From the NCBI GenBank assembly GCA_903813345.2, contig CAIIXF020000010.1, forward strand, positions 3,093,169 through 3,157,168: 64,000 nt of DNA, in the 5' to 3' direction. Positions within the stretch are counted from its first letter, which is position 1. Every line of letters starts with the position of its first letter. Positions 1-64,000 of the stretch are shown piece after piece. The notes under the pieces were generated by a model. The model ran no database searches. It saw only the letters and a list, made by a program, of their open reading frames with translations, and had not been told where the DNA came from. Origin of the DNA: Owenia fusiformis. Taxonomy: Eukaryota > Annelida > Polychaeta > Sabellida > Oweniidae. The position numbers and the translations under genes were made by a program.

Positions 1-420
1 ATACCCAGCATTCTCGGGGACAGCAGGAGCCTGAGGGTACCCAGCATTCTCTGGGATAGCAGGAGCCTGAGGGTACCCAGCATTCTCAGGTACAGCAGGA
101 GCTTGTTGATACCCAGCATTCTCGGGGACAGCAGGAGCCTGAGGGTACCCAGCATTCTCAGGTACAGCAGGAGCTTGGGGATACCCAGCATTCTCAGGAA
201 CAGCAGGAGCTTGGGGATACCCAGCATTCTCGGGGACAGCAGGAGCTTGGGGATACCCAGCATTCTCGGGGACAGCAGGAGCTTGGGGATACCCAGCATT
301 CTCAGGGACAGCCGGGGCTTGGGGGTAACCAGCATTCTCAAGAACCACAGGAGCCTGATTGATTCCAGCACTCTCATGGGCCACAGGACCCTGAGGGAAC
401 CCAGCATTCTCATTTTGAAG
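1..420 (-). repeat. Coding minisatellite, 36-bp unit, about 12 copies
   Basis: The motif CAGCATTCTC recurs every 36 bp at about 6, 42, 78, 114, 150, 186, 222, 258, 294, 330, 366 (degenerate) and 402. On the minus strand each unit reads ENAGYPQAPAVP with small changes. Because 36 is a multiple of 3, copy number can vary without frameshift. The array is cut by the window edge. Confidence 0.9.
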
Positions 421-1371
421 AACATCAATGTTATTATTAAGGCCTCTATTTTGATCAAAATCATTGGGGAACTCCTGAGCAGGGATATTATTACTTTCAC
501 CTTGGTCATTACCCTGGTCCTGGTTTACCACCTGGTGTTGGTTGACTCCATCATTCCGGTTCATGTCTTGGTTTCCATTTAAGCCATTGAGCTCCTGGTC
601 TTGAATCTTTCCATTTTGCTGAACAGGATCTAACTGGTTTCCTAATTGTGAATCCTGCTGATATCGAAGGTTAGGACTCTGATCTTGGAGTTCCAGATTA
701 TTGGCTGAATTGTCAAGATTAAGTAGATCTCTCTGGACTGGTTGTACAAGAGGGTTGACCTGATTCAATTCTTGCAATGCTTGATTAGGGGCGTAAGTTT
801 GCATTTGTGGCTGTTCATTATATATCACTTGACTGTCTTGGTATCTTTGATTCAATGAGTTGATTTGTACTGGTGCTTGCTCATTTTGATATTCTTGATT
901 TTGTTGAATGGCTTGGTTAGGTGGATTGACTTGCATTGCCATTTCACCATGTTGTCCATTTCCATATACTTGCCCTGCTGGGTTATTCAAAAGAGGTGCA
1001 TTTTTGACTTGGTTCAAATCATATGGATGCTCATTCCCATGCTGGGCCTCAATAGGATGAATACCACCAGGCTGAGCTTGTGCATTTGCTCCAATATGAG
1101 CCTCTTCACCGTAAGGTTTCACAAAACTGTCACGTACATTATCATCAGGAACAGCATTATTTTGATTTACATTTTCAAAACTCTGTCCAGCTCTTATGAA
1201 ATGATCATTGTTGAAAACAGGTTCAGCATTTACATTTCTATCAGCCTTATAAGGAATATTGTTATTGATATAAGGGGCTTGCAATTCTTCATTATGGGCA
1301 TTTCCATTATTGATATAAGGGGCCCTTTGAGGTGGAAGTCCAGCATTGTACAATGGAGCCGCTCCAAAATT
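1..1371 (-). CDS. GOLM-like exon 9: Q/N-rich region and 12-residue repeats (continues past position 1)
   Basis: This exon has 457 open codons after acceptor TGCTACCAG. It starts NFGAAPLYNAGLPPQ, continues as Asn/Gln/Pro-rich sequence with scattered acidic residues, and ends in the 36-bp repeats. No stop is reached before the window edge. Confidence 0.8.
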
Positions 1372-4300
1372 CTGGTAGCATGAAGCAATAATTGAAACAT
1401 AAAGATTATAAACACATTTTCATCCTTTGGTGAAAATCAACACTTAATTTGACCATGTACACTGTAAGACCATACACATTTTAAAGACTAAATCACCTCT
1501 TAAAAGTTCAGAACATCCTATTGTCAAGTAGTCCATAGCCAATTAACGAATTTAAATAATGTACAGTTTCTAAAGTATAACCTATTCCATATATGTTTAA
1601 CCTCATAGGTACCTATTCTCAGTAAGATTTACCCCATAGGCCATATATTCTCTTGATTTTCACCTCATAGGCCATATATTCCCTAAACCGCTATGTGTAA
1701 CCTTATAGGTACCTTACTTCATTCATGAAAGATTCCGAAATTCCATAAGTATTAAACTACTCTATGCTCAACTTTTTACAGTATTTTTGGAGGTCTATCA
1801 AGTTATAAGAAGGTACCTTTAATAGACCCTCACTCTACTTATTCTTGTCCAAGTTTGAACATTTAATACAGACAGTCTGTTCAGTGCCCAGCCCCAGAAA
1901 TCATGTAAAAAAGTACTTGAAAAAACATTGTATAAACATAAATTCAACAGTGTTACTGTTTAGAAAATCAACCAATGTATAACAACCATAACTGGAATTC
2001 ATAGACAGCACCTAAAGAGAGTAAAAAATCAGTGTGGGACATTTTCCAACTTGTTACTAACTGCAAAACCTTATGAAAGCACAAATGAGGCTTATAATTC
2101 AAAGTAGCAGCTAGCTACATGCAAGTTTATATTACTGTATAACAGTTCGATTTCACTTTTCACTTTATTATTTTTTTATTTTGAATTTCATCGTCATGGT
2201 ACTGCCTCAAGGAGCGAGTTATATTCAAATTCGATATTGGTATTTTGACCTCAAAATTGGTATTTTGATCTCAAAATACATTTGCTCAGAACTACAGTAA
2301 TTAGCTGAATTTGTCTTCACATATAGATTTGCACTGTTTGTATAATTGATTGAGCAGTAATCGGAAAACATCCCACAGTGAAAACATTGATCAAAATTGA
2401 AATGATGCATCGTTAAAATAAGGTCATAATGGCCTTAATAATACCAAGTATAGGAACTAATAATTATGCTTCTATAATTAAAATGTTAGTGCTTTATCCA
2501 TTTCATTTTCTGATTTTGTAGCTCATGTCTATATTATGTACATATCTATGAATGTATCTGCATACATATATACATTTTTATATACACATGAGTATTATTT
2601 TTTCCAAGGGATCTTCATTGCTAAACCATATGCTACACATTTTGATCAATATTTTCAACATTTAAATCCACTGATTTAAAAAACTCTATTGATTTACATG
2701 CAGTGAAACATTACCACATTCAATACCATCTACCTTATTTATTGAATAAAAAATTAATTAAATAAGCATGCATTTTTAAATTAGAGCAAAAATATATCAG
2801 TGAATTCCCATTAACATAATTAAAAACAAAAGGGAGGGGGAAATGAATAAAATACTTTATCTGATTGGCAAACATTGATTGATTTATAACTGAGCAAGCC
2901 CTATCAATGATAAAATTCTCTGAGGGAAACAAAGATATGCTTGTTAACATAAAATATTTATCAAGAACTATGAAATGTGAATCCTTCTTTTAATAATTAT
3001 CTTTTTGGCGGTTCACTGATATATTGTTGCACGACCATATAAGGACTTAAAAGGTGTGTACAACATTGACTTGTATTAGGCTTAATAAACTAAGCATAAC
3101 TACAACAGGTGATAATATATCTTAGGGGTAGTACACAGTGATCTCCACAGCATTAGAGCATATTGGGTGTGGCACCTTGTTGCAAATCTGCAAAAAATTA
3201 CACCCCACTCTGTTGAAAGTTTGAAAATAAATGCCACTTTAAGGTTGAGCACCCCTGTAGTGAGAAATCCTGTGGAGATCACTGGTTTATTATTATTGCG
3301 TAAGCCTATGCAAAGCAATTATGTATAGTAACTATTATTTTGATAAATTATTACATATAATTTACAGAATAGTAAATATACAAAGATAAATTTTATTGCA
3401 TCCTTTGGCATAATGAAAACCAGAACAACGGCAACGCCAAAGCGTAGCGAATCCCATCGAACAGAAATGGCTGGCATTTTTACAAACGAATAGCAAATAT
3501 CATAAAACAACACATCAGAAAGGCCACCATTTTCAAAATGGTTGCTCACTAGCCAAGTTGTCATCAGAAGAAATAATATGCTTTTAAGTAGCCACCTCTA
3601 AAATTTTTGAAAAATCTCACACGTACTTGTAAAATTACACACATAAAAATGGTGGCCATTTTTCAAAATGGCCAACTACTCCCCAAAGTTTTATTAGACA
3701 ATGTGCCATGCTTAAAGTATTCACATATCAAATATGAGCAAAATCGCTCCACTACTTTTCGAGTAATAGTAAAATATGTTAAAATGGTGGCCATTTTTCA
3801 AAATGGCCACCGTCTACCAAAAGTGTCATTAGAAATAGACAGTGTGCCATGCTTATAGTATTCACATACCAAATATGAACAAAATCACTCCACTACTTTT
3901 CGAGTTATAGTAAAATACGTTAAAATGGCGGCCATTTTTCAAAAATTTTTTCAAAATGGCCGCCTTCTACCAAAAGTGTCATAGGACAGTGTGCCATACT
4001 TATAGTATTCACATACCAAATATGAACAAAATTGCTCCACTACTTTTCGAGTTATAGTAAAATACTTTAAAATGGCGGCCATTTTTCAATTTTTTTTTCA
4101 AAATGGCCGCCTTCTACCAAAAGTGTCATAGGACAGTGTGCCATGCTTATAGTATTCACATACCAAATATGAACAAAATCGCTCCACTACTTTTCGAGTT
4201 ATAGTAAAATACGTTAAAATGGCGGCCATTTTTCAATTTTTTTTTCAAAATGGCCGCCTTCTACCAAAAGTGTCATAGGACAGTGTGCCATGCTTATAGT

Positions 4301-7300
4301 ATTCACATACCAAATATAAACAAAATTGCTCCACTACTTTTCGAGTTATAGTAAAATACGTTAAAATGGCGGCCATTTTTCAAAATGGCCGCCTTCTACC
4401 AAAAGTGTTTTTAGACAGTGTGCAATGCTTATAGTATTCACATACCAAATATGAACAAAATCGCTCCACTATTTTTTGAGTTATAGCAAAAATCGTAAAA
4501 TGACGAGTAAAGGCCGCCATTTTTCAAGATGGCTGCCATGTGCTTCTTTAATATCTACATTTGTAGCATTATTAATGTCCTTTATAATTTTTTACATTTA
4601 AAACATATTGCTATTACAGTTTTACATATTACACCTAAATTACTGTAAAATCGGCACTAAAATGGCCGCCATTTTGAAATGAGCGGCCATTTTGAAAATC
4701 GGCTATCGAGCAGAACTTCTACCCCCATAGGGTATATTTGTACAAAATATGAACAAAATTGGGCCAACGGTATTTGAGTTATTGCCCGGACGGACGGACG
4801 GACGTACGTACGGGCGGACGGACGTACGTACGGACGGACGGACGTACGTACGGACGGACGGACGGACGGACGGACGGACGGACGTACGTACGGACGGACG
4901 GACGGACGGACGGAGGCGTTCCCTATATCCCTCCGAACTTCGTTCGATGGGATAATAACTTAAGTCTAATAATCTTAATAAAAGAGTCATTTGAAAGTTT
5001 ATCAGAGTTTATGATTTATACATTTTATTCACTTCATTTTATTCACTTACCTTAGGAGGCCCTTCCTCAGCTTCATCCTAAAAATTAATAAATATACATG
5101 TTTAATATATTATAATCTTAAAAGCTTCATTATATTACTTGATTCAATACTGAGGGGGCTTGTTTGGTATGGGATACAATGTATGGAACAAATGTATTGG
5201 TTTCTTAATTATGGATTTAGCTAGTAGTTACTTTGTCACTTGCTGTACAAGAGACCTGACCTTTTTAAAAAAATATAAACTTGTATTGTATTTTCACAAA
5301 ATAATAAAGCCTGTGTCTGTGAAACACATCCGATAAGATTTTATTGAAATCAATAGTGGAAATATTCTGACTGAGGATTTAAATTGTCTGATATCTATAA
5401 TATATCATTTAAAATGATAATACAAGTACAGTGTATATAGAAAGATTCATTTATTGAAGAGGAATAAAAATTATCAATAATATAAATTTATTTCAAACAA
5501 CTCTGAAATTCACTATGGAAACCACTGGAAAACACATATCGAGTAGACATAGAGTAGATTGAGTAGACATTGAGTAACATCACAGCTGCACAGAACATAC
5601 AAAGCTTATGAAAAACAAAACCTGACGTCACAAACATGCTCCTTCACCAAAACACATGCAACTTTATTATCTGTATTAACATGTACAATTTAACATGCAT
5701 TTATAATATAACATTATGGCTTAACTTAAGGTTCCTTATAATAATCCTAAAGATATGTTCAAAAAGGAACTGATTATTTCTGTTTTACTTGCCTCATCTG
5801 GAGATCTATTTTGAAACATTTGTGAGCATTATGAAACACTGTATGTGCATATAACAGAAGTGTACAAAAAGTACATTAGTAATGTCAAGTATCAAGGAAT
5901 CCAGTTATGTGTACGATAATGAGTTTTTATATCTGACAAGGTTCCAATATTAATAAACATATTGTACCTTACATTCAGTATAAAAGTTACTGATTTACTG
6001 AATTCCAAGGAAAGTAAGTTTAAAATGATACAAATGAAAAATTTGAAATCTTCCAATTTTCTTCAGCCATTTTGAAAGATAATTACTGGTAATATGAGGA
6101 TCTGGATGAAGGTCTGTACAACATGGAATAAAATAAGCTAACCAGATAACATTTGTATCATTTTTACAAACCTGGGCATCATTTTCATCAGCATCAGCCC
6201 CATTGTCAGCATCTACATCTGCATTGTCACCATCTACAGCTGCATTATCACGATCTATAACTGCATCATCACCATCTACAGCTCCATCATCATCATCACC
6301 CTCATCAGCACCATCTTCAGCAGCATCTTCTTCATCCTCCTCATCTTTGATATCAGCGAGGTTTTCTTGGTCCTCATTGTCGTCCTCCTCTGCATCGTCT
6401 TCCAATTTATCCTTATGGTCAATATCTACCCCATTACCATCCCCCACCTCTTCATGTGCACCACCACCAGGGGCGGCATTAGCCGCAACCTTTTCAACAC
6501 GTTCGTCCTCTTCTTCCTCAACTGCACGGTTTTTCACATCATCAATATTCTTTTGTTCAACATCATTTACCTTAGCCTCTTCCTCAGCTGCTTTGTTGGA
6601 GTGTTCATCTGCTCCGTTTTCAGCTTGTTGCTGCTGGTTCTGTGCCTCTTCTGAAAGGTCAGGAGTACATTCACCACAATCATAGATAGCAATATTACCA
6701 ATGAGTGTAGAAGTGTTTTAAGAGAATAAAGTCAGATGAAGGGGCTCAACCTGTATTACTGTACTAATGGCAACCTATAAATAAACCCAATTGATGGACT
6801 ATGATACATACCTTCTTTTATGTAAAATTGATCACATAGTAAGGAAATTAATAAGCTGTATTAAAACTACTTTGAGAAACACTCGACAGATCTTGAAACT
6901 AGTCATTTAACAAATAAATTTACAGAAAAGAATGTATGGATCATAGTTCAATCATAGTGTCCTGCCTGATACAGGTTGTTATGCTCTTACATTTTTGGGA
7001 ATTTTGAGTAAAGCATTATAGGTTGATCCCCTTTAAAGGAAAGGGTTACACAAACCAAACATGTTAACGAATGGCTGAGGTAGACATACATAAGAGTTAC
7101 ATGTAAATGGATAGGTTCAGCATAGTAAAGCAACTACATTTCAGGAAGCACGTTTTGGGATTACAAAATGTCAAACGAGCTGCAATCATGCACAAAATGC
7201 ATCCCTAAATTATCTCAATAGTAAAATGTAATGTTGGTTTATCATAATGTTCAAAATATTGATCGCTTGTATAAAAATGGAATTCATGCAGTAAAGCTAG

Positions 7301-10300
7301 ATCTTCATATGAATGGGCATTGGGCAATGATGAGATTTAAAAGTTTACCTTTTTCTTCCATGGCATTATTCTCAACCTTTGGATCAACTTTCTCAGTTTT
7401 TGTCTTGTTAGATTTAGGGACATCAATGGAAGGAAGCGTGGTACTGGTGATATTGGGGTTAGATTCATTGATTTGTGTCTTGCTCTTCAAATGAGCATTA
7501 TCAAGTTTTGTTTCAACCAGTGTTTTATTTGTGCTTTCCAAAACGGTAGTACTATCCAAAATGGTAGTATTTTTCAAAGTGGTATCCTTTTTCACTGTTG
7601 TAGCATTTTTCATCCCTGGAAAATTTTCAGGATGGAGATTCTGTTTCAATATGACATTATATGACAAGAATAAAATTCACCAAAAATAACTATAACTATT
7701 AATCCAAAAATCAACCATTTATATTCCTTTTTTCTTTTAACATGCACAACATTTTTTTGAATTTTTTTTTATGATTCGGTATCATTAAGTAACTGTGACC
7801 TGAGTTCACCAGCACCGCAAAAACTTAACACCACTTTAAACCAACACCACTTTAAACCAACACCACATTAACCAAGTTACCATACAGATTTATACTCTCA
7901 ATTGTCAAAATATTCATGTTTCCCATACAAAGAAATGTGAATACAATTGTTCAATTTATTTTCGTGACTATAAACTGTATTTTGAGATGAAAAATATGAA
8001 AAATCCTGTTCTGAATTCTTGAGAATTTGAGAAGATGCAAAGTCTCTGTACAAAATGAAGGAAAGCCTGAATATTTTAATAATTGTGAAAGTATTTTTCA
8101 CGTTTTGATCACCTTGTAGAAATCTTCATCTGAGTAGGCATAAAATATTTTATAATTCATAGGTAAAGGGCTGAAGAAAGCTTTGCAATGGGGCTATATT
8201 CAGCTGATCCGTGCGCCTTTCAGGAATACTTTATATGTGTGTAAAAATCAAATCTATAACAATTCACTGTTAGTATACTAACTACATAACTACATGTTTA
8301 AATGGGGGAGGGGGTAACTAAGGGATTATGGTAAATGGGTGATAAACTATTGGTGCAGCAAATAAAAGGTAACATTGGGTGTGCTATCTAAGCTACATGT
8401 TAATTAACTAAGCTGAAGGGGATATGTATGTTAGGTGCGTGGGGAAGGAATGTTATGTTATTCAGGGTACATGCAGGAAGAGGTTTTATATAGATGGCGT
8501 GACATATAATGACATGGAGATAAAATGTGTTCTTGTAAAAAGTTTAAATTCAAGACTATCAAGCTACACTGTTCTAAATCTTGTTAATGGTAAAAACTGA
8601 ATATTTCATAATATATGTCATTCACTGTAAATTATTGATGGACAGAAAACTGCTTTACCACAAAACATGAAATTCAACCAAATTCACTTGATGCGTGTAT
8701 ATGTTCACTTGGCCTTGATATTATTTACAAAGGGAAAATCATAATTTAACATACCCTCTTTAGCATCTCCACCAGGGGCATTTATTTGTTGAACTTGTTG
8801 CTGGGCTTGTTGTTGTTGTTGTTGATTTTGTTCACCGACTTGTTGTTGGTTTTGATCTACAACTTGTTGCTGTTGATTTTGATCCCCTGCAGGTGCTTTG
8901 ACTTGTTGATTTTGTTCACCAACTTGTTGTTGATTTTGATCAACAACTTGTTGATTTTGTTCACCGACTTGTTGTTGGTTTTGATCAACAACTTGTTGAT
9001 TTTGTTCACCGACTTGTTGTTGGTTTTGATCCCCTGCGGGTGCTTTAACTTGCTGATTTTGATCGACAACTTGTTGTTGTTGGTTTTGATCATTGGCTTG
9101 TTGTTGTTGGTTTTGTTGTTGATTTTGATCAACGAATTGTTGTTGTTGATTTTGATCCCTTCCAGGTTGTTGAGCTTGTTGATTTTGATCGATAGGTTGT
9201 TGCTGTTGTTGTTGTTGTTGATTCTGATTCATTTGGAAAGCATTTTGATTTGGCCTGCAAAAGAACACATCAGAATTTGAAAATCAATGTCTCTGCATAA
9301 ACATGTGCACAAAATTCTTGTAGTCCTAATAGGTTTCTATAGAGATTAATAACTTAAAGATTAACTTTCTGCACAATTTGGGAACAACTGAATGGTTCCA
9401 TTGTGGCAAAAATCATTCAAACACAAGTTTTTATTGCAGTTTACGAGCATGATCTGGGAATATTTCAGTTTGAATATAATTTATAATAAGTTTCCTTTAT
9501 CTACCTTTATATACGTTATGTTTAGAGTTACCATTTGAATATTAAAGTTTATACATAAAATGGATTAAGCAAAATGTAATTTGCTTACAACAAATCAAAT
9601 TTGCTGATGGGATTTTATGTGTCAAAAGACACTCATATCCAGAATATGTGCAAATGATTGCATAATTTAGCATGATTTACAGTTATTTAGTACTAAGTAG
9701 AACAAGCTGTTATATAGCTATTCTATTAATAATGTTAAAATGTTGATGTAATTGATTTTTCAAACAAATGATTCATATGCCATTTGCTTCTGTTTTTTAA
9801 ATACTGACAATTTTAAAATCTAATATCATTCTCTTTACTTTTCAATATTGAAAAATTCATTAACAAGGCTAGCGTGACTGAGTAACTTTCTGGTGTGTAT
9901 ATGTTGACTAAATATTCCCTCTAAATTTTACCTATCAGCATTTAAACAAAAGTCTGAGTTTCAATGTTTGTTTTAAAAGTGACCATGTTTGCCATTGGTT
10001 GGTATATTCCTAGAACAAGAACAGATGTTCATTACATGCCTCAATATGTAATTGTAACCATGGGAATATGTTGCTGTAACCATGAAAATATGTTGTAACA
10101 ATGGGAATATATTGTTGTAACCATGGGAATATATTGTTGTAACAATGGGAATATGTTGTCGTAACAATGGGAATATATTGTTGTAACCATGGGAATGTTG
10201 TTGTAATAGGATCATGAAAAATTTGAACTTTCAATTCTTCTTGCTATGTAACTATGGGTAGCATTAACCTGTTGACCCTGGAACTGTTTGATTAAAAGTT

Positions 10301-13300
10301 CTAATCCATATTTACAAGGAAATTTCACTGTTACTCTAAAGCCCTATGGGTAACCTACACTAGTTTCTGATTCTAGATTACTTTGCTTTTGATTCTTACA
10401 AGATCTTATTACAATCTCAAATGCAGCCTGAAAAATTGTATGGGAGTTAGAACTTTAAATAGGTAGAAAAGGTTATTTGATTTTCAGACAAAAAATTAAC
10501 GCAAGGATTTCACGGGTCTCTAACTCGAGACCTCTCAGCACACATGACAACCCCAAAAAAAGGTTGTTTCATCAGCCAATCTGACAAGAGGGAACATGTG
10601 TAATACAATGCTCAACACACTAGATGTAACATTGCACACACACACACATAACTATTCTGATTGGTTATTGGCTACATCAAAGAATGAGCTCTAATCTAAA
10701 GAGTGCGGATGAGGCGAATCTCTTTGACAGGGTAACTTACTGTTGTACACGACCTGGTTGATACCCAAGAAGATCAAGACCTTTGCTGGACAGTACTTGA
10801 AGAGCCTGCTTTCCAAAGTTCTCTTCAATAGTTTTAAACAAATCTTGTTTCATGCCAGTAATAGCAGGAGTGCAGTCCCTGTAATAAAACAGGATATGGT
10901 GTAAGATTTGTCTGGTTAAACCTGTTTAACATAATAGGTAAATCATGGCTTCAATTGGCTACAAAAAGATTTTTCTTTCACAAGATGCTAACTATTTCCA
11001 TATCAGTTCCTTTCAATTAGCAAGTTTAAAATGGAAAGATGCGATGAGTATCAGAATGCTAAAATGAGATATTACTCACGTAGGTTCACATTTCTTGTTT
11101 CCAAGTTCCTCAATTTGACGATTGCGTTCTTCCAGTTGGGCTGCAACAAAAGCAAAAACATTGGTTGAAAAATTCTTGAATTTGAAGCTAGAATCAGAAT
11201 ATAACTGCAAGCAACATTTCTGATGAGAAAACCAATGTGTCTTTTTCAATTAAAATATCACATCAGATCAAAATATGTGTCTTTTGTTTGACTCTGATGC
11301 CATGACAATTGGTCACTACAGTGTACAATATATACAAAACTTAAATAAAGTGTTTTTCAAACAATGAAGGTATTGAAGAATTGACAAGTAGATTTTAATA
11401 AGAAGCAATCATTGAAAAACTAGTACAGAAGATCCGGTCAACATTTTTAAGGAGGAACAAATTGTTAAAATCTCTATCTATTTATTTCCTTGAATAGGGT
11501 TTGGAATTTGGGGATAATGATCCTGTGTATTATATTATGGTCCAACAAAAATTTAAAAAAAAGTAATTTTGACAAAAAATCAATTTTCAATCTTTCCTTA
11601 CTATTTTCTTTTATGTGGTTTAGAGTAATTCACTATTTACATTAAATTCAACATATTTCTATTTGAATGCTGTTCTCTTCAAAAGACATTAAAAAGTAAA
11701 CCTATAGATGCTATAGCTAAAATATTGATTTTCCATATTACAAATTTAACACAGTGTTTGTGACTAAGGTAGAAAACATGATATGACCATATTGGCAATG
11801 AGTCAGTTGCACAGTAGGCAACCAGTTGGTCCAATACCATTCTATATACTATTGCAAAGCGTGAGAAGTCACTTTCAACTAGTGTTGTCGCGATGTGCCA
11901 TAATCGTACATCGATGCATCGGCAATTTTCAGTAGTAAACATCGATGCACATCGCGATGTACATCGAGAAAAAGTCCGAGAAAAGTGCACTGAAATACCG
12001 AACGCTAATACACTAAAATACCGAACATCCGGTACATCCGGGAACTTCTAGAAAGGTGAAATGAAAGTAAAGTAATTTTTTTAGATTAATGGTTCATTTC
12101 GAATAGCTAAAACAGTTTTAAAGCGAAAGAATATCAGAAAACATTGGAAAATGAAATAAGACATGAGAAAGGTAAGCGATTTGCGTCAAAATAAGATAAG
12201 AAAGGGTGATTTTTAGCAAATTAGTTTTTTTCAAAAACATCGATGTTTTGTTTCTGACATCGATGCATCGCCAGAATCAGCTTTGGCGATGTATATCGCG
12301 ATGTATCGATTAATCGCGACAACACTACTTTCAACTGCTTTACATTGCATGATGGGATGTGACTTCTTCTAATCTGGCCAACTAATTAGCTTTGAAAATG
12401 ACAGATCGTTCTCATCTCTTAAGATTTTCTTTGTTTTTGCCATGTTTATTTAGTAGTATTAGATGGAATTAAAAAACACAAATGATTGGAGTTAGATGTG
12501 GTATTTCCTCTTTGAAATAGTTTATTTTTATTTTTAATCAAATACAAACTAAAAACTAATGTTCCAAGGCTCAAGAGTCAATTATTTGAGTATGTATAGC
12601 TATCAGAGTTTGTATGAACCCTCAAATTGCTCAATGACATCATTTTGGGCAGATTAATATTTGTGGAAAACAGCAAATATCACTCTGTGTTCACCATCAC
12701 CATCTCTCCAAAATACAAAATTTGAAAATGTTTTGCCCTCTTACTTGCATTTTTAAAAAATAAAGTTTCTTCACTATGAAATTGCTACCATTATATTCAT
12801 ATAAATGTATTCTAATTGTTAAACAGACGCTCACCTTGAAGTTCAGTATATTCTGTCTTCTTTCTTTCAATATCTTCCTGTTGCTCTTTGTTATTTTTTT
12901 CCAGGTCCTCCTATATAATAAAAACATTCATTAATACTCAGAATAGATTCAATAAAAGAACACAGTAGAAATAAAAGTGATGGTTAATGGTTATGTATGG
13001 CCAACATTAAGAGCAGTTTGAACCCCTCAACCATATAAGTAACATTTAATATAATTACATGTATATTGTATTAAGGTAACTTATAACTTAATCAAAAAAT
13101 CCAAGATGGCCAAAACCAGGAAGCACATGGCATTTGAGTATAATCTGACCATCAAAATTAACTGTCTTTTGGTTGGATTTTCTCTCAATTTTTTAGTTTC
13201 ACTTATCATTTATATAACCAGGCTCACTGTGGTAATGCAAATAGAAACAGTAAACATTTTGGAATGGGAATTTGAGTCCTCTGAAAATGTGACAGAAAAA

Positions 13301-16300
13301 TTGACAAAAAGAGGTCCCTGAACATTTTTTTTCCAATTTCTCTGAAACATCCCTTTAATATAGCCCAAAATGGAAGGAGCTTTAGAATTTTGAAATTTCT
13401 CATACAAATTAAAAAAAATAGAAAAAAACAATTTGAGAAGTGTACTTTTTTCCTTATTTTGATCCCAATTTTTTTATCGGGTAATTTTTCAAATTTCCGT
13501 TGCTCCTTCGTTTTTGATATATGTTTGAAGTATATTTTCTGAAATGTTCAGATATTTTGAATCAGCGGTTTTTCATGGGCTACTCCTAGAAAAAAATGTT
13601 CTCAAATTCTTTAAACGGCTCTTTTTTTCTCAAACTAAAGTTTTTTGTTGTTTTTTGATGTCTTTGTAATGATTACAGTGCACAAGCATATGTGAAATAA
13701 TAAAAACGACTTCTCAGGAAGAGTTTGAAAATTTCAAGATTGTGAAAATTGATTAAGTTAACAGTCACCTAATATAACTTGGGCTCTGCTGTAATACACA
13801 CAGCAATTAAAGGGCTCTAAATTGTATCACTTATTGAAATACATGTAAATATCTTATTGTGAAAAAAGAATGATGTTATCAGTAACGTTATAACTGTATC
13901 ATATTTGAATAAGTATATCTTAAAATCTGCTATTACACGGTGCAGTACTCATGCTGCGTGCCTACTTAGGTACATGGTTAGTTTCCTAGAAACTTTGCAT
14001 CATATGGACTCTGTATTTTCAAATGTCATTTCAAGACCTTTATACAGCATTCTTTTCTCGTTTAATGCATTCATTCAGATCAGTGGTGAATATATGATTC
14101 TACCCTTTGATTACAAAAACTATTACTTATTTACTGTTTTGGTATAAACAATCTAATAAAACATTTTCTCGAGAATACTTTTCAATGAGATGTGACATTA
14201 TTACGAGGTCATGTTGAACTCGGGTCTGTGCAAAAACTATCAGTTTCTATATAACATATGATAGCATGCGTGTGCATTGTTATGTTTAATGCAAAAATTG
14301 CAATGATGAATTACACAACTGAGTTTGTTTGTCTTTAGAAACATAGAAACTTCAAGCTTTGTCGAATCATAAACATATTATATGATGCTTTATAAAATCT
14401 CTCATTTAATGATAGAAATTACTAGTAGATGGGTTTCCTTTTGGCAAAACATATATTACCTAGTACATAAAATGCTATCTAAAAAAGTTAACACTTGCGG
14501 GAAAATAAAAATTGTTTGAGGGGATGGTTATTCACATGTAACTCATCAGTTCAATCAACTCAGCATTAGACAACAATTTCGATTGAACTTATTTAGATCA
14601 ATAATTGGTCAATCTATATGATCTCTAGGGCATATATATTAACTTTTATATAACCTAATATCGTAATATTACCCTTTGCATTGACTTTTGATTTTACAGA
14701 CACTAGCATTAACAATTTGAAGATAATCCTTATAAATCCAAAAATTGCATCAATTACATTGAACTATATATCAAATATTTTCCACATTAGAAATGATTAT
14801 GTATAATGATTATCTAAAGTGTCCCATAAGCCTTTGAAGGCTGGGTGCACGCTCGTTTGTATAGATTGTATATGTATGTGAAAATGTGCACGAGACACTG
14901 AAATAAACAAATACTTACTAACTATTACCATAGGCTTTCAATTAGAGTTGAAAGCCCATGCTATTACCCTTTGCATTTGTTTGACTTATCGCCTCTTACA
15001 TGAGTGCTTATGTCTACAGATTCTGTATTCAGGGTAAGCAGGTATTAATACAATTGTTAAATTATCACTCACTTAATCCTCAGTATTAAATTGTGGAAGC
15101 ATCAAACATACATGTACATTAGATTGCAATTATATTTTATGTACATGTTTATGATCTTCCAATTTTATCTGCTAATTGCCATAATATACAGGAAAATCCC
15201 TACAGGGATCACAAACATTAAAGGGCCAGTAGCTGTAACTCTCATCTAACTTATAACCCTAAACATTGCTAAAATAATTTGTAAAATATTTGAAGTTCAT
15301 AATGATATGTAACTTCATGGGCTTTCAACTAGAAAATAATTGAAAGCCCATGGTAACTTCTCAGAATCAACAGATTTAAACATAAACCTTATTTTCAGAA
15401 AATATTAAAGCTTGAAACTATTATTTTCTAGTAAGCTGTATGACAAGTTCCAAATTGAAAACAGTCCTTGCATGAATACTTTTTTAATTACAGAAAAGTA
15501 GGGAAGGTTTATATTCAAGTCTATTGATCGTTTAGTTCCATAGAAGTTAATTCAACAGGTTAAACCTAGTCTGGGCCTTATTTCTTATCTGACATATCTT
15601 ATGGCCTGCCCTAGGTTTAACGTCCGTGCCTATCCAGCCCTTAATGCAAAAAAATTAATGGTGGTCTATGCCAGCGCATAGAATTCTATACGCGTTTAAT
15701 TAATAAGTGGTAGTGAGAATTTACAACAGACGAAAGCAAAGCACGGACGTTAAACCCAATCACGGCAACAAGAACATTCAGATTAATAAATGAAAGCCGT
15801 GGTATTGGGTTTAACGTGTTGAACTACATAGAAGTAAGATCTGAATTACCCCACATCATTGAATACAATGAATAAGTGTTTAATTCATGATATCATATCT
15901 TAGCATTTATGTTCTACAACTTTCATTTTGTGCTTGTTGAGGTGAACCCGGCTCCAAATATTAAATGAACTAACAAGACCGTGTTCCAAGCAAGTAGGCG
16001 TGGCATATTTACAATGGATGAAATAAATGTTAACATTTTTGGGTTAAAATTTCTCAAGTACTTAGTATGATTTACTTACGCTTAACAAAACAATAAAATA
16101 CAAAACTGGTTGATAAGCTTATTTTATGGTAAAATTTGTTACAAACCTTTTCAATTTTGATTTGATTTATATCGATTCGCATATTCTCCAAATCTTTATT
16201 TTTATTGTTCAAATCTGTTGTTAAAGATGAGATTTCTTGTTCCTTCTGTGCACCCGATGCCTTGTTCCTTTCAAGTAAATCTGTGCTTTCTTTTAAATTC

Positions 16301-16533
16301 CCCAATAAAGCATCATTTTGTTTATCAACAGTAAGTTTTTGCATGGCAGTCAATCTGAGTTTTTCACTCAATTCTCTGAGCTTTATATCGATCTCTGCAT
16401 TCTTTTTCGAGATTGTCCAGTAGTTGAAACCTAATATGGCTATCACTACCAATAGTCCTACTAATACAAAAGGTGGAGATCTGTTCTGTGGACGCATATT
16501 TCCTCTCATATTCCCGTTCTTCTCAGCAGCCAT
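1..16533 (-). CDS. GOLM1/GOLM2-like Golgi integral membrane protein (nine exons, 3' end beyond window)
   Basis: This is a type II Golgi membrane protein of the GOLM1/GOLM2 (CASC4) family. Exons on the minus strand are 16533-16147, 12910-12835, 11140-11080, 10878-10741, 9254-8755, 7615-7349, 6650-6172, 5077-5051 and 1371-<1. Every junction has GT-AG and the phases join without a stop, giving 1102 codons in the window. ATG 16533 is chosen because the open frame further upstream begins with GTG. Residues 20-40 (SPPFVLVGLLVVIAILGFNY) form one membrane anchor closely matching the SPPLVLAALVACIIVLGFNY-type anchor of GOLM1. A coiled coil of Glu/Lys/Gln-rich heptads follows to about residue 175. The rest is low-complexity luminal sequence: Q/N-rich, Thr/Asn-rich, acidic, then Q/N-rich ending in 12-residue repeats. 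Vertebrate GOLM proteins are about 400 residues, so this is nearly three times longer. Family assignment is strong from exons 1-4; a role in Golgi trafficking is inferred from the family. Confidence 0.85.
3136..3284. repeat. Small inverted-repeat element (15-bp arms)
   Basis: CAGTGATCTCCACAG at 3136-3150 is the exact reverse complement of CTGTGGAGATCACTG at 3270-3284. It looks like a short MITE of about 150 bp inside GOLM intron 8. No target duplication was identified. Confidence 0.5.
3640..4930. mobile_element. Composite dispersed repeat: palindromic modules plus (GGAC)n tail
   Basis: About six modules of 137-149 bp repeat between 3640 and 4500. Each holds a hairpin built on ATGGCGGCCATTTTT / AAAATGGCCGCC and a block ending in ACTTTTCGAGTTATAG. 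A diverged last module (about 4640-4785) runs into a GGAC/GTAC microsatellite at 4786-4913, then CTCCGAACTTCGTTCGATGG. Elements ending this way are widespread in marine invertebrates (recalled, not searched). It lies in GOLM intron 8. Confidence 0.7.
4786..4913. repeat. GGAC/GTAC microsatellite
   Basis: A tetranucleotide array alternating GGAC runs with GTACGTAC pairs, so it has a second-order pattern. It is open in several frames on both strands (Arg/Thr/Asp/Gly or Ser/Val/Arg/Pro repeats), which is a composition effect and not a gene. Confidence 0.9.
5051..5077 (-). CDS. GOLM-like exon 8: 27-bp microexon
   Basis: A nine-codon exon encoding DEAEEGPPK, between TTTTTAG and CTAAG|GTAAGT. It is phase 0 at both ends, so it can be skipped without breaking the frame. 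It continues the acidic character of exon 7. The strong donor and matching phase are the evidence. Confidence 0.6.
6172..6650 (-). CDS. GOLM-like exon 7: acidic segment
   Basis: This 479-bp exon begins EEAQNQQQQAENGADEHSNK and becomes almost wholly Asp/Glu/Ala with Asn, including runs such as DGDDAVIDRDNAAVDGDNAD. Acceptor ACCTTTCAG, donor CCCAG|GTTTGT, phase 0. The C-terminal half of vertebrate GOLM1 is also acidic, so this fits the family while being longer. Confidence 0.75.
7349..7615 (-). CDS. GOLM-like exon 6: Thr/Asn/Lys-rich segment
   Basis: This 267-bp exon encodes MKNATTVKKDTTLKNTTILD and a similar continuation, ending VENNAMEEK. NTT, NIT and NAT sequons suggest N-glycosylation in the Golgi lumen (inference). 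The acceptor TTTTCCAG|GGATG is the one in frame. An upstream AG (GAAACAG) would give a TGA within a few codons. Donor AAAG|GTAAAC. Confidence 0.7.
8755..9254 (-). CDS. GOLM-like exon 5: Q/N-rich repeat exon
   Basis: This 500-bp exon encodes about 167 residues that are mostly Gln and Asn. Imperfect repeats such as QQVGEQNQQVVDQN recur, with KAPAGDQNQQ variants between them. Acceptor TTTTGCAG|GCCAAA and donor GAGG|GTATGT keep the frame with exons 4 and 6. The opposite strand reads as poly-Leu/Ile, which is a composition artefact. The segment looks like a prion-like or phase-separating domain (inference). Confidence 0.8.
10042..10208. repeat. Minisatellite, about 22-bp unit
   Basis: Around seven copies of a unit like ATGGGAATATATTGTTGTAACC in GOLM intron 4. 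Short open frames on the minus strand follow the repeat period and are not genes. Confidence 0.8.
10741..10878 (-). CDS. GOLM-like exon 4: conserved stretch after the coil
   Basis: This 138-bp exon encodes a non-repetitive segment beginning DCTPAITGMKQDLFKTIEEN and ending LDLLGYQPGRVQQ. Acceptor ATTACAG, donor CA|GTAAGT. It is the last segment with ordinary composition before the low-complexity luminal part. Confidence 0.75.
11080..11140 (-). CDS. GOLM-like exon 3: end of coiled coil
   Basis: This 61-bp exon encodes AQLEERNRQIEELGNKKCEP. Acceptor TTGTTGCAG, donor AC|GTGAGT. The Cys near its end and the one at the start of exon 4 lie at the coil boundary, where GOLM1 also has cysteines. Confidence 0.75.
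11880..12327. mobile_element. hAT-type MITE, 448 bp, with perfect 8-bp target site duplication
   Basis: The element starts TAGTGTTGTCGCGAT and ends ATCGCGACAACACTA, a 15-bp perfect terminal inverted repeat. It is flanked by CTTTCAAC at 11872-11879 and 12328-12335. An 8-bp duplication and TIRs of this type are diagnostic of the hAT superfamily. The interior is rich in ATCGATG palindromes and has no transposase, so it is non-autonomous. It lies in GOLM intron 2. Confidence 0.9.
12835..12910 (-). CDS. GOLM-like exon 2: coiled coil
   Basis: This 76-bp exon encodes EDLEKNNKEQQEDIERKK and a few more residues of continuous coiled coil. Acceptor TATAG|GAG, donor CAAG|GTGAGC, ending in phase 1. It joins exon 1 in frame. 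Confidence 0.75.
14928..15355. mobile_element. Hairpin-ended element (CCATGGGCTTTCAA family)
   Basis: Each end is itself a hairpin: CCATAGGCTTTCAATTAGAG followed by TTGAAAGCCCATG at the left, and CATGGGCTTTCAACTAG with AATTGAAAGCCCATGG at the right. The same core forms the TIRs of the element at 17198-17732 and a lone hairpin near 59758. It lies in GOLM intron 1. Confidence 0.6.
15548..15827. mobile_element. MITE with TTCAACAnGTTAAACC ends
   Basis: The outer ends TTCAACAGGTTAAACC and GGGTTTAACGTGTTGAA pair as a terminal inverted repeat. Internal copies (CCTAGGTTTAACGTCCGTG and CACGGACGTTAAACCCAATC) form a second, nested inverted repeat. It is about 280 bp with no coding capacity. Confidence 0.6.
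16147..16533 (-). CDS. GOLM-like exon 1: cytosolic tail, membrane anchor, coiled coil
   Basis: It encodes 129 residues: a short basic N-terminal tail (MAAEKNGNMRGNMRPQNR), the single transmembrane anchor, and the start of a Glu/Lys-rich coiled coil. The donor is AAAG|GTTTGT, phase 0. The open frame runs on into the intron, but KFYHKIS after the donor is not coil-like, which supports splicing here. Confidence 0.85.
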
Positions 16534-17197
16534 ATCAGAAGTTGCCAACACTAAAAAATGGCCGCTTGTATCAATTAAAGCTACACTAGATTTGTGATCG
16601 TGTGTAAAGTGGAAACGATTGTTAATTCTTTAAAGCATAGGTACTGAAATGGAACAAATATTATTGAATCATAGTCATCAATCAACTTCAATTTAATTTG
16701 CCATGTATTTGCATTTATAAAAATAAAATATTGATTTCATGTGTCAAGATATGTCACAAATATAGATTACAAAATGTGCGGATCTGCGAACGCATCATAA
16801 CAACTTGCGTTCGGTATTATAGTAGAAAAATGAAAATGAATATTGAAGTTATGATCCGATTTTCGTCAAATCTACCTCTAAATACCATATTTGAAACGTT
16901 ATTTCAGCAAAAATATTTATTTATTTGATTGAAGGATCAATTGAAACGGTACAAATAGGTAGGATTAATATTGAATATTGATGAAATCACGCATTAAAAA
17001 ATATTTCACCAATTATCGCTCATGCCATTTTGTTTTTTTTGCCAAGTTTGTTATACTGTTATAGTTATCACTGCTAAGGTCGTATTGGCCTGTGGCCGTT
17101 CAATTAAATATCTATTTATGAATTCCATCAGTCTGTTCAAAGTGAGATTACGACTCTTTTGAATAGTAGATGAATAAAAGAAAAATGATTAGCCTCA

Positions 17198-17732
17198 CCA
17201 TGGGCTTTCAACTAGAAGGGCAACTTCCCATATTTCATACATAAACATTGCCATGGGTTTTCAAAATTGGAGAATGTACACATTCCAAGAAAATCTTATT
17301 TTGTACTTTTTATTGATGATTAAAAGAAATAACTCAAAAATAAAAACATGATCTTCTACATACATCTTGATAATTTAATAAAAATTGGAATTCATCATAA
17401 TTATGACAATACAGAAAGTGAACATTCTCCCTCAAATTTTGTTTTTATTGGAATGTGTTCTTGAATAATTACCCACAATGCAATACTCAAAGAGAACATC
17501 TTGATAACTCTTATTCTTATTGGTCTCTTTTGTTTACTTTTATATGATATTGAATATATTTTATGCTTAAATCATATTAAAAATTGATTTTTATTCAAAA
17601 TAATACTAAAACATATACATTTATCTAATACTTTTTGAAATATTGCCATAAAAAGGAAGCTTGTCATTGCTCATTTTGAAGGTCTCATGTTATTACATAG
17701 AGTTGCATACCCTTCTAGTTGAAAGCCCATGG
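17198..17732. mobile_element. MITE with 23-bp perfect TIRs (CCATGGGCTTTCAA family)
   Basis: CCATGGGCTTTCAACTAGAA plus GGG at 17198-17220 is matched exactly, inverted, at 17710-17732. The 535-bp element has no open frame of note. It lies between the divergent promoters. No target duplication is evident. Confidence 0.75.
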
Positions 17733-17753
17733 CCGCACGTTATATTCCAGTTC

Positions 17754-18052
17754 TCTAGAGTCCATTTCACTGCTTCATTGGATTGCTTCTAGTTTGGCTT
17801 ATAAAGTGTGTGGCCTCTTATATTTGGACGTTTCTCTGCCATGTTATTTTCAATAAGATTAACATGGCTAAAATTCTTCAAATTACAAGACGGCACAGGC
17901 TTATTGCACAAAAAACTAAAAAATCTGATATAAACAAATGTCATTCATGTACATTATGAATATACTTTTCCATATATTATTGCACAATGGTCTCCCAATT
18001 TCTTATTTTTGCTGTTCTACTGACGAAATGAAGCAGTGAAATGGACTCTAGA
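17754..18052. repeat. 23-bp perfect inverted repeat flanking the POLL 5' region
   Basis: TCTAGAGTCCATTTCACTGC plus TTC at 17754-17776 is the reverse complement of 18030-18052, which ends 17 bp before the POLL ATG. The pair may be the ends of a 299-bp MITE forming the immediate upstream region. No target duplication could be fixed. Confidence 0.55.
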
Positions 18053-18069
18053 TATAATCCAAAAAAGGT

Positions 18070-18723
18070 ATGGCATCAAGAAATATGCCATCTACTAATA
18101 AACGAAAAAGAGGCAAAAATGAAGACCTAGATGCAGAGAAATGCAAAAAATCAAAACTAGAACCTGGTGGAAATTCTGCTAAAAGTACAGCCGAAAATAA
18201 CAATAGATTTTTAAATGGACTTCATATACTTATTATATCTGCTGGGATACAGAAGTTTCGTTTTGATATATTCAAGAAGCAAATCATAAAATATGGCGGA
18301 ATATATATGGAAAAATTTACTGATGAGACATCTCATATTATTGTTGATGAAAAAATGGAACTTGACCGTTTATGTAGAATTCTAAAATGGGACAGCATCC
18401 CAACAGGCGTTAAAATTATCAAATCACTATGGCTCAGCGGATGTCTGAAAGACAATAATTTAAATAGCTCGGCTAATTTTGAACTAGACAACCAAGAATT
18501 TAGAGTACAATCAGTAAAAAATGATTTACTAAATGACAATGTGAAAGTTGAACCATCAACATCCAATTATTCACCCAAGAATGAGCACTCCCCAACAAAG
18601 GATCATTCCCCAAAGAAGGATCATTCGTCAAAGAAGGCTGCCTATTCTGATGCAGATAGTGACTATGACGAGGCTAACGATAGGGCTCTGCCAGCTAGTC
18701 CAAAAGGACACAAGCATATTCCA
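18070..18723 (+). CDS. POLL: POLL exon 1: NLS, BRCT domain, Ser/Pro linker
   Basis: It encodes residues 1-218. The BRCT Trp lies in [11 protein letters not shown] and the domain opens with [20 protein letters not shown]. The linker repeats S-P-K and D-H-S motifs. The donor is CCA|GTAAGT; the open frame beyond it to 18900 is intronic read-through. Confidence 0.9.
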
Positions 18724-21700
18724 GTAAGTTATATTTATTTTATATGCACATTGATGATGCATACTCTAGGTGGACATATCCCACCTGTTAGTTTTCATTT
18801 ATTTGAATACATGTACTGTACTTTAGATGTTTGGATGATCCAACTCATCAGAGCTGGAGCAGCCTCATCCATATATACATTCACCACCTTCTCAAAATAG
18901 AATCATCATTTTCAGGCTTGAATTGATTAAAGCACTGACCCATTATTGATGTCTTTTATTTATAAGCTGCTATTGTTTTCTAGATTATTTTTTTTTAATT
19001 TCAGACAGAGAAATGGGTTTGTTCTGCTGCTTCAAGCGACAAAAAGAAAGAAATCCCAAATAAAAATGTGATTGCAAAACTAGAGGTGAGGGGTGCAAGA
19101 ATCTTAGAGCTACGTTTTAAGAACTTGATGAAATAATTTCAGTAAATGTTGAGTGTTGAGTCAGCCTACATGTCTGTTAATTCTGTTAGTTTTGGTCTTC
19201 AAAAAGAGTATTGTGAAGAAGTGTCCATCATTACGCTACTTCTACATTTAGAACATATCTTATTGTCTAAAAATATGAGGACCAACTTATAAAACAAAAA
19301 ATACAGGACATTTGGACAATTAGCTGAGGTGTATTATCAGAATGTACTCTTGTTTCAATTAATGGGATGCTTGACTGCAATATCTCATACATGTACATCA
19401 CTTTTGTGAATCATTCCTGTGGATAAGGCTAAATAACTTAAAGTAATTGTTGAAAAGCACATAGCTAGTAATGTCAGGTGTATGGACCTCCTGTTATGCT
19501 GTATTTAAGAAATATAGACCAAAGAACAGGGATAATATTGTTGAATACACCCCGCAGGGCTAGGCACAAACGTTTTCTGTACCCTGAATGACCGAAGGGA
19601 GTGAGGGGTTCGAAAGCTTTTGTGCCTAGCCCTAAGGGGTGTATTCGACGATATTACACCTGCTCTGAGGTCTATATTACGATTCGAACATGAAAACCCA
19701 CAAAAATGTTTCAAATATTCATTATGGTCCACCATTACTACGGTCCGCTGTTATGACGTCACACATTACACGTATTACCAGAGGCAATGTTCACGAATAT
19801 ACCCCAGGTGAAATGTTGACTTTGTTTACAGTTTATAGAAGGTGTGAATACAGTCATGTTCGAATTCTTTATAGGAAATGGCAAAAAACTACAAGAATAG
19901 TGCAGATAAGTGGAGGTCATTTGGCTACCAGAAGGCCATTGCTGCACTGAAAACATACAATAAAGAAATCACTACATATGAGGTAAGCCTGTGCATTCAG
20001 ATGAATTAATGGGTGTGTCTTAAAAATTAAAGATAAATGTGTGACGTCATTTGAAACCCTGTGACTCAGTCACAGGGTTTCAAATGATGCTTCAATTAAC
20101 CCTTTGCTTGTAATATTGTTTTTCCAACTTTTTATTTGTGGATGGCGGTTGGTGTTAAGCATCTGTAGTACAGCTTCTATAACAAATGTCACTTGGTGAC
20201 ATCTTGCATGTTAATGCCTTGTATGTATTCATGTTATCTAATATGTATTTAACGTTATGTTAAATATGTTTTGATGTTATCTAAAAATGTGTTTCAAAGG
20301 ATGCAGTTGCATTACGAGGAGTTGGTAAAAAACTTGCAGATAAAATCTGGGAGATCATACAAACAGGCGAGCTTCGGAAGCTGAATGAGATATCTTCGAC
20401 AGATGAAGCAAAAACCACCAATATGTTTTCTGACATATGGGGGGTTGGCGCTACAACTGCTAGACTTTGGTACACTCAGGGACACAGGTATGACTGTTCT
20501 GTGTATAAGTTAAATCAATCATCCAGAAAATGCAAATGATCATTGTACTGATATGGCCTATATTTCTAGAGTAAGATCTCCAATGAATTTTACTGGTAAC
20601 AGAGTGTATTTTTGCATAGTTATTGGATAAAATCATAGCAAAAAGTTTAAAAAAATAAGGATGAAAATCACTCAACTTGGTTTCTTGTGAGATAAATAGA
20701 TAACTATGATATTTGGATGATAAAGGGAATACATCTCATGTTAATTATTTGCTTGAGGATGTTGAACAGAGAATGGAAGATGAGGCCTCTGAGTGTGATA
20801 ACAAAATGACATTGAGAATACACTGAGGTAGCCTATGTCGTACATGCGTTATAATGTGGATGTTATTCCTCTGAGTGTGATTACAAGATGACATTGAGAA
20901 TAGACTGAGGTAGCCTATGTCGTACATGCATTATAATGTGGATGTTATTCCTCTGAGTATGATTACAAGATGACATTGAGAATAGACTGAGGTAGCCTAT
21001 GTTGTACATGCATTATAATGTGGATGTTATTCCTCTGAGTATGATTACAAGATGACCTTGAGAATAGACTGAGGTAGCCTATGTTTTACATGCATTATAA
21101 TGTGGATGTTATTCCTCTGAGTATGATAACAAAAGGACATTGAGAATAGACTGAGGTAGCCTATGTTTAACATGCATTATAATGTGGATGTTATTCCTCT
21201 GAGTATGATTACAAGATGACCTTGAGAATAGACTGAGGTAGCCTATGTTGTACATGCATTATAATGTGGATGTTATTCCTCTGAGTATGATAACAAAATG
21301 ACATTGAGAATACACTGAGGTAGCCTATGTCATACATGCATTATAATGTGGATGTTATTCCTCTGAGTATGATAACAAGATGACCTTGAGAATAGACTGA
21401 GGTAGCCTATGTCGTACATGCATTATAATGTGGATGTTATTCCTCTGAGTATGATTACAAGATGACATTGAGAATAGATTGAGGTAGCCTATGTCGTATA
21501 TGCATTATAATGTGGATGTTATTCCTCTGAGTATGATTACAAGATGACCTTGAGAATAGACTGAGGTAGCCTATGTTGTACATGCATTATAATGTGGATG
21601 TTATTCCTCTGAGTATGATTACAAGATGACCTTGAGAATAGACTGAGGTAGCCTATGTCGTACATGCATTATAATGTGGATGTTATTCCTCTGAGTATGA

Positions 21701-24700
21701 TAACAAAATGACCTTGAGAATAGACTGTGAGGTAGCCTATGTCGTACATGCATTATAATGTGGATGTTATTCCTCTGAGTATGATAACAAGATGACCTTG
21801 AGAATAGACTGAGGTAGCCTATGTTGTACATGCATTATAATGTGGATGTTATTCCTCTGAGTATGATTACAAGATGACCTTGAGAATAGACTGAGGTAGC
21901 CTATGTCGTACATGCATTATAATGTGGATGTTATTCCTCTGAGTATGATTACAAGATGACCTTGAGAATAGACTGAGGTAGCCTATGTTGTACATGCATT
22001 ATAATGTGGATGTTATTCCTCTGAGTATGATAACAAAATGACATTGAGAATACACTGAGGTAGCCTATGTCATACATGCATTATAATGTGGATGTTATTC
22101 CTCTGAGTATGATAACAAGATGACCTTGAGAATAGACTGAGGTAGCCTATGTTTTACATGCATTATAATGTGGATGTTATTCCTCTGAGTATGATAACAA
22201 AAGGACATTGAGAATAGACTGAGGTAGCCTATGTTTAACATGCATTATAATGTGGATGTTATTCCTCTGAGTATGATTACAAGATGACCTTGAGAATAGA
22301 CTGAGGTAGCCTATGTTGTACATGCATTATAATGTGGATGTTATTCCTCTGAGTATGATAACAAAATGACATTGAGAATACACTGAGGTAGCCTATGTCA
22401 TACATGCATTATAATGTGGATGTTATTCCTCTGAGTATGATAACAAGATGACCTTGAGAATAGACTGAGGTAGCCTATGTCGTACATGCATTATAATGTG
22501 GATGTTATTCCTCTGAGTATGATTACAAGATGACATTGAGAATAGATTGAGGTAGCCTATGTCGTATATGCATTATAATGTGGATGTTATTCCTCTGAGT
22601 ATGATTACAAGATGACCTTGAGAATAGACTGAGGTAGCCTATGTTGTACATGCATTATAATGTGGATGTTATTCCTCTGAGTATGATTACAAGATGACCT
22701 TGAGAATAGACTGAGGTAGCCTATGTCGTACATGCATTATAATGTGGATGTTATTCCTCTGAGTATGATAACAAAATGACCTTGAGAATAGACTGTGAGG
22801 TAGCCTATGTCGTACATGCATTATAATGTGGATGTTATTCCTCTGAGTATGATAACAAGATGACCTTGAGAATAGACTGAGGTAGCCTATGTTGTACATG
22901 CATTATAATGTGGATGTTATTCCTCTGAGTATGATTACAAGATGACCTTGAGAATAGACTGAGGTAGCCTATGTCGTACATGCATTATAATGTGGATGTT
23001 ATTCCTCTGAGTATGATTACAAGATGACCTTGAGAATAGACTGAGGTAGCCTATGTTGTACATGCATTATAATGTGGATGTTATTCCTCTGAGTATGATA
23101 ACAAAATGACATTGAGAATACACTGAGGTAGCCTATGTCATACATGCATTATAATGTGGATGTTATTCCTCTGAGTATGATAACAAGATGACCTTGAGAA
23201 TAGACTGAGGTAGCCTATGTCGTACATGCATTATAATGTGGATGTTATTCCTCTGAGTATGATAACAAGATGACCTTGAGAATAGACTGAGGTAGCCTAT
23301 GTCGTACATGCATTATAATGTGGATGTTATTCCTCTGAGTATGATTACAAGATGACCTTGAGAATAGACTGTGAGGTAGCCTATGTTGTATATGCATTAT
23401 AATGTGGATGTTATTCCTCTGAGTATGATTACAAGATGACATTGAGAATAGATTGAGGTAGCCTATGTCGTACATGCATTATAATGTGGATGTTATTCCT
23501 CTGAGTATGATTACAAGATGACATTGAGAATAGACTGTGAGGTAGCCTATGTTGTACATGCATTATTATGTGGATGTTATTCCTCTGAGTATGATTACAA
23601 GATGACCTTGAGAATAGACTGTGAGGTAGCCTATGTCGTACATGCATTATAATGAGGATGTTATTCCTCTGAGTATGATAACAAAATGACCTTGAGAATA
23701 GACTGTGAGGTAGCCTATGTTGTACATGCATTATAATGAGGATGTTATTCCTCTGAGTATGATAACAAAATGACCTTGAGAATAGACTGTGAGGTAGCCT
23801 ATGTTGTACATGCATTATAATGAGGATGTTATTCCTCTGAGTATGATAACAAGATGACCTTGAGAATAGACTGTGAGGTAGCCTATGTCGTACATGCATT
23901 ATAATGAGGATGTTATTCCTCTGAGTATGATAACAAAATGACCTTGAGAATAGACTGTGAGGTAGCCTATGTTGTACATGCATTATAATGTGGATGTTAT
24001 TCCTCTGAGTATGATAACAAAATGACCTTAAGAATAGACTGTGAGGTAGCCTATGTTGTACATGCATTATAATGTGGATGTTATTCCTCTGAGTATGATT
24101 ACAAAATGACATTGAGAATAGACTGAGGTAGCCTATGTCGTACATGCATTATAATGTGGATGTTATTCCTCTGAGTGTGATAACAAGATGACCTTGAGAA
24201 TAGACTGTGAGGTAGCCTATGTCGTACATGCATTATAATGTGGATGTTATTCCTCTGAGTATGATAACAAGATGACCTTGAGAATAGACTGTGAGGTAGC
24301 CTATGTCGTACATGCATTATAATGTGGATGTTATTCCTCTGAGTATGATTACAAGATGACCTTGAGAATAGACTGAGGTAGCCTATGTTGTACATGCATT
24401 ATAATGAGGATGTTATTCCTCTGAGTATGATTACAAGATGACCTTGAGAATAGACTGAGGTAGCCTATGTCGTACATGCATTATAATGTGGATGTTATTC
24501 CTCTGAGTATGATTACAAGATGACATTGAGAATAGACTGAGGTAGCCTATGTCGTACATGCATTATAATGTGGATGTTATTCCTCTGAGTATGATTACAA
24601 GATGACATTGAGAATAGATTGAGGTAGCCTATGTCGTATATGCATTATAATGTGGATGTTATTCCTCTGAGTATGATTACAAGATGACATTGAGAATAGA

Positions 24701-27700
24701 CTGAGGTAGCCTATGTCGTACATGCATTATAATGTGGATGTTATTCCTCTGAGTATGATTACAAGATGACATTGAGAATAGATTGAGGTAGCCTATGTCG
24801 TATATGCATTATAATGTGGATGTTATTCCTCTGAGTATGATTACAAGATGACCTTGAGAATAGACTGAGGTAGCCTATGTTTTACATGCATTATAATGTG
24901 GATGTTATTCCTCTGAGTATGATTACAAGATGACCTTGAGAATAGAATGAGGTAGCCTATGGTGTACATGCATTATAATGTGGATGTTATTCCTCTGAGT
25001 ATGATAACAAGATGACCTTGAGAATAGACTGAGGTAGCCTATGTCGTACATGCATTATAATGTGGATGTTATTCCTCTGAGTATGATAACAAAATGACCT
25101 TGAGAATAGACTGAGGTAGCCTATGTCGTACATGCATTATAATGTGGATGTTATTCCTCTGAGTATGATTACAAGATGACATTGAGAATAGACTGAGGTA
25201 GCCTATGTTGTACATGCATTATAATGTGGATGTTATTCCTCTGAGTATGATTACAAGATGACATTGAGAATAGACTGAGGTAGCCTATGTCGTACATGCA
25301 TTATAATGTGGATGTTATTCCTCTGAGTATGATAACAAGATGACCTTGAGAATAGACTGAGGTAGCCTATGTTGTACATGCATTATAATGTGGATGTTAT
25401 TCCTCTGAGTATGATAACAAGATGACCTTGAGAATAGACTGAGGTAGCCTATGTTGTACATGCATTATAATGTGGATGTTATTCCTCTGAGTATGATTAC
25501 AAGATGACATTGAGAATAGACTGTGAGGTAGCCTATGTTTTACATGCATTATAATGTGGATGTTATTCCTCTGAGTATGATTACAAGATGACCTTGAGAA
25601 TAGACTGAGGTAGCCTATGTTGTACATGCATTATAATGTGGATGTTATTCCTCTGAGTATGATTACAAGATGACATTGAGAATAGACTGTGAGGTAGCCT
25701 ATGTTTTACATGCATTATAATGTGGATGTTATTCCTCTGAGTATGATTACAAGATGACCTTGAGAATAGACTGAGGTAGCCTATGTTGTACATGCATTAT
25801 AATGTGGATGTTATTCCTCTGAGTATGATTACAAGATGACCTTGAGAATAGACTGAGGTAGCCTATGTTGTACATGCATTATAATGTGGATGTTATTCCT
25901 TACAACAGGACATTGGCTAACTTAGAAAAGAATGCCAACCTGAACAGACAACAGAAGGTTGGACTTAGACTCTATGATGATCTCAAAGAGAGGATGACAA
26001 GAGAAGAAGCAGGAAAGATTGAGCAATATGTAAGATCTAAATATTATAAATAGAAAAAACAGAATTAATTTTACTTGTAGATAAGATGGGTTAGGCTATT
26101 TGCTAGTTTTGTTTGTTTGGTATTTATATTTTTGTTATATTCTATATGTACTTAGAAAAGGTATAATATTGTTGCCAGTTTGGCAGTGGCATCTCTCACT
26201 TCTATTGTCATTTATAGACAAATTGCCTGACGGATTGATTTGAAATTTCAGAGTTGTTCCATGAAACATTTTTTTAGGGACAAAATTGTTCACATTGAAT
26301 GTAGAACCAATTACGTAAAAATACATTTAGTCATATGGTCAATTCAAATTTTATACACACCCAGAGACAATAATCCACAAAATTGAACCCTGTTATTGTT
26401 GTCCTTTAGGTGAAAGAAACAGCCCAGAAAATCAACCCAGGCCTAATAGCAATGGCTTGTGGCTCATATAGAAGAGGAAAGCAAACATGTGGCGATGTTG
26501 ATGTATTAGTGACACACCCAGATGGCAAATCCCATAAAGGGGTCTTCCAAAAACTCTTACATGGCTTGCATGAAACAGGTAATTGGTTTTAAAATTTACA
26601 GTTTTGTTGATATTTTAAAGTCATTATCTGAATTTTAATATTTTTATGTCTTTCAAATGTTACCTTCTCCACTTTACTATTTAAATATGCTCAAGTAGAA
26701 GTTGCAACTAAATCTCATAATTATTTCACATTAATAGATTATACACAGTTATATTTTTCAAAAATGTCGCTATATTGGGGACAACATTTTGCATTGCAAG
26801 GGTTCCTGACTGATGACCTTGTCACTCAAGATGACCATAGTACCCAGCAGAAGTACTTGGGAGTTTGTAAGCTTCCAGAAGAAGGTTCACAGGTAAAGAT
26901 GATATTGTTAAATTGATTTCTCTAATGCACTTCATAAAATTCATAAGGCAGCCACTCCTGTATATGTTAATGAGCCTATATTTTTCTTCAAATTCATTAA
27001 ATAATTTCCTCTTTTGAAATTATTTTATTTTTGTTTTGCTCTAAATAGTTATAAAATACAGCTTGATCAAACACTTATGTGCTGGGCTACTACCATATGT
27101 CTTATTTTGACTAACATTTCCATATTGAATATTTATTTCAGCATAGACGACTCGACATCATTGTAGTTCCTCATAATGAACTGGCCTGTGCTCTGATGTA
27201 CTTCACTGGCTCCGCCCACTTTAACCGCTCATGTAGAAACCTTGCCATAGCAAAAGGGATGTCATTATCTGAACATTCCTTAAACACTGGAGTAATAAGA
27301 TCAGTAAGTATACTATATAGATTTCTTTTGGGAGATAATGAGATTTATCATAAGTTTAACTGGAATGCTATGTTGTGATTGGTTTGTACTTGTCACCTGA
27401 TCAGTCGATAAATTAGAATATTACACTCTAAATGTACATCACACCAAGCATCGCGAGGGATTCCTGACCTACTCAGCAAAATATTCTCTCAGACCAAACA
27501 TCTCTTTCTTTAATATATATTTCCCAAATGGCTGTCGGCTCCACATTGAGGGTCACACACTAATATGATTTTCAAATGCATTCTTTAGATTAAAATTTGT
27601 TTTCTTAATTTATCTGTTACATTACAGCACGGGGAGAAGATTAATAAAGGCACCCCTTTACCCACTCCCACAGAGGAGAGTGTATTTGAGCTGCTTGGAA

Positions 27701-27735
27701 TACCATACCGCTCACCCCAGGAGAGAGACCACTGA
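18070..27735 (+). CDS. POLL: DNA polymerase lambda (complete, nine coding exons)
   Basis: A family X DNA polymerase that fills short gaps in base excision repair and non-homologous end joining. Exons are 18070-18723, 19005-19085, 19875-19982, 20300-20487, 25909-26029, 26410-26578, 26801-26892, 27142-27303 and 27628-27735. All junctions are GT-AG and in phase, giving 560 residues (the human protein has 575). In order: a basic nuclear signal KRKRGK (11-16), a BRCT domain (about 46-135), a Ser/Pro/Lys linker, the 8-kDa dRP-lyase domain with helix-hairpin-helix GVGKKLADK and lyase Lys near 296, then the polymerase core. Metal-binding Asp413 and Asp415 lie in [12 protein letters not shown] and Asp476 in RRLDIIVVP; the [11 protein letters not shown] motif follows. 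The BRCT domain plus these motifs separate it from polymerase beta, which lacks BRCT. Polymerase mu and TdT also have BRCT, but the core matches lambda best. Confidence 0.95.
19005..19085 (+). CDS. POLL: POLL exon 2: linker and start of 8-kDa domain
   Basis: It encodes residues 219-245, [20 protein letters not shown] onward. WVCS-type sequence is conserved in POLL before the lyase domain. Acceptor TTTCAG, donor GAG|GTGAGG, phase 0. Confidence 0.88.
19512..19677. mobile_element. Palindromic MITE in POLL intron 2
   Basis: Arms of about 70 bp pair across a short loop: ATATAGACC ... GGCTAGGCACAAACG on the left against TTTTGTGCCTAGCC ... GGTCTATAT on the right, with scattered mismatches. It has no coding capacity. 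Confidence 0.7.
19875..19982 (+). CDS. POLL: POLL exon 3: 8-kDa domain
   Basis: It encodes residues 246-281, including [12 protein letters not shown], matching the GYAKAINALKSF-type helix of polymerase lambda. Acceptor TTTATAG, donor GAG|GTAAGC, phase 0. Confidence 0.9.
20047..20087. repeat. Perfect 20-bp-arm palindrome with a single-base centre
   Basis: TCATTTGAAACCCTGTGACT, one C, then the exact reverse complement. It lies in POLL intron 3. The one-base loop argues against a microRNA precursor; it is more likely a MITE relic or cruciform-prone site. Confidence 0.85.
20143..20222 (+). mobile_element. Partial copy, TGTCACCACC/GGTGGTGACA family (right end)
   Basis: It ends TTGGTGACATCTTGCATGTT followed by AATGCCTTGT, the same right end as copies at 44.9, 48.4 and 52.4 kb. 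It is preceded by the GGCGGTTGG and ATCTGTA segments also seen in the longer copies. It is truncated at the left. Confidence 0.6.
20300..20487 (+). CDS. POLL: POLL exon 4: helix-hairpin-helix and lyase lysine
   Basis: It encodes residues 282 to the first two bases of 344. It contains [14 protein letters not shown] (first HhH with the probable lyase Lys) and [16 protein letters not shown] (second HhH). Donor CACAG|GTATGA. The following intron holds the minisatellite. Confidence 0.92.
20787..25900. repeat. 5.1-kb minisatellite filling POLL intron 4 (82/84-bp unit, about 62 copies)
   Basis: The unit begins TGAGGTAGCCTATGT and contains ATGCATTATAATGTGGATG, TTATTCCTCTGAGTATGA and ACAAGATGACCTTGAGAATA. 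Most units are 82 bp. Units with GACTGTGAGG instead of GACTGAGG are 84 bp and cluster at about 23340-24310. Single-base variants (T/C, AAC/TAC, CAT/CTT) mark individual units. The last, truncated unit stops at TTATTCCT, right beside the acceptor of exon 5. Confidence 0.97.
25909..26029 (+). CDS. POLL: POLL exon 5: finger subdomain
   Basis: It completes residue 344 (Arg) and runs to 384. It includes [20 protein letters not shown], matching the polymerase lambda [20 protein letters not shown] segment. Acceptor TTACAACAG, donor TAT|GTAAGA. The intronic 23 bp before the acceptor tract come from the minisatellite unit. Confidence 0.93.
26410..26578 (+). CDS. POLL: POLL exon 6: catalytic aspartates
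   Basis: It encodes residues 385 to the first base of 441, with [20 protein letters not shown]: the nucleotide-binding GSYRRGK and the two metal-binding Asp residues. Acceptor CCTTTAG, donor ACAG|GTAATT. Confidence 0.95.
26801..26892 (+). CDS. POLL: POLL exon 7: palm segment
   Basis: It encodes residues 441-471, [20 protein letters not shown] then [11 protein letters not shown], which matches the FLTDDLVSQEE...[11 protein letters not shown] stretch of POLL. Acceptor ATTGCAAG, donor CAG|GTAAAG. Confidence 0.93.
27142..27303 (+). CDS. POLL: POLL exon 8: third aspartate and thumb
   Basis: It encodes residues 472-525: RRLDIIVVP with the third catalytic Asp, [11 protein letters not shown], then [10 protein letters not shown]. 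Acceptor TATTTCAG, donor TCA|GTAAGT. Confidence 0.95.
27628..27735 (+). CDS. POLL: POLL exon 9: C-terminus
   Basis: It encodes residues 526-560 and the stop TGA at 27733-27735: [20 protein letters not shown] then PQERDH. Vertebrate POLL ends RDW; His here is a small change at the last residue. Acceptor ATTACAG. Confidence 0.95.
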
Positions 27736-28817
27736 GCAGGGCCATGAGCCGAGAGGGTGGTTTACCAAATTGATGGGTTGCCTAGTTTGCCAAGTGGAGG
27801 CACAAATTGGCCTAATTAAGGCCTTGTGGAATTGAGAGTTCCCTAATGGATTATTGATTGATGTATATGTGTTCATAAACTTAAACTGTATTCATATCGT
27901 TCATAAACTTTTATTCATCACTGTTTTAAGTGTACAATGGCCACCCCTCCAGTACAGGGGGCTGTTTCTCAAAATGATGTAAATAATGTAAATTTTAATG
28001 CCTGATTTTTAAGATGTAGCTACAGTATGGCAAAATTGAATTTCATGAATCATAATTGATGATATTTATGGGAAATAGTTTCCACCATGTTATTCTCCAT
28101 TGTAACAGCTGATTATCTCAGGGATAATTAATCATTGCTTTTCTCTTCTATATGTTGAACCAGTGGGCTCCATTTTATAACTGATTTAGGAGCCAAATAG
28201 TGCATGAGGTCGATTTGGGTAGTCAGATATCTTATCAATATGTTTTAGTGTTACACAAGAGAGGTAAACTAAGGTTTGATACAAAAATTATGAAGCCCTG
28301 ACTCATGAAGTAGGATATATTCAGAAAATATTTTATGGATTTTACTTGAATTAATGATATTTCAAAGATTTTGGTGCATAGAATGAATTTTAATGATAGA
28401 ATTTTTAGATTTTATTGCAAATGTACACTGTGCTTATTAAATTATTATCAATTTTACATTAATTTTTATAAATGTAATACAAACTACACTTACACTTTTG
28501 TTAAAAGAATTTGGACTGAATTTTTCAATTCTCTTGTTATTGAAATTATCGTCAATTTTATTAATCTATACATATTGATGTACATATGTTATTTATTGAT
28601 ATTTAGAAATATATTTTTATTCTTAGTTTCCTATTTATTTAAATATTGTAATTTTGTTTTTCATTTTTAAAAAATAAGATGAACACTTTTAAAGTCGAAC
28701 AGTTTCCAAAGTGAAGCATTATTTTAAGGCTCTGACCCATCTACTGCATCTAGTAAATAAGTATATCTTGCTCATAATCACATTGGAAACTGCTCTGTAT
28801 AGAGGATTTCATAATAG

Positions 28818-29110
28818 TGAAGTGTTCATAAGTGAGAGGTGTTTGCAAGAGAGAAGTGTTCTCAAGAGAAATGTTCACAAGAGAAATGTTCACTATGAGA
28901 AGTGTTCTCGAGAGAGAAGTGTTCTCGAGAGAAAGGTGTTCTCAAGAGAGAAGTATTCGCAACAAAGAGGTTGTTTGCAAGAGAGTGTGTTCACAAGAGA
29001 AGTGTTCACAATATGAGGTGTTTGCAAGAGAGTGTGTTCACAAGAGAAGTGTTCACAACATGAGGTGTTTGCAAGAGAGTGTGTTCACAAGAGGAGCTCA
29101 CAACTGAGGT
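28818..29110. repeat. Degenerate minisatellite of GTGTTC / CAAGAGA units
   Basis: Units of roughly 17-20 bp such as AAGTGTTCACAAGAGA and AGGTGTTTGCAAGAGAG repeat about 15 times. The overlapping plus-strand open frames (repeating REVF/ERSVL) follow the period and are judged non-coding. Confidence 0.75.
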
Positions 29111-31133
29111 ATTTTCATAGTAGGTATATATAAAGTTGTGCAATTGATGTTTTGCAGATTATATAATAAATACAAAAAGCTGGTTTATTAAAGCCTTTAT
29201 GATTTTATTTCGATACTCTTTGTATAATTGTAGAACAAATAGAACTGAATTGTAACATTTCATTGACATCTGGAACCCATCAATATCATTTGTCTTTGTC
29301 TCTACTTTATAGATGGGGCGTTGATGAGGTAACAAACAGGCATGAAACAAGTTTGATATTCGTACTTTACCTGCTCTGTTATAGATGGCTCTGTAACAAA
29401 TTACCAATAATGCAACTTTTAGCAGCAAAAGATTATGGTGCAGCTGCACTGATTAATAAGGTAGGATCCCAATTTTCTGTCTCTATATTGATCCTATTGG
29501 CGAGGCTGTAGACTAATAGTTATAGCAATTTAATGTCAATGACCAAGGTGAAATGGATTCTTGTTCCAAGGCTGTCGCAAAGCACGAGGCATGTGCCTGT
29601 GTGACTTCCTGCAATTGAGACATCATTGTTGTGAATTATTTATTGTCTTTGTTGCGAGTCTCTAGTGTAGAGTTTGTACATGTAACAGGATTTGCCAAGG
29701 GGGTCCACTTTTCAAAAATTCTAGGGGGTTCACTTCTAACAACTTGGGCTCAAAAAATGGCCAAAATTAAGTGTTCCGAATTGTGAAAGAATGCATGACT
29801 GAAAGAATTTTTGGCCAGGGAGGAGGGGCCCCATGGCTACAGACCTGTGTAAGCATTGTCTTTTAGTAGGTAGACATTTGCCTCACAAAAATTATTACTT
29901 TTTGCCTCACTTAATTTTGAACCTAAACCTAATATCCCAAAATAAGCTCAGGAAGATCTGTTGAAATTGAAAATATCTAATGGGAAAATGTAATTTTATT
30001 CCCTTAATTGATTAATTAGCTGATTTTTTACTGTGTATTTTACCACAACGTGGAGATATCTGTATCAAAATAGAAAAGTTTTGAAAAATATAACCTATTT
30101 CATAAATTATGGGTTATTGTTGTGGGGAAAATTACACAGAAATTCTCAACATGCAGATCCACCTTGAGTAAAGAATGTCCTGTCTTCAATACACTATACA
30201 TGGTCACATAAGGTCAGGCATGAATGAATGAAGATTAATGATATCTGGTGATGAATATTGAATGTATTAAAAGGATCAGTACAAGAAATTGAAGCCTACA
30301 GTTAGCTGTTCCTGTAAATGGCTCCTTTTCAGGTGTTGTTGAAGAAACCATAAAAATCAAGATGTTTTCCTGAGATAAGTCGGAACTCTTCCACTTTCCA
30401 CAAAAGGCATGACAATCAAGATAGGCTTTAAGCAAAATAGCTCAATCATGTCCAGTTTTTCATATTTAACATACATGGTGATATTTAATGTCAATTTAGG
30501 ACTTTAGAAAATATAAGAAACTTTGTCCCCTCACCTTTTTATTCATTCAACAAAATAATGCCAAACATAGAATTTAATTTCTCAAGAGTAGGAAATAGAA
30601 ACAAAAAGGAAGCCTTTAATTATATTGATCTAAGAGGAAGATTCCATAGCTACAAACAAAGTATTGTTATTAGATGTAGTGCTTAATTGAATTTTTTCCC
30701 AGTTGAATTTCTTCTGTCATGCACAGCTAACAATGATATTTTTGTCTTAATAAAAAATAGATGAAATGTACTGGATCCAGAGGGATTATCTCTGACATCC
30801 AGGCATCACAGAAGTGATGGATGTTTATGACCAGTTAAATCTCCATTCTACCAGCAAATACAATGACTGATAATCAATGTTTTATAAAATTAGAATTATA
30901 GATTCTCAAACTACTCATTCTATATTACTTCAATAATTTGTTGAAGTGAATATCTGTGCATAAATGTTAATATTATATGTCACCTTCACTTATTCAAATG
31001 AGTAAGAACTTATACAATATGATTGACAACAGCAACTAAAATATGTTTTTTATGAAATAATTTTCTATGCAAAACTGTTGATTTTTAATGAAGGAACACA
31101 AAATTTCCATTATTCCTGATAGACAGTAGTAAC

Positions 31134-31712
31134 TTAAGTGATTGATTTAGCTACTTCATTGTCTATTTGATTGGTGGGACTACTTCATTGTCTATTTGAT
31201 TGGTGTGGCTACTTCATTGTCTATGTGATTGATGTGGTTATTTCATTATCTATGTGATTGGTGTGGCTACTTCATTGTCTATGTGATTGGTATGCCTACT
31301 TCATTGCCTATGATTGGTGTGGCTATTTCATTGTCTATGTGATTGGTGTGGTTACTTCATTGTTTATGTGATTGATGTGGTTACTTCATTGTTTATGTGA
31401 TTGATGTGGTTACTTCATTGTCTGTGATTGGTGTATTTACTTCATTATCTATGTGATTGATGTGGTTACTTCATTGTTTATGTGATTGATGTGGTTACTT
31501 CACTGTTTATGTGATTGATGTGGTTACTTCGTTGTTTATGTGATTGATGTGGTTACTTCACTGTTTATGTGATTGATGTGGTTACTTCGTTGTCAATGTG
31601 ATTGATGTGGTTACTTCATTGTCTATGTGATTGATGTGGTTACTTCATTGTTTATGTGATTGATGTGGTTACTTCATTGTATATTTGTTTGGTGTGGTTA
31701 CTTTATGTGTCC
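31134..31712. repeat. Minisatellite, 29-bp unit, about 20 copies
   Basis: The unit is GTGATTGATGTGGTTACTTC followed by ATTGTTTAT. The spacing of GTGATTG is 29 bp across the better-preserved part (31453, 31482, 31511); the left part is more diverged. Confidence 0.9.
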
Positions 31713-32842
31713 ATATGGTTGAGATGATAACTTTGGGTGGCTTGCGCAACAATAATAACAACAATTCACAATTCATCAGATAAAAGCATTAACCAACTAT
31801 TGTGAAAAGAGGTGGATACATTTTATTCACTCATTTGAGGATATCAGCATTACATTCCCCTGCTGGTGATCTATATAAGACCTGATAATCTCTATTGTAG
31901 GATTTTTATAGATTTGGATATGTTTGTTCGGTATGAATTCCAGCCGTGTGATTATTAAGCAGATTTGACATAACTCTCACTCTTTCTTGAATTCAATAAT
32001 ATGTTATCCAATTTCCTGAAATAACTTTGAAAAGTAGACATTGTTTGCTTATCATATAGAACAGCTTAACCAAACCAGGCTCCAATTTTTGTGAGTTTTA
32101 GAAAATGCCTATAATGTCAATATTTAGAAATTTTGTAGGATATTATTATAGGATGCCTGATAGCATGAACTCCCATAATGCAAGAACACAACCATTGTCA
32201 TGTAATACTTTGTGTGAAGTATACTGAAAAACAATAAACAGTGTTTTTAATATTTATTTGAGATGCACCTGTGTTATGTCTGTAGGTGATATATTAAATT
32301 GACACCACCTGTGCAAAATATTGATTATTTACGATTTTTCATGCAAAGTAAAATATAAGGAGAAATATCACCTAGGAAAGAATTAAGGATCTGTATTGTT
32401 AGGATTATAGATTGCACAGAAATAGCAGGTTTTATTGACAAATAATAAAGAATTGTGATTACCTTTGTCAATCATCGGTTGCTATAGGAACCATTCGCAC
32501 AGAAGAAAACATTATAAGCAAAGACCCATCAAGATATTTTTACATAATGTTTTTGTATTAAATTAATCAAGCTCAAATATTGATACAAAATCATCTATAA
32601 GTGTATTTAAAAAGAATACAGATGTTCTAATAATAGATTAATACATATTCTTTAGCAAACAATCAATATAGCTGGATGTTGATTGAATAGTACAGATCTA
32701 TATGTAAGGGAAGGGTGATTTGCATACATCGTACCAAAGACATTACATTATTAATGAATGTACTAGACTAGGCTCAACATTGTATTGATTGGCTTCAATT
32801 CTAAGGCATTGTGTTCTTGCGTCGAGTGTGTCAGTACCCAGG

Positions 32843-33095
32843 ATGGCTGAATTGACGTCGGTACAGGTTCACGTTCCTCTGGTATCAAACGCTGACGATT
32901 CGCAGGAAATTACGAAAATATCTGACAAAGCGAGTTTGAATTCACCGGCTGTCACTGGACCTTGTTATTTAAAAAAGGTGGACAATGTTATGATGGATCG
33001 GTCACGCTTAGAACATTTACCAAAAAGAAAGGCTGTGAATATTGAATTTAAGGACTTAACTTATTCTGTTTCTGAAGGACTATTTAGGAATAGAG
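32843..33095 (+). CDS. ABCG exon 1: N-terminus and start of ATPase domain
   Basis: It encodes residues 1-84 and one base of 85. [19 protein letters not shown] is the conserved segment before the ATP site of ABCG1. Donor AGAG|GTAAGA. The open frame past the donor is intronic. Confidence 0.85.
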
Positions 33096-36000
33096 GTAAG
33101 AATTCAGATTTATTTAAAGATTTACGTGTTCTTTGTCAGGCTCATGCTCATAGGCATCAGATTTAAACTAGTAAATTATTACTCTGTTAATGTGGATTAT
33201 CAAATCTGAGTATCTTTATTGTCAATTAATGTTATTGTGTTCTACATTTATTTTCAAATATGTCAGAGTATTCTATTGATATTTAAGTTTTGGATACATA
33301 TATCAATAGCCATACACAAGAGTATATTGTTTTATATTATCAATTACATAATAGACATGCTCCTTATTTAGTTAAAAGGATGGTTGATAAAAGTTTTAAT
33401 TAAAAATTATGAATGAAAATTCAGTTGTTTCTTTATGTATGATAAAAACTATCAGAATATGGATATTGTGAGATATAATTAGTTTCCAGAATCCAGAAAA
33501 TGCTTATAATGATACCAGAATATTAAAAAAATGATGATTTTTTTCAATTTGAGAGAAAATTAGGATTTTGTTATTCCTGGAATAGATGGTATGAATTTGA
33601 AAATATTGTTTTTATCAACTTGCTTTATTCACCTATTGTATACAAAATATGGGAAAAATAATGAAAGATACTTATTACACCCATGAGTGAGAAGCAGCCA
33701 GTTTAATAATAGCTATCATCATTTACGAAGATAGTGTCATGGTTACGTGACGAATATGCCTATATGACACTAAAAACATGCGCGTTTATAATATTCAGAT
33801 ATTGGTACTGCTAATAATTCTAATCAATGGCTGCAAACTCACATGGCATTACAACACATCTGTGAAATCGAATACTTTAATATTCTGTCCCTTTGTCTCT
33901 GAGTATACAGAGAAAGAGAAATCTATATAAGCAATTATCCCATAGTCTTTGTTAAGTTGCTGAGAATACAAACGACATTTGTATTCTCTTTGTGATTTCT
34001 GTAAAGGTCTCATATGCTAAAAACACAAGATTGTGCCAGGCAAAAACAATTAAAGATGATAGCTTATCAAACTATGGTCTAATATAAAGTCATAAGAAAA
34101 TATTGCTGATTAGAAAAAACTGTTCTAGTTCGTGTATGAGATTTGAGATTTTTTGTTTTGGGGTGGGCTGTGTAACAGATTAGATTGTCTTTGAAGATGG
34201 AAGTGGGAACACACTTTTACTAATTATAGTACAGAATACAGATTATATTCTCATCCAAGCCTTGGTGTTCACCACGATTGAATAAGAATAAATTGCATCT
34301 CCATAAAATACAAAGAACGGGAAGATATTAAAGAAGATCTACTGTGTTGGAACAATATATCAAAATAATCAATTTTTTGTATTAAAAGAATTCCAGACGA
34401 TGTGTTTGTTTGTTTGTTTACCCTCTTGAGCTACCCTCTGTCTCAATATGCATTTTGTCATCAAATCGACAAATAAGACTCTATAAATGTGTTAGTGTGG
34501 GTTATGATTTAATTATTTTATTCCATTGTTTAATATTTATTTTTACTTTCTCCAGCAGTTCACCATTTATTGTGTTGTCATATATTCGATATAAATATTC
34601 AATATATTAATATTCATTATAAATATTCAATATTAATTGATTTGCCATGAATGTTAAGGTTATAGAGGCATTGAAGCAAGACTGTGAAAATTTCACAATA
34701 GCTATTTGTAAAGGGTTGGTATCGATATGGTAAACTTTTTAAAGGGTGACGCATATCGTTTAGCAAATCGAACGCTCGTTTCTGGTGTTGCTCACCGTTT
34801 AGTATAAAAGGCCCGATCCCGGAATAATACTCAAGGGTTCACAGGTTCGAGGTCGTTGTGTCAACACCTCTAACTGTTATATAGCATAAGTATATTATAG
34901 ATCGTCACACATTTATAAAAGGGTGATTTTTATTTTGACAAATCAATTCCACATTTATGGGTGAAGTTTCAGGATCTTCTATTTGTGTATAATAAGGAAA
35001 AATTGGCATCTAGATTTCCCCATAACGTAATAGTACACAGCTTGGCATATGAAATATCCTACAAATGAAACAAAGCAAGACAAACCGGTTTCTAATACAA
35101 GGATTTATATTGGCTGTTGTACATGTATTCTTTGAACGCAATCACTCTTTGGATAATGTTTTCAAAATCATTATAAACGGATTACTTTATCTCAAAGACA
35201 ATTTCAATAAACTGGATTTTACAGAACTCCCCTTATTTCTTAAAAATGGACTGATCCAGTTGATTCGCCTGGAGCCGCCATATTGTTTTTATACGGGATG
35301 CTAATCGGAACCCTTTAAACACGTGTTTCTCTTAAACCAGTCATCAAAGAATTCTAAAAATTTTACACATCATCAATTTGATGGTCGTCTTTTGAATTGT
35401 AACAATATAATTTGAAATATATGTATATGCTTTTCCCTATATTGTTTTAGAAAACACATCAGACACATCTTTCGTTCTTGGTATCATATCTTCAGAATGA
35501 AATGAAACATCTTTCTGAACCTCATTGAAACAAAAAGAAATAAACAGAACGTGTTTAGGTCTCTCAATATTGTAATTATGCAAAGGAAATTTTGGTTGAT
35601 TTTAAAAAAGCATCTTGTTAATGAAATAAAGGTTTATCTTAATTTTTATCTGTTTTGGGGGGTTTTGTTTTAATTTTTTGAGTACCTTTTCTAAAATCAA
35701 CCAAAATTTCCTTTGTATAACTATGATATTGAGAGGTTGGAGAAAATTTTGTATATGCTATTTTGTCCCAATGAGGTTCAGAAAGACATTTCATTTCATT
35801 CTCAAGAATTGGTAGAAAGGAGCAAAAAATACAATTGTTCTAAAAGACAAAAATAATTTTCGCATTAAATTGTTGTCAATCAATCAACATTACATAAAGG
35901 ACCATGTTTTTTACAGAATGCTTTCAATAATTGATTTAAGAGAAAAACATTGTTTAATTCAGTTCACCATATCGATACCTCTCCTTTATCTAAAACACTA

Positions 36001-39000
36001 AGATTAGGAATTATTACTTGTACATGTTGCATTCTTATTAGTGCATCTATTTGCTTGTTTGGCAAACAATTGATTTTGAAACAAACACGGATGAACTTAA
36101 AATGTCTTTGTGTTTAGAATGGCTTATAAGGATCTATCATTATATATCATTCACAGGGGCAGATCTGGGAACCAATAAGCGGGGGGGCCAAACTTCAGAT
36201 CAGAGAAAAATGCGGAAAAAAATGTTGGAGCCTAAAACTGAAAAGTGGGCCCAAATTTCAAAAAATAAGGCCTTACAAGCCCCAGTAATGACCAAAAAGG
36301 CCCACTTTTTGGGGCTTTAAGGCCTTTTTTGCCTAATATATTTTTGGGCCCAATTTTTTTTTCATTGGCCTGGCCAGGGCCCCCAGATCCGCCAAGGACA
36401 AGGATGAACAAGGATGAACTTAAAATGTCTTTGTGTTTAAAATGGCGTATAAGGATCTATCATTATATATCATTCACAGGGGCAGATCTGGGAACCAATA
36501 AGCGGGGGGGCCAAACTTCAGATCAGAGAAAAATGCGGAAAAAATGTTGGAGCCTAAAACTGAAAAGTGGGCCCAAATTTCAAAAAATAAGGCCTTACAA
36601 GGCCCAGTAATGACCAAAAAGGCCCACTTTTTGGGGCTTTAAGGCCTTTTTTGCCTAAAATATTTTTGGGCCCAATTTTCTTTTTCTTGGCCTGGCCAGG
36701 GCCCCCAGATCCGCCAGTGATTCATTATTATGTATATTAGAAACCCTAACAGCTGAAGTGCTACAGTTCGGAATAAAATATTGATGAAATATTCGAAGTA
36801 TCCTCCAAGTGACCTTGGATTCATGGCCTCGATGTTGATAAATCAGCATAAGTGTGTCCAACATGGCATAATAACATGAATATCTATGGCTTTGGCCATG
36901 TCCCCTGATATTTATGGAATATTGGTTTTTGGTGCAGGAGCAGGATCAATATTAATGGAATTATATTCAGTAATTTTTTACATGCAATCTTAGCCTGGGT
37001 TAGCTTAGGTTTAGGAGTTTTGTCTTGACAGAATATACATGTACAAATAATCTAATTTTCATATGACAACTTGGAATCAGTATTTAGGCTACAATTGTCA
37101 CAATTCTGTTCTCTAAAATAAGCCAAGTTTTTCCAGTCCCACTAGCTTAAAATAGAATGGGAGAATGTTAATGTTAAAGGTATTTATAGCTCATGAATCC
37201 ATTTACACTCTTTGTCACATAATCAATCCCAGTCACCTCTGTTTTCTAATTCTGATCTAAGATTCTGTTTTTCAAAATTTGGGAATTTTTGTATAGTTCA
37301 AACATGTGATATTTATTCAAATCGCAACAACGCTTTTCATCATTTTCAAGTAAAACATATTTCTGTTCTAGACTTGCACTTTTCTAAATAATTCCAATGC
37401 CATTAGCAGTCAAGCAGATGTGAGTTTCGAATCCTGATTGATTTGCTTAAATATTGAATAACCAAAAATGAGGACCCTGGTGAATATAATAAAATGATTT
37501 TAGCTGATGTGTCTGATGGAAAGCATTCACCTTATTAAATCATAGAACTAAAGATGACTGCAAACAAGAACAATACCATTAGTGAAATTAGATCAAAGCA
37601 ATTGATAAGAGTCAATAGGGGGAATTATTTGATTTTAGCCTTGTTATGGGTTCATATTGGATTTTCATCAGTTCAGATGGGCCAATATGAAAGATCCCGT
37701 TTCCTGCTCTTTTTTATCAATTTTTCTTTTAGATTTACATAATGGTTCCAATATTTTTGATGTTATGTATTATTTAGAGTTGTAACCTTTCAAACATTTA
37801 TTTATTTGTTTTGCATTTCAAACGAGCTTTTGTGATATTGATTACGTGATATTGATTCCGTGATACTTCCTTGAGTTCTTTGCAGTCTGAGTGCACATGT
37901 ACTAGACTGCGTTATGCCAATTAGACTGTATGTACGTAGATAAATTTTATAATAAGACAGCGTAGGCTGTTATCTCTTAATAGATCAGTTCCATCTGATT
38001 CTCTCGTAATATTCTTTTCTAATATTTTATCATTGAAGTATCGTAACTAAGATTAAACACTTAAATTAATGTAACATTTAATCACTCAAAACACTGAGTA
38101 AAATGGTTTCAGGATGTTTTAGTTTATTTGTTTTGTTCATAGTTGGTTTGTGTGGGACCATAATGGATGGTTATATGATCCAAGTCATATACGTTCTGGA
38201 ATATCATCAAATTTGGTGATAATAGCGATAATATGTTATACTATACAATGGTAGTCTCTAATTATTAGCAATTCTGCTTGTTAGAAACGTACGTGGATAA
38301 TGAAGAAAAAATATGAACTAAAAAAAATATGAGCAAAAATAAAAACTCCTTTATTGAGTGGGCTATGATTACTAGCTAATTATTGAATCATTTACTTTTG
38401 ATGAAGCTTAGTGACTATTTAAGCACATGACCTGGTCAAGAGAGCCCAGGATTAAGCAGTTTTTGGGGCTAGTTTTTCTTCGATATATAATCAAGTGTCT
38501 ACTAGTGAAATGAGTCAGTAATTTTTAATTGGTGGCCTTAGGTACATTTGCACTGGTCATAAGTTTAATACTGACATATGTACATGTGGCACCTGTGAAC
38601 TATATATATATACAGCTATACACCAAGACAATGTAAATTACTTAATTTGTGACATATTGATGACTTTTATTGAAGGCGTTTAAGGTGAAACTCTCTCCCA
38701 CTAGGACTGGTGGGAGAAAGAGGGCTGTTGTAAAGGATAATTTGAAATATGCAACACAAATATGTTGATATATTAAAATATTGCTTTGAAAAAACATCAC
38801 AAAAATTGAAAACCCCATCACAAAAATTGTAAAAACCTATCACAAAAATATTATTATTTTGCTTTGTAAAAAATTATTACAAAAATTGAAAACCCTATCA
38901 CAAAAATTGTAAAAACCCATCACAAAAATATTATTATTTTGCTTTGTAAAAACCATCACAAAAATTGAAAACCCCATCACAAAAATTGAAAACCCCATCA

Positions 39001-42000
39001 CAAAAATTGTAAAAAAACATCACAAAATAACAGTTGGTCTTTGAACTCTGGAAAGTGTTCCACGTGTAGGTGTTCCACTGTGTATTTATTTTGACATATA
39101 TGCCTCTCAGATATAGTATACTAGCATATAATTGCTTGATATATCATTTGATATGCATATATTTGTAGATACGGCTGTAAACACTGGGAGTATTTTACAG
39201 AGTTATCCAGGTTTGTCTGTCATGTTAAGTTCCTGTTGTCTTAAGTGACGTGACCGCATCACTATATCCCATTGTCTCCCAAAGGAGCATCTACATGATA
39301 TGATAGAAACCACCCACATTTTATCAATCGTGTCTTCCCTGATTCAGGTATGAACCCAAAGCTGTTGTTTCTTGAACATATTTTTTCCTATCCATTTTTC
39401 ATTACCCTTATTGTCTGAAATTTTCAATGTTTTAGCATTCTTGTTCCCATCATAATTCTTCCATTTGTTGATTACTCTCAGCCTCCCTTGCAGATTGTGT
39501 ATGTCACGTATCACAACCTGACCCCCTCCCTCTACCCAATTTCTGTTCCATCATTGTAATTTTTAACATAAGGTAATAGAATCTTTGTATTATTAACAAC
39601 TGAAAGATTCATTGCCAATAGCAATTTGAATGCAGTTTCTTTTCTGTCTTTTCTGCGTAAACAGCAATTTGTGGTTTTGTGATAATGGTGTGGTAATATA
39701 GCACAATCAATCAGGAAAATGCACATTGTCAGTACATGTGCACTCAAGTTGCTATTGTTCAATGTAATTTTAATTAACATGCTATATACTATATCCCCTA
39801 TTCTATATTGTGTATCAGGTTTTCTTACCAGTTATATCTTTCATATGGTTGTTAGTTGCAGTATCCTTTTAAATGTCTTCATTTCAAGATGGAATATTCA
39901 AAGTTACACCCCCCTCATAAGTTTGGCAACTGGACATCCTCAGGATTTTACATATGATCTGAAAGAATACTTCCAGTTCCAAACTTTTGAAGGGGAGTGT
40001 AGAAATGGTAGTTAATGATGGGTGGTATCTTATGAGGATAATGAGAATGTTTATGCCTTATTTATGATGTATTTTGTTTGTTTGACATTAACCTACATTG
40101 TGATACTCATTGCATATCTTCTCACAACAGACATGTCTCTTTTGACAAAAAAATGAGATGCATCTTTTACATCTTTAAATAGGTCACATTGACCTGAAAT
40201 GTGTTCAGTATTTATAATCCATGTAGCGGTAGCATCAGTGCCAGATGGTCATGTACTAATTAAAGTAATAATAATGTGTTCCTCTCTGGTGAAAATAGGA
40301 TTGAATACCAGATATAGATCTTGTGGATGTATATTTATGTCATCCAGTGCAGTTTACTCGGCAAAGAATTGTATTTTATCTCTTCCTTGTCACCCCCCCC
40401 TATACATTCCTCACCTCTTCCACTAAGAGGAAGAGTAGATATACAAAGCAATGGTAGGGGGTACCAGAGATTTCATGCAGGTCTATAGGACAAAGATTTA
40501 ATCCCCTTGCTTTGATGCTGTGTTCATGGTGTCATATTAAGTCTGGTGTAATGAAGATTCATATATACAGTAATATAGTTTGATAGCTTGATCATGGAAT
40601 GGAGACAAAGACCATAATAATAAAAAATATGACGTAACTAAAGCTGCAGCAATCACAGATACCTAAGTCGCAATAACAGAAAATTAATTGGAAAATGTCA
40701 GATAATACATTCATGAAATATGATATCAATCAATACTAGAATATTTATAAAGAAGTGAAGATATCACTTTCTGTTGCCATGGTAACAATGGCATCACATA
40801 TGTCTTGTTAAACCCTATTGGCATTTGTGATCAGAAATGCTATCTTTATTATCACATCCATATATAATATTCAAGTTATTTGTTTTGACATTTTACATAA
40901 GATCAGGTTTGATTTTTTTATTGTATTGGTCATTCATCATACATGTAGTTACATAGAAGACAAAGTTTTGGCAACATCTTTAACTTAAAGAGGGTTAACC
41001 TTCAAAGACCTAATTTTACATATTTTGAGCTTATAGGGGTATTCAGCTTATAGAGACTAGTGTTCAGCTTAAAATGGGTTCTACTATATTTAGAGGTATT
41101 CAGCTTATAGAGATAAGTGTTCGGCTTAAAATGGGGTCTTCTATATAACGAGGTATTCAGCTTATAGAGATAAATGTTCAGCTTAAAATGGGGTCTTCTA
41201 TATATAGAGGTATTCAGCTTATAGAGACTAGTGTTCAGCTTAAAAAGGGGTCTTCTATATATAGAGGTATTCAGCTTATAGAGACTAGTGTTCAGCTTAA
41301 AATGGGGTCTTCTATATATAGAGGTATTCAGCTTATAGAGATAAATGTTCAGCTTAAAATGGGGTCTTCTATATATAGAGGTATTCAGCTTATAGAGATA
41401 AATGTTCAGCTTAAAATGGGGTCTTCTATATATAGAGGTATTCAGCTTATAGAGATAAATGTTCAGCTTAAAATGGGGTCTTCTATATATAGAGGTATTC
41501 AGCTTATAGAGACTAGTGTTCAGCTTAAAATGGGGTCTTCTATATATAGAGGTATTCAGCTTATAGAGACTAGTGTTCAGCTTAAAATGGGGTCTTCTAT
41601 ATATAGAGGTATTCAGCTTATAGAGACTAGTGTTCAGCTTAAAATGGATTCTGTTAAATATCAAGGTGTTCAACCTATAGAGATAAGTGTTCAACTTAAA
41701 ATGGGTTCTGGTATCTATGAAGGTGTTTAGCCTACAGAGATAAGTGTTTGGCTTAAAATGGGTTCGAATAAAGAGGTGTTCAGCTTATAGAGTTAAGTGA
41801 TCAGCTTGAAGATGGTTCTGCATGTAGAGGTTTTCATCCCATAGAAATAAGTGTTCAGCTGAAAAAGATGTTCAGCTTCTTAAGATATTCAACTTATAGA
41901 CTGTTCACTTTATAGAAATGTTTACTAGATCTGTTTAGCTAGAGGTGTTCAACTAACAGAGGTATTGATTGTAAAAATATTTAGTATGTTCACCATATGG

Positions 42001-45000
42001 AGCTACAGGTATAGGTGTTCAGCTTGTAGATTTTTAAATTACAGAGGAGGTGTTCAACTTCAGGAGGTTTCAGCTAACAAATGTGTTCAGCATTGATGGT
42101 TTTCGCTGTATTTTTTTTTTATCTTGAACGAACATATTCTATATTTTCCATTCATTATAGTCTCATCTTTTGCAGGCTACAAAACAATTCTGAAATGCAT
42201 CTCTGGCAAATTCAAGTCTGGGGAGCTAACAGCTATTATGGGTCCATCAGGGGCAGGGAAGTCGTCTCTGATGAACATACTAGCAGGGTACAGGTATGTA
42301 TATAGAACTCTAAAGTTATCCCATACTCTCCTTCTCAAAACAACTCTTGGTCCTCCCACACCGCCCACATTAAAACAATGACATGGTTTTAAAATATGAT
42401 ACCTTTTCGCCTGATTATACGTAATAATTGAGATAACCAATATCTTAAATTGCAGATTATTTTGTGCAGTTTAATAATGCATTGAGTCAAATGATATACA
42501 GAGTCTGCCCACAGAGATAATTGGTTTCATCTTAGTAAAATTACCCTCATATTAGACATTAATATGGAGGATACGAAAATGTTACCTAATTTGGCATTTT
42601 CTGAATATATATTGTGAATATTATGGTACTCAAATACTGTGATTTTTCATTATTTTTCAACTCTCTATTATGTCACCACCAAAAGTGGTGACATATTGTT
42701 ATGGTCTCCGTTTTTTTTGCGACGGCGGTTGGCGGTTGGTGGTTGGCGTCCGGCGGTTGGCGTCCGGCGGTTGGCGTCTGTAACAATTTCTTACAACTTC
42801 CTATAACTTAACAAATACTGTTTAGACTGACTTCAATTTTTTTCTAAATCATCTACATGTTCTCAGAAGTTCAAATCTGACTTTAGATTTGACATTTGAC
42901 CTTCAATGACCTTCTCAAGGTCAAAAAGGTCTTTTTTCAACTTGCTTCACATTGACTAAATTTTTTTTCAAAATCATCTACATGTTCTCAGAAATTCAAA
43001 TCTGACTTTAGATTTGACATTTGACCTTCAAATCTGACTTTAGATTTGACATTTGACCTTCAATGACCTTCTCAAGGTCAAAAAAGGTCAAAAAGGTCTG
43101 TTTTCAACTTGCTTCAAATTGACTAAATTTTTTTTTCAAAATCATCTACGTGTTCTCAGAAATTCAAATCTGACTTAAGATTTGACTTAAGATTTGACAT
43201 TTGACCTTCTCAAGGTCAAAAAAGGTCAAAAAGGTCTGTTTTCAACTTGCTTCAAATTGACTAAAAAAAATTTCAAAATCATCTACGTGTTCTCAGAAAT
43301 TCAAATCTGACTTTAGATTTGACTTAAGATTTGACATTTGACCTTCAATGACCTTCTCAAAGTCAAAAAAGGTCAAAAAGGTCTTTTTTCAACTTGCTTC
43401 AAATTGACTAAATTTTTTTTTCAAAATCATCTACATGTTCTCAGAAATTCAAATCTGACTTTAGATTTGACATTTGACCTTCAATGACCTTCTCAAGGTC
43501 AAAAAAGGTCTGTTTTCAACTTGCTTCAAATTGACTAAATTTTTTTTTCAAAATCATCTACGTGTTCTCAGAAATTCAAATCTGACTTAAGATTTGACTT
43601 AAGATTTGACATTTGACCTTCAATGACCTTCTCAAGGTCAAAAAGGTCTGTTTTCAACTTGCTTCAAATTGACTAAAAAAAAATTTCAAAATCATCTTCG
43701 TGTTCTCAGAAATTCAAATCTGACTTTAGATTTGACTTAAGATTTGACATTTGACCTTCAATGACCTTCTCAAAGTCAAAAAAGGTCAAAAAGGTCTTTT
43801 TTCAACTTGCTTCAAATTGACTAAAAAATTTTATCAAAATCATCTACATGTTCTCAGAAATTCATATCTGACTTTAGATTTGACATTTGACCTTCTCAAG
43901 GTCAAAAAAGGTCTGTTTTCAACTTGCTTCAAATTGACTAAAAATTTTTTTCAAAATCATCTACATGTTCTCAGAAATTCAAATCTGACTTTAGATTTGA
44001 CATTTGACCTTCAATGACCTTCTCAATGTCAAAAAAGGTCAAAAAGGTATTTTTTCATCTTGCTTCAAATTGACTAAATTTTTTTTCAAAATCATCTACA
44101 TTCTACATGTTCTCAGAAATTCAAACAGACTTTAGATTTGACTTTAGATTTGACATTTGACCTTCTCAAGGTCAAAAAAGGTCAAAAAGGTCTTTTTTCA
44201 ACTTGCTTCAAATTGACTATTTTTTTTTCAAAATCATCTACATGTTCTCAGAAATTCAAATCTGACTTTAGATTTGACATTTGACAATTCAAATCTGACT
44301 TTAGATTTGACATTTGACCTTTAATGACCTTCTCAATGTCAAAAAAGGTCAAAAAGGTCTGTTTTCAACTTGCTTCAAATTGACTAAATTTTTTTTTTCA
44401 AAATCATCTACATGTTCTCAGAAATTCAAATCTGACTTTAGATTTGACATTTTACCTTCAATGACCTTCTCAAGGTAAAAAAAAGGTCTGTTTTCAACTT
44501 GCTTCAAATTGACTAATTTTTTTTTTCAAAATCATCTACGTGTTCTCAGAAATTCAAATCTGACTTAAGATTTGACTTAAGATTTGACATTTGCATTTGA
44601 CCTTCAATGACCTTCTCAAGGTCAAAAAGGTCTGTTTTCAACTTGCTTCAAATTGACTAAAAAAAATTTTCAAAATCATCTTCGTGTTCTCAGAAATTCA
44701 AATCTGACTTTAGATTTGACTTAAGATTTGACATTTGACCTTCAATGACCTTCTCAAAGTCAAAAAAGGTCAAAAAGGTCTGTTTTCAACTTGCTTCAAA
44801 TTGACCAAATTTTTTTTTCAAAATCATCTACATCTTTTCAGAAGTTCAAATTTGACTTTACAAGTTCTCAGAAATTCAAATCTGACTTATATTAAGTTTG
44901 AACTCATAATATTGTGAGCAACTAGGTGGTGACATTTTGTCATGTTAATGCCTTGTTTCAAACTCCCTTACCAGTGTAAACTTCATACATTTGAAATTAA

Positions 45001-48000
45001 AGATCCCATTTTTTCTGAAATAGATGATTCATGGATTGTTGGGATGTCAATGGTTTCAAATATCTTTATCTACGTAGACAGATATACTATATCACCAATT
45101 TTGCCTTGGGATCTTAACCATTAATTAAGGATAAGTGAAGACCTCCGTCATCTTTCTGTTACCAAGTCATAGTTCAACCCATATAAAATATCATAGATGT
45201 CATATTTTAAAATGTTAAATAGCATGAAAATTAATGAAAAAAGCAAGGAATAAAGTAAATGTGTTGTCTAGACTTCAAATTGTATAGAAATACCTATAGA
45301 AATACCAGGGAATTGATATTTTTCTCAAAGTTTACAGAGAAAAACACCCAAGAAAACATGGATAGGGAGTTGTTTCAGTTGAACATTAGTTCAATTTGCG
45401 TACATCTGCAATTTTCTGAGTACGCATGCACTTAAGTCAATATCGATATTTCATTGGTTAATGTCAGCGTTCTAGCTATTCAGTCTCCCATGTATTCAAA
45501 GCGTGGATCAATATTTTGTTATCTCATTCGATTTCTTTACTTTATTTCTTACGTCAGTTTAAGTTACGTCACCGTACATTGCGTTGCGTGCATCTTTCAT
45601 TCATTTTGCTTCTCAATTCACGATAATTGTCTTCAGTTTGGTTTAAGGATTTATGGAACATAAAATCATTAATCAATTTTTCCAACCTTAGGTATTATAT
45701 CATGGCGTAATCAAACACGTTTAATGATTTAACAAAATTTGTATCATAAAATCTGTTTCATGAAAAAGTACACATTACTGAATGGCTACTTTCAAAATAA
45801 TGAGGTTAACTTTAACCCTGAAGCCTAGGTAGAGGCTAGTAAGAATAACTAGCCTCTTCCTAAGATAGATAAAGTAACTGTCATGGCAATAAAAATTGTA
45901 TTGTTGATTATCATATTTTGATTGATTAAGTCGAAATCAACGGATTAGGCTATTGCTCATTTAAAACACCAGCTCTCTTATAAAAAGTGAAGTCAAATTA
46001 TGCATATTGTATTGAAAATGTTATTGTATGCTATGACCCCACTTACGTTGTGGTTGTACGCCCGAACCATTGGTCAGTCTATGTTTCTACAACGTTAGAG
46101 AAAATACTACGCAATGCACACTTGAAATACCTATCTGGTTACATTCCTGAGTCCTGGAATTGGATAATTGAAAATGGTATTTTATAATTTAAAAATTATC
46201 TAAGGAATGAGTCATTCAATGCCATCTGGTTTTACTGTTTGATAGTTTCATTATTACATTTTATGGTGAACAATTGAACATCAAATAAAACTGGGTCAAT
46301 TATTTCCTGATCATCTATGATATAACTTGAAATGTAAGTCTTCAAACATGTTTACCAAGACAAACCAATTTTTCATAATATTTGTGAGTTTTGCATCCTA
46401 TACTAACTTCTCCAATTGCCTGGATTTTGTTGAAATTAATTTTTATCAACCAAACATAAGTTGACCCTTACACCAGCCTCTCCTAACATGATTTCAAGTG
46501 CAAATCAATTCATTCATGAGAGAAAGAAGACACGGAAAATATTCACCTTGGCAACAGAAATCTATCTGATTTGGTTAGGAAAAGCCAATTTTCATCAATT
46601 TCGCAATTACGCGAATGTTCAAATGTCATTATAACCAATTATAGAAATATTAACCGATTTACTGAGATTGTATCAGCTGAAAATAGCAGTACAGATCAGA
46701 TTATTATGTATTCGTCAGGGCATGAACTCATGTAGATGTCAAGGCTATGCTTGGGCAAATATATAAAGCAATAACGACACATTGTTTTATAATGGCAACT
46801 TAACCCAAGTATAATTTATTCATTTTTATCCTTTAACAGAGGAGTTTTAATTTGTTTCATAATTGAAGAAAATCTGTGTTTTTAACAGCTATATTAAATT
46901 ATATGATACCATAAAAGCTTCTAAACCTTAAGACTGAAAAATATCATTTATATCCATGGATATCTTCATAGGTGAGCAAAACAAAATAGAAAAACAAATT
47001 AATATCTAGCATATCTCCTTTATATTCAGTCGATACAACAAATGGATGAAGTTCAATATTCAGTGGTTCAACATTGTTGGTTCTCACGCTAAATCTCTAT
47101 GTTCTTGAGGACAGAGGTCCGTAACTGGATGAAGCAAGATGGCAGTTCAAGGATGACATTCAATATTCAAAATTGGCATTATTTGTATCAAGTTTTACAT
47201 GTTAATTATTCAATTCTTGTTGATAATTGAAATTTATAACATGACTATGGAATAAAAGAATATCTTATGATTCACTGGGGATATGATATTTATTTTCTCT
47301 TCTCAAAGATATTGATATATGTCATCAAGATGCCCCCCCCCCTTTGTTATACATATTCCATCATTCACATAGACCCACTGGTTGTTAGTTTTTTTAGATA
47401 TATTAACTGTTCTCCACTGAGAGCACATATGTCAGATAATATTTATCAGTTATAAGGACGGTTGCACCGAATTGCCCAATAATGGATTAACCCAACCTCT
47501 AGGGAGTCCATCAATAATAGATTGATGCTTTGCCTTCATTACATTTGTAATATAGTGCAGTGCATATGTACCCATTCTTCATATTATTATTTATTAAACA
47601 CAATTCTCTTCTTGGAATTGAGACAATTGGCCTAATTACATTCGTATTACAGTGCATATGAACTCATTTTTCATATTAGGAATATTTTAACTTATTTATT
47701 TGTTATTGCAATTCACTCTTCTTGGAAATCACTTTCAGATTAATTGTGATATAATATACCATAAAGTACCATAAAAATACCATTATTAAACATTAAAGAT
47801 TCTAACTTTTTCAAAATAAAACCATGACATTATGAGAAAACATAAAATTAAAACATTCTTATTTATTCAAAATTGAAATTACTATTGTAACTTAAAACTT
47901 CATTTTAACTTATATAACTTCATATCGTAACTACATATTAAAAAACATTGCACATTATGCAATCTTTGGTTTAATATCTCGACAGCATCTGATGCAGTTA

Positions 48001-51000
48001 TAAAAATTGTGAAAGTGATTGGACACTACAAACTTAGATTAAATTGTATCTTTCAATGGAACTCCATTGTGTATTGATTAATATAAATTCTACAGTGGAA
48101 TCAATGTAATTATTGTGTAACCTCCTGATACCAAGCGGCCATTGTTGTTATATTAGGTAACATTACGGTGCTTGTGCCAATTACTTTGCTTGCTCTTACA
48201 GTCTCCTCCCTATGTAACAATTACCTAATTGTTTTGCTCAGTATTCCCTATGATTGAATCCATTGTTGAAATCTGAGGCCCGGGAATGCAATAATAAAAT
48301 AAAGTTAAATAATTCAGTATGTATACACATCCAACTCAGTACACTACTAGTGGATTTTTTCTAAACTATATTTTATAGCATATCCCTGGGCAATCTTTGG
48401 GCAGTGGTCGATGTCTGTTACAAATGACAGGTAGTGACATTTTGCATGTTAATGCCTTGTTATATATAAATCCCCTATTTAAATTGACATCTTGTATTTC
48501 AGAACTCGTAACATAACTGGAGAAATTACAGTGAACCGTAAACAACGTGACTTGCGTAAGTTTCGGAAGATGTCATGTTACATCATGCAGAACGATGATC
48601 TACTGCCACACTTAACGGTTGATGAGTCAATGATGTGTTCCGCTAACTTGAAACTGCCCGAATCTACTTCACTAGATGACAAGAAAATATTGGTAATTTT
48701 TTGTTTTGTGTCTTCATGTTAAAGTGCAATATAAGAAGTCATAACAGTTTGAATAAGTCAAATTAAGTCAAATATCTTATTAAAGTAATTGTCAGGAGAT
48801 AAGCGAATGAATGTTTCAGCACCAAAATTGAATTCTTCGCCCTGAAGGCAAAAGCTATGTTAACTACCCAAGGTTAACTAGAGCTTTAAAAAACTTCTTG
48901 TTCTTTCAAATTGAGGTTTCATTGCAAGAATAACACCAAAATGAAATTGTTTACCTGTATAAGGGGAGGCATCAAAAGTTCGATGTCGGATAGAAAACTA
49001 AATAAATCTAGTTAGGGGGGTGGGGGTTCAAGCCCATTTCAGTTTGCTATCCGACAAATTTCAACTTTCGAAAGTTTTGCCTATTTCGACTCAGAATGCC
49101 TTGGAATGATTTAAAAATAAAGATTTTACCTGATGCTTTCTCTGTCAAGATCATTCCCATTGATTCTATTCTATCGATAGTTGTTAAAAGCCACAAATTA
49201 TGATAGGAATTAACAAAAACTAGATCGTGTTTAGCAATAATCTTTTCAAATTCTCAAACCGGAAGTCAGTGATCAATTTTCATGGTATTTAGTTTTTGGG
49301 GGGGGAGGGGGGGGGGTCAGAGTCAAAACTAGATTTATTTAGTTTCCAATCTGACATCGAACTTTTGATGCCTCCCCTAAAGCCCTCCCACATCCAAATA
49401 TTTGTAAATATCTTATATTAGTATTAAATAACAATAACATTTCAGGTGAATGAAATTCTAGAGACATTATCACTACAAGAATGTCGAAGCACGATGGCTG
49501 CCAGGTTATCAGGGGGTCAGAGGAAACGATTGTCCATTGCGCTAGAGCTGGTCAACAACCCGCCAGTCATGTTCTTTGATGAACCCACCAGGTATATTTT
49601 CATGGATCACATTTTAAAATGCAAAGTAGAGTAGAAAAAGGGGAAAGCACAGGAAAAGAAAATCGGCATTTATAGTCAGTACTCAGATTGTCTAGAAATG
49701 CCAGAAAATCATTGAACACATACATGTACCTCATAGACGTTTTCAACATTTGTTTTGATATTGCTATGCAATATATAAAAACATGCTTTTCTCATTTATT
49801 ATTATATTACTATGTAATTATATATAATATGTGGCAACCCTAACAACATGAATATCTTGGCTCACATACAAAAAACAAGCAAGCATGTGTAATGAATAAT
49901 TAATTATCTCAAATCATCATCATCCATAATGGTTAGTATAATAGGTATATTCTCTAAATATGACCAATCAACCATATCTTTGCCCATCCTTTACAGGATA
50001 CTGAGCTGGTAACTGTAAATGGTGAATTTACTACCATATGAGATATCATTGGTGTTTTTATGATTGAATTTCAGTGGGCTGGACAGTGCGTCCTGTCTTC
50101 AGTGTATGTTATTGCTCAAATCTCTGGCTATGGGGGGACGTACCATCATATGTACAATTCATCAGCCTAGCGCAAAGATATTTGAGATATTTGACAATGT
50201 GAGTATATGGTGTAATGACCTTGAGATATTTGACAATGTGAGTATATGGTGTTGGATGACCCTGGATACCAGGTTGCTATACAGCTCAGCTGTGTTGACT
50301 GGTGTTTTGATGGCTCAGGGGTAGAGCATCTTTTCTGTATTGTACCATTATTATTATTGTATTATTACAAAGACAATAGTGCCTTAGTATGCTGATAATC
50401 AAAGACACTACAAGTGTTTTTCCTATTTATACATAATGTCAAAATAAATTCCATGAATAAAAGAAATGATGATAATGATTGAATTGAATTTGAAATGATC
50501 AGCGTGGCTTTATATAGTCCTCTGTGCAAAACCTGCAAAACAATTTATGATCCAATTTTTAATTGACTTTACCTTTTTTATTTAAGTTACTTGTTAATCA
50601 GCTGTTATATTTTCATGTTTCAGTTGTATATGTTAGCTGAAGGGCAGTGTATTTATACAGGGAAAGTATCAGGGCTGGTCCCATATCTGACAGACATTGG
50701 TTTACCCATGTTTTTCCATGTTTCAGTTGTATATGTTAGCTGAAGGGCAGTGTATTTATACAGGGAAAGTATCAGGGCTGGTCCCATATCTGACAGACAT
50801 TGGTTTACCCATGTTTTTCCATGTTTCAGTTGTATATGTTAGCTGAAGGGCAGTGTATTTATACAGGGAAAGTATCAGGGCTGGTCCCATATCTGACAGA
50901 CATTGGTTTACCCATGTTTTTCCATGTTTCAGTTGTATATGTTAGCTGAAGGGCAGTGTATTTATACAGGGAAAGTATCAGGGCTGGTCCCATATCTGAC

Positions 51001-54000
51001 AGACATTGGTTTACCCATGTTTTTCCATGTTTCAGTTGTATATGTTAGCTGAAGGGCAGTGTATTTATACAGGGAAAGTATCAGGGCTGGTCCCATATCT
51101 GACAGACATTGGTTTACCCATGTTTTTCCATGTTTCAGTTGTATATGTTAGCTGAAGGGCAGTGTATTTATACAGGGAAAGTATCAGGGCTGGTCCCATA
51201 TCTGACAGACATTGGTTTACCCATGTTTTTCCATGTTTCAGTTGTATATGTTAGCTGAAGGGCAGTGTATTTATACAGGGAAAGTATCAGGGCTGGTCCC
51301 ATATCTGACAGACATTGGTTTACCCATGTTTTTCCATGTTTCAGTTGTATATGTTAGCTGAAGGGCAGTGTATTTATACAGGGAAAGTATCAGGGCTGGT
51401 CCCATATCTGACAGACATTGGTTTACCCATGTTTTTCCATGTTTCAGTTGTATATGTTAGCTGAAGGGCAGTGTATTTATACAGGGAAAGTATCAGGGCT
51501 GGTCCCATATCTGACAGACATTGGTTTACCCTGTCCCCCTTACCATAATCCAGCAGACTTTGGTAAGTGGAAATAAATATTGCAGATTGATTTGTCTTTT
51601 ATGACGTGGAAAAGTATTTCTCCAACAGTGATATCAAGATAATTGAACTCCACTCTAGAAAATATAGAATGAACACTTGAAAACTTAAAGATTTTTTTAA
51701 AAATTATTTATCTAATTTTTGTTTAACTATACTAAACAGCACACAAAACTTTACGGAAATGCCAATTTTTCCCCTTATGAATGATTCCAATGTGAAAGCT
51801 GATGTGGCCTTATATAACATGTGGCCATTTTCTGGTCCTCTGAACCAATTGAACACCTCACCTCAGCTGAGTTATGTTTTACTGCAGTCATGGAAATAGC
51901 ATGCGGGGAATATGGTGAAAGGAATCCACAAATGGTTGTCAAAGTACGCAGCGGAGCCTGCAAAAATTACCAAACCTTAGACAAACCTCAGAACTGTAAC
52001 AAAGACAATAGTGACCTCAATAATACAGACAACAATAAACAGCCAGATGACATTGAGGTTGTCTCACAAAATGGTGCTGCCATGGCAACAAATGAACTGA
52101 ATAATGACAGTGCCAGCATGGACAAGGCACACAAGTCATTAACTGTGAATTTGGCATTGAACAGTCAGAATGGAAGTGAAACCATTGTGATGAAACCCAT
52201 TGAGGTAAGTTAACTTGAGATTCCAAGAATCTTTCCAATGAACCATAGGCATATTAGCAGTTGGTGCATGGTTCTATTCACTTTTATTATGTCACCACCA
52301 CAAGTGGTGACATATTATTATAGTCTCCTACTTTTTTCTGGGCAGTGTTTGGCATCTGTAACAATTTCCGTTCTGTGTCTGTAACAATTTGCAATAACTT
52401 ACAAGGTGGTGACATTTTGTCAAGTTAATGCTCTGTATGTAGTTTAAAAGTGAGCAAGGTTTTAAAGATAGGAATATTGGAGCTAGATTTGGAAACTTTC
52501 CCATGGTCCAACAAGTATATATTCTACAAATATACAATCTAGGTTTATCATCAAAGGACTTTACACATATGAACTTTTTAGATCAGAATTTCTTGCATTT
52601 CAGAGCGAAAGAACAGCACTTACGGGGCAGGTGGTGGAAGCAGAGTCAGAAGAGGAGGTAACGACATCTATAAGATTCAATAAAATTCTTGATTGATGTA
52701 AAACATCAATTTCCAAATTAAATGCACATTAACTAGCCTATTATTTGCAATTTTATATTATATTTTGTTCAGATTAATTGCACCAATTAGTGTTTTTCAA
52801 TTTTTAGGGTAGCATGCTCTCAGATCTCTCTAGTAGGCTTCTGCGGCAATGTCCTTGGGGATGAAAGCACATCCCCATTACTAATATGGCTCTTATTTTG
52901 TAATAAAAGAGATACAGTTGTATTTATTATCTATTGTGAATCTGTTTCAGATTGTCCACCAGTTTGCTACAAGCTGTTTTACTCAGTTCAGGGTCCTTTT
53001 CATCAGGACATTTGTCTCCATCATCAGGGATACAGTGAGTATTTCTAGTGATCTTCCAAGCATTGGAGCAAGTGCAGCTACTTGAGAATTCGAACAATTT
53101 GTACCCAAGCTAATTTTCAACCAACCCCACTTGAAAATGAGAAAACTGAAATTTGTATGGTTTGGGCCAAAATTGTGAATTGTAAGATTTTTGCCAGAAA
53201 TGAGAAAAAATCCCGAAAGAACACTCCCAGCTCTTTTTAGCACTCTCAGTGTCGTTGAGGCTTAAGAGCCACTATGATTAAAAATATTTGAAATATGAAA
53301 AATCCTAGAAATCTTTTTACTGCCAAGGTATTCACAAATGAACCTATTGATGACCCATATTCTTTATATTTTCAGAACCTCACCCAGCTGCGCCTCATCT
53401 CACATTTATCTATTGGAGTGCTGATTGGTTTATTGTACCTTGGTATTGGTAACCAGGCTGACAAGGTCTACAACAATGCTGGGTGCTTGTTCTTCACAAT
53501 GCTATTTCTCATGTTCACTGCTCTCATGCCTACAGTTATGACATGTAAGTAGCACCTACTTAATCAAATGGGAGGGGGGGGGGCTAAACAAAGTAAAAAA
53601 ACTGGGTGTTAATTCATGGATTATCCATAAAAATTAGAAATATATTTTTGGATTATATAGTACTAATGTAATCTTCTAGTCAATAATTAATCATTTAATA
53701 GTGTATTGATGTTTTTAAATGTAAAACAAAAATGCATGAAAAACTCCAACAATTCATTTTATATACAACTCTACAAAATTATTATATGAAATTACATTTT
53801 TTATAATAAAAGTATATTTTTATATATCAATATCAGCAATATGCAAACAAAACAAACAATGTTATTAAGTCAAATTGATGGCATTTAAAAGAAGCTGCTA
53901 ATATAATCTGTGTCAAGCTACAGTATACCTAGGGATGGCTATAAAAAATTATGCTCTAGACTCATTGTTAACAGTAAAATGCCATCATGATAAACCATGA

Positions 54001-54560
54001 CATCTCATTTCTTCTCAGCCCTGAGATGCCATGATATAATGAGCTTGATTTTGCGATCCAGGAGAGCCCAAAATTGAGGATTTTTGAGATCTTTCATCCC
54101 AGCTCATATTTCATCTAATTGGGGTCATACTTGTGTACCTGTGCCTGATAACTATCACACTTATTGACAGTTATAATTCTTTCTATCTGATGTGCTCAGA
54201 TCACAGAATATGCTTCATAATATCAGAGCATGTTCAGGTGACACAGAAAGATGCTACGAGTATCAGAATGGTAAAATGCCATTTACCCATTTTAGACTGA
54301 AACTGAAAAGTATGTGTAGTGGAAGTATTATATAATTTAGCTTAAGCTTTGTCTCTCCTGTGTATCTTTAGATCTATACTCTACCCCAGCTAATATATGG
54401 TAAAAACAATGGAGAACCAAATGCTTGTAAATATATACAAAGTGTATTTCTGTTTCCAGTCCCAATGGAGATGTCTGTCTTTGCCAGAGAGCACCTGAAT
54501 TACTGGTACAGCCTAAAGGCCTACTACTTAGCTAAAACAATGGCAGACATGCCCTTCCAG
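32843..54560 (+). CDS. ABCG1/ABCG4-like half ABC transporter (exons 1-11; 3' end beyond window)
   Basis: A half-size ABC transporter of subfamily G. It would dimerise in membranes, and ABCG1/ABCG4 move cholesterol and other sterols. Exons: 32843-33095, 42176-42293, 48503-48692, 49446-49591, 50075-50198, 51448-51562, 51888-52204, 52604-52657, 52951-53034, 53376-53544 and 54460-54560. All are in phase, giving 557 codons. ATG 32843 is chosen because an in-frame TGA lies upstream at 32786 with no ATG between. Walker [10 protein letters not shown] (107-115), Q-loop [14 protein letters not shown], signature [10 protein letters not shown] (208-217), Walker [17 protein letters not shown]-loop TIHQPS (His265), then first membrane helices [20 protein letters not shown] and [17 protein letters not shown]. 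The ATPase domain precedes the membrane domain, as in all ABCG proteins. The last four membrane helices are not in the window. Sequence is closer to ABCG1/ABCG4 than to ABCG2, ABCG5 or ABCG8. Confidence 0.93.
35485..35806. mobile_element. Diverged inverted-repeat element
   Basis: Left arm with GAATGAAATGAAACATC, CTGAACCTCATTG and AAATTTTGGTTGATTTT pairs with right arm AAAATCAACCAAAATTT, CAATGAGGTTCAG and ATTTCATTTCATTC. Arms of about 120-150 bp with mismatches suggest an old MITE. Confidence 0.6.
36154..36719. mobile_element. 243-bp MITE in a 323-bp tandem duplication
   Basis: The second copy (36477-36719) starts CAGGGGCAGATCTGGG, ends CCCAGATCCGCCAGTG (16-bp TIR with three mismatches) and is flanked by ATTCA on both sides. 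The first copy starts at 36154 after the same ATTCA. Element plus about 65 bp of left flank are repeated with a 323-bp period, so the duplication happened after insertion. Confidence 0.8.
38785..39026. repeat. Minisatellite, about 21-bp unit
   Basis: Units such as AAAACCCCATCACAAAAATTG repeat about ten times, with TATTATTATTTTGCTTTGT interruptions that recur as a higher-order block. Confidence 0.85.
41029..41860. repeat. Minisatellite, 57-bp unit, about 13 copies
   Basis: The unit contains AGGTATTCAGCTTATAGAGA, TTCAGCTTAAAATGGGGTC and TTCTATATATAG. Because 57 is a multiple of 3, it is open for about 180-230 codons on both strands, which mimics a repeat protein. Symmetric openness on both strands, decay at both ends and lack of splice context argue against coding. 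It lies in the 3' part of ABCG intron 1. Confidence 0.9.
42176..42293 (+). CDS. ABCG exon 2: Walker A
   Basis: It encodes residues 85-124, including [20 protein letters not shown] and LAGYR. Acceptor TTTTGCAG, donor ACAG|GTATGT. It aligns closely with the same segment of ABCG1. Confidence 0.95.
42671..44956 (+). mobile_element. 2.3-kb non-autonomous element with 14-unit tandem core
   Basis: The left end TGTCACCACC (42671-42680) folds back on GTGGTGACA a few bases later. The right end carries GGTGGTGACA (44925-44934) followed by TTTTGTCATGTTAATGCCTT. Between them, about 14 copies of a 125-170-bp unit (TTCAACTTGCTTCAAATTGA, TTTCAAAATCATCTACATG, TCAAGGTCAAAAAAGGTC) make the core. Left flank, tandem core, right flank is the plan of pearl/HINE-type Helitron-related elements of bivalves, though TIR-based origins are possible. 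It lies in ABCG intron 2. Confidence 0.75.
48399..48460 (+). mobile_element. Partial copy, TGTCACCACC/GGTGGTGACA family (right end)
   Basis: It ends GGTAGTGACATTTTGCATGT followed by TAATGCCTTGT, matching the right end of the element at 42671-44956. It stops 42 bp before ABCG exon 3, so it forms part of that exon's upstream splicing region. Confidence 0.6.
48503..48692 (+). CDS. ABCG exon 3: Q-loop
   Basis: It encodes residues 124-187, with [20 protein letters not shown] then TVDESMM, matching the [20 protein letters not shown] of ABCG1. Acceptor TATTTCAG, donor TTG|GTAATT. Confidence 0.93.
48962..49378. mobile_element. 417-bp MITE with about 50-bp TIRs in ABCG intron 3
   Basis: The left end AGGGGAGGCATCAAAAGTTC (then GATGTCGGAT...AAATCTAGTT) is mirrored by AACTAGATTTATTTAGTTTC...ACTTTTGATGCCTCCCCT at the right, with a few mismatches. 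It contains a poly-G tract near 49299-49317. The target duplication is unclear, possibly TA. Confidence 0.75.
49446..49591 (+). CDS. ABCG exon 4: ABC signature and Walker B
   Basis: It encodes residues 188 to part of 236: [20 protein letters not shown] then VMFFDEPT. Acceptor ATTTCAG, donor CCAG|GTATAT, phase 2. Confidence 0.95.
50075..50198 (+). CDS. ABCG exon 5: D-loop and H-loop (with duplicated donor)
   Basis: It encodes residues 236-277: [30 protein letters not shown] then DN. Acceptor ATTTCAG. The donor AAT|GTGAGT at 50199 is duplicated with its context 39 bp downstream at 50238; use of the second adds [13 protein letters not shown] in frame. Confidence 0.93.
50184..50253 (+). repeat. 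39-bp-period tandem duplication of the exon 5 donor
   Basis: GAGATATTTGACAATGTGAG followed by TATATGGTGT occurs at 50184 and again at 50223. Both copies keep a consensus GTGAGT donor. Confidence 0.9.
50624..51531 (+). repeat. Nine tandem 103-bp copies of an acceptor plus the 5' part of ABCG exon 6
   Basis: Copies start at 50624, 50727, 50830, 50933, 51036, 51139, 51242, 51345 and 51448. Each has 84 bp of exon (TTGTATATGTTAGCTGAAGG onward to TTTACCC) and, except the last, 19 bp of intron-like sequence ATGTTTTTCCATGTTTCAG. By eye all copies are identical. Only the ninth continues into the rest of the exon. Confidence 0.97.
51448..51562 (+). CDS. ABCG exon 6: end of ATPase domain
   Basis: It encodes residues 278-316: [38 protein letters not shown]. 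This matches the LYVLSQGQCVYRGKV...CPTYHNPADF region of ABCG1. The last of nine identical acceptors must be used. Donor TTTG|GTAAGT. Confidence 0.92.
51888..52204 (+). CDS. ABCG exon 7: linker between ATPase and membrane domains
   Basis: It encodes residues 316-421. [17 protein letters not shown] matches the VMEVASGEYGDQN start of the ABCG1 linker. The rest is a hydrophilic Asn/Asp/Ser-rich stretch longer than in ABCG1. Acceptor TACTGCAG, donor GAG|GTAAGT. Confidence 0.9.
52290..52436 (+). mobile_element. Short complete copy, TGTCACCACC/GGTGGTGACA family
   Basis: It starts TGTCACCACCACAAGTGGTG and ends GGTGGTGACATTTTGTCAAG then TTAATGCTCTGT. It lacks the tandem core of the 42.7-kb copy, keeping only the ends and the ATCTGTAACAATTTC segment. 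It lies in ABCG intron 7. Confidence 0.7.
52604..52657 (+). CDS. ABCG exon 8: short acidic linker exon
   Basis: This 54-bp exon encodes [18 protein letters not shown]. It is phase 0 at both ends, so skipping would keep the frame. Acceptor CATTTCAG, donor GAG|GTAACG. Confidence 0.75.
52951..53034 (+). CDS. ABCG exon 9: entry to membrane domain
   Basis: It encodes residues 440-467, [20 protein letters not shown] then SIIRDT. It matches the [22 protein letters not shown] coupling region of ABCG1. Acceptor GTTTCAG, donor ACA|GTGAGT. Confidence 0.92.
53376..53544 (+). CDS. ABCG exon 10: transmembrane helices 1 and 2
   Basis: It encodes residues 468-524: [18 protein letters not shown] and [19 protein letters not shown], nearly identical to ABCG1. 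Acceptor ATTTTCAG, donor ACAT|GTAAGT. Confidence 0.95.
54460..54560 (+). CDS. ABCG exon 11: loop before helix 3 (last exon seen)
   Basis: It encodes residues 524-557: [20 protein letters not shown] then [14 protein letters not shown], matching [21 protein letters not shown] of ABCG1. Acceptor TTTCCAG, donor CAG|GTAAGG. About 190 residues of the usual C-terminus are still to come. Confidence 0.94.
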
Positions 54561-56416
54561 GTAAGGCCTTATTACTGTACATACATTAATTATATATTGT
54601 CCTATAGTCCTATATATATATATAGAGTCCTATAGTGTCCAGCGACCATGCCTATAGTCTACATTTAGGTAGAAAAAAACACCAACAATTGTTGGTAAAA
54701 ACGCCAACAATTACCTATCCTGAGAAGGGACGGGGACAGAAGGAATAATGATTCTACATACTATAGTATACTAAAACTGTCAGACATAATTTAGATATAG
54801 GGCAATTAAGAAGATCTGTTAGGTTTCAGGTTATAGCTCTGTAGCAAGTAATAATCTAGGAATCCCTGAATTTAACTAGACACCCATGTGGAGATCCAGG
54901 TCTCTGATTGGATACCCCACACCGAGTCTCTAATGAAATCTCAATAACAACATGAACTCTTTAGTAACTTCCCTGGATCCTGCATGTGTGTCATCAAAAG
55001 TACTGAGGTATTGCAACGGTTGTTTACCCCATTCTCCAAATGCAGGAGATGAGTCATCATCCACTCTGTGCCTTTCTTCTATTCTATTAGGAATGGAGTC
55101 CTGTCTTTGGAGGATGTAATTACCCATAATGCTCCACCGTGACCTTGACAATTGCATGTACTTTTATTCTGTTGATGTAAATATGTGTGTCAGTTGATTG
55201 CTCACTTGGCTCAAAGGACACATAGTGGAATATCATCTCAATGAAAATGCCATCATTCACTTTTCAATAGGCCAAGAATGAAATATTTGTTTAAGTTTAT
55301 CCGATGAGGGAGGCGTAGTACTTTGCAATATTCCATTTCTTATATGAATATTTTCAATCCAAAGTAATTATCTCAAAAATGGGGAAGAAATGAAGAATAG
55401 GAAGGATGTTCATCAAGGCTATTATTATATTGAATACTGTCATATTACCTCCCCCCATTTCTATTTCTCAAAAGTAGTCTTTTTGGATTGAAAGAAACAT
55501 ATGAAGATACCCTTAACGACACAATATCTTTCTTCATATAGTGATGCAATAGGCATTTTTTATTTGATTGTATGGTTCCAATTCATATTTTTTACAATAT
55601 CTTTTGATAGGTGCAGTATACTTTACATAACATGTGGTTTAATATGATTAAAACCAAGTTACATATGGTTGCTCTGTACAATAATAAACAATTCGTTATA
55701 TTAATATTATTACCAACACAATATCTTTAATATCTTTCTTTATATATTGATGCAATTTGCTATTTTGAATACATAGGACTCTTTTGATAGCTTCAGTATA
55801 CTTCTTACATAACATATGGAATAATATAATTAGTAACCCTACATATGGCTATCTCTCAATAATTAAATATATGACAATAAAGTAGCATCTTTTGCACCTC
55901 AGATTAGTGTTCCACTTGGGATATGTTCCACATGCAGAGATTCATTTACATTAAGTTAATGAATTGCTGGAATTTTAAGTGTTCCACTTATGGAGGTGTT
56001 TCATTTACAGAGGTTAAGTTCGCTTATAAAATGGAAAACTGGAATTTTAAGTGTTCCACTTATGGAGGTGTTTCATTTACAGAGGTTAAGTTACATTTAT
56101 AAAATGGAAAACTGGAATTTTAAGTGTTCCACTTATGGAGGTGTTTCATTTACAGAGGTTAAGTTCGCTTATAAAATGGAAAACTGGAATTTTAAGTGTT
56201 CCACTTATGGAGGTGTTTCATTTACAGAGGTTAAGTTACATTTATAAAATGGAAAACTGGAATTTTAAGTCTTCCAATGATTAAGGTGTTCGACTTACAG
56301 AGGTTCACTTATGTTAGAACAATGGTTATCTTGACTGTGGAGAATGCTTTATCTGGAGTTTTTCACCTGACAGGTCCGGTATATTGAACTACAATTTACA
56401 ATAGCTGTTCCATTTC
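54561..56416. other. Stretch after ABCG exon 11, up to the MFS gene
   Basis: It is probably ABCG intron 11. It is AT-rich with short TATATA runs and the 72-bp array at 55973-56275. I looked for ABCG helices 3-6 and the extracellular loop and found none. Confidence 0.5.
55973..56275. repeat. Minisatellite, about 72-bp unit, four copies
   Basis: The unit has AAGTGTTCCACTTATGGAGG, TGTTTCATTTACAGAGGTTA and TTATAAAATGGAAAACTGG. Copies alternate between TTCGCTTATAAAA and TACATTTATAAAA, a two-unit pattern. It lies just downstream of the MFS gene's 3' end. Confidence 0.85.
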
Positions 56417-57880
56417 TTAATGTACTGGTTTGTAAGAGTCTTGTGACTCTTCATATTGCAATCGTTTATCCCTTTCAATTTTCATAAGACATAAATTCAA
56501 AAAAATTGCACAAGTACATAACATAGATGTCAGTACAAAAAACCACCGAGTACATGATTCTCCATAACAAGTTTGTGATCCAGATGGACTATAGGTTTCA
56601 TAATTCAAACCAAAAAGCTTTTGAAATAAAACAATTCCTATTGCGTGGCCAACCATCATAAGACCAACGTTCTGTGCATAATATTTCATACCAAATAGAT
56701 CAACAGCTATAATAGTTACTTGTATATAAAGGAAGGCAAAGGCTATGGCTGCCATTGCAGAGGCACACATCAAACCAGCAAAGGATTGGTTAAAAAATAC
56801 CAAAATTATTTGACTAATACACATGAGTATTACAGGGAATAAAAGAGTTGATGATTTGGGAATGTCTGGCCATTTTTGTGAAATGTAATCTTGTGCCACT
56901 CCACCAAGTAATCGCCCGATTGATGCAAAGATTGGTATTGAAAATGTGAAGGCGAATGATTTTATGTTAACTTGTGCAGATTTTGAAATACCTGTGATAT
57001 TATTTGTAATAGTCCCACCGGTGCCCCCAATTATTACGCAGATAAGAAATATGTTATAAAACTGAGGTGTTTTAATGATTTGCCACCACTTCATTTCTTC
57101 ATCTAGCGGTAGATTTGTTATCTGCTTTCCAGTAATGGGAGTTTTTTCATTTATTTCATCGCTTACATTGTTAGGTATAACATTTTCTGTATTTCTTTCT
57201 GCCACTTCATTTTGATTTGTATGAGGTAATTCTGACAGTTCACTATCAGATTCAGCTGTTACTTCAGGAAGCATTTTTAGCATTGCAACACCAAATGTAT
57301 TTATAGAAGCTGATAATATGGCTAGCATAAGCAAGAACTCTCCAAGCTTTTGGTTCTCTGCATCTTCAATATGTCCTTGTACAAACACACCTTCATAGAG
57401 GGCACTAGATATCGCAGGGCTTATTCCAAATACAGCTTGGAGGAGGCCAGCTACTTTGCCAATGTGTTTCCTGTCATAGTTCTTGCAATTCACTACGTAT
57501 GATGCTATACATATAAATATAGTTCCAACAGATGCCATAAAGTAAAAAACACATAAAAGCCAACTGTTTGAAGTGAAGAACATTCTAAAGTTTGTTGCTG
57601 TTGACATGAGTCCAAATCCTAAGCCTGAGAGGACAAGTGAGATAATACATGTTACTCTAGGCCCGAAATAGTCGAAGACAATTCCTGCTGGAAAGAAGAA
57701 ACAAAGTCCCAAATCTCCACTAGATGCAATATATTCCAGTTCAGTTTGAGTATAGTTGAATGTCTGTTTCAGGGCAATTGCATATGCATTGAATCCAAAC
57801 ACTATTCCTGACATGAAATGTGCAAGTAGTCCAATACTCAGAGACACATATTTCTGATGTTCTCGTTTTTTTAAATCCAT
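56417..57880 (-). CDS. Intronless major facilitator transporter, Nodulin-like type
   Basis: A 487-residue membrane transporter in one open frame. The N-terminal half has six predicted helices starting VSLSIGLLAHFMSGIVFGFN. The loop after helix 2 reads DYFGPRV, the family's D-x-x-G-x-R/K signature, and SSGDLGLCFFFPAGIVFDYF is typical of Nodulin-like MFS proteins. A hydrophilic loop (about 205-265) separates a second six-helix half that opens with GGTGGTITNNITGISKS, resembling the GTGxTVINNxGQIxxS motif of that family. Substrate cannot be told; relatives include yeast MCH1-like and plant nodulin-like carriers. It lies antisense to and probably inside the ABCG gene. Lack of introns, when neighbours have many, suggests retroposition or transfer (inference). 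Other MFS subfamilies such as monocarboxylate-type are the main alternative. Confidence 0.85.
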   Translation of the reverse strand: MDLKKREHQKYVSLSIGLLAHFMSGIVFGFNAYAIALKQTFNYTQTELEYIASSGDLGLCFFFPAGIVFDYFGPRVTCIISLVLSGLGFGLMSTATNFRMFFTSNSWLLCVFYFMASVGTIFICIASYVVNCKNYDRKHIGKVAGLLQAVFGISPAISSALYEGVFVQGHIEDAENQKLGEFLLMLAILSASINTFGVAMLKMLPEVTAESDSELSELPHTNQNEVAERNTENVIPNNVSDEINEKTPITGKQITNLPLDEEMKWWQIIKTPQFYNIFLICVIIGGTGGTITNNITGISKSAQVNIKSFAFTFSIPIFASIGRLLGGVAQDYISQKWPDIPKSSTLLFPVILMCISQIILVFFNQSFAGLMCASAMAAIAFAFLYIQVTIIAVDLFGMKYYAQNVGLMMVGHAIGIVLFQKLFGLNYETYSPSGSQTCYGESCTRWFFVLTSMLCTCAIFLNLCLMKIERDKRLQYEESQDSYKPVH

Positions 57881-59405
57881 GATTGAGAATCATTGATATT
57901 TTATCTCTTCATAGAAAACTATAGTGAATGTTGTAATCCTTATATCTGAGCTAATGAGAGATTTAAAATCTGTCCCTGTGTGAAGTATAATTGACACTTT
58001 GTCCTTAGGTTCAATAATACCACTTGTAAGGTGAAATTATCCTTTAAAGTTATGATTAGATTTCAATTTTGAATACATGTATTGCAAAAAATATGCATAC
58101 TACTTTTTTCAAGGCCTTCCTTTATAAAAAATTCAACCTTGAAAGTCCGAATTTAAACCGTTTCCATCAATCATTGAATAATGATTGTTTCAACTACCAA
58201 GATCAAAGGAAAAACCATTGTACGATGATAAGCAATCATTGTGCAACCATTGTGTTCAACCAAGCGAAGTCAACTCTTTTTCAACGAGTGCGCAACCGTT
58301 TCTATACAATCATTGTAATCTGCAACCATCGTAAACTGCAACCATTTCACATTGAAATGTAAATGGTTGCAATATGTTTTGTTCAATGATTACATAGTTC
58401 AACCCCTGCAACCATCCTGAATAAGTATCGTTCCAAAAAATTATCATTTTACCTGAATTAAAATTATCTTTAAGTAAGGATTTGAATCTACCTCTATTCA
58501 ACAACAGTATATTAGGATATTTTTTTTGCAAGCATACATGCATGTTTATTATAGTAAATAACTTAATTCATGTTAATATGTTTCTTTCTCCAGTACGAAT
58601 TTAGGAATGCGATACCAGACTAGTTTTCCACTAAATGGCATATGATAATTTATGTTCTCTGTCATTTACATTATTTACACAAATTAAAAGCACCATATTT
58701 AGTGTTTATTTCCATTTTCTGATATTGCCAAAATGATGTATCTAAAGAATTTAGCAAAAATCCAATTTGGTTAAGAAATTGACCAAGGAAAATCGTAAGA
58801 TTTCCTTTAAACTTAGCAAAATCACAAGATGAGACACAATGGTTTTTGTTCATGATCAGACTGATGATCAAAAGAAGCAGGATAAATGATGTACAAAATA
58901 ATACAAACATATGTACATGTAATCACAAGTTGATTGCTTTATTTAGTGAAAATGTTTTATAGTAATAATGCATTCAGGCAGCAGAGACTTACTTTTCACA
59001 GTTTCAACTGGAAAACATCTGAATTAATAATTTCACTAAAATTTTGTCAAGGTAGATGAATTATTGCTACACCCATGATATACAAATAGATTGGTATGGG
59101 ATCATATTGATATCAAAGGGTTTAACTAAGGACCCCCACAAAAGTTTATATACAATGAACAGGCCAGTAGCCAGCCCCCCCCCTCCAGCAAAATGGGTCT
59201 TCAAATGTATTCATATATGTGTACTTAACACCTAATATCAAATGTATGGCTCACTAAAATTTAAAAAATACAAACAAGAGAACAATTTTGATTCACATTA
59301 TTCATAACAGATTTAATTACCATGTTCTTTCTTGGCAAATATTTTTTATAACAATGCTCAACACAACAATACCTACTACATATTGATATTCTCATGGGTT
59401 TAGGC

Positions 59406-59510
59406 AAATCAGAATGCTTGAACAGCCAATTAAAACGGTTGAACGGCTAATTAAAACGGTTGAACAGCTAATTAAAACAGTTGAACAGCTAATTAAAATG
59501 CTTGACCAGA
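59406..59510. repeat. Short tandem repeat, about 24-bp unit, four copies
   Basis: GGTTGAACAGCTAATTAAAA-type units repeat four times with small changes, inside the element above. Confidence 0.8.
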
Positions 59511-59757
59511 AATAGGGTTCATAGTCCTAGTTTCTGTTATATTTTCATTTTGTGTTATAATATATATATATTTTTTTTATTCTCTATTTCATGCAGAGGG
59601 GGGGGGGCGTAAAAATTTAAAAAGTGTTTTCAGATTTTTGAAGGTGTATTTCTTTATTCAGTTACTTTAATAAGTGCCGAGAAATCTCAAATAGCAAGTA
59701 TATGAAACTGCAATTACTATTTTCAGAATTTTTTATTTCATTTTTTTAGTTTGTTTT

Positions 59758-59794
59758 ACCATGGGCATTCAATAGATTGAAAGTTCATGGCTTT
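59758..59794. repeat. Solo hairpin of the CCATGGGCTTTCAA family
   Basis: ACCATGGGCATTCAATAGAT followed by TGAAAGTTCATGG is a single diverged copy of the terminal hairpin found at 14928, 15316 and the ends of 17198-17732. Confidence 0.5.
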
Positions 59795-60964
59795 ACTGTA
59801 TTCACTAGGGCATAGCATTTCTACTGAAATGTGTAATCAGTTTAAATAATATGTGTCAATGATTTAAAAAAAACAGAGCTTATTTTTCAAAACTCTAAAC
59901 TTGAAAAAATCTGGAGGAAAATATGGAAAATATTCTTTGGCAAATTATTTATCATGTTCTGTGTATGGAATAATTAAATTACATAGGATGCTTCCTTTAT
60001 AGCAGACTCTAATCAAACTGTGAGTCTCTCTGTAATAAGGTTTGTTTTGCCTTGCCAAATTATTTTTGTTTTGTTTATGGATTAATAAAGTTTCTTTAGA
60101 CACATCCTTCAAAGCAGACTCTAATCAAACTAGAGAAACTGAGTCTTTCTGTAATCAGAGTTTTTTAAGTTATGCTTATTGACTTAATTATTTAAAACAC
60201 ATCCTGTAATGTCTGATTGCATCTTCTCTATCAAATCAAAAATATCAAATCAATAAACAGATTATTTTCTGATTGAAGGATTTCTTCCTTCCAGACAGAT
60301 CTTCCCTCCTTTATAATTGTGATAATTTCTCAGGTGAAGTATAAGTGTCTGAATTTGTAAAATTCAAGACTTCACTCCAATCAAAATTATTTCAAATGTT
60401 TTTGCAATAACTTAAAAAGTAGTGAAGGGATTTTGTAAAAATGATTGTCATGACAGTGAGGGGACTTGCTATGCCTTAGCATTGCTGTTACATGTATCTA
60501 GATAATATACATGTGAGTGAGACAATCGTCATCCTTCAAAGTTAAATGAAAATTTTTTCAATATATTTTCATTCACAAGACAAGTTTACTAAACTATTTC
60601 AATACTTTAAATATCTTTTTGATCAAAAACTTTAAATTCTGACATGTATGCATGAAATACATACATTTGAAATATATATTTTAAAGAGCAATATAATTAT
60701 TTTATGTTGTATTGAGATAATATTGCCATAGGTTTAAAGGGTTGCATTCGATTGAAACGGTTGCAAGAAATTCAATCAAAATTTTCAAGCGTTTACAATA
60801 GTTACATATGATTGAAACATTTTCAATGAGTTTACAACCAAAATTGTAATGGTTGCGTTGTAACGGTTGGCATGGTTGCATAAATGATCGGATCAATGAT
60901 TGTGCAATGATTGTGCAACAGTTTAAATTCGGACTTTCAAGGTTGAATTTTTTAGCTTCCTAGT

Positions 60965-62006
60965 CAACTCGTACCCAAGACAACTCGTACCCAAGACAAC
61001 TTGTACCCAAGACAACTCGTACCCAAGTCAACTGGTACCCAAGACAACTCGTACCCACGTTTATTTTCTGTATTATGGGTGCATATAAGAAAACAAATTG
61101 AGTCTGTGTCAAAATGTTTAATGTTATAATGTGCCTCAATATTTTTTCTGAATTTAGAAGACATTTTTTCTCAATGGATTAAGCAAAGCATTTTGTTTTA
61201 ACTTGGATTACCTTTGAAGTGCTTTGAAGGACTTGTTCTCAACTTTTTTTGTAATACATATCAATGAATATAATGTAATTACAACAGTAACTTTTCAACA
61301 AATGAATCAAACAATTAATTTAGCTTAGTGCATTCAGAGAAAATTAAATAAGGGAACTTTAATCTGTTAATTTTCTTTTCCATTTTGAACCTAATTGGAT
61401 TATATTTGAACACATGCATGCAAAGTGTATTATATCATGTATGAATAAGTATCAAAATAATATTTGATATTCATATTATTTAGAATATTTTTTATTGCTT
61501 AATTTTATGAAGGTGACTTCTTAGAATTATCATTCTTTAATCTGATAATATGAAATCCTAAATAGATTATCTGTTTAATAAGAAATAGGCGCAAGTTTTG
61601 AAAAACTTTATATTTTTGATAATACCATATTTCAAGATGAATTAGATCTGATACTTGTTCCAAACACTCATTAACATACAAAAATACCACTAATATTGTG
61701 AACAATGATTATGAATATGTAGAATAAACATAAATCTCTTCCCTCGAACATCTGAATCTGTGACCAATATATTTGGTCACAAATTTCAATCGATTTCTTC
61801 CAAAAACTCTTCTACATACTTCAAACTATTCTGAACTGTATGTAACCATTATAATATGTATATCTATACCCATTCCCAGCCCAACACTTGATTCAAAACA
61901 AAACATATACTTGGGTACAAGTTGTCTTGGGTACGAGTTGTCTTGGGTACGAGTTGTCTTGGGTACGACTTGACTTGGGTACGAGTTGTCTTGGGTACGA
62001 CTTGAC
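60965..62006. mobile_element. Foldback-type element with six 16-bp repeats on each arm
   Basis: CAACTCGTACCCAAGA and variants occur six times in a row at 60965-61059. The reverse complement (TTGGGTACGAGTTGTC type) occurs six times at 61911-62006. About 850 bp of AT-rich, non-coding sequence lies between. Inverted arms made of direct repeats are the hallmark of foldback elements. Confidence 0.8.
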
Positions 62007-62028
62007 CAGTTACCATTTTTTATAAGGG

Positions 62029-62820
62029 TGACTGCGTCGCTAACATGCTAAATATAAGAGTTAGCTGACGTTTGGGAGTCTGACTTACCTTCTAAAGGTT
62101 AGAACCCGAATCTTAATGAAACCATATCACCTTTGTTGCGTCGATGATGATGCATAAACATAGCATTTGATAGAAATTAGCGTAAATGCTTTTCCGACTT
62201 TTTCATTTTTCATCAATGTTGACTTCCGGGAAGGCGTTGTAGTTATCACGAAATAACGCATTGACCCTTGAACTTTACTTTGTTGACGTGTCAACCAAGC
62301 ATGTCTGGTGTGAAAATTAAAAGAATATTAGCAATGTTCTACATCCGCCAAGCTAAGTGAAGTAGTCAATATTTAAAATTACCAATTTCAAGTGAAGTAC
62401 GCAACGAACGAAACTGCGTGATCTACACTCCCACTATTGGTCTGAATGAAATGCTACGTAGAAATATGAGCCATCTGCTGTATTAGTCGATTAATAGAGT
62501 AAGACCTGTTGGTGATGCTTTATAATTTAGACCAAAACATTGAAGAACAAACGAACCTGTAAATCGTGAAAACAACGAACAAATATTCGGTTTTCACATA
62601 TGTTCGGTAATTTTTCGTATTGAAACTTCCGGAACTTACAAGGAAATCATTCATTTTCTCGATCCATGATTTACCTCTTGGATGTTGTGGCAAATGCTCC
62701 ATGGTTGACGCAACAAAGGTGATATGGTTTCATTAAGATTCGGGTTCTAACCTTTAGAAGGTAAGTCAGACTCCCAAACGTCAGCTAACTCTTATATTTA
62801 GCATGTTAGCGACGCAGTCA
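62029..62820. mobile_element. 792-bp element with identical 114-bp terminal inverted repeats
   Basis: The arms at 62029-62142 and 62707-62820 begin TGACTGCGTCGCTAACATGC and end TTTGTTGCGTC. By eye they are perfect reverse complements over 114 bp. The 564-bp middle has no substantial open frame. Complete arm identity implies a recent insertion or active arm conversion. The target duplication is not evident. Confidence 0.85.
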
Positions 62821-64000
62821 GGCCTTGAAAAAAGTAGTACATATCCAACTGGCAGCTCAAAAGAAACATTATAAATGTAGTTAAATCTGTCATATGCATC
62901 AGCCTGTGACAGCTCTAATCCAATGTTGAACTTGAGTGATTCCTTTGTTATTTACAAAGATATAATGATTTATATGAAACCCCATTGAAATAAAGTGTAG
63001 TCAAGCTGGCCATTATGCACCCTAAATCTAGTCATTACATTACCTACCTATGAACTAGACTTGAAAAGAATTGGTATCTTTTACCGACAGGACCGTTTGG
63101 TCTCAATCTGTACGGTTAGGTGCTATAGTGATGTACTCAACATTTTACAGCTCACGTGCATCAATATTTTGGAAGGGCTTTCATAACAATGAACATAACT
63201 CATGTTTTTATATGTACATATATATATGTATATTCTCATATTTATATTATCCAAGTAAAAGGATACTTAAAGTAGTATTAGCTACATGTCAATGACTTTC
63301 CCATAAAACATACCATATTCTCTCTAATGAGCGCACAGTTCCAATGAGCTCACATGATATGCCACTTGAATGCCATGTTGAATATGGTCTCAAGGAAACC
63401 TGATAGTAATAACAACAAAGGTTATTGGCGATATTTTTTCTAGATTTTTGGGATGTGCGCTTATAGAAATCTCTCCATATCATTCTCTTTTAAATTAATA
63501 TTTGGAGAATGGGCTCTGTGGTCATTTGAGAGAATACAACATGTGCTTTCATTACTAGGGTATTATATTTTATATGAGACTTGTCAAACGTTTAGATCCA
63601 GATGATTGAATTTCAATTTCATGTTTGTCTTGGTACTACAGTGAACAATGGGTGGTGGGATGGAAACATGATTTTCTCTAAACCTGAAAAAGGTAACCTA
63701 GTGTAATTTTTAGATCTTCATGATAATTAAATCATCTGTCAGATGACTAAATTTCAAGAATATTCCTGCATCACACACAGTGTAATTCCTTGTATATCCA
63801 ATTATAAATATTTTTGGGACACCCTGTATATCATGTGGTAACCTCATACTGTATAAGTGGTACTTTTGCCTAACCATTTAATTTGCCTATTGCCTAATTT
63901 TTACCAGGTTTGAAAATTGAATGTCGTAAATATTATCTTCAAAGCATAATCAAATGGGAAGTTTCTTGTCATTGGGAAAATTAGAATTTAAGAAAATGAT

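Follow-up and report, generated by a model that had tools for sequence, protein, structure and literature searches.

Tandem copies of a splice acceptor at exon 6 of an ABCG1-like gene in Owenia fusiformis

How does a gene fare when the boundary between an intron and the next exon is copied over and over, and how does such a structure come to persist? The question is raised by a stretch of 64,000 nucleotides from Owenia fusiformis (the window, for short), in which the start of one exon of a transporter gene, together with the acceptor in front of it, recurs in tandem. An earlier note on this DNA drew attention to the repeat; the present analysis follows it up, through the anatomy of the array, its likeness to known systems, the transcripts it would yield, and the occurrence of similar arrays elsewhere in the genome.

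The gene and the two ends of intron 5

An ABC half-transporter, a lipid-transporter-like protein, is encoded on the plus strand at about 48.5-53.5 kb. Its exons, numbered here as in the earlier note, include exon 4, the coding exon that precedes the affected region (49446..49591, 146 bp); exon 5 (50075..50198, 124 bp), which closes in phase 0 at donor 1 (GT at 50199); the authentic exon 6 (51448..51562, 115 bp), followed by the donor GTAAGT from 51563; and exon 7 (51888..52204, 317 bp), joined to exon 6 in phase 1. Exon 4 rests on AG/GT borders, an open frame, and alignment; exon 5 on the gap-free alignment of the spliced product with ABCG1; exon 6 on the ABCG1 alignment; and exon 7 on AG/GT borders and an open frame, with its start inside the alignment. 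All lie on the plus strand, as does intron 5, which measures 425 nt to the first acceptor (50199..50623) and 1249 nt to the ninth.

Joined through donor 1 and acceptor 9, exons 4-7 keep an open frame throughout, and their product aligns with ABCG1 over 154 columns without a gap. The best solved relative is ABCG1 (7r8c; E 9.5e-71, 240 bits), the matched ABCG1 chains being human; CDR1-type full transporters (132 bits, in two stretches) and ABCG2 (110 bits) come next. By sequence similarity, then, the gene is an ABCG1/ABCG4-type half-transporter, the two types not being told apart because ABCG4 is absent among the 60 best matches listed.

The array occupies the acceptor end of intron 5. TRF places it at 50610-51531, with a period of 103, 9.0 copies, 99% matches, and a score of 1837. 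Eight 103-bp units (50624..51447, plus strand) show no difference at any of the 103 positions; each combines 84 bp from the start of exon 6 with 19 bp of intron end (ATGTTTTTCCATGTTTCAG, with its CAG). The earlier note had counted nine identical 103-bp units. Eight are; the ninth copy consists of the 84 exon bases alone (51448-51531), the same as in the other copies, and continues through unique exon sequence to the donor. Its nine identical acceptors call for a similar amendment. The last 10 intron bases are common to all nine in an ungapped comparison, and all nine end in CATGTTTCAG; farther in, copy 1 reads TTATATTTTCATGTTTCAG, whereas copies 2-9 read ATGTTTTTCCATGTTTCAG. Eight complete acceptors are therefore identical and one, that of copy 1, is near-identical. 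The repeat reaches 10 bases (ungapped) to 14 bases (TRF) into the original intron. Within the 19-base junction piece and the C before it, CATGTTT is present twice; we read this piece as a scar left by the initial duplication. When a double unit was compared with the 498-Mb assembly, which represents one haplotype, in a search that scores its best candidates only, this locus was the only one among the matches listed.

The other end of intron 5 is duplicated too, an observation overlooked in the earlier note. A 32-bp segment across the authentic exon 5 donor (50182..50213, plus strand) recurs exactly 39 bp downstream (50221..50252), where it supplies a decoy donor at 50238. Splicing from the decoy adds 39 nt to exon 5, that is, 13 in-frame codons without a stop. 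Between 48001 and 56500, a scan for local duplications (at least 24 bp, at least 88% alike, and at most 700 bp apart) found otherwise only an array at 55967 and one 28-bp pair.

Might the copies of the array serve as exons in their own right? The unit holds no credible donor-like GT: the best scores -3.4 bits, against +4.2 for the true exon 6 donor, on a donor matrix. The earlier note was thus right that no copy has a donor, and two interpretations were rejected on this ground: that the copies act as separate or mutually exclusive exons, and that the repeat has given rise to new introns. Muscle myosin genes contain clusters of mutually exclusive exons, which are likewise tandem copies of coding exon sequence; the ABCG1-like copies differ from these in lacking a donor and in all encoding the same 28 residues. 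Intron gain by tandem duplication, in the model given in PMC3087553, also starts from a duplication that includes splice signals. Here, however, no new intron has formed, because the 103-bp unit is without a donor.

Mirages and other boundary repeats

The structure has a named precedent, unmentioned in the earlier note: the mirages of lancelets. These are tandem repeats across exon-intron boundaries, described in Adh3 and in the globin genes BflGb6 and BflGb9, in units of 10-160 bp for Adh3 and the globins together and 10-72 bp for Adh3 (PMC3087553, in the sections used here). In BflGb6 the repeated piece comprises the intron end and the start of exon 2, in units of 150-160 bp that are 81-100% identical, with 6 copies on one haplotype and 3 on another; in BflGb9 it is the 3' boundary of exon 2 that is duplicated (PMC3087553). 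A later report, to judge from the portion consulted, describes 60- and 108-bp repeats proper to lancelet PGBD5 and adds TnC as a case (PMC3902484). In the same sections of the two papers, mirages are reported not to disturb splicing (PMC3087553, PMC3902484); RT-PCR of BflGb6 and the Adh3 data suggest that regular splicing goes on as before (PMC3087553).

The array of the ABCG1-like gene has the same makeup. Its tandem units hold exon and intron sequence of a single boundary, and the authentic exon is intact, with the decoys on the intron side and copy 9 running on into the rest of the exon and its donor. Like the lancelet repeats, as those sections present them, it spans a boundary (either end of an intron may be involved) in copies that often carry splice signals; its unit of 103 bp falls inside the 10-160 bp range of the Adh3 and globin mirages; and its design, intron end plus exon start, is that of BflGb6. 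It departs from BflGb6, with its 6 and 3 units of 81-100% identity, in having nine copies without a difference, and from the lancelet mirages so described in that one intron is hit at both donor and acceptor. The host differs as well: mirages were described from lancelets, and the present array belongs to Owenia fusiformis. In the open-access library searched, the word mirages was met in the two lancelet papers and once in a third (PMC3188502), and no further case was recognised; others may be in print.

The assembly itself holds about 477 of its 498.3 Mb in 12 scaffolds of 31.9-62.2 Mb (the next one sized, C13, has 0.66 Mb), and the GC content of the window is 33.4%. Both figures speak against a lancelet, for which 19-20 chromosomes and about 41% GC are the usual values. 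For Owenia fusiformis, 12 chromosome-scale scaffolds and 505.8 Mb are given in the part of the genome report used here (PMC9977687), values compatible with this assembly. Phosphagen kinases, both creatine-kinase-like and arginine-kinase-like, gave no decision on the phylum. Neither the GFP nor the RAG1 family had a match in the assembly, and nor did their controls; the COX1 family also went without a match, 8 of its 14 controls being matched, and the mitochondrion may be absent from the assembly.

A second body of work concerns human segmental duplications, where the splicing pattern can change if a repeat lies at an exon-intron boundary (PMC2812944, as excerpted). What these share with the present array is a minisatellite expansion able to alter splicing at such a boundary. 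They differ in scale and setting, with units of about 30 bp, 4 copies on average, and recently duplicated paralogues as hosts, and the same excerpt links them to novel introns and alternative transcripts (PMC2812944).

Acceptor choice and the fate of the message

Judged by their bases, the decoy acceptors look complete. Between -20 and -4, pyrimidines make up a fraction of 0.71 in copy 1 and 0.76 in copies 2-9. Each unit contains the branch-like CTGAC reported in the earlier note, although its A is found 36 bases ahead of the next junction rather than about 33; CAG follows directly, and there is then no AG until the acceptor. RNA structure was considered as the selector of the acceptor and rejected, since the folding of two units is unremarkable beside that of shuffled sequences (z -0.63; among 200 shuffles, 54 folded as well). 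Because the decoys look complete, the unit holds no credible donor, and no special fold is apparent in two units, acceptor 9 seems to be singled out by its position. Paired with the downstream donor, it gives an exon of 115 nt; the decoys give exons of 218-939 nt. "Natural competition experiment", the earlier description of the locus, is a fair one.

Frame is kept by acceptor 9 alone. This, together with the gap-free ABCG1 alignment, bears out the earlier claim that the conserved protein comes from the ninth acceptor only. Acceptors 1-8 each lead through 28 normal and 11 odd codons to a TGA, the same for all eight. A frameshift to a TGA eleven codons into the next copy had been proposed; the frameshift and the TGA hold, but the stop begins once 14 bases of the next copy have been read, and the eleven codons are those counted from the end of the 84-bp piece. 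The stop precedes the end of the resulting exon by 98 nt (acceptor 8) to 819 nt (acceptor 1). The usual rule for nonsense-mediated decay requires 50-55 nt, and transcripts from acceptors 1-8 would therefore be decay targets.

Such transcripts could be put to use. In a copy-number-tuned switch, a regulated share of splicing would use acceptors 1-8, the products would decay, and the level of transporter would be set in this way, with copy number varying between individuals. The upstream acceptors have the look that this requires (ten shared terminal bases, CTGAC, a pyrimidine fraction of 0.76 or 0.71), the TGA reached from each of the eight is 98 nt or more away from the end of the exon, and the two haplotypes of the lancelet globin array do differ in copy number (PMC3087553, in the section cited). 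Yet the lancelet arrays, in the accounts already cited, are reported without any disturbance of splicing (PMC3087553, PMC3902484), the lack of any difference among eight copies points to a recent origin more than to a function preserved over a long time, and no special RNA structure is present in two units. A nonsense-mediated-decay switch, as the earlier note had envisaged, thus finds no support at this locus, and we regard tuning by copy number as unlikely.

At the other extreme, the array might break the gene, with the acceptors competing and most transcripts non-functional. Under first-AG scanning copy 1 would be preferred, and since copy 1 leads to the stop, this speaks for such an outcome. 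The condition of the gene speaks against it: exons 4-7 are open, and the ABCG1 alignment is unbroken over its 154 columns. Moreover, the assembly yielded no second ABCG1-like gene that might act as a stand-in or serve for comparison, other matches being at most 43% identical. A broken gene is, in our estimation, very improbable.

Local duplication in the genome and the origin of the array

Myosin genes were surveyed for similar arrays in 65 matches in 14 stretches (98 kb), out of at least 92 myosin-head matches. Local duplication touches 4 of the 65 exon matches (L062, L072, L063, and L070), of which L070 was dropped, the duplication reaching it by one base only. The others were judged by eye and by reading frame. 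At L062, four donors lie in identical 34-bp units: donor 1 gives a 114-nt exon, with donors 2 and 3 the reading frame changes, and with donor 4 stops come in. At L072, four acceptors are spaced 260, 260, and 259 bp apart, and from the last alone does the frame stay open as far as the donor; this is probably a diverged, older version of the ABCG1 acceptor design. L063 has a donor with degenerate downstream copies. There are, then, two clear further cases, the L062 donor array and the L072 acceptor array, and one degenerate donor case. In a survey of P450 genes, the best 30 of 106 matches, taken as loci, included no splice-site array; 1 of 30 had a local duplication no more than 60 bp from its match, and this was a 123-bp in-frame copy of an N-terminal stretch. 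Because these 30 loci gave none, the frequency of boundary arrays is uncertain.

Are splice sites special targets? Ends of the myosin matches fall within 10 bp of local duplications in 5 of 130 cases (a script count of 6 minus one wrap-around artefact at a stretch end), against 8.1 +/- 2.6 expected by random shifts, and duplications of at least 24 bp lie inside 2 of the 65 exon matches, against 6.4 expected (1.6% of 2000 shifts were as low), match ends being only approximate splice sites and large arrays weighing heavily in the shift expectation. Exon ends are thus not enriched; special targeting of splice sites finds no support, and none is needed. The simplest reading is a general process of local duplication: copies inside exons are purged, and those that spread into an intron are tolerated.

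The myosin cases also bear on whether the ABCG1-like array is real. Expansion or homogenisation during assembly would mean that the animal has fewer or less similar copies. Exact identity of the copies invites this suspicion: polishing can make copies alike, and TRF gives 68-97% matches for the remaining arrays of the window whose units have at least 29 bp, save two 2-copy arrays at 100%. Large scaffolds, and the fact that a 5.1-kb array of 62 copies within the window is resolved (TRF), suggest nevertheless a long-read assembly, by which 927 bp would be easily spanned, and neither expansion nor homogenisation could explain the diverged acceptor copies of L072. Given the myosin arrays in this genome and the lancelet precedents, a real array is the more likely, and an artefact improbable.

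We favour, as the probable explanation, a mirage-type minisatellite: a chance tandem duplication, tolerated through exon definition and decay of the leakage. By chance, a duplication in an ABCG1/ABCG4-type gene would have covered an acceptor together with the start of the exon behind it. The array would then have grown to nine copies, kept uniform by recent expansion or conversion. Growth outward into the intron would leave the authentic exon as the 3'-most copy, and hence intact. The spliceosome presumably uses acceptor 9 in most cases, because no other lies nearer to the donor of the exon itself, and transcripts from acceptors 1-8 would stop early and be degraded. Tolerance would follow from this pairing of the donor with its nearest acceptor and from the clearing of leakage by decay, and the array would be a nearly neutral by-product of local tandem duplication. 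Exon ends being unenriched, the meeting of two duplications at intron 5 would be a coincidence under this explanation.

The same logic may account for the layout of the other arrays. A good exon would remain only where the authentic copy is 3'-most, for a duplicated acceptor, or 5'-most, for a duplicated donor; since survival would require such a layout, the arrays found here would be expected to fit it, as they do. Pairing of nearest sites across introns would pick decoys, and pairing across exons the authentic sites; the intact look of the gene argues for the latter. A bolder generalisation, which we put forward tentatively and think rather doubtful, is that boundary minisatellites are general and active in this genome, and tolerated through a spliceosome that pairs sites so strictly across exons as to pass over even eight decoy acceptors. 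In that event, the ABCG1-like gene would lend itself, as it stands, to setting exon definition against first-AG scanning, and its copy number would be a natural variable, one that may also adjust expression by way of decay.

The kind of structure is already known, if little; the present array is unusually clean, is accompanied by a small donor duplication, and lies in a genome where such arrays recur. Choice among equal splice sites is usually studied with engineered minigenes. Here is a natural set: eight identical acceptors and one near-identical, with one right answer, and a duplicated donor across the intron. With a host that is not a lancelet, the array would extend mirages beyond the group for which the papers cited describe them, and would link their presence to ordinary local duplication in the background, with no special process behind it.

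Repeated sequence in the window

The donor of exon 5 of the ABCG1-like gene is duplicated exactly over 32 bp (window 50182-50252). Splicing from the downstream copy would lengthen the exon by 13 codons and keep the reading frame. Elsewhere in the window, positions 20786-25900 hold an array of 62 copies of an 82-bp unit, with 95% matches.

A tandem copy in a P450 gene, and two similar creatine-kinase-like genes

At one P450 locus of the assembly (L032, minus strand), the N-terminal stretch of the gene has a 123-bp copy in tandem and in frame (2444-2601), and TTTCAG lies between the two copies. Two creatine-kinase-like genes, L005 (C10:18523007-18526648) and L006 (C1:48608219-48611860), form a very similar pair; each comprises one open frame, and they are perhaps retrocopies.

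Splice-site copies and tandem matches in myosin genes

The myosin gene at L072 (C4:24494600-24504599) carries four copies of an acceptor plus exon start, at about 6045-6982 with a period of about 260 bp; only the last is open to the donor. Donor regions are repeated at two other myosin loci. At L062 (C4:17292500-17299999, minus strand), four identical 34-bp units (4665-4800), each including the donor CAG|GTAGGG, lie where a myosin exon ends; at L063 (C10:4785000-4791499), degenerate copies of the exon's donor region lie downstream, at about 2336-2770. Separately, the same myosin-head piece (positions about 18-84) is matched 12 times in tandem on the minus strand of C9:37986009-37994334 in the same assembly (G000), probably representing a cluster of alternative exons in a muscle myosin gene.
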